Source: Styela clava (lineage: Eukaryota > Chordata > Ascidiacea > Stolidobranchia > Styelidae). Taken from it: a DNA stretch of 64,000 nucleotides. The position numbers and the translations under genes are program-made. The notes below the pieces were generated by a model. That model was not told where the DNA came from. It searched no databases and was given only the letters and a program-made list of their open reading frames with translations. Numbering within the stretch: position 1 is the stretch's first letter; each line of letters starts with the position of its first letter. Location: NCBI RefSeq assembly GCF_964204865.1, contig NC_135262.1, positions 9,920,001 through 9,984,000 on the forward strand, written 5' to 3'. Shown one piece after another: positions 1 through 64,000 of the stretch.

Positions 1-1088
1 ATGTTGGTCGTTAAAAGTCTCTAACTGACATCCAATGTCCTGTCTTTCAACCTGTTCTTTGTATTAGATTTCAGACTCTCTACAACGGAGAATGTGCTTT
101 CGTGATTGAAGCGCTTCCGAACATCAATAACATGCCCTTTTAATTATATTCTTTTGATACCGTAACAACCTGCATACATACCAAGCACTGGGGCTTTGTT
201 TTTCGCATGCACATGCTGTTTTTTGTTATCACTGATCGTTACCTATATCATCAAATGTGTCGCAGGCCACAGATTACGATACAGCGGCTCTAATGTGGCC
301 CGTGGGCCTGGACCCGCGTGATTTAGACTGAAACTTTATTTTTTTTGTGTATGTGATATCAGAGCTATATCTTTAAACAGTGCCAAGTCCGCGGTGGCAT
401 AATTTTTGAATTGTGAGGTAGGCGTTTCATAGTTCTAGCCTTTGTTCAGGATATGATTTCGATGAAATTGTGAATAAAATATTTCGTTTTCCTTTCCGTT
501 TCCATATACTTAGGCTTTGCTCCTTTGTATTACTCATTTGGTTATTCATGTAGCTTAACTCCAAAGCGGCGTAAAAGAATATTACCAACTTCATTTAAGC
601 TTGTTAGTGAGTATATATAATATCATGAGTTATACCTTTATAGTGCGTACTATTTATCTCCAGTTAATGCCTGTGATATACATATATATATATATATATA
701 ATTCATAGGCTCGTAAAAGTAAAGTCGATCAGTACAATGATATGATTTCTTTTATTTCAACTAATTCTAAATAATATATTATTGAGTTTCAAAAAATATG
801 TTGCATTATGTTTCTAGGTCGGGGCAAAGTGATTGTATTCATTTATTTAGGCACAACAATATTTCCATATTTGTTTCGCATTACTTAAAACATAATATTA
901 TTATCCCGCAACTAAATCATACTTTCCATTCGTGGTGTGTCAGAAATGAGTAATTAATTAGTTACATTGTACTCAACAAGCGTTTATAAACAAAAATACC
1001 AATTATGCTCCATGAAATTTATACAGGGTATACCAATATGATGCATTATCAGGTATATATATACAATGCATAATAACAATGTGGTTAT
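1..1088. other. Gene-free AT-rich flank
   Basis: No coding region is supported here. The stretch lies downstream of the minus-strand M15 peptidase gene and would contain its 3' UTR. A short (TA)n microsatellite sits at about 680-702. No TIR, RNA gene or conserved ORF was recognised. Confidence 0.5.
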
Positions 1089-3362
1089 TCAACAAACTGG
1101 CTGTAGCTTCCTGAATAAAGTGTCCCAAGTAGAAGCGTGGCGATGATTCAGGTCATCGTCGATATGAACCGGATCTTTTTTTCTGAAATCCTGACCCCAT
1201 CTGAGATTTTCGTCACCTCTGATTTTTCCCGTAAAACAGTTTGCAGCGATATTATTTCCACCTTTTTGTTTGTAAAAAATTGCAATTATAAAGGCATGCT
1301 CCTAACATATGTAGCAACAGGAAACAATTTTTTTAATGATTACTCCAAACAAGACTGTGCTAAAACAATCAGATACAATTGCTTTTGCAAATGAAATAGT
1401 TTTGTAACTTTAAAATTCTTTTTGCATTTGTTAGGCATATAAAAAATATTTATACAGACGCGCAGCTAGGATTTTTAAAAGGGGGGGGGGGTTATATATG
1501 TTATATTTTAACGTTTCCTGTGCTATTTTTGTTTTGAATCATCAAATGCAAACGGTAGACTAACTGTAATCAAAAAGAAAAGAATATATAGTTATAAAGA
1601 TTCATCAATTGCTTATGTCAATTAGGTAGTGAGTGTGAAAGAAACAATATGAATTTTACCTGCAAGGCATTCACTGTTGCACCAGCCTTTCGATGTCTGC
1701 AGATTCATGTCAATCGCATGCCCTACTTTGTGATTTGATTTCACGGCTGGTGTAACAATGGCTCCTGGAACTACCGCGTTATCTTTTCTGTATGAGTCTG
1801 TCACCCAAACCTGTGGGGGATATGTAAAAACAGTCACAAAATTTGAAAATGAGCTTGTTATAAAGTCTTTATTCGAGTAAATCGTTAAAAAAGCACGGCA
1901 ATAATGTTGTAGTGTGAGAGCGGTATTAACCTATTATGTTCCTTACAATTACTTTACAATCTTCTGCATATCCATCGATCCTATTCATTGCGTTTTTGAA
2001 TCCTGGTTCAATCCGAACAGCTTTGTTGTTGTATCCTCTCACATTACTGGTGGTGTATGTTTCCAGAGTGCAGAAACCAGAAGTAGTTCCTGTCATATGT
2101 AAAAGAAGTCGTCTTAAGTAGGCTAACATTTTCCACCTCAACATCTACAGACGTCGTGTGAATGGAATTTATATATATATATATATATATAAATATTGCC
2201 AAATGAAAATATAATCGGTATTTTATTCAACATTAATGAAATTACTGACAGATTTGTTTGTTTTTGGCGCACGTACACTTCGGGATAGCAACCATTTCCT
2301 CGTCTCGCCCAGGAACTTCAAATAGGGAAAATGAGGACGTGACAAATGCCTCTTAAAAAATTACAAACTATACCTCCTGATGGTACACAACATTTTCTGC
2401 TCGACGACCCTCCGCACATACTACTTTTCCATTGTCCTGAGCAATAGTTGCTGTCATGCTTGCACTGTCCATTTTGGGCGCCGCATTTGCTATCTCGATA
2501 TTTGACATAATAATTTTCCGTGCTTTTACCTTGTACAGACAAATTTCATGAGAACAATACAATGGCTGATTTAATTCGTATGTCTGACACTCTAAATTGA
2601 CCTGAATCTAAAAATCTTCCTCATCCATACGAAAATGACAAATATCAAAATAGAAATAGGTTGCTGATTTCGAGTTTAAAATCGCTCATAACAAAAGTTG
2701 ACCACCGTTAGAATTTTAACATCGGTTCTATTGATTGTCAAACAGTTGTTTTAATAAACGTTCTATGACCCTAATTTCTTAAAATTGTATCTTAAATATA
2801 GCTCAAGCACACATTTCCTTATAATACAAATATAAAATATTTTGTGAAGCAACGATAAAATCACTTACAAGTGGAAGAGCAAGGTTTACAGCAACGTATG
2901 AATAAATTCCCGCTGCACTTTCCACGTTCATACCCTGCTATGCAATTATGGGTTCGGTAATCGTGACATGTTCCGCCTATTCTGGTACAAGCAGAAGCTG
3001 AAATAAATAAAACGAAGTTATGTGAGTGTGTTACATTTTCTAACATCGCTTAAGTCAGGAGGGCTATATCGAAGTGAATTAAATTTGACAGAGAATATGG
3101 AGAAGATTTTGAAAAATTTCGACAAAAATTTATCCAGAGAAAGTTCGATTGTTAATCCTCTCGCGTAGATAATGCCAATACGCTAAATAGCATGCAAATG
3201 GGTAGGTCGCAAAATCGTATCTTTATGTAATGTATGCATGTAATTGGAGGCAAAACAGCCGACAAAATTGGTAGAATTATGATAACTAAACAGATTCAAC
3301 TTACTTTGTCCTCCTATGACGAAACACCCAAGAACAACACACGCAAATATTAGAAGCTTCAT
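1089..3362 (-). CDS. Secreted M15-family (VanY/endolysin-like) peptidase with two defensin-like cysteine modules
   Basis: Six exons: 3305-3362, 2869-2997, 2374-2493, 1947-2089, 1660-1810, 1089-1261. They sum to 774 nt and give 257 aa. Exon 1 is a signal peptide (about residues 1-18, MKLLIFACVVLG...). Exons 2 and 3 each encode one module with spacing C-x6-C-x6/7-C-x8-C-x7-CC, close to beta/big-defensin spacing, and both are symmetrical phase 1-1 exons. Exons 4-6 encode the peptidase domain: Arg158 in VTDSYR, the zinc motif SNHKVGHAID (His177, Asp184) and DPVHID (catalytic Asp230, zinc His233). This M15 layout is known from bacterial D,D-carboxypeptidases and L-Ala-D-Glu endolysins that cut peptidoglycan peptides. 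The inferred role is secreted antibacterial or digestive muralytic activity. The last intron's acceptor has a poor pyrimidine tract. An (AT)n run at 2169-2191 lies in intron 3. Confidence 0.85.
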
Positions 3363-6300
3363 ATTCACAGGCGCGCACAGACAGACCGCTCGAATCAGAG
3401 GCTTTGTAGATATAATACCTATAAAAACCAGAAGTCGCTTATATTTGCGGGAATTTTCCATACATTCTTTATTATGGCACAATGAGTTTCGCTTTGCCAT
3501 TGAAGCGGTTTCTTATGTAGGAAATCGTGCTCTATTGTTATGTTTTTACGATATTTTAAAAATGGCCCGTGTATAAATATCTTTTTTATTGCGTTGCGTC
3601 GGTAGGCCAAATTTAAAAAATGGTAATTGGAGTGAGACCACGCGGATGATTTGCATAGGCGTATGAAATAGATTAAAACAAGGTCAGGAAAGCATGTCTG
3701 CTGTCTCACAATGGGTTGCGAAGTATTAAGGAAATTGATTCAGTGTTCTAAACTCGGATTCCACATATTGTTTTCAACGTAACCTCGAAAGCAAGAATTT
3801 ATAATAATGGTGCTAGGAAACCAAGACTCATGCGATAAGGAAAAAACAGTCATTAAGAGTCGTTTAGTCAACCAGACATGAATGCTTCATCCCATTGTTT
3901 TCCAACGTTTGTGTGCCTCTAAGTGAGAGTCAACACAAAGGCAATTCATGAACTTCGATACAATATCACTTAATTAAAGAAATCTTTTCTTATAGTAGTT
4001 GTATACACTTTCATATAAAATTTGTAAAAACTGGAATTGGGATAACCACAGAGAAAACAATAATTTGTTTGCTTGGTAAAGATAGTATAATTAGCCATGT
4101 GACCCTATGATTAATTACCCTCATTTTTCGTTAAATCTTTATATTTGTAGATATGAACAAAATCTTGAAACTTTTGTCACAATCACGGCAAACTCAAATT
4201 GCACAGATTTTTGTGATATGCATTTATGGGTGAAGCCCTTAATTATCCAAAAAATAAATAGAACATGGCCTCGAACACTCACATTAACATCTCATAAACA
4301 TTTTACCCCTGGAAACCTTTGTTGACTTCCCTGAAACAAAGCGGTGTCTCTAATTTTCATAAATCAGCAGTGTTTACGCGGGCTTCGCTAACTATCTATT
4401 GAGCATATTTGAAACTACTTAAACATAATTTAGTATATAACTCGAGCTGGGAAATATCAAAAATGAATTGCAAAAATCCTAGTTTGTGAGAAAGATTTAA
4501 TTTCGGTGACTTTCGACTTCTGAACTTCTCGTTAATTGGCCAATCACAATTACCGACATTGTTGATGTTGCCGAGCTACGCAAATTGGACCTTTGGCGAC
4601 CTCTTTAAAACTCATAAATCACAATTGACGATATTTCCGACAAAGTTGGCATTGCTGGCTTGTGCAAAGTAGACACATGCAATTCAAATATACTAAAAGT
4701 GCGGTTGCTAACTTATTTGTAGGGTTTCTCCGTTTTTCTTATTCATATGGGTTGATTCAGGTACGCATAACTGGCGATGCCGCTTTTTTGAATCACCGAA
4801 TAAAATAATTTTTCTGATTAAAGCGGTACGATGGTCGACGGATGACGTGGCACAAAAGTCAGCACCATATTATATAATCAAAAGAGTGACACATATATAT
4901 TTGGTAAATGTTATATAAATTCAAAAGACAGAAAACAATTTACATGAGAGAAATGAACCAGAGTTCTTCAATGCCGAGGTTGAGTTATTACGCATAAAAC
5001 GTTAACAAAATAAATAAATATTATTCAAAAAGGCTACACCTCATTGTTGTTGCTGTTCTGAACTGAGTCACACTTTTGCGAATGGTGCTTGACTTGTCAT
5101 ATATGCCACGCACCTTCAGAATATTATTGTTATTTCAAATGCAGAAGTTTCTCCAGCATTGTTTGACATTCTATAGCCAGCGGATAAGACCAACCGTTGA
5201 CGTTTTCTGTCACTTTGCTTCCATCTGACGTTACAACATTGCATCTTGGATCTTTTTAGATTTTGCACCCTCTCGTGATTTGCTGCGTATTTGTTTGTTT
5301 TTCCTTGTATTGCTTCTTTATTATGTTGTAACGGAAAATCGAAATGAACTTACTAAAATTATTCTGAGAAGGCTGAATCAAATATATAAATGTGGTTGTC
5401 AATGTCCGCGCGGTCAAATCGTCATTGATGCGCAAAGTTATGGGTCATTGATGGGTGCAAAAGCGCTGCCACCGTACTTTGCAGTCGTTAGTATGAATGG
5501 GATGTGAGTTATAGATGCAATGTAAGAATTCTTTTGTAGTAGCGTTTGATTCAAGATTTATTCAAAATTTTAATATATGCGTTAAGATAAAAAATGCGAC
5601 ATCAAATCTTTTTCGCATTAGAAGGTTCATTGAACTGGTATACATGGTAATTGAATGTGACTGGCAATAGCAGCACAATGGAAACGAACGGCAGGATGGT
5701 TTTCTACGAAACTCTAGTTAGCGTTTATCAAGATTTAAGCTAAATAGATTTAATACAATGGTATTCTGCGAAACAGAGACTCATATTGTCTGCTTTCGAA
5801 CGGTAACCGCAATCGAGCGAGGCCCTACGTGTTTCTAGTCGCAGTTGAAATAGAATACAGAAAATGGGACATGATATACCAATACATTCGAGATTAGACA
5901 TATAAACGACGGAAACTCAAAAGTTGGGAATGCTTTGTACTTTGTACATACTTTGTTGAATTTAACAGAATGCCCCATTGTGTATTCGAATGTGCCCCAC
6001 AAGTGGGGTACAGTGAGACACTTGACAAACGTTTTTAAAAGCATTTTGGTGGTGAGGTGTTCGTCGCGATGGAATTTCTTAGTCGCTAAATAATACCCCT
6101 CTCGGCATTAGCCCCGTAAAGTGAAATGAATGTGCAGAATATAGGGTTCAAAATATGCAAAATAAAAAAGTGTTCCAACCTTCCTCCTACAATATTTGCT
6201 CCAGGAAACCATAAAACTTGTATATATACACTATTACGGGCAGGGCAGAGAAGGATGAATAACATTATGAAAGAATATGGCTTCAAGTACTGAATTAAAG

Positions 6301-6873
6301 TTTTTTAAACTATCAGCATGGATGATCATAAATCCCTTTTTTGTTGGTTGGTTCTGCATACTTTGGTGCAGTCAATTTGAATACATTTTTCTTTCCTTCC
6401 ATCAAATGTGATGATGGTACTTTGTTATCAAAGTTGGCAGTGCTTGAATTTTCCTCATATGGTGAAGAGGGCAAGGTTTTACAACATGAATTCTGTTGCG
6501 TTGCAGACGACGACCGCTTCCTATTTCGATGTTGTATGAACGAACATCTTCTTTTGAGATAACGTTTGCAGGAATCAACATATCTTTTGCTTTACAAACA
6601 CTCTCGATCGCAAACTCGCGCACAAGAAAATGTCAGTGAATTGAAATAGATGAAATTTGATACGTGCAGAAAAATCATAAAAATTACAGCAAATGCAGCA
6701 GCAGAAGGGTATTTCTTCTCAAATCGACTATCCTCGGATGTGAAATATGATAATCGATTCTATCAAAACGACTGCTTGCACAACATAAGTTTCACAAAGC
6801 ATATGAATTTTGATTTATACTATTCGCACTGGAGTTGAAACGCTCGAGCATCGAATGTTTTTGTTATATTTTA
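3363..6873. other. Intergenic, no supported gene
   Basis: Upstream of the M15 gene. Short ORFs are present on both strands but lack credible starts, splice context or recognisable domains. For example, 5280-5507 begins only at TTG, and 6402-6623 on the minus strand has no domain. The proximal part presumably holds the M15 promoter; no clear TATA box was assigned. Confidence 0.4.
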
Positions 6874-7236
6874 CTTACCATACGTCCCGTTCTAGACGGG
6901 ACAGTCCCACTTTTTAATGTCTTGTCCCGGCGTCCCGACCGGTCAGCCAAAAGTCACGCTTTGGCGTTCACGCCGTTCAGCCAGCCAGCATAACACACAA
7001 GCATTACCATTTAGCATGTTCAAGTACTGTTGAAAAGGCACATGTTTGACCGTTGCAAGCAAAAACGCTGGCAAATTGCGTCTTTGAAACAAAAGTGGGT
7101 CGAGATGTTCAAGGAATTTGACAAAAAAAAAAACGCACATGCATTTCAAACTTTCAAGAGCTGGTGGAGATCATATTTTGTTTACCTGGAACGTTCGCAT
7201 CCGTTAGAAGAAAAGTATGATGGGACGAATAAGTAA
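6874..7236. repeat. Possible transposon fragment with GTCCCG-rich end
   Basis: A palindrome with GTCCCG arms around TTCTAG occupies 6884-6902, followed by repeated GTCCC/GGGAC words to about 6945. A small basic, Trp/Lys-rich ORF lies at 7030-7236. The GC-rich end in AT-rich DNA resembles transposon termini, but no partner end or target duplication was found, and the ORF has no assignable domain. Confidence 0.3.
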
Positions 7237-7287
7237 ATTATCAATGCTTGAAAACGGCAGGCTATTTTATTATTCTTTCTAATTCGA

Positions 7288-7605
7288 ATTATTACTTATC
7301 GATTTTAATCGGTAAGTATGTTGATAGGTATTTGTCTGTCTGTTTGTTTGTCTGTTAGATGCACGCGATATCTCACGAAAGCGAGATTGAATCTGCTCCA
7401 GATTTTGCATGTGCATTCATCATATGTCGTACCAAAAGCCTATTGATTTTGGATGAATTATGTCGTATAATTAGCGAATTATTAATAAATTAGTGATGGG
7501 ACACAAGGTGTGACTATGGAGTAAGAGCGCTGATTTGGGATCCTCTAACTTTCGATCGATAAGTCTTTGGTCTCTGACCGATATTCTTGTTTATATCGTT
7601 AACAT
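7288..7605 (+). repeat. Dispersed repeat, copy 1 (inverted relative to 27312-27625)
   Basis: Begins with a hairpin (CTTATCGAT...ATCGGTAAG), then a TGTC/TGTT-rich stretch, and contains the phrase GGGACACAAGGTGTGACTAT. The whole unit recurs in inverted orientation at 27312-27625 with moderate divergence. No protein coding is evident. The right edge abuts a hAT-like element starting at 7606, suggesting that element inserted into or beside the repeat. Confidence 0.7.
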
Positions 7606-8648
7606 CAAGGCTGCCCAACCGGCCCGTCCTATGAAGTTTGTAAGCAGACTTTTTATTCTATGTTATATATCAATATACAGGCTTAAGTATGTTTCGTGAT
7701 TTTGATGTGATTATTCCTGCCATCTATCTACATTCAAATGCCGGTTCTTATTATTACGTATGTGTCAAGTCTTGCACCCTGTTGGACATCGACGTCAGTT
7801 TTTCATTTCTCTCAGAACTGAGCGTTCTGTTCGAGGAACTCGAAAGATATTGTGCGATCATTGAGGACGAACGCTGAGCGCAATTAAAGGAGTGAATTTA
7901 GATCCTAATTGCAAATTAATTTCATTCTGATTGTTTCTTACGTGTCTGCTTTGATCGTCTTCATCGCTAACGTTAAATAAAAAGTCAACAATATCTTTGG
8001 TACTTACTGGTCCCGGGACTCGCTGTCCTTTTATGTTTGTACTTTTTTTTTAATATTTGAGCTAAGTAAGATTTGTGAAATGTCGTCAATTGAAATTGCT
8101 GCATATTGGTTACAAATCAGTATATATAAGCTATTAGTCCAGAAATCTCTGTAATGGTACTTCATTAAACACTTGTATTGGTGTTTCAATTACACGAAAC
8201 TGCCCACTAAAACTTGATATTCCCGCGACATTGGCGCACATTATGCTCATTTGAACATTGAGGCAGTATCATATCTACTGAAAAAGAATGAATAAAAACA
8301 CTATAACGCGAATACAACACTCAATTTTGACGTGATGTGTGTGTTCTCGTGTGGTCGTCAAAAAACCGCAAGTACACGCCCGTGTTAGCAGATATTCGAA
8401 TAGTAACCTGCTCTTCTATTATTCGACTTGATGTTCGAATAATCTGCCTGCTCTACTCAGTAACCAGAAAGCAATTATTAAATTGATTGATTTTATGTTA
8501 ATAAGCTTGCCCTTTATGTATTATGTACATTACCTACAGCGAAATCAGGACTTAGCTGATATTAATGTTTGGTACAAACGTTTGCGGCCCGCAACGAATT
8601 TTGTCATGTGAAAGTGGCCCGCGAGACGAAAAAAGTTGGGCAGGCCTG
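7606..8648. mobile_element. hAT-like non-autonomous element (degenerate)
   Basis: The left end CAAGGCTGCCCAACCGGCCC and the right end ...AGTTGGGCAGGCCTG are approximate inverted repeats, and the interior near the right end has the GTGGCCCGCG wording shared by other hAT copies in the window. Flanks GTTAACAT and GTAACGTA are only roughly similar, so the target duplication is eroded. A 62-codon ORF at 7689-7877 is probably incidental. Confidence 0.55.
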
Positions 8649-9126
8649 GTAACGTAAATTCCTTTTTTTTTTATAAGTTTATCTAATATTCTAATTGAAA
8701 GCGATATTTAGACAGAGAATATAATATGCGCATGAACTCTCGATGACAATATTGTCAATGAAGACAACTGGGATGGCTTCAAATGTAGGCCTATGTAGTA
8801 AAATTGGAAAAATATAAAGTTAAAAATATCACAGCTAAGGGTTGGTCTTTGAAGGCGTTCCGCTCTAAAGTCACAAAAATATGGTAATCCTAATTTTACT
8901 TCGTTGTTGTTTATCATTTACTTTTACGATGCTTTTGTTATTGTTTTTATCCTTCAGCAGACTATTAGTTACTTGCGATTAGAATCACATATTACTCGCA
9001 AATTTCTTGTATACAATATATATAATAGAAATTGTGTGTTCAAACTCCACACTCAAGTATATACGCTCGAATGGTCTTTCGTCTATTTTTTTAAATAAAA
9101 TCTCTAACCACAGAAAAATGTGAAAG

Positions 9127-9275
9127 CAATTGGTCCAGTCGTTGGAGAGAGAGGCAATTTTTCCATAAAAATGAGAAAAAAATACTAACAACATAATAAT
9201 ACCAAAACGCAATTGGTCCAGTCGTTGAAGAGAGAGGCAATTTTTCCATAACAATGAGAAGGAAATACCAACAGA
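9127..9275. repeat. Two-unit direct repeat (unit about 80 bp)
   Basis: The phrase AATTGGTCCAGTCGTTG followed by AGAGAGGCAATTTTTCCATAA occurs at about 9128 and again at about 9210, each followed by an A-rich segment. A third, diverged version (CATTGGTCCAATTGTTGAAG) lies at about 12377 inside a hAT element, so the unit probably comes from the interior of a transposon family. Confidence 0.65.
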
Positions 9276-9569
9276 GAGAGATGTTTGAATTTATTTTCAT
9301 CGTCTGCCATGTATTTCAATCTGTTTTTCTGTCTTTTTTCTATGAAGCTAGAAGAGGCAGTTTTTATGACCTCGATATTTGACAGCACTTAGGCTACTTG
9401 TAAGAGCAACTTTTTTCGCGGATGAATGATGAATGTCAAATATCCCGCGTGAGATCACTAATTCATGACGATCAGATGAAAAATTCGCTCTGCATTGCTA
9501 CATCGCCAATCGGACCGAATATTAACAAACTTATTGGATAAAAGCGATGTCATACTTGACATTGAGCAT

Positions 9570-9690
9570 TTTTTGTAGCAATCTGTAGTCGGTGTAGTGA
9601 AAACTAGAAAATAACGACCATGTCAAGTGGCCCGCGCAGTCATCCGTAAACTAAATGTGGCTCTTCGGCCAAAAAGGTTGGACAACCCTG
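9570..9690 (+). mobile_element. Solo 3' end of a hAT-like element
   Basis: This segment matches the 3' third of the complete element at 38174-38634 (shared CTGTAGTC, AAGTGGCCCGCGC, CTTCGGCCAAAAAG) and ends in GGTTGGACAACCCTG. No matching 5' end was found upstream, so it is a truncated or rearranged copy. Confidence 0.55.
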
Positions 9691-11099
9691 GATTGAATGA
9701 ATATGGACGATTTCACGTGCAAGAAATTGAACAAATGGTTTAGCGAGTATATATATTTGAGTGGCGAGATTTTGTTGACGAACTTGTTAACCGACTCTTA
9801 CCAACGTTCCCAGTCCGCTCAATTTAATTTTATTTGCAGTCACTAACGTATACAGAATAGCCTACAATCCTGAAACTTCTCAAGATCCCATATCTACATT
9901 AAAAAGAAATTGAGCAGTAGGTAATACGTTAATCGAACGGCAAAATAATATTGAAAGCGTGATCTCGTGGCTCACGTCATAAACAGCATTGTAATTGTGA
10001 AGTATTCAAATAAGTCGTACTAGGTTGGGAAGATATCTATGAACAAAAACAAGTTTCTTGAATCTCAAAGGATATTATGTACGAAGCCCCCTTCGAAAAA
10101 TACACCTCCACTAACATTCAAAATAAGTAATTATCCAGACAGAAATGCAGATTGATCTGGAAATTCGAATTTTCAAGTGATTCCTAACGACCTAACCTCA
10201 ACTGGATAATTACCAAAAACGTGGCGGAGCCGTTTTTCTGAAATCTCACATTTTTGCATTTGTGGCGGGAGCTTTGTACGAAAGATCCATCATAAATTAT
10301 ATATATAATAAGTTTCTTACGAAACTCATAATGAGGAATTTGGAGAATTTACCTTCGTTATCATAATTTTAATCCCAATTGGGATGAATTAGGGGTTTTG
10401 TTGCTAATGGAACCAAATCAAACATTTCCGTTACAGAAATTAATTCTGTCTGAAATTACCCATAGTAAGGATTGGATCGAAAAAAAACAGGCTCAATTCA
10501 TTTATACAAGAAAGTACATGTAATCAATAAATAATTTCAAAACGAACTATTGATACATATTACTCTATTGACATAACATTAATGTCGTGACATACTTCCA
10601 CTCAAAAATGCCGAATTTAACTAGATGATAATTTAAACCAAATTATAGGGCCGACGCAAAAGCCCTGGGGACAAATTGATCGTTGATGAAAGGTTCACGA
10701 GGGAAAATATTCTGTGAGCGATGGGTATACGACTACGTGTTAATTCATTATTATTTTCAAAAAAAAATTTGTCCTATGACAGGGGTGGGCAACCTTTTTA
10801 GTCTCGCGTGCCAAAATCGGCTAAATTTGACCACAAAATTCTTCCGCGTGCCGACCGAAATTAAAAACAATGCTTTGCTACTTTCAAAGCAAAAAAGATT
10901 CACTATTCGGGAAAATATCAGTCCGACAAATAGATTTTATTACTTTCTTATTATATATCCGTGAGACTTCTGCTGCTGCATTACCGCTGATAGAGATTTT
11001 ACATTGGGTTTATATTTTTTAAGTTTCAAAGAAATACACGAACTACTGGTTTCATCTTTCAGGCTACTCCTGTTAGGAGACTTAATTAAGGGTCATAAC

Positions 11100-12715
11100 C
11101 AGGGGCGGATTAGGCCCCTTTGGTGCCCCTAATCACTGAAGATTTTGGTGCCCCCTCATGTGCAATTTAATTATAAAAACAATAAACCACATAAGTGTAT
11201 TATCCATTAAAATTATCACACCCAACAGTAAATAAAAATTTTACCAATATTTTTAGGTTTTTTAACAGTTATATATAGCCTATATATAAATCGGCCGTTC
11301 ACTGCCGATATGATATATCGGCAAGCACGCAATATCGGGACGATATATCGGTTGAGCTCTAATCCCGAGGAAGTGTGACAATAAAGATTCATGCCTCCAG
11401 TCTCAACGTGAATCGAATCGTCAATCAAAATACGTCAATCGAAATACCAAAGGATACAAGTCACAACTGTATTTGGAATTTTACCGATACCGAGTAGTCT
11501 ACCTCAGGGTGGTTCAAGGTTGCTAGGTTGAAGGAACGCAAAAACTTTTGAGGAGGTCTCGCGGGCCGCAAGTCGGATAAAATTCAAAAGTGATCGAAAT
11601 ATCGCGAGTTTACTTACTTTAAATTTATTAAACAACGAGAGTTTAACGTTCTAATCAGACTATTATTACGTTGCATGGATGGCGTTCTTTTAATTAAAGA
11701 AGATATATAAAGCCTTCAGTTATTTCAAAGTTAATTCCCGAGAATTACCGTTGGCTTTTGCGCATCTCGCGTTTAATATGGCTTCAAATTATATTATTTT
11801 GTGACAGATATTACTTGAAATCAAACCAGACACTGTGTGATGGGCAAGGAAATACGTTACCCTTGTTTTTTCCTATATATATCACCTTTCTTGGGACACA
11901 CATTTTATTACGAATTGTTGTATTGAGTAATTTAGACACTTGCAGCGTGAGCAAGCTTAGTGCCATTGTCAAATAGTAATACCAACCAAGTCCGTCTAAG
12001 TTGGTATTTCGGGACATAGCTAAAAACAAACTGGATTGCGCGGCGTTAAGTCGGCTCTGCGTTTCGTCACTACTGTCACATGGCCGACGCTTAAAACAGA
12101 GGAGTGTTTTTACTAAAATAAAGGCACAAAGCGTTAGAAAAAGGGTTTGAATCTCGAAATCCCAAACCCCAGTTGGAATAGCTAAAAAAACTCAAAAACC
12201 TTTTCCCCATTAGATACAAATATACGCTAAAATTGTTAGGTGAGGGGTGAGCCGCCCGGAATGTATCAGCGTGACAGCGTTTGGACCACCCTGGTCTATC
12301 TTATCAAAATACTCCCGACTTCGCTGACCACTAAATCGTTGAAATGCGATCGTGGAACCGCCGCATAGTGTAAATAGTTCATTGGTCCAATTGTTGAAGA
12401 GAAATCAAATTTTTTTAAAACAAAAATGCAGCAACAAGGAGAATACCAGAAAGAAAAAACAAGAACACATTAAGAAAACGACTCATAGGCCATTTCGTGC
12501 CCAAAAAAAAGTTACAGAGTTTATTTTTAATAAAGAAGGTTAATATGATACTTTAGGACGGAAAATGAGCGGATATTTTGAAGTTTGAGTCATCTGGTGA
12601 ACTCGTAATATTTTAATGAACATCGATAAACTATATAAAATTTCTGTGGTGCCCCTCTTTGCTTGGTGCCCTAAGCACGTGCTAATATCGTTTATTATTG
12701 GTTTATCCGGCGCTG
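11100..12715. mobile_element. hAT element nested in 10780-14397
   Basis: Starts CAGGGGCGGATTAGGCCCC and ends GGTTTATCCGGCGCTG, with subterminal GGTGCCCC/GGTGCCC words at both ends. A perfect 8-bp duplication GTCATAAC lies at 11092-11099 and 12716-12723. It carries a further insertion at 11505-12293. No transposase ORF was found. Confidence 0.88.
11505..12293. mobile_element. hAT element, innermost of the nest
   Basis: Starts CAGGGTGGTTCAAGG and ends CGTTTGGACCACCCTG. Flanks GTCTACCT (11497-11504) and GTCTATCT (12294-12301) agree at 7 of 8 bases. GCGGGCC and GCCGCCCGG words lie near the ends. No coding capacity was recognised. Confidence 0.82.
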
Positions 12716-14397
12716 GTCATAACTGAGAACAGAGATTCACAAGCATATGTAGATGAAAACATGAAGAGTAATGTAATTGCAAAGTTTTTAAGACATGAAA
12801 AATTCTCGGGAATGGCATCCAAATCACGCAATAGTTCGTTTTCTGCACTTCTCTCTTGTATTCCCTTCCCTAATCGCTTATACTTCTTTCGAAATCAATT
12901 GATAACAGTAAGTTAGCAAGTAACTCTAACCAACATAAGCTGTACAACTTCATAAATCAATCAGAAATAAAGAAAAAGTGTGGCACAGACGATGTAGGAC
13001 AGTATGTTCCCCAGCTTTTCTCTTTAGGGGGGATGTTTCAAAATTTAGGGGGTGGTAAATAATTTGCTATCAGAGATAAAACTAGGCTATTTGTATTCTT
13101 AAAAAAATGGTATGTATTTAAGAGACGATGTACATGGGAGCCCCCCCAAGTTGATTGACGGCAAGTCAAAATCCACAGCAGAATGAAATTGTAGGGCCAG
13201 AAAAGGGGAGCTAAGAAAAGTGCGGGATGACACGGCTGGGGTTCAGGGCGCGCTTAAGCGCCCTGAAAAAAATTTGAGAAATAGGCGCCAAAATAGGCTC
13301 TAAGCTTGATTTTAGATACACCTAGCATCGCAGTTTGTTATGTAATAAAATCAATAATTATAATATTTAGCTGATAGAATTCCCGGGGAATAGATAACAA
13401 GCACGGCTTTCAACCGTAAATATATACTACTACGTTTCAACAAGTAATTTGCAAATGATAGTGACTAATGAAGTTACTTGCTCATCTGTCATTGTATGAA
13501 TGGCTACTTATGGCTAGTTTTGTTACACATTTCTAATTTTTTTGAACATGTTTGTTTGACTTTTGTATGAATTAAATTTTGAAATACGCTCGTCAACTGA
13601 TCATAATGTTGTATTCCTTCAGAACTGAAATATTTTGTTGGTAAGAAGACAAATCGCTGAAGTTTGATTCTTTTCGATAAAGAAATAAAAACGCTGTCAT
13701 TCATCTAAAAAACGTCTGTTTTCAGTGCCTAGTTTTCGTTTTGTGACATCTTTAAGCTTTCTTAATATACGGCTGATATCTAAAATACTGCAGTGTGTAA
13801 TCATTATACCCATACATAAGATACCAGAATAATTCAATTGTTACGAAATAAACGTGCTTAAACTGTGATAATGATGTAACAATAGACGGTATCTAAAACT
13901 CAAAAGGTACCACATGAAGGGTTAAACTATTTCACTCAAGTTCGGCGGGCCATTTTAAATGGTCACGCGGGCCGTAATTGGCTCGCAGACTGCGGTTTAG
14001 AACCCCTCAGTGTGGAATCGCACCTCAAAATTAGGGGGGGTGTTCACCCCTTATAGGGGGGTGTAGGGAAATCACTGATGTAGGATATGTAACAATGTAG
14101 CCAAATGAATGGAGTGTTCTTCTCGACAAAATTCGTCGAGAGCGCTCACTCAGTTGTTACGTCATAATATATTTCTTTCTAGCCATATGTCATGAAAAGA
14201 CAAAACGAGTTCGCATGAATAACGGATTGTTTAGAAACGATAATGAATAAACGAACACCGAGTTCATCACATAATTCAGAGTCTCGAAACTTTTTATCTG
14301 AAAGAGAATGATCTCGTTTCTGAGGCCTCGCTCGCGTGCCGAATAAATGGGCTCGCGTGCCAAGTTTGGCACGCGTGCCAGGGGTTGCCCACCTCTG

Positions 14398-16857
14398 TCC
14401 TATGATATGCTCGGCTTTCGGATAATTCCGTATTTCGTTTGTTCTTGTTATGCTGTATATAGGAGGACCAACATAAATGATTACCGATTGATCACAAATT
14501 TGCGATGAATAATTTGAAATGCGTGCTGAATTTGTAATGGCGTCGTGATTGTCTCGTGGTCTTGAAAGCGGTACATTGCAGCGGTGATCGAAAAGTGTGA
14601 TTAGGAAGCTTATGAAATTAACAATTACCATAAAGTTACACTTTCCTTTTTTATTTCATTTTATTATTTTTTGGTGATGGCGTTACAATGTGCAGAGTAA
14701 AAAAGCTACGCGGAAGCAGCTTAAAAGTCTGAAATCTACTCAGTCTTCAAGTATAAAAGCAACATGTCAAATTCAGCTTTATTCATTGCACAAAGCAGAA
14801 AATTAAGAATAAACAGTAATAATCCTTCAAAACAATATTCAGTAATTAAACAAAAAAAAAATTGTATGATAGACTGAAAATCTTATAATCATATTTTAAT
14901 GTGCATACGCTTAGTCCCGCTTGATAGGGAATAATATGTAATCAGTCAGATGACTTCTTACTTGGGGAGCTTTGGGCTATTTCCATCAGTACCAGATTTT
15001 AATGAAATTCTAGCAAACCGATGCTATTCCTATTAGCTTAGAATTACAAAATAATAAGAACAAAAAACAAACAATAGATTACTTTTTGAAAAGCAGAAGA
15101 TGTTTGTACTTATAAGCTTTATATTGATGAAAATATTGAACTTCTATTGGTGATATTCAGAAAACAACATTATAAGTAAAAATATGGTTCAGATATATAA
15201 TTAGTCTGAAAATCTTAAAATAAAACACTGTAACACGATTGGTTGGCTTACATATGGTGTTATTATCTTTTTACCTATGATTACTGCAATTATAATAAAG
15301 GAATTTTCCTCGATATATATCCCTGTAAATTTAATAATCACAATAAATAATTTTGAGGGAGGAGTAAAGTCGATAAGATTGAAAAATAGCTAACCAGTTA
15401 CGTGCTAATAATACATTAAAAGTTGGGTATGAGGGACAAGTACAGTTTCAAGTATTTTATGGAGTCTGAAGCTGCCGCAAACCATGGCGACATGGCCACT
15501 ATGGCCAAACAATGGCGACTGACTTTTTAGCTGCCTCAAACTAATGGCGAGCTGCTGGTACCACGGCAGCAAATTTAAAACCAATGGCGGGTAAAATTTT
15601 GCTGCCGTAAACAAGGCATGTCGGCTGTCACTGATGGTGAAAAATATTGTGTAAGTTGGAACATTTTTCTTATGGATACAGTTTTGATGGGTCTGGGGTT
15701 AGGTTTCAGGTTTAAGTAGATATAATTCTGCATGATAAACGAAAATCGGGTACATGACTTTGTGAATATACCGGTAATACTGATTACTGAATAGCGCCAT
15801 AAAACCATGGCGAGACACGCCGTGGTTCTCTGAGACTTGTGAGGGAAGCTGCGTCAAACGATGTTCAACCATATAACATTGGTACATGACACCATATAAA
15901 CAGGGGAACAAAAATGATGCAAACGGAGATAGTGGACAAATACATAATGTAATAACTTTGCTCACTAAGAAACTGTTATTTCAAAAATTAAGAAAGTATA
16001 CATATGCTAATCAAAATAATTTTAAGAGGACTTACAATACGACTAGCCACGTAAACATATAACTATCCGGAACAGTCAAGAATTATTAAACAACAGGTTT
16101 AATAAAATATATACAATTCAAAAAATACAAATTTTTTAGTGCAAGACTTATCTGGAACGACTTCTTAAATTGAAACTTTCTGAAAGGTGAACACTGCAGT
16201 CTTCACATATAACTTTGCTATAATGTCATAGTGTATTATTAATTTTGAGTCACGATATCCATTTGAACTTGTCCCAGGAAGTGTCTATCAAACTAAAAGT
16301 CAATATCGATTGTCTAGCTAAATATCATAAATCATGAATAATCCTTTGATTGAAAAAACGAGCAAATTTGATGAGCAATTATCATTCAGTCTTCAAAAAC
16401 AGGAGTATGAATTTCGCACAAGATTAACAAAATAGTCTGAATTCATGCATCAAGTCTCTCTCATAATAATATGCTGATCATATAGAAAGAAGATTAGAAA
16501 GAATTGCTTCATTATATTGCCAGTGCGCTAGTCTTGTCAACTGTATTTATTGTCAACAGTATTGACTGTCAGTAATGGTGACAATATTTAGTCTCCTATT
16601 TTGATCTTGATTATTCTAATGTTTTTCCAAATATAATTCATGATTATGTAAATAAAGTTGCATTGCTGAATTTATAAAAACCGGACACAAATTTGAATAA
16701 GGAGTATAAATAATTTGCTAATGAAAAAGAATTATCGCACATCAATTACACCATCCCGAAATTATTATGGACGTACTTATATATAATCATCTTGAAACAA
16801 AGCGACTGAAAAAGGTATGAAACCCATTTCTGAAACAGGCAGTTTAAGTCACTACAT
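14398..16857. other. Intergenic with degenerate motif cluster
   Basis: No gene is supported. Between 15471 and about 15865 a word close to GCTGCCGCAAACNATGGCGA recurs several times in variant form (15471, 15529, 15566, 15601, 15795, 15849), partly overlapping ATGGCG words, as in a decayed repeat array. The last 1 kb before 16857 would include the 3' UTR of the ABCD3-like gene. Confidence 0.45.
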
Positions 16858-18852
16858 TTATGATCCAAATTCTACTGTACTATCTTCAATTGGCTTGAAT
16901 TCGTATTTTCCTCGGCCATCCATATGAAGATAATATTCATGATGCTTCCATAATGATTTTCTATGTGACACAGTGAAAAGAGTAATTCCAACTGCACGAC
17001 AATGTTGGTAGATGAATCCTTCAACATCTACACTGACAGCACTTGTACATTCATCTAAAATAGCAAATTGAGGTTTGTGATAGAAAAGCCTTGCCATCGC
17101 CATACGTTGTTTCTCACCACCACTGAGAACATCCATCCAGTCTTGCACAGAGTTCCATCCACCTTCTCGTTCAAGAATATTTTCAAGTTGGACTTTTTGC
17201 AAAATTTCTTGCAACTGCTCATCTGAGAATCCATTTTTCAACATCTCTTTTTTTGAGTCTGGATAGATAACTTGATCACGCAAAGTACCCAATGTCATGT
17301 AAGGCCTTTGCGGAACATAAAACAACTTTCCTCGAGATGGTTTTGTGACCGTACCTCCAAACAGAGGCCATAATTCACCGAGAACTCTGAAAAGAGAACT
17401 TTTTCCACATCCATTTGGACCACAGACTAATACATTTTTGCCCGAGTGAACTGTAAAACTCATTTCTTCAATTAAAACGTCTCCATTTGGGGTCACAAGT
17501 GGGACTTTGTCAAAGCAAATAATGTAATCCTTGGTGATGATTTTTCCACTTCCAGGTACCAATTCCATGGATTTTTTGGATTTCCTCCCGTCTTTCTCAT
17601 CATTTTTGCTGACCATGGTTCTTTCATAATGCCCTTCATTCAATTCTTTCGTGACTTTCATCAGCTCTGTGACTCTCAAAGTAAAACCCGATAACCTTGT
17701 CATTTCTCGTCCGGCAAGTACTATCCTGCCAATCGCTTGTGAGAGTCGTACCAACATACGTCCACTCGTATAATAATCTTCCAAAAGCTCTGAATGAGAA
17801 TAATTATCAAATCTGTCATTCTTTAGATCCATAAATGGACGACTCACTATCAAATATCCACAGGTTGTCGCAGTGTATTTTGCAATGATATCATCTACAA
17901 TTCCCATTCTGAAGCGGAAACCAACAAATTTCTGTAAATGATCATACAACTTTTTGAACGTTAGAAGAATGGTATTCTTCTCTTTCTCATTACCATTATA
18001 GAAGGCAATTTCCTCGCTATTGGTAATTAAACGAGAGTTGACGTATCTGAATTCTCCTTCCAATTGCTGTTCTGTCACAGTCAATTTTCCAATAGGTTGA
18101 CGCATTCTCGTTAAAATCATTCCAGAAACGACAAGATATGCTATCATTGTTGCTGGCCCTTGTGCACCAATGGTATCTGTCAATCTATAAATGTAGATGA
18201 GAATGTCCAACAGCGGTTTACTGATATTTGAATACAAGTCGACAACACTATTGCAGAATCTTTCAATATCTTGAGTTAATAGTTGATCTGGATTGGCAAT
18301 TCTATTATCAAGATTACTCATTTTATAATAAGTATATCCTTGAAGATAATGCTCATACATGTGTAATGTGAACTGCTTTCTGAAATGAAGTTTGAGTGCA
18401 TTCAGTCCATACTTGAGCATTTGATTGGTTAGAGCAATCGCTGGTTGCATAGAAATATATTTAAAAAGATATCGAAGAAACCGGCTCCGATCTCTGGCAA
18501 TAATAGAACTTTCAATTGACGTCCCATTTTTGATCATCCACACATCAAATCTTGTTCGCATGATCAACATCAAAGCAACTAGAATCAAAAGGCCAGTTTC
18601 TTTTGACCACCAACCAGGCACCATAATTCGTAGAATCTGTTTGAGTCTACGAATGAAATTCATGTCTATAGCGGCTTTTTCTTTGGCGCCATTTTTACCA
18701 GATTTTGTGAAAACTATGTCACTTTCTTTATCTTTAGATTTGGTTCCAGATCGATATAATCCTAAAAAGTGTGCAGTAAGTACCAAACCAGTTCCATAAG
18801 CAGCAAATCGCAAATAACGATAATCCGCCAACTTGCTTAGAACAGGAGCCAT
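16858..18852 (-). CDS. ABCD3: ABCD3/PMP70-like peroxisomal ABC half-transporter, intronless
   Basis: A single uninterrupted 664-residue frame from ATG to stop, close to the vertebrate PMP70 length (659). An N-terminal hydrophobic half is followed by the EAA-like loop NSEEIAFYNGNEKEK, then a nucleotide-binding domain: Walker A GPNGCGKSS at about 478, Q-loop in VPQRPYM, signature LSGGEKQRMA at about 576, Walker B FAILDECTSAVS and the H-loop in VSHRKSLWKHH. Family role: a homodimeric peroxisomal membrane pump importing long-chain and branched acyl-CoAs for beta-oxidation. The start is favoured because MAPVLSKL... resembles the PMP70 N terminus. The absence of introns contrasts with the neighbouring multi-exon genes and may mean retroposition or intron loss. 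All motifs are intact, so it looks functional. Confidence 0.95.
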   Translation of the reverse strand: MAPVLSKLADYRYLRFAAYGTGLVLTAHFLGLYRSGTKSKDKESDIVFTKSGKNGAKEKAAIDMNFIRRLKQILRIMVPGWWSKETGLLILVALMLIMRTRFDVWMIKNGTSIESSIIARDRSRFLRYLFKYISMQPAIALTNQMLKYGLNALKLHFRKQFTLHMYEHYLQGYTYYKMSNLDNRIANPDQLLTQDIERFCNSVVDLYSNISKPLLDILIYIYRLTDTIGAQGPATMIAYLVVSGMILTRMRQPIGKLTVTEQQLEGEFRYVNSRLITNSEEIAFYNGNEKEKNTILLTFKKLYDHLQKFVGFRFRMGIVDDIIAKYTATTCGYLIVSRPFMDLKNDRFDNYSHSELLEDYYTSGRMLVRLSQAIGRIVLAGREMTRLSGFTLRVTELMKVTKELNEGHYERTMVSKNDEKDGRKSKKSMELVPGSGKIITKDYIICFDKVPLVTPNGDVLIEEMSFTVHSGKNVLVCGPNGCGKSSLFRVLGELWPLFGGTVTKPSRGKLFYVPQRPYMTLGTLRDQVIYPDSKKEMLKNGFSDEQLQEILQKVQLENILEREGGWNSVQDWMDVLSGGEKQRMAMARLFYHKPQFAILDECTSAVSVDVEGFIYQHCRAVGITLFTVSHRKSLWKHHEYYLHMDGRGKYEFKPIEDSTVEFGS

Positions 18853-19025
18853 TTTAATAAATTACATATACGCTTGAGTACTAAATAGGAAAATGTGTCA
18901 GATTAATATAAATGACTACAATAAGCAGAAATGAGAGCAAGTCTACTGACCTACTTTGAATTTGAGCAAAACATGTAAAATTATTTCCAAAGTTTTATTT
19001 AAACTAATTTGTTAGGATAGGATTT

Positions 19026-19208
19026 ACATATTTATCCTGGGCTGCCGAGGAGAGGAACCGACCAGCGGTTACGTGAACCTCCCTACTCCGGCGAGGAGTC
19101 CAGCAATCCTCTCGCACGTAATCAACCGTGCATGGAATTAGAACCCATCAGAGATGCAGTCGCGGACATATTCCTAACGCTTAACACGATGTGTCACATC
19201 GCCGAGCC
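19026..19208 (-). repeat. Possible tRNA-derived SINE
   Basis: A GC-richer block in AT-rich DNA. Read on the minus strand it begins GGCTCGGCGATGTGAC and has a B-box-like GGGTTCTAATTCC about 62 bases in, then CACGTAACCGCTGGTCGG. A tRNA-like head and a non-tRNA body are typical of SINEs. The A box is poor and no second copy exists in the window, so confidence is low. Confidence 0.35.
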
Positions 19209-19470
19209 AAAATGTTGTTGAATACTGAAATACTGTATCCAGGTATCACTGTCTCAAGAGAAGAAGCAGAGAAGAGAGCGGGCCTACTAATTTGCTTGGG
19301 CCCGTAGGCCAAATACAGCAGTACGGGTACTGAATTACCACACTGCCACATCGGTCTGCTGGTACCGTAGGCCTGGCCTACCTCAGTTCAGCAGTCAGTC
19401 AGTGCATTGTTTCAGTTTTCTGGTTTTATATGACTCGTATAACTGTATAAATTTGACTGATGGACCGGAA

Positions 19471-20294
19471 GATAAGATTTTATTTTGATTCATTCGCAAA
19501 AACAAAATAAACATATATACAAAAAAGATTAAGGCGACTGGGCAGATTTTTGACTGATGGACTGGAAATGTGCAACATGGGCGCAAAATGGAAGATTTTC
19601 AAAGATAGTGTGAAAATAAGTTTGGACGAAATTATGCTCTGCTCAAATATGTGACCAGATATACAAAAGTTAAACTGCACGAACTGATATTTGAAAATTC
19701 ACAATCGATTTTTACATTGGTGTGTTAACGTTTTAGTAGATTTTACTAGATATATTTTTGCTACAGGGGTGGTGACTCCTCTACGACCCATGGGCCGGGG
19801 CCACGGCCCATCTAATTTGGCCACATGGGGCCCAATGGGCTGCGGCCCCGTCAGGAAAAATTCAATTATCTTACCAAAATTTTCAATTTTTACAAAATTG
19901 TCAATATTCAAACCAAAAAATAAACTCCTGTAGTATGTGTACCAGGTTAGGGTTAGGTTAGGGTTGTTCAGATTTTTTACATTATAGTTCTATTATGAGT
20001 TTGGGGACTGTCTGTGTTAGCCAAGTGAATAGTTTCTTTACACAACTTGATGGGCCGCGGCCCATAGCCTGATGGGCCGAGGCCCAATTTGATGGGCCGT
20101 GGCCCCGGCCCATGGGCCGAAGAGGAGTCACCACTTCCACTCTATTTTTGAGCATGAAACAGAAACATGCATTCGCACCTCATTCTAGGATTTTTTGAAT
20201 TGTTTGTTTACATGCCGCATCGCCTTAATCTTTTGTGTATAGCCTATATGTTTATTTTGTTTTTGCGAATGAATCGAGATAAAATATAATCTTA
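19471..20294. repeat. Inverted-repeat (foldback-like) unit
   Basis: The arm at about 19471-19536 (GATTCATTCGCAAAAACAAA, AGATTAAGGCG) is repeated in inverse orientation at about 20221-20294. A diverged third piece (ATTTTTGCGAATGAATC) is at about 40080. The arms bracket the GGGCC-rich hAT-like element at 19764-20138, implying insertion into an older palindromic repeat. Confidence 0.6.
19764..20138. mobile_element. GGGCC-rich hAT-like MITE
   Basis: Roughly 45-bp ends are inverted copies of each other: CAGGGGTGGTGACTCC... with CCCATGGGCCGGGGCC on the left, and the complement ending GGAGTCACCACTTCCA on the right. The right tip has mutated from CCCCTG, and no clean 8-bp duplication remains. The interior has four TGGGCC/GGGCCG words and a short telomere-like TTAGGG/TTAGG run at 19945-19966. 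Confidence 0.65.
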
Positions 20295-21197
20295 AAAAAA
20301 AAAGTCATTTGATACAACTCACGTGTCATTCAGTCATTGAGGCATGCTTGGCTGGAATGCCTGCCCGCTCAGCTATTCTACAGGCATAAGCAAAAACGTC
20401 GTAAAGCAAGATAAGGATAACTGTATAGCCTACGTATAATTGCAAGAGCTTCCGTTTGTACACCTGTATGACATCAGCAGTTTTTGATAATCTCGAACTC
20501 CCAAAGAAATTGCGAAATACGCCACCTCTAGGTCGCTCAACGGCCTACAATGCATTTCATATTGCCCACGAGTGGGCAATGGAGATCATAAAATATGTGT
20601 ACCGGTATGTAACCAATGACATTAAGTTACACAAAGTTACTTACGCCTGAAACTAGTTTTCGAGTTTTTCTGTTTGCTGTTTACCTTTTAGCTTTGTTTG
20701 TTTACTGAAAAAACAGCAGCTAATTACTATAAATCTTCCCTATGTTTTGACCATTATCCCGATCTCTCGTCGTCATTGTCTGTGCTTTTTTATTTACGGT
20801 ATTTAGTCGTGTTCTGTGTTGTAGACGAAAGATCGGAATAAAATTGAATTGTAATTGAACACGAAATGGGCCTATGGATCGTTTTGTTAATTATTATTAT
20901 GTTGTTGTTCTGTGGGCTTTATTCATGGTATTCGCACTTTGTGGCGTTTCCGCATTCGAAGCCGGTGGTCATAAGAAGTCCTGAAGAATGCAGTAGGCTA
21001 CTGGTAGCTACTGTTGAAGATTGCATATCCATACTACTTCATCCATACCACTTTGTAATTTTTTTTGATGACTGAAAATAAAAGACATCCCCCAAAATAA
21101 GCCCTAGTGTCATTTTTCGAAAGAAAATTGAAATAAGACCGTTTTTATTCGGGGAAACACGGTACGAGTACCCTTCCTCGTCCGTGACCACTAAGAG

Positions 21198-21250
21198 CAG
21201 TGGTCGACAAACTGTGGACCGCGCCCAATCATGGGCCGTCGGGCATTTTC
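21198..21250 (+). mobile_element. Solo left end of a hAT-like element
   Basis: CAGTGGTCGACAAACTGTGG followed by GGACCGCGCCC and GGGCCGTCGGGC has the composition of the hAT termini seen elsewhere in the window. No matching right end was found before the arylsulfatase gene. Confidence 0.4.
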
Positions 21251-21539
21251 TAGTTGGACTCTAATAAATTTCAAATAGGACAGTGATATACGAAAGAGTT
21301 CTCTAAATTCAACATTACATCCAAATTTTTTGCCAGCTGGTTTATGTTCGTATATCAAACGATCTAATGACCTACTCTGCTTACAATAGCAGCAGTCATC
21401 CCCTAAAAACAATATCACCGGTACACAACCTGAGTATAATAATCTTCCTGCATCTGTCATAAATCCGTAGGCAATCAAGAGTCAGCATATTTTAATTTGC
21501 ATCCGCTATCCTAATTAACCTAATTAGCAATCAGGCTAA

Positions 21540-24500
21540 TTAGTAATTATAATTGCAAACACACCCTGCAGAAGGATCACAGCAAGGAATCAAGGATTTA
21601 TGCCCAGATTTATCTAACTCTGGTTGAGCAATACCGGTGAAAGTGGCTTCGTGTTCAGCAACAAGTTGAGCAATTTGGTTTACAACTTCTATTGTATTTG
21701 GATCGGTGGGGTCTTCTCTGCTCTTTTCTCGCTCACCAGGTAGTTTCGTAAAATCAAACACGAGAGGAGGATTCCATTCATGAATATCGGCACCATCATA
21801 GCAAGCAAAATCTCCCTGTGTTGAACCACATCCCGATGGTATCGCTGTAACGTGTATTCATTTTAAGATTTGGAACTCGCATCCCAAGATTTTTGAGTTA
21901 TTACACATGTACAAAGTTTTATGGTAGATAATATTTAACGATTTAAAAACGAGACACGTAACTTGTTTTTTAGCTTAAACCTCCAATCGGGATTGTCTAT
22001 TTGCTTCTAAATCGAGGCAAAGTTGACGTTTGCCTATTATACTCACGCAAATCGCCCATAGTGTGGTAATGCAGTTTGTAGTTTCCATGGCGGACTCCCA
22101 TAAGTCGGTCGGAACAGTAGTAAAACAAAGTATCACGGACTGAAGATTCAGGGACCAATTCTGTTATTAGTTGCCCATCCAATACAGTACCAGTGTTTTG
22201 CAAATGTACCAAGTAGTTGCTTCCACCTGTTAATGTATTTTAAAAGATGTGTAAAATTTTGATAATTGGATTTGGCTTAAGAAGTGTAGGATTCATTTAA
22301 TAGAAATTGACTGGCCTGCAAGATTGATTATAGTTGTGAAGATATCCATGTGATTCACAAGATTATTGCTGGTTGTTCCGGGTTCAATAGTTCCAGGCCA
22401 CCATAATACAGCAGGAACGCGATATCCTCCTTCCCAAGTGGTTCCCTTGCCGCTACGAAATATACCATTCGATGTGGTTGTTCGACAAAGCGGTGGTAGT
22501 GCACCGTGGTCAGAGGTGAAAATTGCAATTGTGTCCTGTTCAATTTCCAGGGTTTTAATTTTGTTTAAGACTTCTCCAACTGCCCATGACATTTCATTAA
22601 TGTTGTCACCGTATTCTCCTGAATATCGAAAATTACTGACAGTAAAACTGGGCGCAAAAAGAGAAATCTTGGCGATAATAAAATTGAAAAGTTAAGGTTA
22701 CAATCGGAGAATGAAAAATAACGGACAGAACCAAAGTGAATGAAAATGTCTAAGCTAATTTTCCCCTGTTGAAGTTGAATAATTACATCGTTTTTTTCTG
22801 GTGTCAAACGTTTTGTTAGCAAAACCATGAATATATAAATTACACAAATCAATAAAGTCATACCTCGACTCGATTTGCCACAGAATTGACTGTTGCAGAA
22901 ATAATCCATATGAACTTGTGGAAAAGCAAAATACAAGAAAAACGGTTTGGCTTTATTGGCATCAATAAATTTAACAGCATCATCGACAAGTTTCTGAGTT
23001 AGATCCGGTAAATTTATAGGTTGCTCAACTACAGTATCTCCAGAATAAACAAAGCATGACTTCACCATGTCGTCGGCCGCCTGAATTTAAATTATCGTTT
23101 GATATATAAATAAAATGATAAAATATAGACTAATATCGTTATATTACCATTTAAAAAAATATGAAAGGACTGATTGTCATTTATCAAAGAGGTCTGACCG
23201 ATTCATCTCCATAAATCAGTTCCCAACTAAAACCCTCCAGCAACGGCTGAAGAGGTAAATTTTGCCAGCAAGTATATGACCAAATGTTGCGATGGATCAG
23301 ATAGGACATTGTAACATTGTTGGGCGAGACTGTCCCCTGTCCTTCTTTCATAGTTCACTTATGTCACGCTGGAGACAGATTACTTACACAGTAGAATGGG
23401 TACAATATAATATTTAGATGTCGCCTATGGTAGAATAAAATCCGAGAACCCCTGCCGTAAATTATTATTTGTACCAGTCACTTAAGTTCCAGTGTACACT
23501 TTGCAATTATGCATATCTGGCTTAGAAATGTTGATATTCTTTTATTAGTGACGTACGTTGTTAATGTTACAATTTCCTGATTGACCCAAAGGCAGATTTG
23601 TTCCAACGAAATCGAATCCATGATTATGCGGAAGATGAACTCCGTCAGTATTGCTTTCTTTATTGAGTCCTTCAAATAGAATTATTATGTGTATAGCATT
23701 AACATAACAACTTTAAAAATAGTTAATACTATAATTGAATATGTCTTTAGGAGATAAAGTCCAAGCTTGACTTAATGTTTCATCAATACCTATGTGATAA
23801 CTTTATTCAATTCCCTGTACTTGAAAAATGTACTAGTAATTTATTATACCATGTTAATCAATTACTCTTGGTAAGATTTTTTTGGCATACTCGGTTCTCA
23901 CAGTATAGAACCATATTGATTAAAAATCTCCTTCCCCAGATTCGCAATTGCCTTTGCCCGAAAATACCAGAATTGTAATTCATAGTTAGTTAGTTTGTTA
24001 GGTTACCTAAATGCCATTTTCCCACCATTCCTGTGGCATACCCTTGATATTTTAACGCTTCAGCAATGGTTCTTTCCGAATCTGGAAGTCCACCACTATC
24101 CCTTGGAGCAAACACAAGAGAAGAATTTCCATAAACACCAGTCCTTCTTGCGTAACGACCTGAAAAATGTGTTGTTTACTAATATATATCAATGTTTTGA
24201 GAGGCGGTCGGTCACACAGGATAGAATAAAGGTGAGCTCATTAAAGTGTGGGGTTATTTTATGCTGTGAAATCGTCGAAAAAATATTTTTGGCTTCGGAT
24301 CATCATATTATGGCGGATTTTCACGAAACATTAACAGGGTCAGTAAGCGTGCAATTGATGTCACTGGGCCCACTTACCGCCCAACGATCATCACAAAAAA
24401 CACCAAAACTTGTTTCCTTAAAGCATGTAGGTTGCATTGAAAAATAGTACTGTATACATAAATACCTGTTAGCAACGATGCCCTGCTAGGGGTACAAATA

Positions 24501-24727
24501 AATGCCGCAGAAGTCCACTGAGTGAACATCATTCCTTCTTGTGCCATTTGTTCAATAGCGCCAGATTCTTGCTCCGTGTTTCCATATAAATTTAAATCAC
24601 CATACCCCAAATCATCAGCAAAGAATATAATTGTGTTCGGAGGTCTGGTAGATTTCTCATCGCGCGCTTTAGCCACGAGAAAGACGTAGAAAAGCAGGAA
24701 AGTGGAGAAAAAGATGCGAAACCTCAT
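21540..24727 (-). CDS. Arylsulfatase A-like sulfatase, lysosomal or secreted
   Basis: Seven exons: 24466-24727, 24007-24159, 23557-23669, 22864-23080, 22316-22618, 22047-22226, 21540-21844. They total 1533 nt and give 510 aa, matching ARSA length. A signal peptide covers about residues 1-21. The metal-binding Asp pair is in [10 protein letters not shown] (38-39). The sulfatase signature [11 protein letters not shown] has Cys78 as the residue converted to formylglycine. GKWHLG (Lys135, His137) and TSDHG follow, and a Cys-rich tail ends the protein. Family role: hydrolysis of sulfate esters such as sulfated glycolipids. The donor at 22315-22314 reads AG/GCCAGT, so intron 5 would be a GC-AG intron. 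All active-site motifs are present. The exact class within the ARSA group (ARSA, GALNS, ARSG-like) is not certain. Confidence 0.93.
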
Positions 24728-27311
24728 AATCGTAAAATACTATATATATTGAAAATAATTACAAAATTAATTTCTATTTCTGCATAAACTTTATCTCAAT
24801 CCTGATTGACTTTTTCACTTCTTTATTAGATTGTGATTTATTTTGTAACATACTAAAGTGTTGGAATATTAATCAGAAAAAGAATCTTATGTAAGAAAAA
24901 GAATTTTATGTAAGAAAACTTCGTCGATTCCTAAATAACTGGACGCAAATAATAAACATTTTACCATCATACGAGTATATATACCAATCATGCTTTCCAA
25001 ATGCTGTAACTATTTGGGAAATGTGGATTTTAAAATGAGAACTTTCACTCAGCGATGTGCTTGATTGCAGCACGAAGTGAAATATATCTATCCTGTTCCT
25101 ATCTCAACACGCTTTGCAACAATTTCCCAGTTGCTGCCTTTATTTATATTACACAGAGCTATATAGATGTACATTTTGATGATATTTGATATCATTTAAA
25201 TATTATTAAGTCAAGAATAAGAAAATTATTATTTAGTCCATTCATATATTATGCCAAATTATTTAAATCTGAATATTATGACGTGATTTATGCTCTATAC
25301 AAATTACACACAAATTGAAGATACTTTTACAATATTTACTATTCTCGACCAATAATAATATTTAGCTTATAATCTTACTTTTTTACTTATATACGGAATT
25401 CTTATTCAAACAGATGGTATGTTCCCATACCTGGGGACATATATAGTCTTAGAGAAAACAACATCGACGTCACAACAAAGAATAATGAATATTTATTAAA
25501 AATATGTATGTATAATTTGCCTTGTGACCTATGGACATACTAGCTAGCATAAGTATACACAGCATGAATATGTATGTAACTTGATGTTTTTTCTGAATCA
25601 GGTTAATAACTTCAAATTTGCGAACTTGCTGCAAGATTACTGATTGAAAAATTGTTATTTTGCAGATGATTTATTTTATACTGCGGCGTCTCGAGTTTCC
25701 CACAGTTATATCACTTCTTGATTGGGTTTATTACTAAATTACTGATGTTTTGTAAGGAAATAGACTGTTTTCTGGTTTTTGTACCAAATCTCAAACCAGT
25801 AAAAACCACCCTAGAACAACTTCTCAAACCTTTTAATTAGTGATTTTGTATAGGACCAGTGTAAAATTCACTTCCATTTGTGCAAAAATATTTTTTGAAA
25901 GTTGGTTCTTTTCTAATCCCTAGATAATGTCAAGTTTATTAGACGGTTGTGCCTAAAATAATACTTGGGAGCCGTTACATTCATTTGCATCTTACTTATT
26001 CCCCCATTGTTCAGATCAATTAGCAGCCGATTCGACACTAATTTTTTTTATCTAGTCATTTCCCTAGACCTAAATTGATTCTTAACACAACCAGGGTCGG
26101 GTTAAGGCATGGTCTGCAGTCCGAAGCTCATCTTGTCTACTTACGTTTTCGACGTTGCCTCTGTTCTGTTTTCTGGCTTAACTACGAAGTAATTCGTTGA
26201 AAACGAAGTTTTGAAAACTTAATAGTCGGTTGAAGTAATTAAACCTATGCTTTGTCTAAATCCAGAAAACACGTCATTCAAATTCTGAGTAAAATTTTTT
26301 TGGTACTTAATATTTATACTTACATTCCGTTTGGTCATTGTACAATGAATGAGATGGCATGTAGGCGCAGACTACAGTGTTGCTGCATTCCTATGAAATA
26401 GGCAACTGTTAAATGACTACAAACGCGTGATATGCGTCTATTTTTTTATAAGTGATTAATATAATTTGATGACAATCTATAGAATCCCAAAGGACTGGAA
26501 TCTCCCAAGCTAACGATAACGTCCAGCTCTCCCAAAATATTCTGCGGAATATAAATTTATCTCGTGGGAATCAGTCAGTTCTCAGAATGCGACTCGAATA
26601 TATATCTCATCACATCACATTCCATGTTCCTAATATATTTTTTCATGAACGGACAAAACAAAAAATATTTATATAATTTTCTTTCGGATTTTGAATTACG
26701 CTGCAACACAACTTGTTTTTATCTTCATAAGTTCTTGCATTCTTTTTTAATTTAACTTATCAAATGATAAAGCATTTTATTTTACAGTCAAGCATAGCAC
26801 GACCTGAACAGGGGCATCATTAATATTTAACTCCTATCTGAGTAGCTTCTTGCCAAATTCAGTTTTAGCCAATTTTTCATGCATCTTACAATTTACATAA
26901 CAGATCATCTAATAAGTTATTAATTATTGAAAATTGAAATTAATGGAAATCCTTTTATCTGTGTTGCACTGATTTCAGTATACAGATTTATATAATGTTC
27001 GAAAATTACGGCTAATGTTAAGCTAATATAGCGCGCTAACGCATATTAGATTCTAAAATCGTACATGGGATGTAAATGAATGTCACTGTAAAAGTAGATT
27101 ATTCAAAGCCATGACATTGACATTATCAACTGCAGAAATAAAACTAAATGCCAGAAACGCATAAGCTATCGCTACATCTTTACTTGAAAAAACATATCGA
27201 TGGTCAACTGCATGTCCTCATCACACATTCAAGAATTAATCTATCAATAAATATTTTGTGAATTCTTAATAGGTAAACCTAATCAGCACTGATGCAATAT
27301 GCATGGAATTA
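24728..27311. other. Gene-free AT-rich spacer
   Basis: Lies upstream of the minus-strand arylsulfatase gene, whose promoter should fall in the first few hundred bases. No ORF with domain or splice support, no TIR pair and no RNA gene was recognised. A small ORF at 26564-26755 is AT-driven. Confidence 0.5.
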
Positions 27312-27625
27312 GTTAATATCAACTAAATAAACGAGAATATCCGTCGGAGACCGAAGACTTATCGATCAAAAGTTAGGGGATTCCCCATAACATCGCTCTT
27401 ACTCCATAGTGACACCTTGTGTCCCATCACTAATTAATCAATAACTCGCTAATTATACGACACAATTCATCCAAAATCAATAAGCTTCTGGTCCGAGCTA
27501 TGATGAATGCAAATTTTAAAGCAGATTCAACCACGCCTTCGTGAGATATCGCTTACATCTAACAGACAGACAAACAAATACCTATCAACATACTTACCGA
27601 TCTAAAGATCGATAAGTAATAAATA
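27312..27625 (-). repeat. Dispersed repeat, copy 2
   Basis: Inverse copy of 7288-7605. Read on the minus strand it runs from the hairpin (CTTATCGATC...GATCGGTAAG) through TTTGTCTGTCTGTTAG and the phrase GACACAAGGTGTCAC to GAATATTCTCGTTTATTT-like sequence. Divergence is moderate with few indels, so both copies come from one mobile or amplified unit of about 315 bp. Confidence 0.7.
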
Positions 27626-27983
27626 AATGATAAATGAATATTGTAATATTATGTACTATATACGTGTTAGAACGGTTAGAACGAATAACGGTAAAAGCAA
27701 ATGCAATATTCGGAATGTGTTTGTGATAACCTATAATCTTTGGCAAAAAGACAGTAACAAAATTCATTTACTTCCAACTAAGCCCGTTAAACGAAACGTT
27801 ACGAACGGCACTGCCTTGTACTTCGCAGCAAAGAGTTGTTTTGGATTGTATTGATTACAGCGAGACTCCTAACAGTAAAAATCAAAGTGTATATTCAAGC
27901 AGTTTTGTGAGGCTTGTGTGTAGCAACTTTTCGATACAGAGTTTTCTGTGCCATTTGCTGTTGTTACATACACATATTACAAT

Positions 27984-30498
27984 ATGAAGATAACTTTCGT
28001 AATTGTGTTCTTTATTGGATTGGTAAATCTAATCTCAGAATCAAATGAAGAATGTGTTTTGCCGGTTCATGAAGAAATAAATTGGAACATGGTAAGCATG
28101 AATGAATGTGCTTTTGTGTGTAATTCCAAGAGTTTTGACTATAAAAAAAAAAAAAAAAAAGTTAAATTGCTCACAATCCCTATAGGATGAGGAAAATATA
28201 TTAAATAGTAAATATTGTTCTCGTCGTAATTGGCTATTTGTTAAATATAAGGCATAAATTCAAAATTTACAAATTGTTTTTTTTTATATTCTTGTCCTTT
28301 TTTGTTTTGTGTATATTCTGTATGCTCGTGCGCCGGAAAAGGATCTTTATCATTGAGGTGATCAATCATTTTTAGGTTATACATTTTCAGTTTCCCAGGC
28401 ACAGGTACTCCTCTTTCCAATCACCCAGGATAAATCTATTCGCATGCTATGATTCATATTATTTATTAAGATTCCAGGAACTTGGTATCACATTCTGAAT
28501 GTGAAGGACCCTCTCGAACATAATGTACCGTGTTATGCAGTTAAAAATATGCGAGCACCAACAGCAATAGATGTCTTTGCTGAATTCAGATCAATTTTTA
28601 ACGAAACCAGGTAAATATTTTAAGTTGAAATAAGCGTTGCCGAAAGCTAGAATCATGGATGAAAAACAATAACTAATAACTCCAAACTATCGGTATCTAT
28701 AATATATTTAATTTTAAATTATACAAACTATCAAGACAACTTCCACTTTTTAGAGATTCAATTAGATATGGCATTATTCCTGTACACTGGACACATGGCG
28801 GAAACTCTATTGTGAAACTTGACGAAAAGTTTGGTGTGTTTTATTTTCTGTATCTTACAATTAGGTTGCATTAAAATATGTATAACTGCGGATTTGCAAC
28901 AACTTCACCCTGGTTTAAATCATAATGACAATTACTTTGATCTTTGACATCAAGTTCGAATACGCTTTTACAGGCGATTCTGCAAGTGTTCCAAATAAGC
29001 GCACCGTTTTCTTTACTGATTTGCTTTTACTGTAAAAATATGTGGTTTCTTAAGAATATTGACAAAATTATAATTGTAGAATTATTTTCACGTTTTCAGA
29101 ATTTTTGTGGCTTCATGAAGCAAAATCTATTGAATCTGGAAAGCTTGCTGATGAAGGCAAGAGTGATCTCTCATTTCATTTTTTACAATTGTCTGTTATA
29201 GTTATAGTTGGATACAAAATGGACATGGATCGTTTTGTTATTTTGTTGTTGTTGATTTCCTTGTTGGTATTTTTTTTTCTTCTTCTTGTGAAAAAAATCT
29301 TTTCAGTGGTTAAAGATTGTATTTCTCGCTAGAAGGCAATTACTTTTATTTATTTCAAATATTTCTGTGGCCTCTACGGAATTCGTTTTCTTTGTGTACG
29401 ATGGCGTTTTCGAAATTAAAAAATGCGCACCGTGTGACGTTCCCTTTTGCATTAGTACTAATCTGTCTCGCAGCTGCCATACGGTACAGGTGGGTTACGT
29501 ACCATTTCGTGTCCATATATTTAAGCATGACTCTGTTGTTTTAACCACTAGTTTATCAACGCTTAATTTTTTAGAGTTGAGTCGGAGTCGTTAAATGTTC
29601 AAATTGAAACAAAATATTTGTTGACTTTTGAAAATATTTCTACTCACAATATCGCCAACCCGGAATCAGAAGGTGATTAAACAAAAAATGGAATGCTGTT
29701 GTCGAAAGACGTTCTCAATTTTTTTGATAATCAGTGTTGGATCTATAGTCAAAATTAAATGGGTGGAGCGTAGTTAGTGTCAAAAAAATATTGTGTTCTG
29801 CTTTACTCATTTTAATTATTGAACAACGTTTTATTGCAGAAATTAAGGAAATGTACAACAACTCTATGAGTTGCATGACGGATTACGAACATTACTATTT
29901 GTGTTTACAGTGTATTTCTGGTGAGCATAACAGAATAATTAGATTCCCTACAGATCACATTTGAAATGACGATACCCGTAAGCTTGTACATTTTTGTTTG
30001 GAGCTAGGCGGGTATACAGAATCCTTATTTTAAAAAATTTTCTAATTTTGATCTAAAATGTAAACAATTTAAATTCGATTTTTGCATGATGTAACCGAAT
30101 TAGTGTCTTCATAATTTAAGTAGACTTCCACTGTAATGCACTCATGGTTTCAATGAGCATGAATATGCAGATTACATACTCCAGGTGTATGAACTCCTCA
30201 TGCATAGAAAAATCTAGTTGATCATGTTTCGTTTGAATATATGTGAAAATTTATAGTGTTTTGGGTGAGACAGTCCTGATAATTTCGAGTTCATATGTTT
30301 TGCAAAATTGTAAACAAACTTTATGCATTTTCAGGTGAAAGGAATATCTGGGCTCACAGTCGAAATCCTCATCCAACAGCTGAAGATATTTTGCGAATTC
30401 ATAACGTGCTAATAGACGTTGGAAATGGTTGGAGTGAAATTAAATTATTTCATTCTGGTTGTAGCAATATTGAACTATCAGAAAACGTTATTTATTGA
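27984..30498 (+). CDS. Secreted, probably lipocalin-like protein; middle exons unresolved
   Basis: The signal exon 27984-28091 starts MKITFVIVFFIGL and ends in phase 0. Exon 2 (28471-28610) opens IPGTWYHIL, the GxWY motif at the start of the lipocalin barrel, followed by the CYAV strand. Exon 3 is 28754-28833 and exon 4 about 29100-29158, which may end at a GC donor (AAG/GCAAGA). A conserved-looking Cys-rich block lies at about 29307-29489, then exons 29575-29672, 29840-29920 and 30335-30498 (stop), the last three joined in consistent phase. The phase across 29489/29575 does not match with any donor I trust, so the centre of the model is wrong or broken. Family role: extracellular binding of small hydrophobic ligands. 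Poly-A at 28143-28160 is intronic. Confidence 0.6.
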
Positions 30499-31856
30499 AA
30501 TGTTCAATTCGTGGTGATTTGTTATTCAAGTTATTAAAATGATTAGACAATAATTTCTAAATAATTTTTATCATTTTTTCATTGCACAAAGTTTACAAAA
30601 TTTCCTAACCCAAAACTATTCAAATGTGACCTGTGCAAAATGTAATCCGTGTTGGGATAAATTTATTTGGCTTCTCACGCAAAAGCACATTGCATAACTG
30701 TGTTAAATTCCATTTATTAAATTCTTCCACTTTGCATTCGGTATTATAATTAATGTTTAGTTCTTTCATTTTCTACTATATTATACAAGACGATAGAAGG
30801 TCATAAAGAATGGTTCATATACACAATTTTTAGCAATATTTGCATGATAACTTGAATAATTAAATTATAAAATTGTATTTCTTGCTTAGGTTGATGGGAA
30901 AGAAAGTATATCGAAGTAATGTTGTTAAGTTAATAAAAAAATGAAAGCTTAAAAGACCACCGAGAGTTGTAGTGCAGAGGACAAATATTTGATAATTTGA
31001 ATTTGTAACAAAATTAGCGAGTGACAAAAAGATATACCGTAATTTTCTTGTCTATATGCGAGATATATATGCGTGTAGATGCGATGTGTACAACAGAATT
31101 CTTAGCATGCATCAGAATATACCTGATACATGCTATTTCACAAATCGATCTGGGTGATATCGATTTAGTCAGTTGGATTGGTAAAGCTTTTAGTTTTGTT
31201 TTCTGGTCGCGTTCCAAATTGGTCGTGTTATTTTTACATTTATCTGACAGCTGGCGCGTGGTGCTTTTGTTTTAAAAGTGACCATATATGAGCATTGTGG
31301 CGTCATACCATGAAAAACAATAAGAAAATAAAGGCATTGTTATCCCGAGTGATAGCACGAATGTAAGCATAGTTGAGCAAGTCCCACTTCAAATATGGCC
31401 CCATGTAGTTTTGGAGTCGAAATGGTCGTGTCAGGCACGGTCGTTTATTCGTCATACGTGTATTCTGCTTTTAAATTATTTTGCTGCTCGGGGTCATGTT
31501 CTGCCTACGTAATATTAGCTCGATTACTCAACAATCAAAATCTTAACTATCCTATTTCGTGAAATATCCACCAGCTTCCGTATTGCTGGGAAAGATGTCA
31601 TTGGTTAATTGTTCACAGTACCACCAGTCGCGTGATAAACAACTACAAGGCTATGATTTCATAGTAGAATTCATTGATACCAAGTCATCTTTTCTTCGAC
31701 AAGTAAACTGAAACTACACAGCATATGAAATATGTTAAATTTTACATTTATATAATACAAGATGTAATACATGTTTTTTTAGAAAAGATCAATACATATA
31801 TATACACTTACAAATAATGACAACAAACCATATTTCTAAATAGTTTTGTTAAAAAG
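30499..31856. other. Intergenic spacer, no supported feature
   Basis: Between the lipocalin-like gene and the minus-strand seven-pass membrane gene, so it holds both 3' regions. Overlapping small ORFs at 31014-31275 on both strands have no domain support. Confidence 0.45.
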
Positions 31857-32783
31857 TTAAGAAGTCAAATTTGTTAAATCTTGGGGACTTCTATATTCTT
31901 CGGAACGCTCCTTTGCTGAGCAGGTATTGGCTTTAAAAAGAGGACACAGCCTCTCTTTCCAATCAGCAAAACAAAATAAAACGCAGCACAAATTGATTAC
32001 TATATTCCAATGATAAACTGCTGCAAAACCAGTTGAAAATAGAACCGATATTGCAAGAATGTCCGTAACTATTGCTATTGGTGTAATGATTAGAGATCTA
32101 GTCAATAATTTAATGAGATTTGTTGGTGGATTTTGTCCTGTGAAGGATTTTTTGAAATTTCTCCTGTGGCGAAGTAAAGGCACTAAAAACAATACTAGGG
32201 TAGCAATTTGCGTTTCAACTTGGAACAATAACAATAGAAGCATGGTCCAAACTGGGAAGCATGCAGCGTCTGTTAAATTTTTTATCATCACTAAATACCA
32301 AGTTACAAAAATGACCAATATGGCGAAAAACAACATAAAAAAGCCTTGAAATGAACTGAAAAATCCTAAAAACTTTGACGAAAGATGTTTTAATGAAGGA
32401 ACAGTATGATACATTGTTTGACGAAGCCACAATACAAAATAAACAGAAAAGTACGAATAATCAGTCAATAAAGCTTCACTCAAAAAGATCGCTGGTGTAA
32501 ATTGAAAGAAAAGTAAAATCGTTAATGCCATTCTGGATATTGCAATCAATCCTGTTACAACAATAACCATACTCATTACTGATCTGAGATTAGATGCTAA
32601 TGAAATATTTTTCAAATTTCCGATTTTGTACAGTTCATTGACGATCAGTACATATACTTGGCAGAGGGTAATGTAGATTAAAACAACCAGTGTAGCCACA
32701 TCCAGATAAAATTCCCATGTATATAATTTATCCGATTGTTTGTACGATGGTTCAGCATCAGATGAGCAATTCGTTTCAAACAT
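31857..32783 (-). CDS. Intronless seven-pass membrane protein, unassigned family (paralogue of 48030-48926)
   Basis: A single 308-residue frame. The short N terminus carries an NCS glycosylation sequon, then seven hydrophobic helices at about 29-49, 68-93, 108-130, 150-172, 180-203, 228-252 and 258-275. Features shared with the paralogue: the end of helix 3 LWLRQTMYHT followed by SLKHLSS, the helix 5 motif FQVETQIATL, SLIITPIAIVTDI opening helix 6, and CCVLFCFADWKERL closing helix 7. The topology suggests a GPCR or chemoreceptor-type protein, but there is no DRY or NPxxY motif and I do not recognise the family. Intronless form is common among invertebrate chemoreceptors; that role is an inference. 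Confidence 0.8.
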   Translation of the reverse strand: MFETNCSSDAEPSYKQSDKLYTWEFYLDVATLVVLIYITLCQVYVLIVNELYKIGNLKNISLASNLRSVMSMVIVVTGLIAISRMALTILLFFQFTPAIFLSEALLTDYSYFSVYFVLWLRQTMYHTVPSLKHLSSKFLGFFSSFQGFFMLFFAILVIFVTWYLVMIKNLTDAACFPVWTMLLLLLFQVETQIATLVLFLVPLLRHRRNFKKSFTGQNPPTNLIKLLTRSLIITPIAIVTDILAISVLFSTGFAAVYHWNIVINLCCVLFCFADWKERLCPLFKANTCSAKERSEEYRSPQDLTNLTS

Positions 32784-33071
32784 GGTTCCAAAAACTTGCA
32801 GACTTCAGTGCGTGGATACACTTTTCAGATGTATTATAAATTTTTATTTTTCTAGAGGAGAAGAGATAATAAATATCATATTTATTCAAATTTTTTACTT
32901 CACATGATCTTCGTTATAGAATTTCAATTTCATGTTATTTGAGTCTAATTGTGTCTAAGAACGCATACGGAATGGTAAATACGCTTAGATTCTTAAGCAA
33001 CTCACTCTGAAATACTTGTACATAATAGGAGTAACTAACAAGCTCATTCGGACAAAATACAATATTTAGAG

Positions 33072-33929
33072 CAGTGGTTTTCAACCTTTTACGGCTCGTG
33101 GCCCCCTTCCGGAGGCTTTTTGCACTCGTGGCCCCCCTGTTCGTCATTCTAAAAAAATTGATGTGTTAGATTGTATTATGTATTTGCGACCTTTTATAGA
33201 ATGCAAAAACAAACCATGGGTAAAAAAGTCAATGCTTTTTAGATTAGTGAACGATCATTGAAAATCTTGCGCTTGGGACTGTCTGACTAGGTTCCTTATA
33301 TTAGGCACCGCCTTTGATATAGTCAGGTGATTGTACTGTCAACATCAGGACGGTTCCTAGATTTTGCTTTGTTGGTAACAAGATCAGAAAAAATAGATTC
33401 GCACAGATAGGTTGTGGTAAATTGAACTAGCAACGAAGAAGCTTTCTTACTAAGTAGTAGGTAAGAATCACAAAGGAATACCCAGAAACTCGAGAAGTCT
33501 TCTTTGCTTGATTTCAAAGCAAACTTGTTAGCATACATCGGCAGCCATGTCATCAATAAAGTCAAAGCCAACATAACTGTCGTTCCATTTGGGGATTGGG
33601 AATTTACATATTAGGCTTCTGCAGTTATAACATGATATCGACCGTTATCTCGCAGTTTCGCGAAACTGCCCGTCTGCTGTTAGATGGCCTACCAACAAAC
33701 TATTCGGATTAGTAGATTCAAAATTCCATTATGATCAAACAATTCGCACACACAAAAAAGTGAATACACCTAGTGACTGGAGTAATAAAACTGAGGTGAA
33801 CGGGGACTTTTCTTTTAAATGAAAAGAATGCAAACGAAGTCGCTTTATAATAAATTATTAGCCTTGTGTCGTGGCCCCCCTTGAACTGCTTCGTGGCCCC
33901 CTTGGGGGGCCCCCGGTTGAGAACCACTG
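33072..33929. mobile_element. hAT element (CAGTGGTTTTCAACC family)
   Basis: The left end CAGTGGTTTTCAACC and right end GGTTGAGAACCACTG are inverted repeats, with GTGGCCCCC words inside both ends. A perfect 8-bp duplication ATTTAGAG lies at 33064-33071 and 33930-33937. The interior is 858 bp with no intact transposase, although several short minus-strand ORFs occur. Confidence 0.9.
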
Positions 33930-33937
33930 ATTTAGAG

Positions 33938-36900
33938 GATTACAAATAATATCGTATATATATATATATTCGTCTCGGCCATTTTTCATTCAAATTTCCG
34001 CTTCCGATGTCTCTCGTATTTTGCCGTAGCCTAATGTTTTGCGCATTTTAATTGACTTGCACTTCTGTGACAAATGAAACTGAAAATCTTATGGTTTCAA
34101 CTTCTAAGTTCTATCTTGACATCACGTCATATTCTTTAGTCGCTGTCTTCAACTTCACACGTTTCTGCTTAGAGACAACACGCATACGAGCTACGTTTGT
34201 TTTACGCTATTTCCTATGTGCTATAAATCTGCTATTCTTCTTTTGTAATTTTTCAAAGTTTAAGTTTAAACAAGATACTAAACTTTAGAATACACAGAAG
34301 AATATAATCTTTTAAAGTATAAACTTCAGAGCGATCTATTATTTATAGTTGAATATAAGAAACGCCCCGAGTCATTCGGAAATGCGTGGTTCGTCACAAC
34401 GACTGTTTACAGTTTATTGTACATCTATTAGGAATTTATATTTTATAAAAATAATATCCTGCATAGCCCTAAAACAACCAAAATAGCTGAGATTATAATT
34501 GATATGCCCAAGATATATATATAAATTTTAACTTGATCCCTTGCCTATCGTATTACATTTCAATATTAATATCTTATCATATCATATCGTGGTGATGTCA
34601 AGCAGTTTCACACTTTATAGCCAATTTAGTAAGAAATTTCCAATTACTAAAATCATTTGCTCTTTTAAAAGCAAAAATAAAATTATTTGTGAAACTCGAG
34701 AATCACCCAGTCTGGATGCAGTTTCTCTTGCTCAACACTTAGGTTACTATTGAATTGAAGTAAGCAGTAATAAAATCATTCCAAGAATGTCTTGACTGTT
34801 ATGAGTCATTGAATGCGAATGAACTGTTAACATAATGACTTTTCACAGTTTAGTGAGTGGAGTTATTCTAGGTAATCTTTACGGCGTTTAGCAACTTCGA
34901 TAATTTTTTCTTCCTTTTCCTATCTAGATCGATTGGTGATTTCTTATTACATTTGTCATTTACGTGCATAAAATACCGCGTATTAGTGATTACCTAATAT
35001 TTCTCTTGAGGTACAGGAACTAGTATGCTTTCTATTATCTCATTAAATCATCACATCCATCAGTTTTCATTTGAATTATTGATGAGTTCAAGATCAAATG
35101 TATTTCTCTACATGGGGTTTTATTTGCGAAGTCTTGAGTTAATTTTTTGCTGGCTCATCCAGTAAATATTGTTCAAAATGATACTTTTTATAAAAAATAT
35201 AAGTTGGTAATTGATGTTCAAATTGTTATTCGAAAAATATATTAATTTGGTCAATCCCACGTATGCCTACAACACAAGGCAAATCTAAATATATATCGGG
35301 TTATTCTATTTTCAAATAAACAACAAAGAGTCAGCCTGGTGATTAGTAACAAAATATGTAAATAGTGATCTAAAATGATCCAAAATAAATAATTAGGTGC
35401 GGTCCAAATCCAATACTCGAAAGGTCCGGATTGGGACCGCGGTCCGCCAGTTGAGTAGCCCTGGTCTATAGCACGCTTATCTTCGCTATAAGCGTGTTGA
35501 TTGGGTTCGTGTTGGCCCGGGCGCAACATGATCGTTAATACGTTATTTGCTACATATGACCTGAATTTGGCAATTTTTCTAAAGTTCGGAATTTTTTTCA
35601 AATAAGATAAAACAACAAAGTAACCTAAACCTCTATACCTACAGGTGAAATGTTCTATCACGTTTAATTTTATTTTATAAATATATTGGTAATTATCTAT
35701 AGAAAATGAAAGAAAATACAATGTTATGTTATAAGGTCGCCGATGACGTCATTAAAAAAATGTTGATTCGATATTTAGCGGAAGTAAACGGTATAAACAT
35801 TGATCGAACATGACGGTACTTTACCGACAAGAACTTGTTCAAACTAGATTGTGTATTGTAGAACCTAGGATTGTGTAAGTAAATAGTTGTCTCATAACCG
35901 TTGAGTTATAGATATAAGAATTGATCCGATTACCTAATACCTATCTGGATTCCTGTCTCGATCACTTCCGGCATGGAAAGGAAATAGCAAAAAGAATAAT
36001 AGCCTTATAAACCACGTTGGTTTCGAAATGCTGAAGTATCGAGAATTATCTAATATACTAAGAGTAGCTAAAAATGGCAATGGCATTTTAATGCGATATA
36101 TAAGCCAGCTTCAATGAAAACAATTCCTTCTATTTTGCCAGGGATTGAGGAAAGCCGTTTCTGAAATGTTTTAAAGTTTATTTTCAAAAATATGTCCATC
36201 CTTGCTAAAGTGATTGGTTTGCCGTGGGGTGTGCCATAAAAAGAAACGTTGTTTGTAGGCTAACTATTTTTATGTCATGATTCCGAGTTTTAGAGTTCGA
36301 CACACTTGAATTTTAATCACGGAGATCCAATGGTGCACTGAACATCAGATGAAAATCACTGTATCGCCCTAGCACTACTATGTGTAAATACTGATGGGGC
36401 CGCTGTATTTTGCGAGGCCAAATTATGTCAAAAGTTCTTGACAGGAGCTGCCCTAGAGTGGTTTTAGTTGGTGCTACGGGAACTCCCTTAAGTATATAAG
36501 TCAGAGTAATGATATTATCTTCTTGGGTTATCAACTTGAAAAACTCTTGCGGTATTGCGCATGCAAAAGATCCTGCACGGTTGATGGGAGATTGGGCTTC
36601 GTGAGCGCAGTTAAAAAGGAATTTCCACGAGAACCTACCTAATGTTTAAACAAGCGCTACTTCAAGGCAGCTTGAAGACAAATTTCAAGTACACTTAAAA
36701 TAAGATAAGATCAACCACCTTTTAATACCCGATGATAAGTGAGGCGTTCGCGACAGACGTGTCGGCTAACTGATTTATAGGCTACAGGATTTATTAGAAA
36801 TGAGTGAAGCTTTCAATATAACTTTGTTAGGGACCGGTTTAAACTCGTTTCTACTATTACATATTATACTACAAACTAGAAGCATTGCTATTTTACACCC

Positions 36901-37525
36901 CGCAATCATTAAACTCGCTTCCTCTTGCGCAAAAGCATGAATATGTATAAATTTCAATTTTGCTTTCATTCTATTGTGCCCGTTTGCCTGAATGGCTAAC
37001 GAAAAACGATTTGATTGATTTCTAAAATTCGATCTTAGTATCACAATCAGCAATCATTGCTAAAACTTCCTATACGTACACTTAAAAACTTTTTTTCTAA
37101 TAATGTTGACACTATTCTTCCTAAAAATGAAAAAAACCCCACAAAAATAGATAACAATTCGCATAAAATTCCACAAAACGATAGTCACGCAGTTCCTCTT
37201 ATATCGAGAATTTCACATATGTGACTGTTCATTGATAGAAAAACCTATAAGCAAAAATGGAAGATATTTCAACCAAACCACTGTATGTAAGCTTTAAGGT
37301 TAAAACGATATGGAATGAGAAAAAAAAATCGATATGTACATTTTGCCTGGACAGTGTGGTCGATATTATGATAAGGACTTGATAATTTCTGAGTTTTTAG
37401 GATTAAAACACTGGTACTTGCCAGAATGTTATCTAGAAAAAAAATCTCGATTGGTTTTATACATGATGTCTCACTCCTCATATGCACATCCGCAACTGTT
37501 TTGTTTCTGACTGTTTCGTATAAGT
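33938..37525. other. Intergenic; contains a solo hAT right end
   Basis: No supported gene. At 35403-35463 a GGACCGCGGTCC-type segment ends CCAGTTGAGTAGCCCTG, resembling a hAT right terminus; no left partner was found. A (TA)n run lies at 33955-33969. The ORF at 35251-35721 (minus) crosses this end and is not credible. Confidence 0.45.
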
Positions 37526-37580
37526 CAGGGGTGGCCAACCTTCTACCGACCGCGATGGACTGATCGGTAAATAAGGTCCT
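37526..37580 (+). mobile_element. Solo left end of a hAT-like element
   Basis: CAGGGGTGGCCAACCTTCTA followed by CCGACCGCGATGGACTGATC has the wording of a hAT terminus. No inverse GGTTGGCCACCCCTG end occurs nearby, so it is a remnant. Confidence 0.45.
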
Positions 37581-38173
37581 ATATACAAAAATGAATGGGC
37601 ACTGAATGTGCAGATAACTGTACACACGCATACAAAAAATTCGCAAAATCGTCACAAAATTTTTATTTTTTATCTTTTATTCAAGTTGTAGATTTGAATA
37701 TTTAATTGTACCCGGAGTAATTGATTCATTATTTATTTAAGATTTATTTACATCATACAATTCAGATAAAGAACGTGCCTAATTTTTAGTCTTAAGTGTT
37801 GAAAATTCTTCAAGAAACCTTGCCAAGTATTATCTAAACGGCGAAAAATAAATATTCTCAAACCATGAATGTTACATGACTGCTCAAACTTCAGTATCTA
37901 ATTTACAATTTCCTCCAAACGCGATTCTTCGCTTGATTAGAATTAGAACAAATTGGGCATTTTGATGCCACTGCTACCATTGCGAATAAAATTTATCACA
38001 CTACTCCTGGAGTGAGACAATAACTTTCGCTTACTGCGGAAGTTATTGTAGGATCGTTTGTCAGTCTAGACCAGGGTTGCCATCTACATAAAAAATTTAA
38101 AAACATCAAAAAGCCAAACGTGGAAATATTAGGCGGACAGCATTATTTTTCAATTCAGGTATATACAATACAC

Positions 38174-38634
38174 CAGGGTCGTCCAACCCTTGGCCAGCGG
38201 GCCCTATGTTGCCCGCGAAAGCATTTCGAGTGACCCGCGCTATATTTTTTAAAATTAAATAAAAAAAATTGGAATAAAATTATTTTTCGAGTAATGTGAA
38301 CAAACGTTTTGTTTATTTTCCTGAAATGCGCTCTGCCAGCCCTTTCAAACGAGCCATTAGTGCCATTTTTAATCGAAACCAACCGGGAGGAGATATCGAT
38401 AATAAAGGTGCCATAGCCGCTTACACACTTGGTCTCTTACTACTCTATATGACGTAATCGAAAACAACAGTTTCATTGGTATAATAATTGAGAAAGTTTG
38501 GTGTGCGGGTACTTTTTTTTTCATTAACCTGTAGTCAGTGTAGCAAAACTAGAACATAATGCCATGTTAAGTGGCCCGCGCAAATATTAGTAAACTACAT
38601 GCGGCCCTTCGGCCAAAAAGATTGGACGACCATG
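38174..38634. mobile_element. hAT MITE nested in 38072-39622
   Basis: Starts CAGGGTCGTCCAACCC and ends AAGATTGGACGACCATG, with a perfect 8-bp duplication CAATACAC at 38166-38173 and 38635-38642. It is 461 bp and shares its 3' third with the solo end at 9570-9690. Confidence 0.9.
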
Positions 38635-39027
38635 CAATACACCATGTATGCCGCTTTAGGACGGATAAATGTACACGTTTTTACTCTAATGATTTGGTTT
38701 CTGCGAGATCTCTTAGTCTGTAATTCCTCATAGTTCTGTCGACATCTACTCTAACTACTCTAACTTGCGATATATATACCTCAGAAAATTCTCCCGATAT
38801 TTTACTATTGAAATTTTTTTATGATTGGTTTGAAGTGTTGGCGATTATAAACTGGTTCACATGTTTGAAGGAATCGTTTTTACTAAAATATTTAACCACG
38901 TGCCGCTTGCACAGATAGTCTACTGATATATGATTTTAGCCGAGATAAAACTAAAGCTCCTCGGAAGGCAAAATGATAATTACTGAATTAAGGCAACCAA
39001 CTATTTTTTGGAAACATAACTAAAAAC

Positions 39028-39420
39028 TAGGGCTGGGCATTTTTGAATATCCTGTGATTTCAGAATCGAATCGAATAATTTTTCCGAATTGAATCTGGAA
39101 TACTTGAAAATATATAATTGTGAGCGACTTTTTTTTATAGTAATTAGTCCTCTTAACAAATGAATCACCGAAGACATAGAATACATCCATCAGATAGATT
39201 ACTGAGGGTTCACACACACTAACACACACGTTTTATCAATACCTCACTACAGAAAATAGTCATATGTTAGAATTGCGTTGAAAAAATATGATTTCAATGA
39301 AAAAAAATTGGGAAATTCACCTCGACCATTGGCGGGAAGAAAAAAACATGTCGGCGATTCGAAATTTAGCTCTGAACCGATTCGAATAATTTACTATTCG
39401 ATTCGAAATGCCCAGCCCTA
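39028..39420. mobile_element. hAT-like MITE with TAGGGCTGGGC ends, nested in 38072-39622
   Basis: The left end TAGGGCTGGGCATTTTTGAA and right end TTCGAAATGCCCAGCCCTA are long inverted repeats. Inside both ends the word ATTCGAATCG recurs. Flanks CTAAAAAC and CTAAAACG are nearly identical. It is 393 bp and non-coding. Confidence 0.82.
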
Positions 39421-40847
39421 CTAAAACGGACAGATAACACTGTAACTATGAAACTATGAAAACGAAGCCTGCTTGAACATCTGTCTGAGCGGCTGCAAAA
39501 ACACAGGTCATGCTGCACACTAACACAAATATATTTTTGTAACGTTTGTCTGACCAAGGTCAGACTTCTTCATAGTTCAACCTAATCGATAGCACATGTT
39601 TGGCGCCAATATAGCAACCCTGGTCTAGACACGCAATATTCCACACTTTATTTTAAAACCTTGGCAGCGAAAAAACTTGCATTTGTTACTTGATAATATG
39701 CTTTATCGGGCTTGCCCAGACTCAAATACTGTATGTGTACCAGTATATTGTATTTTGCGCATGTGAAGTACTGTATTCTCCTTGTTGCTGAACACACAAC
39801 TGGTTCGAGACAATTTTTGGGGGTATTTCAATAAAATATACATCAGACGCAATCGACTGCTCGAGACGTGGCGATCGACGTGTTTGCCACCCCCGGTGAA
39901 TTGCACGCAATCTGAATATAAAGCGAGGCTAAATAATGCACCCACTGTCTATATTCATCTTTATTTTTTTTCAGATATACTGAGATTTGTTTTTTTTCAT
40001 TCGGTAGATAAACACATTCATTAGATTTTAACTTATATACATGTTTGTTCACAATCCAGATTCCTCACCCTTCTATATGCTGTTTTATTTTTGCGAATGA
40101 ATCAAACTAAAATCTATCTAATTATATAGAAATCAATGACGCGTGACTGTTGGGAATAATTAAGTACTTCACATGCCGGTGGGCTGTCTATGATGTATAT
40201 TCGTCGTGTACTCCCAAACATCAGCTTACCCATCTCTTGCACCTATTTTATAGCCACCAACTGAAGGTCGTATAAAACATCACTGGGCAACTCAAGTATT
40301 GAATCTTCAGATAAGTGAATATTTACAACGGAGTTAATGGGGATATGATCATTGCTATTAAGCACAATATATATGCATATAATAGGCTTATACTAGTATT
40401 TTATTTATATTTAATTATGTTATTTTGATTTGATTTTAGCAATGCCAACAAAAATATAACTTTATTGTTAAAATAAAATGAAATCAATCTTATAGATATA
40501 GTTTATGGAATAGCTTGACAATCTTGATAAATATGAATCCTTCCCGTCTACTTTGCAGTGACCATCCATGCACGACGAAAAAATTGTTTGCCTGTTATCT
40601 CGTCCGTGAGTGTCAGGGAACGCGAGCCTATGTTGAACTTAAATACACTGAGTTTCTTTCTTGAAAAAAAAAGATACCACTCTCAACGATATGATTATGC
40701 ACTTTTATATAAATTTGATAAAAACATGTTTCCTGATATTATATTGGAAACGTGTGGCAAGGTGGTGTAAATTTAGTTCAGCGGTAATTATATACAATTT
40801 GTTACCGATTAATTCTTGACACGACACTCAAGCCTAAGCTCGAGTTT

Positions 40848-43800
40848 CTATTTCCAATTTTTATTCGAAGCACCTTGACATTGTCTGAAGTTGAAACAAT
40901 CAATGCCGGGGTCATAGCTATCATTTACGGAGTTTGATTTTAAAAAGTGTTGTAGATGATGTAAACTAAAGTGTTGATATGAGGAAAGAATTTTCAATAA
41001 ATAGACAGACACCAACCGCTTGCCATTCAACTAAATTCTCCCAGACCTTTCGAGAATTCTACTTAATTAATGATCAAATTTACAATTATGATACTTACGG
41101 CTGAGTGGTTATTCCGACAAGAAACAGTTCACCATTGACAACAAGTGATTTCACGAATTTTCCTTCTATAAAAGGCCATTCACTTGCAATTTCCAGACAG
41201 CTCCATGTTTCATTCGGTATATCGAACATTTGAATTCCAATATCATCTGCATTAATAATCTCAATTTAGATATTTGTAAGATAGAATATAAATATCTTCA
41301 TAGCCGTTCACGAATGTTCGGCAAACAATTGGGAATATATTTGATGAAAATCGAGATTTATAGTAAACGTGATGCATTTTATGTGATGCATTTTAGTTTA
41401 TATTACCTGAAACATATATAAAGTCGTCCAATTTAACGGCACTTCCAAGACACGTTTTAGACAACAAGTGTTTGATTTTCTGCCAAGTGTTAGATTTGCG
41501 ATCATATTTCAAGGACAAATTCAAGATATTTCCTGCGGTATCTTGACCTCCAAGACAATAGATCCCGCCTGAAAAACCACCAAACTTCAAGACATGCTGA
41601 GTTATTACCCTGTCTCATTCTATACGGAAAAACTGGATTATAAGACCAAATTAATACGCATTTTACTATACCTTTTTCAGGCACTAAAATCACAGAAGTC
41701 CTTGCAAACTCTAAATCTTGAATATATGTCCATGTCTTTTTCCTGGAATCAAACATTTCTGCAACGTACGTAGTAACAGGGAAATTTCCTCCACAGACAT
41801 AGATACAATCTAATTAAAATTTAAAATCATATTCACGGAAAGGAAAGTTGTCGAAATTAATTAGATTAATTGGCGATAATTAATTAATTAGAGACCAATT
41901 AGAGATAATTTATAAACGAGATAATTGAGTCAATTTTACTGTGATGGAGATAAAATTACATTACAAATATGGGAGCGCCAACCATTCAATGCCGCAGCAG
42001 GCGGACAGAATCCGTGGTCCTTCAACATATCAGCCATTCTTTCCAAGGTAGAAGATGAATCAGTATATTTCAGACGATAAGTTGATTTTGTACATCCTGC
42101 TAACATGTAAACGTATCCATTCAAGGAAACAATTGAAAACCATTTGCAGTTTAAATCTCTCAGTGATATCTGAAAATAACAAGATATGTAAAATTAAAAT
42201 TAAGAAGATAGAAAACATGACGTTTATTATTATATATAGAGTTATAGACAGTAAGATATATAAACCTGGATTTCCTTCCACTGTTTAGTTTCTGGATTGT
42301 AGAGGTGAAAATGCTCGGAGTATTCGTCATATATCAACATAACCTCATCTAATCAATAATATAAAATATAATATACCAGTAGATAAGCAGAGCATATATC
42401 AGATAGATCACCAGTAGATAAGCAGGTTAATTTGTTTCTTTCTATAATTTTTTTAAAATTTCAAATTATTCGAAAATGTTTAGTGATATTTTCTACATTT
42501 AAAGAATTCCGTGTCACGGGTGCCATCAAATATGGACTTTTTAAATGTTCGCTTATCCTTGGAAAACTAATTGTTTATTTAAATACAACTTTTCATGTTA
42601 TTAATTCCTTCTATAAAGTAAAATATAAAATACAATGAAAAATACCTTGCGAGGAAAAAACTACAGAATACTGGAATAACGCATGACCTTTGAGTTCATC
42701 TGCACTTGGACGTTGGTATGGTTCAAATTTCAACATTCGACTGAGCATGTTTGTGGCCTTCTTCACGTGATTTATTAAGAGCCCCTCTAGGTTTAGATTT
42801 TTATTCATTTTTATGTTATAATTCCACAAATCAGGTTCTGCACCGAATGGATGCAGTCCATTACTCCATAGAAAATACATGACAAGACCAAGAGAGAATA
42901 TATCGGCTTGTTGAGATATAATATCATGTAGATATGTTTCAGGTGCCCTGAATCCATCGGTTCCAACACGTGCAATACTTTGAGCTGTTACAGAGCAACC
43001 ATGTCGTAATTCTTTGCTCAAACCAAAATCTGTGATTTTCACGTGTAACTTATCGTGAGTGAGTAAAATATTACTAGGCTTGAGATCTCGATGAATCACG
43101 CTCTTTGAGTGTATAAACGCTAAACCATTTATTAGTTCTTTTGCCATTGAAATACGTAAAGATGCTTCGAATGATTTCCTTGATAGTTTATGTTCTTTAA
43201 CCCAACTTTCAAGATTCTGTGCGTGACATAGTTCCATTGCAATGTACATACGTTTACTAAACGGTCCTTCATTATAGACGTCTGAGTGAATAATAGACAC
43301 GACATTTGGATGATGCGCCAGCTTAAGTAGTATTTTTGCCTCTTTGATATTCTGGCTGTTATATGGGAGGAATTTGATAACAATCGGCCTCGAACCTGTG
43401 ACTATACTTTTTTGTTCGCCTCGATAAATATGTGCTCTTTCGCATATTGGATCGCTTTTGTATACACGTAAAGAATCGGATAAATCCGCAAAATCTGTAA
43501 AAAAAATTTCAAATTAAACTAATTCAAGCAAATAAAATTCAATATTGGCAAAACTTTTTCGCGATATTTTTTTTTTATTAAATCGCGATAGTTGGCTGAG
43601 TACTATATAAATTGAGGGATATCCCATTTTATACTTATATAGTATTTACCTTTTTCCGCATTTGATTCTTTTTCTTCAAGTTCTGTATCTGAAATTAAAA
43701 ATCACAAAAATTTGTGAAGTCAAGTTTTAAGCGGTTGAAAGTCAGGCTCTTCACAACCCTAAAGTGTGAGCCACTATTCACCCAGTTTCCAGAAATTATT

Positions 43801-45997
43801 TAATTGAAGCTCTGAAATGACTGATAAGGTAATTCAAAAAAGTTTCGAATACCTTTTTCATTACTTTTGTAAAACTTTTATACTAATAAAATTCTCTGCA
43901 GATTTTGCTCTATATAGTCATTTTCAAAACTTACCGTATTTGGTAATGTACGTTTTGTTGATTATCCGAGTTCCGAAATGGGCTCCTTTTAAATCTGCTC
44001 CTGCAAAGTCTGACGAAAAGACAAAATTAGAAAGCAATCTAAATTTGAATGACAATGGATTTAGAGAGCATGATATGGCGTAAGTGTAATTAATAAATGA
44101 ATAAACAAACAGCCCCAATATCAAGAATATCTTTTTGCGTAAACTTAGAGGACTTAGTTGACCCAGATATCAATTTAAACGAAACGTTTTGACTGAGCCG
44201 AAAGACATAATTGTATATCCACGAAACCCATCGAAGAAACTCACTCTAATAACGTGGAATAACGCAGGTATAGCAACTGTAAAAATGGAGACAAGACTTA
44301 CCCTGTTTTTGCAAGTTGTAATTTTTTGCTCCAATCGAAGCCCCAGAAAGATTACTTCCGTCGATGTCAACTGAAATTAAAATGCGACAATTATACAAAA
44401 ATATTCATGATGTTCTTACTTGGTGTACCATGCCATTGACTATTTTGAATTTATATTATATGTTTCTGAAACCTTCTAGAAATAAATATATCATAGCTTA
44501 AAAATTAAAACGTTTGCGAATCATCGATTAACATAATCCTATAAACAATAAACTGAAAACAAATTATTGTTTGTTTAATCAACGCAGTATTATGCTAATT
44601 ATCCTCACCAGGCTGTGTATTCATCAGGCTAAAGGCAATTCATTTCATTGTTATAAAATTCAATCAAATCACAACAAAGTGAACTGAGACACCTTCGTAA
44701 GTAGCCTAACCCTGAACGTCAAACCTAAACCATTTATGTAAAATGGTTTAAATGTAAAATCTGTGGTGAAATTAATTCGTATGTAGTTCTTGTCAACGTG
44801 GTCATAAAAGCATAAGTTGCCAAAAATTAATTTCAGGTTTCAAACAATAGGCAGAGTAAATGAAAATTGGCACATATTCCAATGTATGCAAATTAACGAT
44901 TTGCTGGAGGAAGTTGAATAATATATTCAAATTAAAAGACAATTTTGTGACTCATATGCCGTTATGTTGGGTAATGCAGTTACACACTTGCTTTCGAGAA
45001 TAAAAAATCACGACATGTTTGATTTTTATATTATGTATACAATAAATTTTCTATATATATTGAGTATTTGCTCTTTTCTAACACTGGATTATTTTTCAAG
45101 CCGTCACAACTATTTGTAAAGATACCCGGATTCAATTGGAAGTCTTGATTTCATGATACAAAAAATGTTATACGTTTTTACCAACTTTAAATATCAATGT
45201 AAAACACAACTGCCAAATTCTATGAAAACATTCTGATGATAAACTACACGTAAGTTGAAACAACATGTCAATAACTTTGCTTACAAACATTGTTTGGCTG
45301 GGTTGTCGCCGTTTCACCATCCTGACTTTCACTTCTTAAAAGGATTCGTTGTGATTCAATGTTGTCCAATATTTCCTTGTGAGCAATAGCTACTTTTAAT
45401 ATAATATATAACTGATTACCAACACGTTGACGTTAGTTACCAAAGATTGTAATATCCTAAATTATACGTGTTGCGAAATTACTTTTTTCTTTAGAACCTT
45501 GATAATATGCATGGTATTTAATATGAACAAAGTAGCAAAACAAAATCGTCTTAAGAAAACCTTGCAAGGGTATAAAAATAACTAACACGTTGGGTAATCA
45601 AAAAATTGTTTATGTTTTATTTTCTTGTGCTATTCTGCAAAAACAGCGTGTTCATCGTTGAAATTGTGTCAGGTTCTAGTTTTGCAATTTAAGTGTTAAG
45701 CTTTAAAGCTTAATCGTTTTAAGAAAACCTTGCAAGGGTATAAAAATAACTAACACGTTGGGTAATCAAAAAATTGTTTATATTTTATTTTATTGTGCTA
45801 TTCTGCAAAAACAGTGTGTTCATCATTGAAATTGTGTCAGGTTCTAGTTTTGCAATTTAATTGTTAAGCTAAAATAGTGGCAACATTCAACTTTAAATGA
45901 CGCAATGTTTCATTGTTTATTTCCGTAAGGAGTGACACAAATATAAGATGAAAAAAATTATATTAAGAAGAAAGTTACCCCCTGGTTGTTCCTCCAT
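40848..45997 (-). CDS. Pentapeptide-like / IRE1-like kinase / kelch-repeat fusion protein
   Basis: Twelve exons: 45979-45997, 45285-45392, 44302-44370, 43935-44009, 43650-43688, 42646-43494, 42266-42348, 41983-42169, 41672-41809, 41407-41568, 41099-41246, 40848-40884. They sum to 1914 nt and give 637 aa, and nearly all introns are phase 1. Residues 43-90 hold two pentapeptide-like stretches (SNLSGASIG, FAGADLKGAHFG) in separate exons. Residues about 110-380 form a kinase domain: Lys144 in VIKFLP, helix-C Glu155, HRDLKPSN (238-245), DFG at 259 and GTDGFRAPE, the last as in IRE1/RNase L. Residues about 387-625 carry kelch repeats with CGG/LGG turns and paired Tyr/Trp. There is no signal peptide, membrane helix or KEN RNase domain. 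The likely product is a cytosolic active kinase with a beta-propeller binding platform. The small first and last exons are the least certain. Confidence 0.82.
45544..45868. repeat. Tandem duplication (unit 168 bp) in intron 1 of the kinase-kelch gene
   Basis: Two nearly identical units beginning AATCGTYTTAAGAAAACC start at 45544 and 45712, including AACACGTTGGGTAATC and AGGTTCTAGTTTTGC in both. Few mismatches indicate a recent duplication. No coding content. Confidence 0.9.
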
Positions 45998-46566
45998 TTA
46001 TTAGCTGGTAGTCCAAATGCAGTTAATTTCCACTTTGTAGTATTTTATATCTAGTTTTTCTATATTAAATATAATTACTGATTTTGAATTACTAATGTTA
46101 GATAATAAAGCACTAATTCCTCTGTTCTGATAACAACTCTTATCTTCAAATTGACTTTCCAATTGCTTACTACAATGCGAGTATGTAAAGTCAATAGAGA
46201 TCTGGTAACTAGCACCACATTAGACTAGCCTATTGGCTTTATTCTTAACAATTACACATATTTGTGTCATACTTAGACTAACCAGCTTACAAAGTGGAAT
46301 CAAGGAACATTGCATGTACAGGAAGTATTAAATAAAGAGCACAGTATGAGTCAATAGCTTAACAAAGCAGTAGCATGGTCCATATGTGGCCTAATCATGA
46401 GAAAAGCAAATAATAATTCCGAAACTTAGTATAGAACAATAACATATTACTCACATAAAGCTTGGGTCGAGTAAGCATATATTTCAAGTATATTGCATGA
46501 TTGCCACCAGGTAAACTCATGTTGATAATAAATAAAGCACAACCGGTGTTAGCAGAACGATGTAAT

Positions 46567-46612
46567 TTGCCGACGTTTCGAATTTCTATACAGAAAAACT
46601 TCATCAGGGCAT
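46567..46612 (-). ncRNA. Minimal type I hammerhead ribozyme motif
   Basis: On the minus strand the order is TGCC (stem I), CTGATGA core, AGTTTTTCTGTATAGAAATT-type stem-loop II (6 of 8 pairs), GAAA core, a very short stem III, cleavage triplet GTC, then GGCA closing stem I. Every core base of a hammerhead is present. The tiny stem III matches the minimal hammerheads described from Penelope-like elements. Such short-stem forms usually act as dimers, so self-cleavage by this monomer may be weak. Confidence 0.7.
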
Positions 46613-46875
46613 GATATGGAAAAGACACAAGTGGATATATATAGAGAAAGAAAAGGAAAAAAATATGAAAAAAAAAATTATCATCGCGTAAACTCTAATC
46701 TAAAAGGATGATGACAAGATAACAAGTATAAACATATATAACTTGCGCTAATTTGTTTAGATATGTCATCTTGTCATCATACTTTTAAATTAGATTTTAC
46801 GCCATGACAAATCTTTGTAATATTTTTTTTCCATTTCTTTCTGTATATATATCCACTTGTGTCTTTTCCATTCCA

Positions 46876-46919
46876 TGCCCTGGTAAAGTTTTTCTCTATA
46901 GAAATTTGAAACGTCGGCA
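46876..46919 (+). ncRNA. Degenerate hammerhead motif in the opposite arm
   Basis: Same layout as 46567-46612 on the plus strand (TGCC ... GAAAC-GTC-GGCA), but the core reads CTGGTAA instead of CTGATGA. This alters two invariant bases, so it is predicted to be inactive. Confidence 0.6.
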
Positions 46920-46990
46920 AATTACATCGTTTTGCTAACACCCGTTGTGCTTTATTTATTTTATTACCAACGTATATTTCAAGTATATTG

Positions 46991-48029
46991 GGAATAAGGA
47001 ATGAATATTGGGAAAAATGAAACAACAAACAAGAACATAATTAGGGCAGTTTAAAATAGAAAAGTGCCACCATTTTCTCGGTTTTTGAAAATGCTAACGC
47101 GTTCAGATCCGAGTAAATAAATACCGTCTTACTAGTCCTAGTCCTATCCTAAAATTATTAGCATTGCTCAATGAATCCTATATGAAACTATGAAATTATA
47201 CTCAGATTAATTTATTTGTATATATTTATTGTGTGAATGTATACTTATATTGTACAAATTAATAACGCGTCCTTGCAAATTGATTTGGGACTGTTCTTTG
47301 CCAAATTGGCCGATTACTGAGAAAACATTTTGCGATTTCGTTTAATACCAAAAAAAATATGAGCTGATGTTATTTTGCGCGAATAAAAAATTGCGGGATC
47401 GTATTACTGCAAACAAGGTACGTTTACGCGTTTTCTGAGAAAACAAAATTCACATTTCCGCGAAAGACCATTCTTGCAAAAGCATGTTTTTGTAAAACTA
47501 CATTCTCACAATCGTATGTTCTCGCAGATGGTGGCCCAGAATAGATGTTTGAGCAACAGCCACAAAACATTAAAACAAAAATTGAAAAATTGCTGCTTGC
47601 AAAAGATCGAAACATAATGCAACTGCATTAGCTAAATATAAAATAGTAAGCATGTTCCAACATGATGTACGAATGATAGGCCACGACATATGTAAAAAGT
47701 AGCTATTCATGTAATTTTCATCGGCGACCAAAACGCTTTCGAAATAGATACTGGATCTTAGAACTAACTTATTGATGTTATTCCAAGGATCGTGTTAGAA
47801 ATCAAAAATCAAGACGATTATTCATATAATGATCTGTGAATCATTTTTGATTCGAATTTGAGAGTTGTACAACCCAAACGTCGACGCATCTCACGCATCG
47901 CCTCGGTATAAATAGAAAGATTGCGAATGAAAGAAAACAGTATGAGTAAGAGGATTTGTCTCGGGTTTCGACGTGGAGCGAGTAGTCAAGTTGTATTTCT
48001 CGCATTTGGTAAAAATATATTTCGAAGAT
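46991..48029. other. Intergenic region before the plus-strand seven-pass gene
   Basis: Contains the presumptive promoter of the 48030 gene. Short ORFs on the minus strand (47424-47615, 47841-48062) lack domain support. Confidence 0.4.
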
Positions 48030-48926
48030 ATGAATTGTTCTTCGAACGTCACTGCTGCACAAACTGATTTACTGCCATGGGATTTTTATGTGGATGCGTC
48101 GATTTCTTCTATTTTATTTTACATTACATTGTGTCAAATATATATATTAATCAAAAAAAGACTTTGGAAAATCCATGCAGAATCTATCAAAGACATCTTG
48201 TCACCAACAAATCTACGGTCAATTATGAGCATATGCATTGTTGTATCAGGATTTCTTTCTTTGATTAAAATGTTCAGTCAGTTAGCATTGTATTTCGACC
48301 CAGCTCATCCTGTACACTATAGCATTTCAGTTTCTTTAACAGGATTTAGTTTTATGTTTGTGTATCTTACATTATGGTTTCGTCAATCTATGTTTCATAC
48401 TGTGATCTCTTTAAAGCATCTTTCGTCAAATCCTTTAAAAATATTTAGTTATATTCAATTTTACGTTATTGTAGTTTTTAGTTTTATCTTATTTGGTATT
48501 TTTATAGCACATCAAATTATGAGCCGAGGATATTTTAGATTACCATGTTTTCCAACTTGGTATTTATTTTTAATAATATTTTATCAAGTTGAAACTCAAA
48601 TTTCAACTTTGATTCTTTTTTTGATTCCTCTCCTACGACACAGAAATAACACAAGAACAATTTCGGCATCACAAGAACCATCCGTAGTTTTCATGCGTTT
48701 ATTAAAAAGATCATTCATAATCACACCCATAACGATTGTGACTGATATTATTGCACTAGTAGTTTTATATTTTGGAGATCACTCGCTTATTTATAGCCTG
48801 AATCTGGTAATTAATTTATGTTGCGTGATATTTTGTTTCGCTGACTGGAAAGAACGGTTTCTACCTTGTTTCAATTCTTTTAAAGATTGTTGTGAACCTT
48901 ACTGCTTAAAAGACAATATACCATAA
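48030..48926 (+). CDS. Intronless seven-pass membrane protein (paralogue of 31857-32783)
   Basis: A 298-residue single-exon protein. An upstream in-frame ATG exists at 47973, but the second Met at 48030 (MNCSSNVTAAQ) aligns with the paralogue's start and gives the same short N terminus with NCS and NVT sequons. Seven hydrophobic helices follow. Shared blocks are WDFYVD before helix 1, TLCQIYIL, LWFRQSMFHT then SLKHLSS, FYQVETQIS, IITPITIVTDI and CCVIFCFADWKERF. Overall similarity to the minus-strand copy is moderate, so the duplication is not recent. Family and ligand are unknown; a chemosensory or other receptor role is only an inference from topology and gene structure. Confidence 0.8.
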   Translation: MNCSSNVTAAQTDLLPWDFYVDASISSILFYITLCQIYILIKKRLWKIHAESIKDILSPTNLRSIMSICIVVSGFLSLIKMFSQLALYFDPAHPVHYSISVSLTGFSFMFVYLTLWFRQSMFHTVISLKHLSSNPLKIFSYIQFYVIVVFSFILFGIFIAHQIMSRGYFRLPCFPTWYLFLIIFYQVETQISTLILFLIPLLRHRNNTRTISASQEPSVVFMRLLKRSFIITPITIVTDIIALVVLYFGDHSLIYSLNLVINLCCVIFCFADWKERFLPCFNSFKDCCEPYCLKDNIP

Positions 48927-49476
48927 AACAAAATAATATTACTGCCACCAAATAAATCACCAAATCACATTTTGTACTGTCATATATTGTTTTTATTGTG
49001 TTTAATACAACTGGCTCGAACGACTGACTGTTATTGACGAATAGCAACAAACTAGACATCGTGCATTGAGTTTGCTGTCAACGACAATTACTGTTAATAT
49101 TGAATCGAAATTTAAAACTATCATAGTTCAAATTGGAAGATTGAAACTCTTATGTCCACAATATTAATGTGTTATTATTAGTTTATTTATTATGTTTTAT
49201 ATCATTCTCAGTGTAAAAAAACTTAAATAGAATTGTTGTTATTGTTACATTGCAGTCTCATAAACATCATATTTGTTCTTGACGGCAAATTGAAAAAAAT
49301 TTTTTTTCACAATTCTTCACTTAAATATTTTGTTGTTTATTGTTAAATACATGTTACGTTTGAAAATTGTGGTAAGATTTAGTTGAGAAGATGCGCAATA
49401 TATTGATACTCAAATTTGGAATAACCCTCAGAATGAGTTATGAACTTATGACAAGTTGCAAGAAGAAACTTTAGAT

Positions 49477-50946
49477 CAGGGGTCACCAAACTTTTTTGAC
49501 CGCGGGCCGGGTATGACTCAAATTGTGTTGAAACGGGCCGGATGAATATTTTTGTCAATGCAATACAATAAATTCACAAATGTTGGTAATATCGCAGAAT
49601 ATAGATCGAGAACATCCTAGGAAAAAAATTAACAAGATTTCTATATCTAGACAATTATCCTGAGTTTAGCTGTTATCAAAACGTTGCTGTCATGAATTAG
49701 AAATGTTACAAAATCCGCGGCAAAAAATGTACGCATCACGTCTGCTCGTAAATATATACTACTACGGTCTGCTAAGTACCGTTACGCCGAGTTGAAATAC
49801 CTCTCATAAAAACGAGCTGTAAAAACCTGCTGTAGCTTGGAATTCTATGAAATTTTGACATAATTTAGATAAAATAAACAACTATTATCTGGTATTCGAT
49901 TTTTTTCATTAGCGCATAAATTTCCCAACATTCGACGCTTTTAAAAATTACGCTCCAGTTATACGTAGTGCAAATTAATGATATTGTCTATGGACACCAA
50001 TAAAATGTATGTGGACGTGTGTATTTCTTTCCTAACTTGATACAATTTTTATGAAGTTCGTACAATCAGCACATCGTTAAATATTACCCACAATGAACCA
50101 CTGTCAAACTATCATGCACAACTCCAGCGTTTATTTGCGACGATCTTTCGGCGGTGTCAATGACCGTTGCCAGAATAAAATTCTGAAATAGTCTCAATAT
50201 ACCATAGATGTGACGCACATCGAAAGATTAGTGATTGATATGTGTTATTTTTCCATATTTAGTTCAGTTCTTATCAAAAAAGTAATACAATCATTATGGA
50301 AAAAATTGGCCTGTCGGGCGGTACTAAAATACCGATATCTCCGTTATTTCTTGACCGTTTATTATAAACTTGGTATTGTTTTCTATTTTTACTCAGATCT
50401 TTCCACTGGAGCAGTTTTTATTTAAATCGGATGGACTTCAATTTTTTTTGTAACATACCTACATGAATATCCGCATTAAAGCAGTACAAAAGTTAGTGTG
50501 GCTTTTGAAAGTGGAGCAGTACGCGAGGGATTACAGTACTGCACAAAATGCACATTCGACGTTTATTTTAGCACAAAAAACAAACAGATTTGTCGAAAGC
50601 ACGCGCCACGAGTGTACAAGTGTATCGCAGAAAACGTTACGTTATGGTAGCATTCAAAGTCGCAAAAACGAAGTTTTGTTTACAACCACGACTGAAAATC
50701 TGTCAGGGTGACAAAAGTGTCTGAGCGGACGCGGAAATGCCTATTATTACGTCACTTTTATGCATCTTGCCGATTGGCCAATGTTACGAAATAAACAAAG
50801 ACGACGATGCTCGTGAAAATCTCTCTTAGAAAAAAATTTAGCCATTTTTGTGTGTTATTGCGGACCGGATAAAATGACGCCGCGGGCCGGATAAAATGAC
50901 GTCGCGGGCCGGATCCGGCCCGCGGGCCGTAGTTTGGTGACCCCTG
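49477..50946. mobile_element. hAT element (CAGGGGTCACCAAAC family), long copy
   Basis: The left end CAGGGGTCACCAAAC and right end GTTTGGTGACCCCTG are inverted repeats with GCGGGCCG words just inside. A perfect duplication CTTTAGAT lies at 49469-49476 and 50947-50954. It is 1470 bp. A sister copy lies at 58988-60223. Three repeats of CGGGCCGGATAAAATGACG-like sequence precede the right end. Confidence 0.92.
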
Positions 50947-51358
50947 CTTTAGATAAAGTAAATGCACAAAATTCATGTTTAATGATTGGAGAGTGTAGAC
51001 ATATAAATAAAATTTCAAATTGACAATAAAATTCACAAAAATAAATACAAGTTGAAAAATTAAAATCTGAAATGCCTGATTTGTTTTCAACTGTACCACT
51101 ACTCTATACAACGCAGGTCGCCAACTACATAACATGTCAGTTTCAATTGCGAATTCCTCATATTGTCAACTTTTCAAACATTGCCCCTTTTTTTTGTATA
51201 TAGTACCTTTATATATATATATAAATATTACGATACAAGCTTTTATTTAGGCTGGTATCATTACTAATGCTACTTCTTTTATTTTCAGTATAACCAAGTG
51301 TTGATATTTATAACAGAATTCTGAAAAACGATCTTTAAAACGTCAAATATATATGAAA

Positions 51359-53539
51359 TTATAGATTGGCGTTTTTCTTTAATGCTTCTTTGTAAGCAAC
51401 ACGCAGATTCTTCACTGGTTCGCCACACGTTTTTTCGTAGTAAGGGAGCTCTTGTATTTTCTTTGTCCACGAGACGACATTTGGATATTCTTTCCATTCA
51501 TTGAAATCAGTCAGTGACAAAAGATGGACTGCCACATAGTAGAATATATCTGAAGTTGTGTTAGAACAAAACAAATCTATGTTAAAGTGCGTAAGAAGTA
51601 GGAAAGTTCTAAATATGTTTTTGACATCTTCCACAATTGTATTATATCCAGTAAATTAAAGCAAATTAAATATAGATATATATTTCAGTTTTGTTTTTCA
51701 AACATATTAATAATCGGTTGGTCACAGTTTTTTGAATAGAAATTATTGGAAATATATTTTTTATAGCTGGAAAAGCCAATATTGCATGTTACTTATGTGG
51801 TTCATATGTACAAACTTAGTTTATGTGTCTTGCTAATTTACATTAACTTACCTGCCAATGAAAAATGATCAGTTGCTGTGTAAGTATGCTTTTCTAGTAA
51901 CTTCTCCACTATTCGTAGTGCTGATTTTGCATTGCTAGTTTTTTCAGGTCTAATTAAATCATTCGACAACAAAACGCCTCCAACATTCTGTGAAAAAATA
52001 CTTAATACTTATCTTCTTTGTATATAACGGTTTTTTCTTAACAGTCTAACGATTTTTTCGTATTCATATTTTCCATTGATTTTACTTCATAGGATGATTT
52101 TACTAGGTTATCAGTCCTCCAGCTTTTTAAGCAAATCTGGGTCAAAGCAATACCAACTCGCTATTTGTCGATAGAATACGCTTTATAAAATTGAGAAATT
52201 TTTAGGAAACATTTGAAGTTTTGTAATTTATTTAGGAATTTGATAGTAGACAGGGTGTACAGGGTGACCCCCAAAAAACGGAACCCATAAATTTCCTAAT
52301 TATGTTAGTTAATAATTTTTTTTACCCTTGAACTTTTGTTTGTGCATAATTGTACCAGGAATCCAGTACGCTTTGCACAAAAATTATGTCACCGACGCCG
52401 AGGAGGTTATTTGAAACATTATGGTGAGAACATAACTTTTGTGTTGAGCGTCCTAGACTACTGAAACGTTGTGGTATAATCATACACAGACAGAATGTTT
52501 AAAGGTAAACTATAAATTTGCTCGATTTTTGTAGAAGTAATTAACAAATTCATGGGTCCTCTAATAATAATTAGGTCACTCTATAAGTGAATATCATTAG
52601 GCAAAAATTTGTTTACGTACAACGTGGCCCATGATTTCATCAAATACATGTTCTCCCACGTAAAGGTGCTGATCAATAACGGCTCTTTCTCTGAGGTCTG
52701 GTGGATAGAGTTGTTGCTTCTGAGTTTCCGACCCATACTGATTGATGAGATAGGTTGCTATTGCTCGACTGGAATAGTGTTGGGAAGGTGGTTATAAAGA
52801 TTTGTCGACAAAGTATCAAAATGGTGATTTTTAGGGGAAAAAAATTGATTTCAAATTTGGCCTCTGGGAAAAGATTTAAAACAAAAACAATAAGATAACA
52901 AGTCCCCCTAAAATTTTTATATACCTCAAGACAAAAATGTGACAATCAGCAGATAAATTGACGCCAAACACTGGTCACGAATTCTCAACTAACTCGATGA
53001 ATAAAAAAGATACTTTGGAAATATATAAACTGATGTCATCATGGTTTTGGACTTGAAAAAAAATTCTGCTAGTTTAAAAAAGACTAAAATTTGGACCTAG
53101 TTTACCTAAACAATCCTTTCACATTTTATTTGATTGAGTTGATGTCTCATTATTCAGTTTTTCAACCAATAGACTGAACCGCAAGTTTTAGTTTTGAGTC
53201 TACCACGCTTTAATTTTCGCGATTTTTTAGTGATTAAAATTAGAATAAAATATTTTTTTCAATCACCTATGCCAATTGCACAATGTAATTTTTCTCGAAC
53301 TCGTGTCAGGTCGAGGAAGGAATCAGTACTTACCTTTCAGCTAAGCGTAAACCGTTATCTTCTATTGCAGGTACTTTTTGTCGGGGATTTATTTCTGCAT
53401 ACCAATTTGTTTTGTGATCTTTATTAATTAAATTGACGTATCGTTCTTCGTACTTCACTCCCAAAAGTTCCAGCACCATCCAAATAGCGCGAGATGGCGC
53501 GCTTACATCCATGTAATAGAATACGATTGGTGACGTCAT
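51359..53539 (-). CDS. Glutathione S-transferase, delta/theta-like (GST-1)
   Basis: Four exons: 53334-53539, 52621-52768, 51852-51987, 51359-51549. They total 681 nt and give 226 aa. The N-terminal thioredoxin-fold domain opens FYYMDVSAPSRA with the candidate catalytic Ser near residue 13, then NPRQKVPAIED and ESRAIATYL (the glutathione-binding cis-Pro and Glu-Ser), as in insect-type delta/theta GSTs. The C-terminal helical domain contains SLAD near DHFSLAG and ends GEPVKNLRVAYKEAL. Family role: cytosolic conjugation of glutathione to electrophiles. It shares exactly the same exon phases and the first three exon lengths (206, 148, 136) with the plus-strand copy at 57371, from which it diverges in a tail-away orientation. 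A mariner-type MITE lies in intron 1, between exons 1 and 2's downstream side (see 52258). Confidence 0.92.
52258..52585. mobile_element. Tc1/mariner-type MITE in the intron between GST-1 exons 2 and 3
   Basis: The left end TACAGGGTGACCCCC and right end GGTCACTCTATA are inverted, with the inner words CCCATAAATTT and AAATTCATGGG matching too. TA dinucleotides at both tips fit a TA target duplication. The right tip lies 35 bp from the exon 2 splice donor at 52621. It is 328 bp and non-coding. Confidence 0.65.
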
Positions 53540-56500
53540 TGTTTTGATATTTTAAGGAAATAATTCTAGGTTTCAAAAACTAAAAGGGAAAAAATTATGT
53601 CAGTTTGCACCGAGAATTAAATTTAATTTTCACATCCTATTCAATATAGTTCAAATTTTAATTATATTGTAATTTTTTGTCTTGTCGTGCAAAACAATGT
53701 GTAGATTTAAATACTTCCGAAGCTAACGACTGCAAGTTATTATATTTCTCATGGGCATTAGGTTCACTATTCGCACAACAATCTCCAAATACCAGTCAGG
53801 ATCAAAAAAATGTGTTTGTTTCTAATTAATAGAATATTTAAAATCTTTGACAAAGCGTTTGGTAAGCAAAATTTATTATTTAGAAACATGCTATGAACAA
53901 ATTTATTGCTTACTTGATTCAAACTGAAGACTCAACTAGAATATATCAATCTATCGACAATGTAACAACACTGCTTTGTCCTCTAATGTTTTAGCTCTGT
54001 AGAATATTGCCCACAAACCTATATATATATATTTTATGAAAGGAAATTAATGGAAGTTTTTTGTATTAGATATAAGATGGTTAAAAACATCTAAGCATGA
54101 TTTGGCTAAAATTATTGCCCTGAAGCGTAACACAAATGCGCTTGAAATGATCTCAAGACGTAAAACAATCACGCATATGAAGTCATATTTTAGTTTTAGA
54201 TTAGTCAAATCATGATGTAGCATCAAAAATATTGTTGCTTCGAATCAATCAATATTAATTATTTTTTGCAATATCAGTATACCATGAAATCGTACTTATA
54301 ATTCACGTGCCAAAAATGAAATAGAAACGTATACTGGGATAAAATTATGTCATTGGTTGAGCTTTTGGCAATCGTTTATGATCAATAAAAACGAATTGCA
54401 AAACCCATATTGAATGAAAATAATCTCACGCAAAAATGCTAAATTTCAACATTGCCAAACACTCATTTTTAGAGATTTTCAGAGACTCATGCCAGAAGAG
54501 ATACTTCCGTCCTTTTTGAAGTCAAAGTAGACCTCTTTTAAATTATGGTTATATAAGGATGAATAAAAAAAGAAATCGGTGCGTTTTATTTTGTTGGCCA
54601 CCCTGTACGAGTAATTAAGTTAGATTATGTCATTATTACGATGATACTGAAAGTGCATTGGATGCCGCCAAGTCACGTTCGGCATCTTTTGCCAAAATCT
54701 TCAGCCGGATGTCGTATTACCAACTGTATGATTCAGCAACAGCTCGTTCAACACAAAAAATAACATATAAGCAAATTAGTTTAAATAAAAATAATAGCTA
54801 CAACTTAGTAAAAACTGTTGTATGGGTGTGTTTTCTGTTTTGCAATAATTCACAAAAAGAAATGGTAATATTAATAGCGTCATTGAACTATTAACGGCAT
54901 TATTAACTAACTAAAAACCAACTTTACGAATTGGGTCGTCTGACTGTTGCAGAAGTGCGTTTCCTTGTTTATATCCTCATGTCACAAAAAATACTTGATG
55001 TGAAGACAAAATTGCGGCATTGGATGGCTTTTAACTTGTCGCATCGCATGGATCACATCACTGGACTGGTATTCTGGTTCTGGGACTGAGAGTTACCTTC
55101 AACAGTCATCACACGTGCACAAGTTATCGCAATAATTAAGATTCCAAGTATAATTTAGAATAATCAATTTGATTTTAAACAAGAAAGATACGCTCAAATA
55201 TATGGACACGTAGCGCCACCTATTGGCAAATTCGAATGACGTCACACAGAACGTTGAAAAACACTGTCCACTATAATAATAATGAATTGACTACGCAACT
55301 GTCGTTTCGATGTAAAACCATTGTCAAATAAATATAAATTGCGTTGGCTGATGCTTTCATTGTTCAAATCGGGCATAGCACATAAATAAAGCTACTGAAT
55401 AGCTGTATAGGCAATGTTTACATCTTGTTAGATAATCATGTTGTACGTCATACTTATACCTAAATATAGTAGATACCCAATACTTGAAATAAGTCGTGTA
55501 AACGAAATGAAATACATATTTCGGCCATAAAACCTTGTGAGTAAATATGAAGTCTGGACAACAGTTATTTTGTGCAGCAACCGGGAAACAGACCGTGCCG
55601 TATCAAGTACCAAGCACATTTGTATTAGTTTAGATGTGATGTATGTAATTGTTATGAATAGTTTTTTTAAGCAATTGTCCTATTTGGAAATAATTAGTTC
55701 AATTTGGCATGTTTCAAAATGAGACAGGAATGAATAGATACAATAAGACCTTAACATAATCAGGAGAATCAATGTGCAATTATGATTCATCAATATCGAA
55801 TCGTCTTGAAAGACTAAATATTTTTCAGAACAAATTGGAACAACAAAACGCCCACCTTAATAACCTAAATCGTACGGGTTTTGCAATTCCGCCAAAATAA
55901 AGCATTGAAATCATTGAAATATTTGTGTCAAGCAAGAGTTATATGTTCTGTTTACAAACGTTTTCGCGTTCATTCGCTTTCGACAATGATTCAGCGAAAC
56001 CGATACGTTACGAATTAATTGTTGCGACTTGAATAGCAAGTTATTTTATTTATTTTATTACGGAGGATAAGCATTCATGCGGAAAATATTCAGCGTATCG
56101 TATAGACCGGTAGATTCCACAGAGAATACCTTCGAGTTCAATTCAGATTAAAGACTAGTTTTAAGTATGCAGTCCGACATATATGCTGGTACAGCGTTGT
56201 ATATCAAGGATGACAAAATATAAGCGTAGTGTTATACCTCAAACGTAGCAAACGTACATAACACTATGATGTAAAAAAGGCAATCGAAATTTTCAGACAG
56301 GTGAGTTTCCTGTTTGATCAAGATTTGATTGAAAAGTATTTTGCTTATAAGACTGTGAGAGATCGATCAGCGTTTGCTTCATACATAAGATTGCAAAGCA
56401 TCTTTATAAGCATGCAGAGTAGAAAATTAATTGCTGTAGGAACATGTCTTAATATTAAGATACTTGTGTACGTACCATAAGCTATGGTAACCTTTGCCCA

Positions 56501-57370
56501 GAATCAATTATACATTTAAATTACGACGTCGCTGTGAATTCTTCCTTTTTCCGGCTGTTTCGTAGAAAACAACTTACGTTTATTTTTGTGGAATCGAAAT
56601 CAGTATGCTATCCAAATAAATAACTCTTCTAATTCCTCGTGCTTTAAGATGCAATGTAGTTCTTCACTTAGCAGATATAAGTTAAGCATTTTTAAAAATG
56701 TTTAATTGTTTTATACAAAAATATGATTTATACTAATGGTGGAATGAAAAAAATTGCTTAAACTGCATCGCATCGTAACGATCAGTTCATTAAATGAATT
56801 GAGAATTGATCACGACAATATTGTATACGAGAATTCGTGGTGCGCGGAAATTGGGTCTAGCACTTGTTATGGCATCACTATGTACACACGTCGTATATCG
56901 GCGGTGTCTATATGGTATAAATTGATTTCAATGTCTATCAAGAAGTTGCAGTGCAGTACTACAGTAGTTGGTCACTAAAAGGTCGGTCTCGTTGTTTTGA
57001 AAGTTATAAAGCAAAAAACATTACTGAATGACAATACATATTTGCAGGTGTACATATGAAGAATAGCAAAGTAATGCACAGGCATAACAAAATCGTGGGG
57101 AGATGAAAGCCGATTATCTTTCTTTAGTACACATTTGTATGAAGACGATATTTGAGTCTTAACGGCGAAGCCTAATTTTAATGTGACCAACTACAAATAT
57201 TTAAAAAACATCATATATATATATTATTAGACTTTAATTGTAATTTTGATCTTCCAGTTTCGCTAACGCCGCCGAACAATAAGACACGTCATCGTTAACA
57301 TCGTTCTTATTTCCTTATTATATGTTATCTATTATATATTCAGCTTTGTATTTATAATTACAAATTACCG
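53540..57370. other. Intergenic spacer between divergent GST-1 and GST-2
   Basis: Contains the presumptive promoters of both genes at its ends. No other gene is supported. At 54594-54607 a segment ending GTTGGCCACCCTGTA looks like a solo mariner-type right end. AT-rich simple repeats occur near 54019 and 57215. Confidence 0.45.
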
Positions 57371-58932
57371 ATGATGTCGGATCTTCATTTTTACTACATG
57401 GATGCAAGTGCACCGTCTCGCGGTGCCTGGACTGTGATAGAATTGTTGGGATTGAAATACACCGAACATATTATTAATTTAATAAAAGAAGAACACAAAA
57501 CTGAGTCTTACGCAAAAATCAATCCCAGACAAAAAGTTCCGGCTCTGGTTGATGGAGATCTCCACCTATCTGAGAGGTGAAATATTCTTTAAAAATGAAA
57601 TTCAAACACAAATATAATCACAAATTTTATATATTTAAACGAATTTTACATTTTCAGTCGAGCGCTTGCTACCTATCTGGTGAGTAAATACGGAACGCAA
57701 TGTGGAAAACAACAACTCTATTCAATCGATGTCAAGCAGAGAGCATTGGTTGACAAACATCTTTACATAAGCGTGGATGTAATGGATATTGTCCAGAGTT
57801 ATGTGGTGAGATACAGTTTGGGTCGAGAATCGAGATATTTAATTACTTAGTAATCTTACTCACTTAGTAATCAAATATTAATTGTGCTCTGTATAAGATT
57901 TCTTTATACAACAGAGACCTAAATCAAAGATGATTAAAGTAAAAGATAATTTTAGCTGTACACCACGCTTCTTAAAACTGTTGAAGTTAAATATGATTCA
58001 TGTGCTATGCTTAATTCTACATTGTTTTTATTTTGTAATTTATTGTTTTGTTGTACAAGTGTACAAATATTAAATAATAATTTCAACAAATAACATGTGA
58101 TATATGTTTTCATTTAGTAAAGTAATATCGCAACTTTTGACTTGTTCGTATCAAACCCAAAAATTGTTAGCTCTCGTCATCTAATACGTTTGTACACACA
58201 AAAGAATTATGATGTGCTCGTATATGGGGTCTGCTATGGGTGTAACCGTTTTACTGTTATTTTATTCAACTACATTTTTCCAAACAAGATACACTGATCG
58301 TTTCAGAATGTCGCTGGGGTTGTGCTGTTTGGAGGACAAATGCATCCAGAAAACTTGGGTGAGGTTGAAAAAGTTTTTGCCATGGTTGAATCATTTTTGG
58401 CTGGAGTAACCTTCGTGGCAGCAGATCATTTAACATTGGCGGGTGAGTTATCCAAATGATACAAATTTTATAGATTTATTCTGTTTCATGCATTAATTTC
58501 TCGTAATTTAATTAAGTTCAGGCCCTTCCCATACCATGTCGCCTTCTATCTCAATTGTAAAGATTGAGCCATTGTTTTTGAACCAGAATATTAAATATAT
58601 AAAATTCGATGAACACAAAAAATAACATCGCCTGTCTAATCTATACGATCGGATATTATTTAGTCATATAAGCAACGTTCACGTAAGGTATTCACAACAT
58701 ATCTATCATGTAGCTTCAATTGGTTTATTTTTAAGATATTTTCTACTACGTTCCAATCCAATTGTTAACTTTGACTGAATTCGACGGCTGGCAAAATTAT
58801 CCAAACATCATGGAGTGGAGAAAAAAAGTAGAAGCGATTCCGTGCTATGATAAAACATTGGGCTCCCCTGTTGCGAATTTACGAGTTGTATATCAGAAGG
58901 CTCTGGAAGAAAACCCAAAGAAGAAACAATAG
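57371..58932 (+). CDS. Glutathione S-transferase, delta/theta-like (GST-2)
   Basis: Four exons: 57371-57576, 57658-57805, 58307-58442, 58736-58932. They total 687 nt and give 228 aa. The domain order matches GST-1: FYYMDASAPSRGAW, NPRQKVPALVDG, SESRALATYL, then LYSIDVKQRALVDKHLY in the helical domain and the terminal GSPVANLRVVYQKAL. Intron positions and phases (2, 0, 1) are the same as in GST-1. The start could be the first or second of two adjacent ATG codons; the first gives the same exon length as GST-1. It is closer in sequence to GST-3 than to GST-1. A hAT element sits 55 bp after the stop, likely inside or just past the 3' UTR. Confidence 0.93.
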
Positions 58933-58987
58933 TTAGAACAAACAAATATATAGTATATCATTTATTTGAGAAGAATATCCTTTAAAT

Positions 58988-60223
58988 CAGGGGTCACCAA
59001 ACTTTTTTGACCGCGGGCCGGGTATGACTCAAACTGTGTTGAAACGGGCCGGATGAATATTTTTGTTAATGCAATACAATAAATTCACAAAAGTTGGGAA
59101 ATTTATTCAACAATATATATTCTACATTTCTGAAGACTTGAAATTTAAATTCTATCTATATCACAGAATATATGTCGAAAACATCCTAGGAAAACAAATA
59201 TACAAGATTTCTATATCTAGACAACTATTCTGAGTTTAGCTGTTATTGAAACGTTGCTGTCATGAATTAGGAATATTACAAAATCCGCTTTTTCGCGCCA
59301 AAATATGTACGCATCACGTCTGCTAAGTACCGTTACGCCGTGTTGGAATACCGCTCATAATAACGACTGCGGACTGCCTGCTGTAGCTTAGAATTCCATG
59401 AAATTTTGACCTAATTTAGATAAAATAAATAACTATTATCTGGTATTTGATATTTTTTATTAGCGCATAAATTTCCCAACATTCGACGCATTCAAAAATT
59501 ACGCTCCGGTTATACGTAGTGCAAATTTATGATATTGTCTATAGACATCAATTAAATTCATTTGAACGTGTGTATTTCTTTCCTAACTTGATACTTAGCA
59601 ATTTTTATGAAGTTTTCACAATCAGAACATCGTTAATTATTACCCACAATGAACCACTGTCAAACTATCATGCAAGACTCCAGCGTTTATTTGCGACGAT
59701 CTTTCGGCGGTGTCAATGACCGTTGCCATAATAAAATTCCGAAATAGTCTCAATATTCCATAGATGTGACGAACATCGAAAGATTAGTGATTGATATGTG
59801 TTCTTTTTTCATATTTATTACAGTTCTTAGTAAAAAAGTAATACAATCCTTATGGGAAAAATTGGCCTGTCGGGCGGTACCAAACTTACAACTCCTGAGG
59901 AGGCAAATGATGATTGACTTATTTGATTCATACTTAAATTTCCGAAACACAACCAAAAACTAACGAATAGCATTCAAAGTCGCAAGAACGAAGTATTGTT
60001 TACAACCACGACTGCAAATCTGTCAGGGTGACAAAAGTGTCTGAGCGGATGCGAAAAGGCCTATTAATACGTTACTTATTTGCATCTTGCTGATTGGCGA
60101 ATGTTACGAAATAAACAAGAAAAGACGATGCTCGGGAAAATTTCCCTTGGAACAAAATTGTGCCATTTTTGCGTGTTATTGCGGGCCGGATCCGGCCCGC
60201 GGGCCGTAGTTTGGTGACCCCTG
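58988..60223. mobile_element. hAT element (CAGGGGTCACCAAAC family), short copy
   Basis: The same termini as 49477-50946. Flanks CTTTAAAT (58980-58987) and CTTCAAAT (60224-60231) agree at 7 of 8 bases. It is 1236 bp; relative to the long copy it lacks part of the right interior and has a short extra segment near the left end. The small ORF at 59766-59963 is shared only because the DNA is homologous. Confidence 0.9.
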
Positions 60224-61815
60224 CTTCAAATTAAAAATAACGCCAAATTTCTATCCGTGATTCAAGTGTATTTCGTGCAGCATTTTTTTTCGTTTCAAAA
60301 CACTTTTATCTTAATAATGTTTTTACTAGTGCGACCATGACATTGTTGACATTCTGTGTAATAATAATTTCGATAACTGAGGAATGTTTGAAATAGTGTG
60401 GACCAAGTGAATATACCCCTTACCCACAGGCTTCCGTCCCTTTACACAACTAAATAAACAGCAAATAAACAGTATAAATAGTTGACTTACAAAATTTGAG
60501 TAATTAAGACAATTTTGAAGGTATTTTTATCTTGTGGTTGTCATGGAAGCAATGTGTTTTAGAGCAGGTTCGGTTTAAAATGAAGAAACATATTTAGTTC
60601 AATTAAAGAAAGATTGAAAGTCGCGTCCGCGGAAATTGTTTCATGCATGTTAATGACATGAATGTATATTAATGGATTTTCACGCGAAGACAAGAAGAAA
60701 AGCAATTAAGCGCAGTATTAATAGCGTGCAGTAGTTTATTGATTAATTATTAGAACTTGCAAATTGGTTGCGGAACGCGCGCTTCTCAGATACCGCGGTC
60801 TATAAAAAAACAGTGTCGTGTTAGGTTGACTGTACATAAGGCTGTGGTTGAAGTTATCGTTGTTGTGAAGTAGATTTAGTTATTAAACATATACTATGAT
60901 AGAGCCTTAGTAGGTGTGTTTATTTTTTATTGATTCAAGCCTTCTTTCCCATAATCCTACGACAATTATAATTTCGAAAACATTGCGGATTTTCTCAACT
61001 GGATATCCAAACACGTGTCGTACGTACGCACTGCTATCTTACATAACTCTAGAATATATGTTCTAACATGCTTTCAATTTTAAGCCCAGTAGAAGTATAT
61101 TCAATCAATATTAGGATAGAGTTTAGCGTTCTTCTGTACATTAATTCATTTTATCAGTTTGTAACATATGTTAATATTTTTCAATTCTCGACTCTCGAGT
61201 ATGCTTGGCCTCTACTTTTCACGAGTTAATTTGTTGTACGTCTTCGTGCGTTTTTGCCTTGAGGGTTTAAATGCGAGTAAATCCGAATATTATGATCATA
61301 TAGGAGAAAGATAATAAAAATTGCAGTACGCCGAAATAATATTAATTATTTTTTACGGTGTTCAAAGCGTTCAATAAAAACAAAACATTTTCATCAAGAA
61401 TGTGTATGTTATTTTACTATGGCGCTTCAAGAGGATTCTGCTTCAAAAATGATTTCTCAAGTGGTATTCGTTTCCTGTCTGCTGTCGATAGTTGAACATA
61501 ACGCTGTATGGTATGCATGGATGCGTGCATTCGTGCAAAGTACCATTTGGCGGAGCCAAGCAACGGTACTATAAGGACAATAGTAGGACAAATTTCCTGG
61601 TACAGTTGCGCTGTTAGTAATATTTAGATGAAAACGCTATTAGAGTTACTAATATTAGTATAGTCGTCGTAAATCCTTCCAATGCTGAGTATTATTTATT
61701 GGAAACTATCGAATCTATTGTTCAAATTGTAGCAAAAAAATACTGAATAGCTATATGCATTTGAATGTGTGCAGTAAATATATTTAGTTTCTTAGTTACA
61801 TAATCAACAACTAGC
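60224..61815. other. Intergenic region upstream of GST-3
   Basis: No gene or repeat pair was recognised. A short imperfect inverted repeat AGTACC...GGTACT lies near 61539-61571. The promoter of GST-3 should lie at the right edge. Confidence 0.4.
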
Positions 61816-62382
61816 ATGTCCGATCTACATTTTTACTATATGGATAAAAGTTCCACATCACGCGGCGTTTGGACCGTGTTGGAATTGCTTGAATTGAAAT
61901 ACACAGAACATTACATTGACTTAATAAAAGGGGAGCATAAGACGGAATCTTATGCAAAAATCAATCCGAGACAACTGGTTCCAGCACTGATTGACGGAGA
62001 ACTTCACTTATCTGAGAGGTAAAATTACTTCTTTAGCTAGATGTTAAAATACAGTTCAAAGCCAAGTGTAAAAAACGAAACAATACTACGTGACTATAAG
62101 TGACCCCAATGATTTAGCACAAAGATTTTGTTGCGAATATTGAAAGAAGAAACCATATAGTTAGGAATAAAATCTCGTATATATTATAATATTTTACGGA
62201 CATTAGTAAATGCAAAAAATCTTCACTTTTTTAGTCGAGTTATTGCAACTTATCTTGTGAGTAAATACGGAACACAATGTGGACAACAACAACTTTATCC
62301 AACAGACGTGGAAAAAAGAGCATTGGTTGACAAACATCTTTATATTGGGCTAGATGTATCAGATGCGATCGGTGCCTTTGTG
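61816..62382 (+). CDS. Glutathione S-transferase, delta/theta-like (GST-3), 3' part outside the window
   Basis: Exon 1 is 61816-62018 (MSDLHFYYMDKSSTSRG ... ELHLSE) and exon 2 is 62235-62382 (SRVIATYLVSKYGTQCGQQQ ... AFV). Splice phases and exon 2 length (148) are identical to GST-2, and the protein is very similar, so it is a recent tandem duplicate. The expected exons 3 and 4 are not found up to 64000. Intron 2 is therefore over 1.6 kb or the gene is truncated. Thr replaces Ala in the SAPSR motif (SSTSR), next to the candidate catalytic Ser. Confidence 0.8.
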
Positions 62383-62462
62383 GTGAGAAACATTTCGATT
62401 TCACGATATATACCGGTAATTTACGATTTCCAACACGATTGTAACTGTTTATATCTATAGAA

Positions 62463-62638
62463 CAGGGGGGTCCAAACCAATGCCCGCGAGCCACATGTGG
62501 CCCGCCGCTTCATCATCAGTGGCCCGCGTCGCATTTGCGAGAGGGTGAAAAAAAATATGGCATTTGATGTTGTTTCGTCATTATAAAATAGCCAGAAAAA
62601 TTGTGCGATCCCGAATCTGTCAACCTTGGACCACCCTG
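62463..62638. mobile_element. hAT MITE in GST-3 intron 2
   Basis: The left end CAGGGGGGTCCAAACC and right end CCTTGGACCACCCTG are inverted, with GTGGCCCGC words inside. Flanks CTATAGAA and GTCTAGAA agree at 6 of 8 bases. At 176 bp it is the smallest hAT copy in the window. Confidence 0.75.
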
Positions 62639-64000
62639 GTCTAGAACCTTGTCGCAATATTGGTATTGATTACAGGGATGGCTATGAATCGACAAGTGAG
62701 CCATCCCAACAGGGATGGCGCACTTTATTCTTAACACTACAACAATATACCCGTTGATTGATATGCCACGCTCTATACTCACAATGCGATATTTTCAATG
62801 TGTTATATACTATTCTTGCCACCTAAACGTTAGAGATGTACATTGACCCTAATGCAATATATCGTCTTTAACGGATTATCTCATTTAAAAAAAAGTGTTA
62901 GGACACGGCAACAGTTTAATATTTTGCTTTGATGCACATACACCTCAGTGCTGTTAACATACTCACAGTTTTGTAACTCAAGTTCAAACAAGTTCGTTTT
63001 TCTAACCAGTTGAAATCAATCGTGCACTAACAAGAGAGATATGCCCAATTATATGGACATCGGGTTGCGCATAGGCGCCGATACGGTAACGCATGAAAAC
63101 ACCGGGTTTGCTGAAAATATCAGAGGGCGGTATACTTGCGAAAAGGGCAATTGTTTTCAAACCATAACAATCACTCCAACAGCAAGAATGAGAACAACAA
63201 AAATTTATCAAAGCATACATATATGTACACTTCTTGGTCAATTACGAGTAAAAAAATGATTACGTAGTTTCACTGAAAGCGAATGCCACTGGAGACAATA
63301 TCTGGTAATTTCGAAGCGACACCCAAGGCCTTGATATTTATTTGCATGGTATACTATCGGGAATTACAGTTTCGTAAAACTGTTATTGGCTGCGAAGTGT
63401 ACATATGAATCGATTTGTAAGCTATATATGAATTGATGGTGGGAAACACTAGATACTTGAAGCAAATGGAGTTACTTGAAACAATTTACAGTGTATGAGC
63501 AGCGACATTCTTTCATATTAACAGCTATCATATTAAGTACACCTCTATAATAAGTACATTACTTGCGTGCGCACCGCCCAATACTTATATATATATAGTT
63601 GAATATCCCTATTTTATGCATCCCAAAACTTTTGCGGAATTTTTTTTCTATTATGATCAAAGTTAGAAAAATGGTTGAAACGAAAAAAGCAATACCGAAG
63701 GATGGCCATGAAAACCTAAAATTTGTTGAAGTATAGACTACAGTAAATAGTTGATGCTGTTCCCTCATTACAAGCAAAAGACTAAGAATTTGGTACAAAT
63801 AAAAGAAGAAATAATCTGAAATTTAATGAATGAATAGCTCACAGAAGATGATTTCATCTGTACGATAGTAAACAGAAATCACACTGTAACGCGGTGTGCT
63901 TGTACTGTAGATTCGTCCGTCGAACACGGATTGCATATCAGAATACAACGTTTTAAAGGCGGAATAGAAGCAGGACATACTGCGCCAATCGCTAGCCCTT
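62639..64000. other. Presumed GST-3 intron 2 or downstream sequence
   Basis: No block resembling GST exon 3 or 4 is seen on the plus strand. Short ORFs on both strands (62516-62782, 63002-63259, 63559-63798) are unsupported. A TA-rich run lies near 63585-63597. Confidence 0.4.

Follow-up and report, generated by a model that had tools for sequence, protein, structure and literature searches.

Do an IRE1-like protein kinase and the kelch repeats encoded behind it in the ascidian Styela clava belong to one gene, and if so, what might such a protein do? In the window, the 64,000-nucleotide stretch of genome that was analysed, our splice model placed 12 exons on the minus strand (45997-40548) and joined them into a single predicted frame of 662 codons, with GT-AG boundaries and consistent phases at all 11 introns. 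An earlier note on this DNA had proposed twelve exons in one frame, which held, but its length of 637 codons was too short; its interval ended at 40848, apparently implying a last exon at about 40883-40848 that the deposited protein model P0001 does not use, whereas the actual last exon lies at 40659-40548. The exons, in window coordinates, are as follows.

45979..45997, minus strand: exon 1, start codon and MEEQPG (splice model; P0001 has the same start)
45285..45392, minus strand: exon 2, polar N-terminal stretch (36 residues, 100% identical to P0001)
44302..44370, minus strand: exon 3, first short repeat-like N-terminal exon, DIDGSNLSGASIG... (five-residue periodicity; exons 3-4 below the Pfam Pentapeptide cut-off)
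43935..44009, minus strand: exon 4, second short exon, DFAGADLKGAHFG...NKTYITKY (similar exon before sister kinases in six places)
43650..43688, minus strand: exon 5, short acidic linker (splice model)
42646..43494, minus strand: exon 6, IRE1-like protein kinase domain with catalytic motifs (Pfam, PDB matches, paralogue identity)
42266..42348, minus strand: exon 7, first kelch exon (splice model; reading of paralogue loci)
41983..42169, minus strand: exon 8, kelch exon present in each of the eight kelch-bearing paralogue loci (splice model; locus reading)
41672..41809, minus strand: exon 9, kelch repeat, Kelch_1 (Pfam, splice model)
41407..41568, minus strand: exon 10, kelch repeat, Kelch_6 (Pfam, splice model)
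41099..41246, minus strand: exon 11, kelch exon (splice model; locus reading)
40548..40659, minus strand: exon 12, last exon and stop (37 residues matching the P0001 C-terminus at 97% identity)

P0001 (661 aa, with a source label beginning 'Tax=Sty') matched the window protein end to end, differing in 13 of 662 aligned columns. Since it is the same protein throughout, an outside pipeline had likewise joined kinase and kelch. The predicted architecture, one gene in which kelch repeats come after an IRE1-like kinase, is well supported.

The kinase exon (43494-42646) contained the intact VIK, HRDLKPSN, DFG and GTDGFRAPE motifs that the earlier note had read there, and scored 142.7 bits against Pfam Pkinase (cut-off 31.7). 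When the window kinase was searched against PDB sequences, the best 16 matches were all IRE1 (97.8 to 89.7 bits; the next match scored 86.5). Identity to the kinases of kelch-bearing paralogues was 50-57%. Its relation to IRE1 was examined in a quick tree of 54 of the 62 extracted kinase domains, from which seven database rows near locus rows and one partial domain were dropped; duplicate loci L001-L008 had been removed earlier. The window kinase fell in a separate 35-row family (SH-aLRT 95) outside the IRE1 clade, and a KEN-bearing Styela gene, L009, sat within that clade (support 100). The fork joining them, at 79, does not settle whether the window kinase descends from IRE1 itself.

Behind the kinase, kelch repeats stand where a KEN nuclease would be expected, as had been proposed. 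Kelch_1 and Kelch_6 were above Pfam cut-offs in the window gene and scored 54.7 bits (cut-off 20.1) and 58.3 bits (cut-off 25.3) in P0001. A profile search for KEN (PF06479) found 42 places in the genome and none on the window contig, C17, and the Pfam scan of P0001 contained no KEN match. Neither BTB nor BACK was among the Pfam matches of the window protein or P0001. The nearest genome relatives of the tail outside the family were kelch genes with long uninterrupted frames of 304-630 codons (best identity 30-35%), and the kelch domain is expected to fold as a beta-propeller.

The earlier note had treated this as a lone protein; instead, the window gene is one of at least nine kinase-kelch genes in Styela. 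Of the 20 paralogue loci read, 8 had kelch exons 3' of the kinase, on contigs C18, C1 and C4, and the database models P0002, P0003, P0004 and P0005 also link kinase with kelch. Another model, P0006, is short and stops within the first kelch exon, and no kelch was found behind the kinase of L029. The kinase-kelch genes formed one clade, with a single change of state on the tree when L029 was not counted. Among the 120 matches listed, the named ones with this architecture were all from Styela, in line with the lineage specificity that had been suggested. The wider kinase family occurs in clusters and many copies (136 scored kinase places in the genome), and the tails of sister kinases were KEN, Deltex-C, leucine-rich-repeat-like or pseudokinase. 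At L040-L043, a motif-keeping kinase is paired with a second kinase that lacks HRD and DFG.

N-termini also varied across the family. A DEATH-type domain preceded the kinase in five of the seven C18 and C4 loci read (L025, L026, L027, L028 and L032), although in P0003 it was only narrowly above the Pfam cut-off (22.8 versus 22.6 bits). None was found within the approximately 4 kb read before the kinases of L029 and L030, where it could lie further out, and none was found in the window gene. The short N-terminal exons of the window gene showed a five-residue hydrophobic period (shuffle chance 0.026), so the pentapeptide-like wording noted earlier has a basis in periodicity, but a pentapeptide-repeat domain was rejected because Pfam PF00805 scored 18.5 bits over 17 residues of exons 3-4, under its cut-off of 20.2. 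Of the three domains for which the earlier note had proposed a profile search, kinase and kelch were thus over cut-off and pentapeptide was under. In favour of the pentapeptide idea, a designed pentapeptide-like protein, 4yfo, was reached with phmmer at E 2.5e-7, with weaker remaining rows; 12 of 50 partial matches of the shuffled-sum style were left uncounted.

Exon 3 carries what we took to be an RHIM look-alike. Membership was rejected, as PF12721 was nowhere over cut-off in the genome and gave no match in exons 3-4 at E 1, and as the N-terminus of a sister gene matched no PDB sequence up to E 10. Exons resembling exon 4 were found elsewhere in six places, all six before sister kinases and five within one cluster. 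This comparison of exon placement covered 110 of 136 kinase rows (without small fragments, the weakest rows or the second kinase of each C10 pair), 35 of 42 KEN rows (without one weak C8 row and six second pieces from C3) and 50 of 52 DTC rows (without two first pieces). A pattern scan for peptides like exons 3 and 4 across 20 loci and the window yielded, apart from the window, one match judged related, in L034.

Rates of change were compared among five paralogues on C18. At similar dS, dN/dS was 0.25 for the kinase (10 pairs), 0.22 for DEATH (6 pairs) and 0.59 for kelch (10 pairs). The kelch value exceeded the kinase value in 9 of 10 pairs. Nine of the 10 reached Fisher p<0.05, and two non-overlapping pairs gave p=3.8e-5 and 0.0021. 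In the L025-L030 pair the two domains did not differ (p=0.77), and small shifts occur in the alignment of the L030 kelch exons. Kelch dN/dS was above 1 in only one of the 10 pairs (1.05). Because the C18 kelch part evolves faster than the kinase, it is plausibly a recognition module, although the faster change could be relaxed constraint. As regards the kelch part, the earlier proposal that the kinase was re-wired to a recognition module is plausibly borne out.

We propose, tentatively and at somewhat under even odds, that the window gene encodes a soluble cytosolic kinase activated by clustering, with a kelch recognition surface and an N-terminal assembly part, possibly acting in innate defence. 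The putative propeller would bind a foreign or damaged-self ligand, and the N-terminal part, short repeat-like exons in the window gene and DEATH-type domains in several sisters, would aid assembly. Crowded kinases would then phosphorylate one another in the manner of IRE1 and RIPK kinases, and would signal by phosphorylating a downstream protein rather than by cleaving RNA. We infer an immune or stress role for the window gene. Its family, which is related to IRE1, a stress sensor, may sense danger in a way that has not been recognised before.

Kelch domains often bind protein partners, and a distinctly less probable but serious alternative is that the kelch part targets the kinase, docking it on the cytoskeleton or on one set substrate of the animal's own, with paralogues specialised by tissue or partner. 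The tail's homology to long-frame kelch genes of the same genome fits this explanation. A single conserved partner predicts constraint, whereas on C18 the kelch part had a dN/dS about double the kinase value. When the window sequence is compared with P0001, the other copy of this gene, kelch had just 2 differences and the kinase 8 over similar length, which counts against fast kelch change in this gene, weakens the sensor reading and strengthens targeting.

Redundant tandem copies of little function, with relaxed constraint and decaying kelch tails, would account for the many clustered kinase places, for L029 without kelch and for the truncated P0006 model. We consider this improbable, since no stop codons occurred in the kelch, kinase or DEATH pieces compared, all kelch pieces shown retained the W and most of them GG, and pooled dN/dS was below 1. 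It is very unlikely that the protein senses endoplasmic-reticulum stress as IRE1 does and, having lost the nuclease, still serves the unfolded-protein response: among solved structures IRE1 is closest to its kinase, but the window protein has no strongly hydrophobic span (its best 19-residue hydropathy mean is 1.25, whereas two IRE1 proteins reach 2.37 and 2.96), no lumenal-domain match appeared when P0001 was scanned with Pfam, and the separate gene L009 occupies the IRE1 clade. That two neighbouring genes were wrongly joined is scarcely credible, for although the fusion is predicted from genome sequence and database protein models, eight of 20 paralogue loci on other contigs keep the same order, the GT-AG introns are phase-consistent and database models of several paralogues agree.

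Several known systems come close to the window protein. It resembles IRE1 and RNase L in kinase sequence and differs in its kelch tail; KEN, a membrane span, a lumenal domain and an ankyrin domain were not found. With RIPK1 and RIPK3 it shares a kinase joined to a putative assembly module, with DEATH in its sisters, but in this family DEATH precedes the kinase and occurs in sister genes only; the RIPK1 layout of kinase, RHIM and C-terminal DEATH is not that of the window gene, in which neither RHIM nor DEATH was found. KLHL (BTB-kelch) proteins have kelch repeats in common with it, whereas the window gene has a kinase in place of BTB or BACK. No description of a kinase-kelch fusion of this kind was found in the titles and abstract openings of a partial literature.

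The family, which combines an IRE1-like kinase with differing tails and with N-termini that are DEATH-type or repeat-like, would offer candidates for the missing kinases upstream of MLKL and a candidate receptor family in a filter-feeding chordate. It also shows that an IRE1-like kinase half can be put to new use when its nuclease is gone. One survey reports no RIPK1 homologue in tunicates (PMC12119088), while Styela clava is listed in another among the MLKL-bearing species (PMC11476962). A broader scenario, which we regard as doubtful, is that a radiation in Styela turned an IRE1-like kinase into a family of receptor-kinases of the cytosol. Their C-terminal tails, for recognition or as effectors, would be interchangeable (kelch, Deltex-C, leucine-rich repeats, pseudokinase), DEATH or a short beta-solenoid motif would serve for assembly at the N-terminus, and the family would do the RIPK job in tunicates, perhaps upstream of the MLKL present in Styela. 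The pairing of a kinase with a motif-lost kinase at L040-L043 is similar to that of the plant tandem kinase-pseudokinase resistance protein Yr15 (PMC6170490), whereas the window gene has one kinase and the lineages are unrelated. In another tunicate, Oikopleura, for which a solo-KEN expansion is reported (PMC3710099), IRE1-like proteins have likewise been split into their kinase and KEN parts; there the nuclease half was expanded, whereas Styela expanded the kinase half.

Several lines of evidence support well the view that an IRE1-like kinase followed by kelch repeats is a real, repeated domain architecture that is apparently lineage-specific. In the window, splice modelling joined 12 minus-strand exons into a single open reading frame, 662 codons long, and all 11 introns have GT-AG borders. 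The twelve exons in one frame described in the earlier note therefore stand, but the length of 637 codons given there does not.

Exons of the window gene (splice model)
45997-45979, minus, exon 1
45392-45285, minus, exon 2
44370-44302, minus, exon 3
44009-43935, minus, exon 4
43688-43650, minus, exon 5
43494-42646, minus, exon 6, kinase
42348-42266, minus, exon 7
42169-41983, minus, exon 8
41809-41672, minus, exon 9
41568-41407, minus, exon 10
41246-41099, minus, exon 11
40659-40548, minus, exon 12

A protein search identified a predicted model of 661 aa, P0001, that is collinear with the window product end to end, differs from it at 13 of 662 aligned columns, and carries the source label 'calcium/calmodulin-dependent protein kinase type II subunit gamma-like isoform X1'. 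Both the C-terminal kelch repeats and the IRE1-like kinase that had been read from the sequence were borne out. In both the assembled protein and P0001, Kelch_1 and Kelch_6 scored above their Pfam cut-offs. The kinase exon scored 142.7 bits against Pfam Pkinase and keeps its lysine, HRD, DFG and APE motifs. Its top 16 PDB matches were all IRE1 chains (97.8 to 89.7 bits), followed by a calcium-dependent kinase (86.5 bits).

The kinase was placed with a quick tree built from 54 kinase domains. The window kinase fell within a 35-row family drawn from Styela and other assemblies (SH-aLRT 95), separate from an IRE1 clade (support 100) that contains L009, Styela's own gene bearing KEN, the RNase domain of IRE1 and RNase L. 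Because the fork uniting the two is weak (79), kinship to IRE1 rests on similarity, without demonstrated descent. In a profile search, the rows from Styela and other assemblies were followed by proteins of plants, fungi and crustaceans, several of which repeat the kinase domain; many KEN-bearing IRE1 proteins ranked after these.

The window kinase exon gave 136 scored genome matches out of 316 candidates, and 20 loci of 10 kb each were surveyed around the best paralogues. Kelch exons lay 3' of the kinase in eight (L025, L026, L027, L028 and L030 on contig C18; L031 and L033 on C1; L032 on C4), with one kelch exon of L027 found by window queries and a second by a closer query. No kelch match was found in L029 on C18, nor in the remaining 11 loci, save one at chance level in L036 (E 0.41). 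The nine kinase-kelch genes identified, including the window gene, form one clade with L029 (SH-aLRT 94), and a single change of state suffices for kelch on the tree, L029 not counted. The kelch tails are also alike, the window tail scoring 301 against that of P0003 (maximum 50 in 200 shuffles) and 267 against that of P0005 (maximum 51 in 200). Outside the family, its closest relatives in the genome are kelch genes whose long frames have no interruption. Kelch exons 33-49% identical to exon 8 occur at C18 1.055-1.107 Mb and C13 20.87-21.13 Mb, with no kinase nearby among the listed kinase matches.

Among the best 120 of 4632 protein matches, all named kinase-kelch proteins were from Styela (P0001-P0005). 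The bare combination is not unique, however, since P0044 also joins a kinase to kelch repeats; its identity is 28% and its layout differs, and we take it to be unrelated and perhaps bacterial. Relatives of the kinase family (P0007, P0126, P0127, P0131, P0133 and the pseudokinase-kinase pair P0121) lie on short contigs, so their lack of kelch means little.

Five C18 paralogues were compared for evolutionary rate; each kelch comparison used the exons common to the two genes. Mean dS was alike in the three parts, and dN differed.

Substitution rates among C18 paralogues
DEATH exon: four genes, 6 pairs; mean dS 0.39, dN 0.085; pooled dN/dS 0.22
Kinase: 10 pairs; mean dS 0.34, dN 0.085; pooled dN/dS 0.25
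Kelch: 10 pairs; mean dS 0.43, dN 0.25; pooled dN/dS 0.59

Kelch exceeded kinase in nine of ten overlapping pairs, with Fisher p < 0.05 in nine. The difference held in two pairs that do not overlap, L026-L027 (p=3.8e-5) and L028-L030 (p=0.0021). Pair L025-L030 showed none (p=0.77). Faster kelch change could reflect relaxed constraint. The compared DEATH, kinase and kelch pieces contained no stop codons, and the kelch pieces kept W and mostly kept GG. The window copy differs from P0001 at 2 kelch and 8 kinase positions, so the fast-kelch pattern is demonstrated in the C18 cluster but not in the window gene.

A DEATH-like domain is encoded by an exon pair 5' of the kinase in L025-L028 and L032. 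Joined by eye, the pair scored 23.1 against a cut-off of 22.6, and P0003 scored 22.8, so both pass narrowly. These exons were not among the 12 places in a Pfam Death genome search, which fits a weak, intron-split domain; a search of the window gene found no DEATH domain. Instead, exons 3-4 show a five-residue hydrophobic period (six consecutive, shuffle chance 0.026), as does a relative on C10 (five consecutive, 0.039). The proposed pentapeptide-like character is thus partly upheld: the period is present, but the Pfam Pentapeptide model stayed below its cut-off. A PDB sequence search did reach pentapeptide proteins, both designed ones and natural ones, with a best E of 2.5e-7. RHIM was not found. 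Besides themselves, exons 3-4 matched three weak genome places (E about 3), each with a same-strand IRE1-like kinase ~2 kb downstream. The C10 exon matched six at E <= 2e-10, including itself; all six have such a kinase 1.6 to 8.2 kb downstream in the same orientation, and none has one on the opposite strand. As five of the six lie in one C2 tandem cluster, they amount to about three independent cases including the window gene. We call this a short repeat-like motif of the kinase family, possibly an assembly motif.

Other tails recur in the family. Of the 35 KEN places used, 14 had KEN directly 3' of a kinase. Of the 50 places used for the Deltex C-terminal domain (DTC), 12 lay 2 to 11 kb 3' of a same-strand kinase, and around the other 38 no kinase was listed within 12 kb. 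For neither domain was there a case on the opposite strand. Kinase and DTC are joined above cut-off in two database proteins, P0122 and P0129, and in a C5 cluster (2.65-4.43 Mb) 11 of 14 kinase exons are followed within 12 kb by a same-strand DTC exon. In P0128, from Styela clava, the kinase precedes leucine-rich-repeat-like sequence just under cut-off (LRR_1, 20.2 vs 20.6 bits). L040 and L041 (C10), L042 (C18) and L043 (C4) carry a motif-keeping kinase and then a second kinase lacking HRD and DFG, resembling plant tandem kinase-pseudokinase proteins. On C10, IRE1-like kinase genes also form a large cluster, at about 4.07-4.38 and 5.94-6.33 Mb. A tandem run of KEN exons at C3 5.77-5.91 Mb had no kinase beside it in the kinase-exon search.

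IRE1 and RIPK kinases are activated through clustering, and by analogy clustering may drive activation here. The window protein has no strongly hydrophobic span, which suggests a cytosolic location. A sensor role for this architecture is plausible. We hypothesize a link to cell death. PMC12119088 states that tunicates have no RIPK1 homologue, and PMC11476962 includes Styela clava among MLKL-bearing species. According to PMC3710099, another tunicate, Oikopleura, has expanded the KEN half apart from the kinase, a mirror image of the Styela case.

Intron 1 of the window gene contains, at 45551-45860, two near-identical direct copies of one stretch, 168 bases apart. The gene is flanked by two look-alike frames with many hydrophobic spans and no Pfam family at E 0.001; the window also contains an ABC transporter frame.

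31857-32804, minus, frame of 315 codons
47946-48926, plus, frame of 326 codons
16858-18861, minus, unbroken 667-codon ABC transporter frame (ABC_membrane_2 and ABC_tran)
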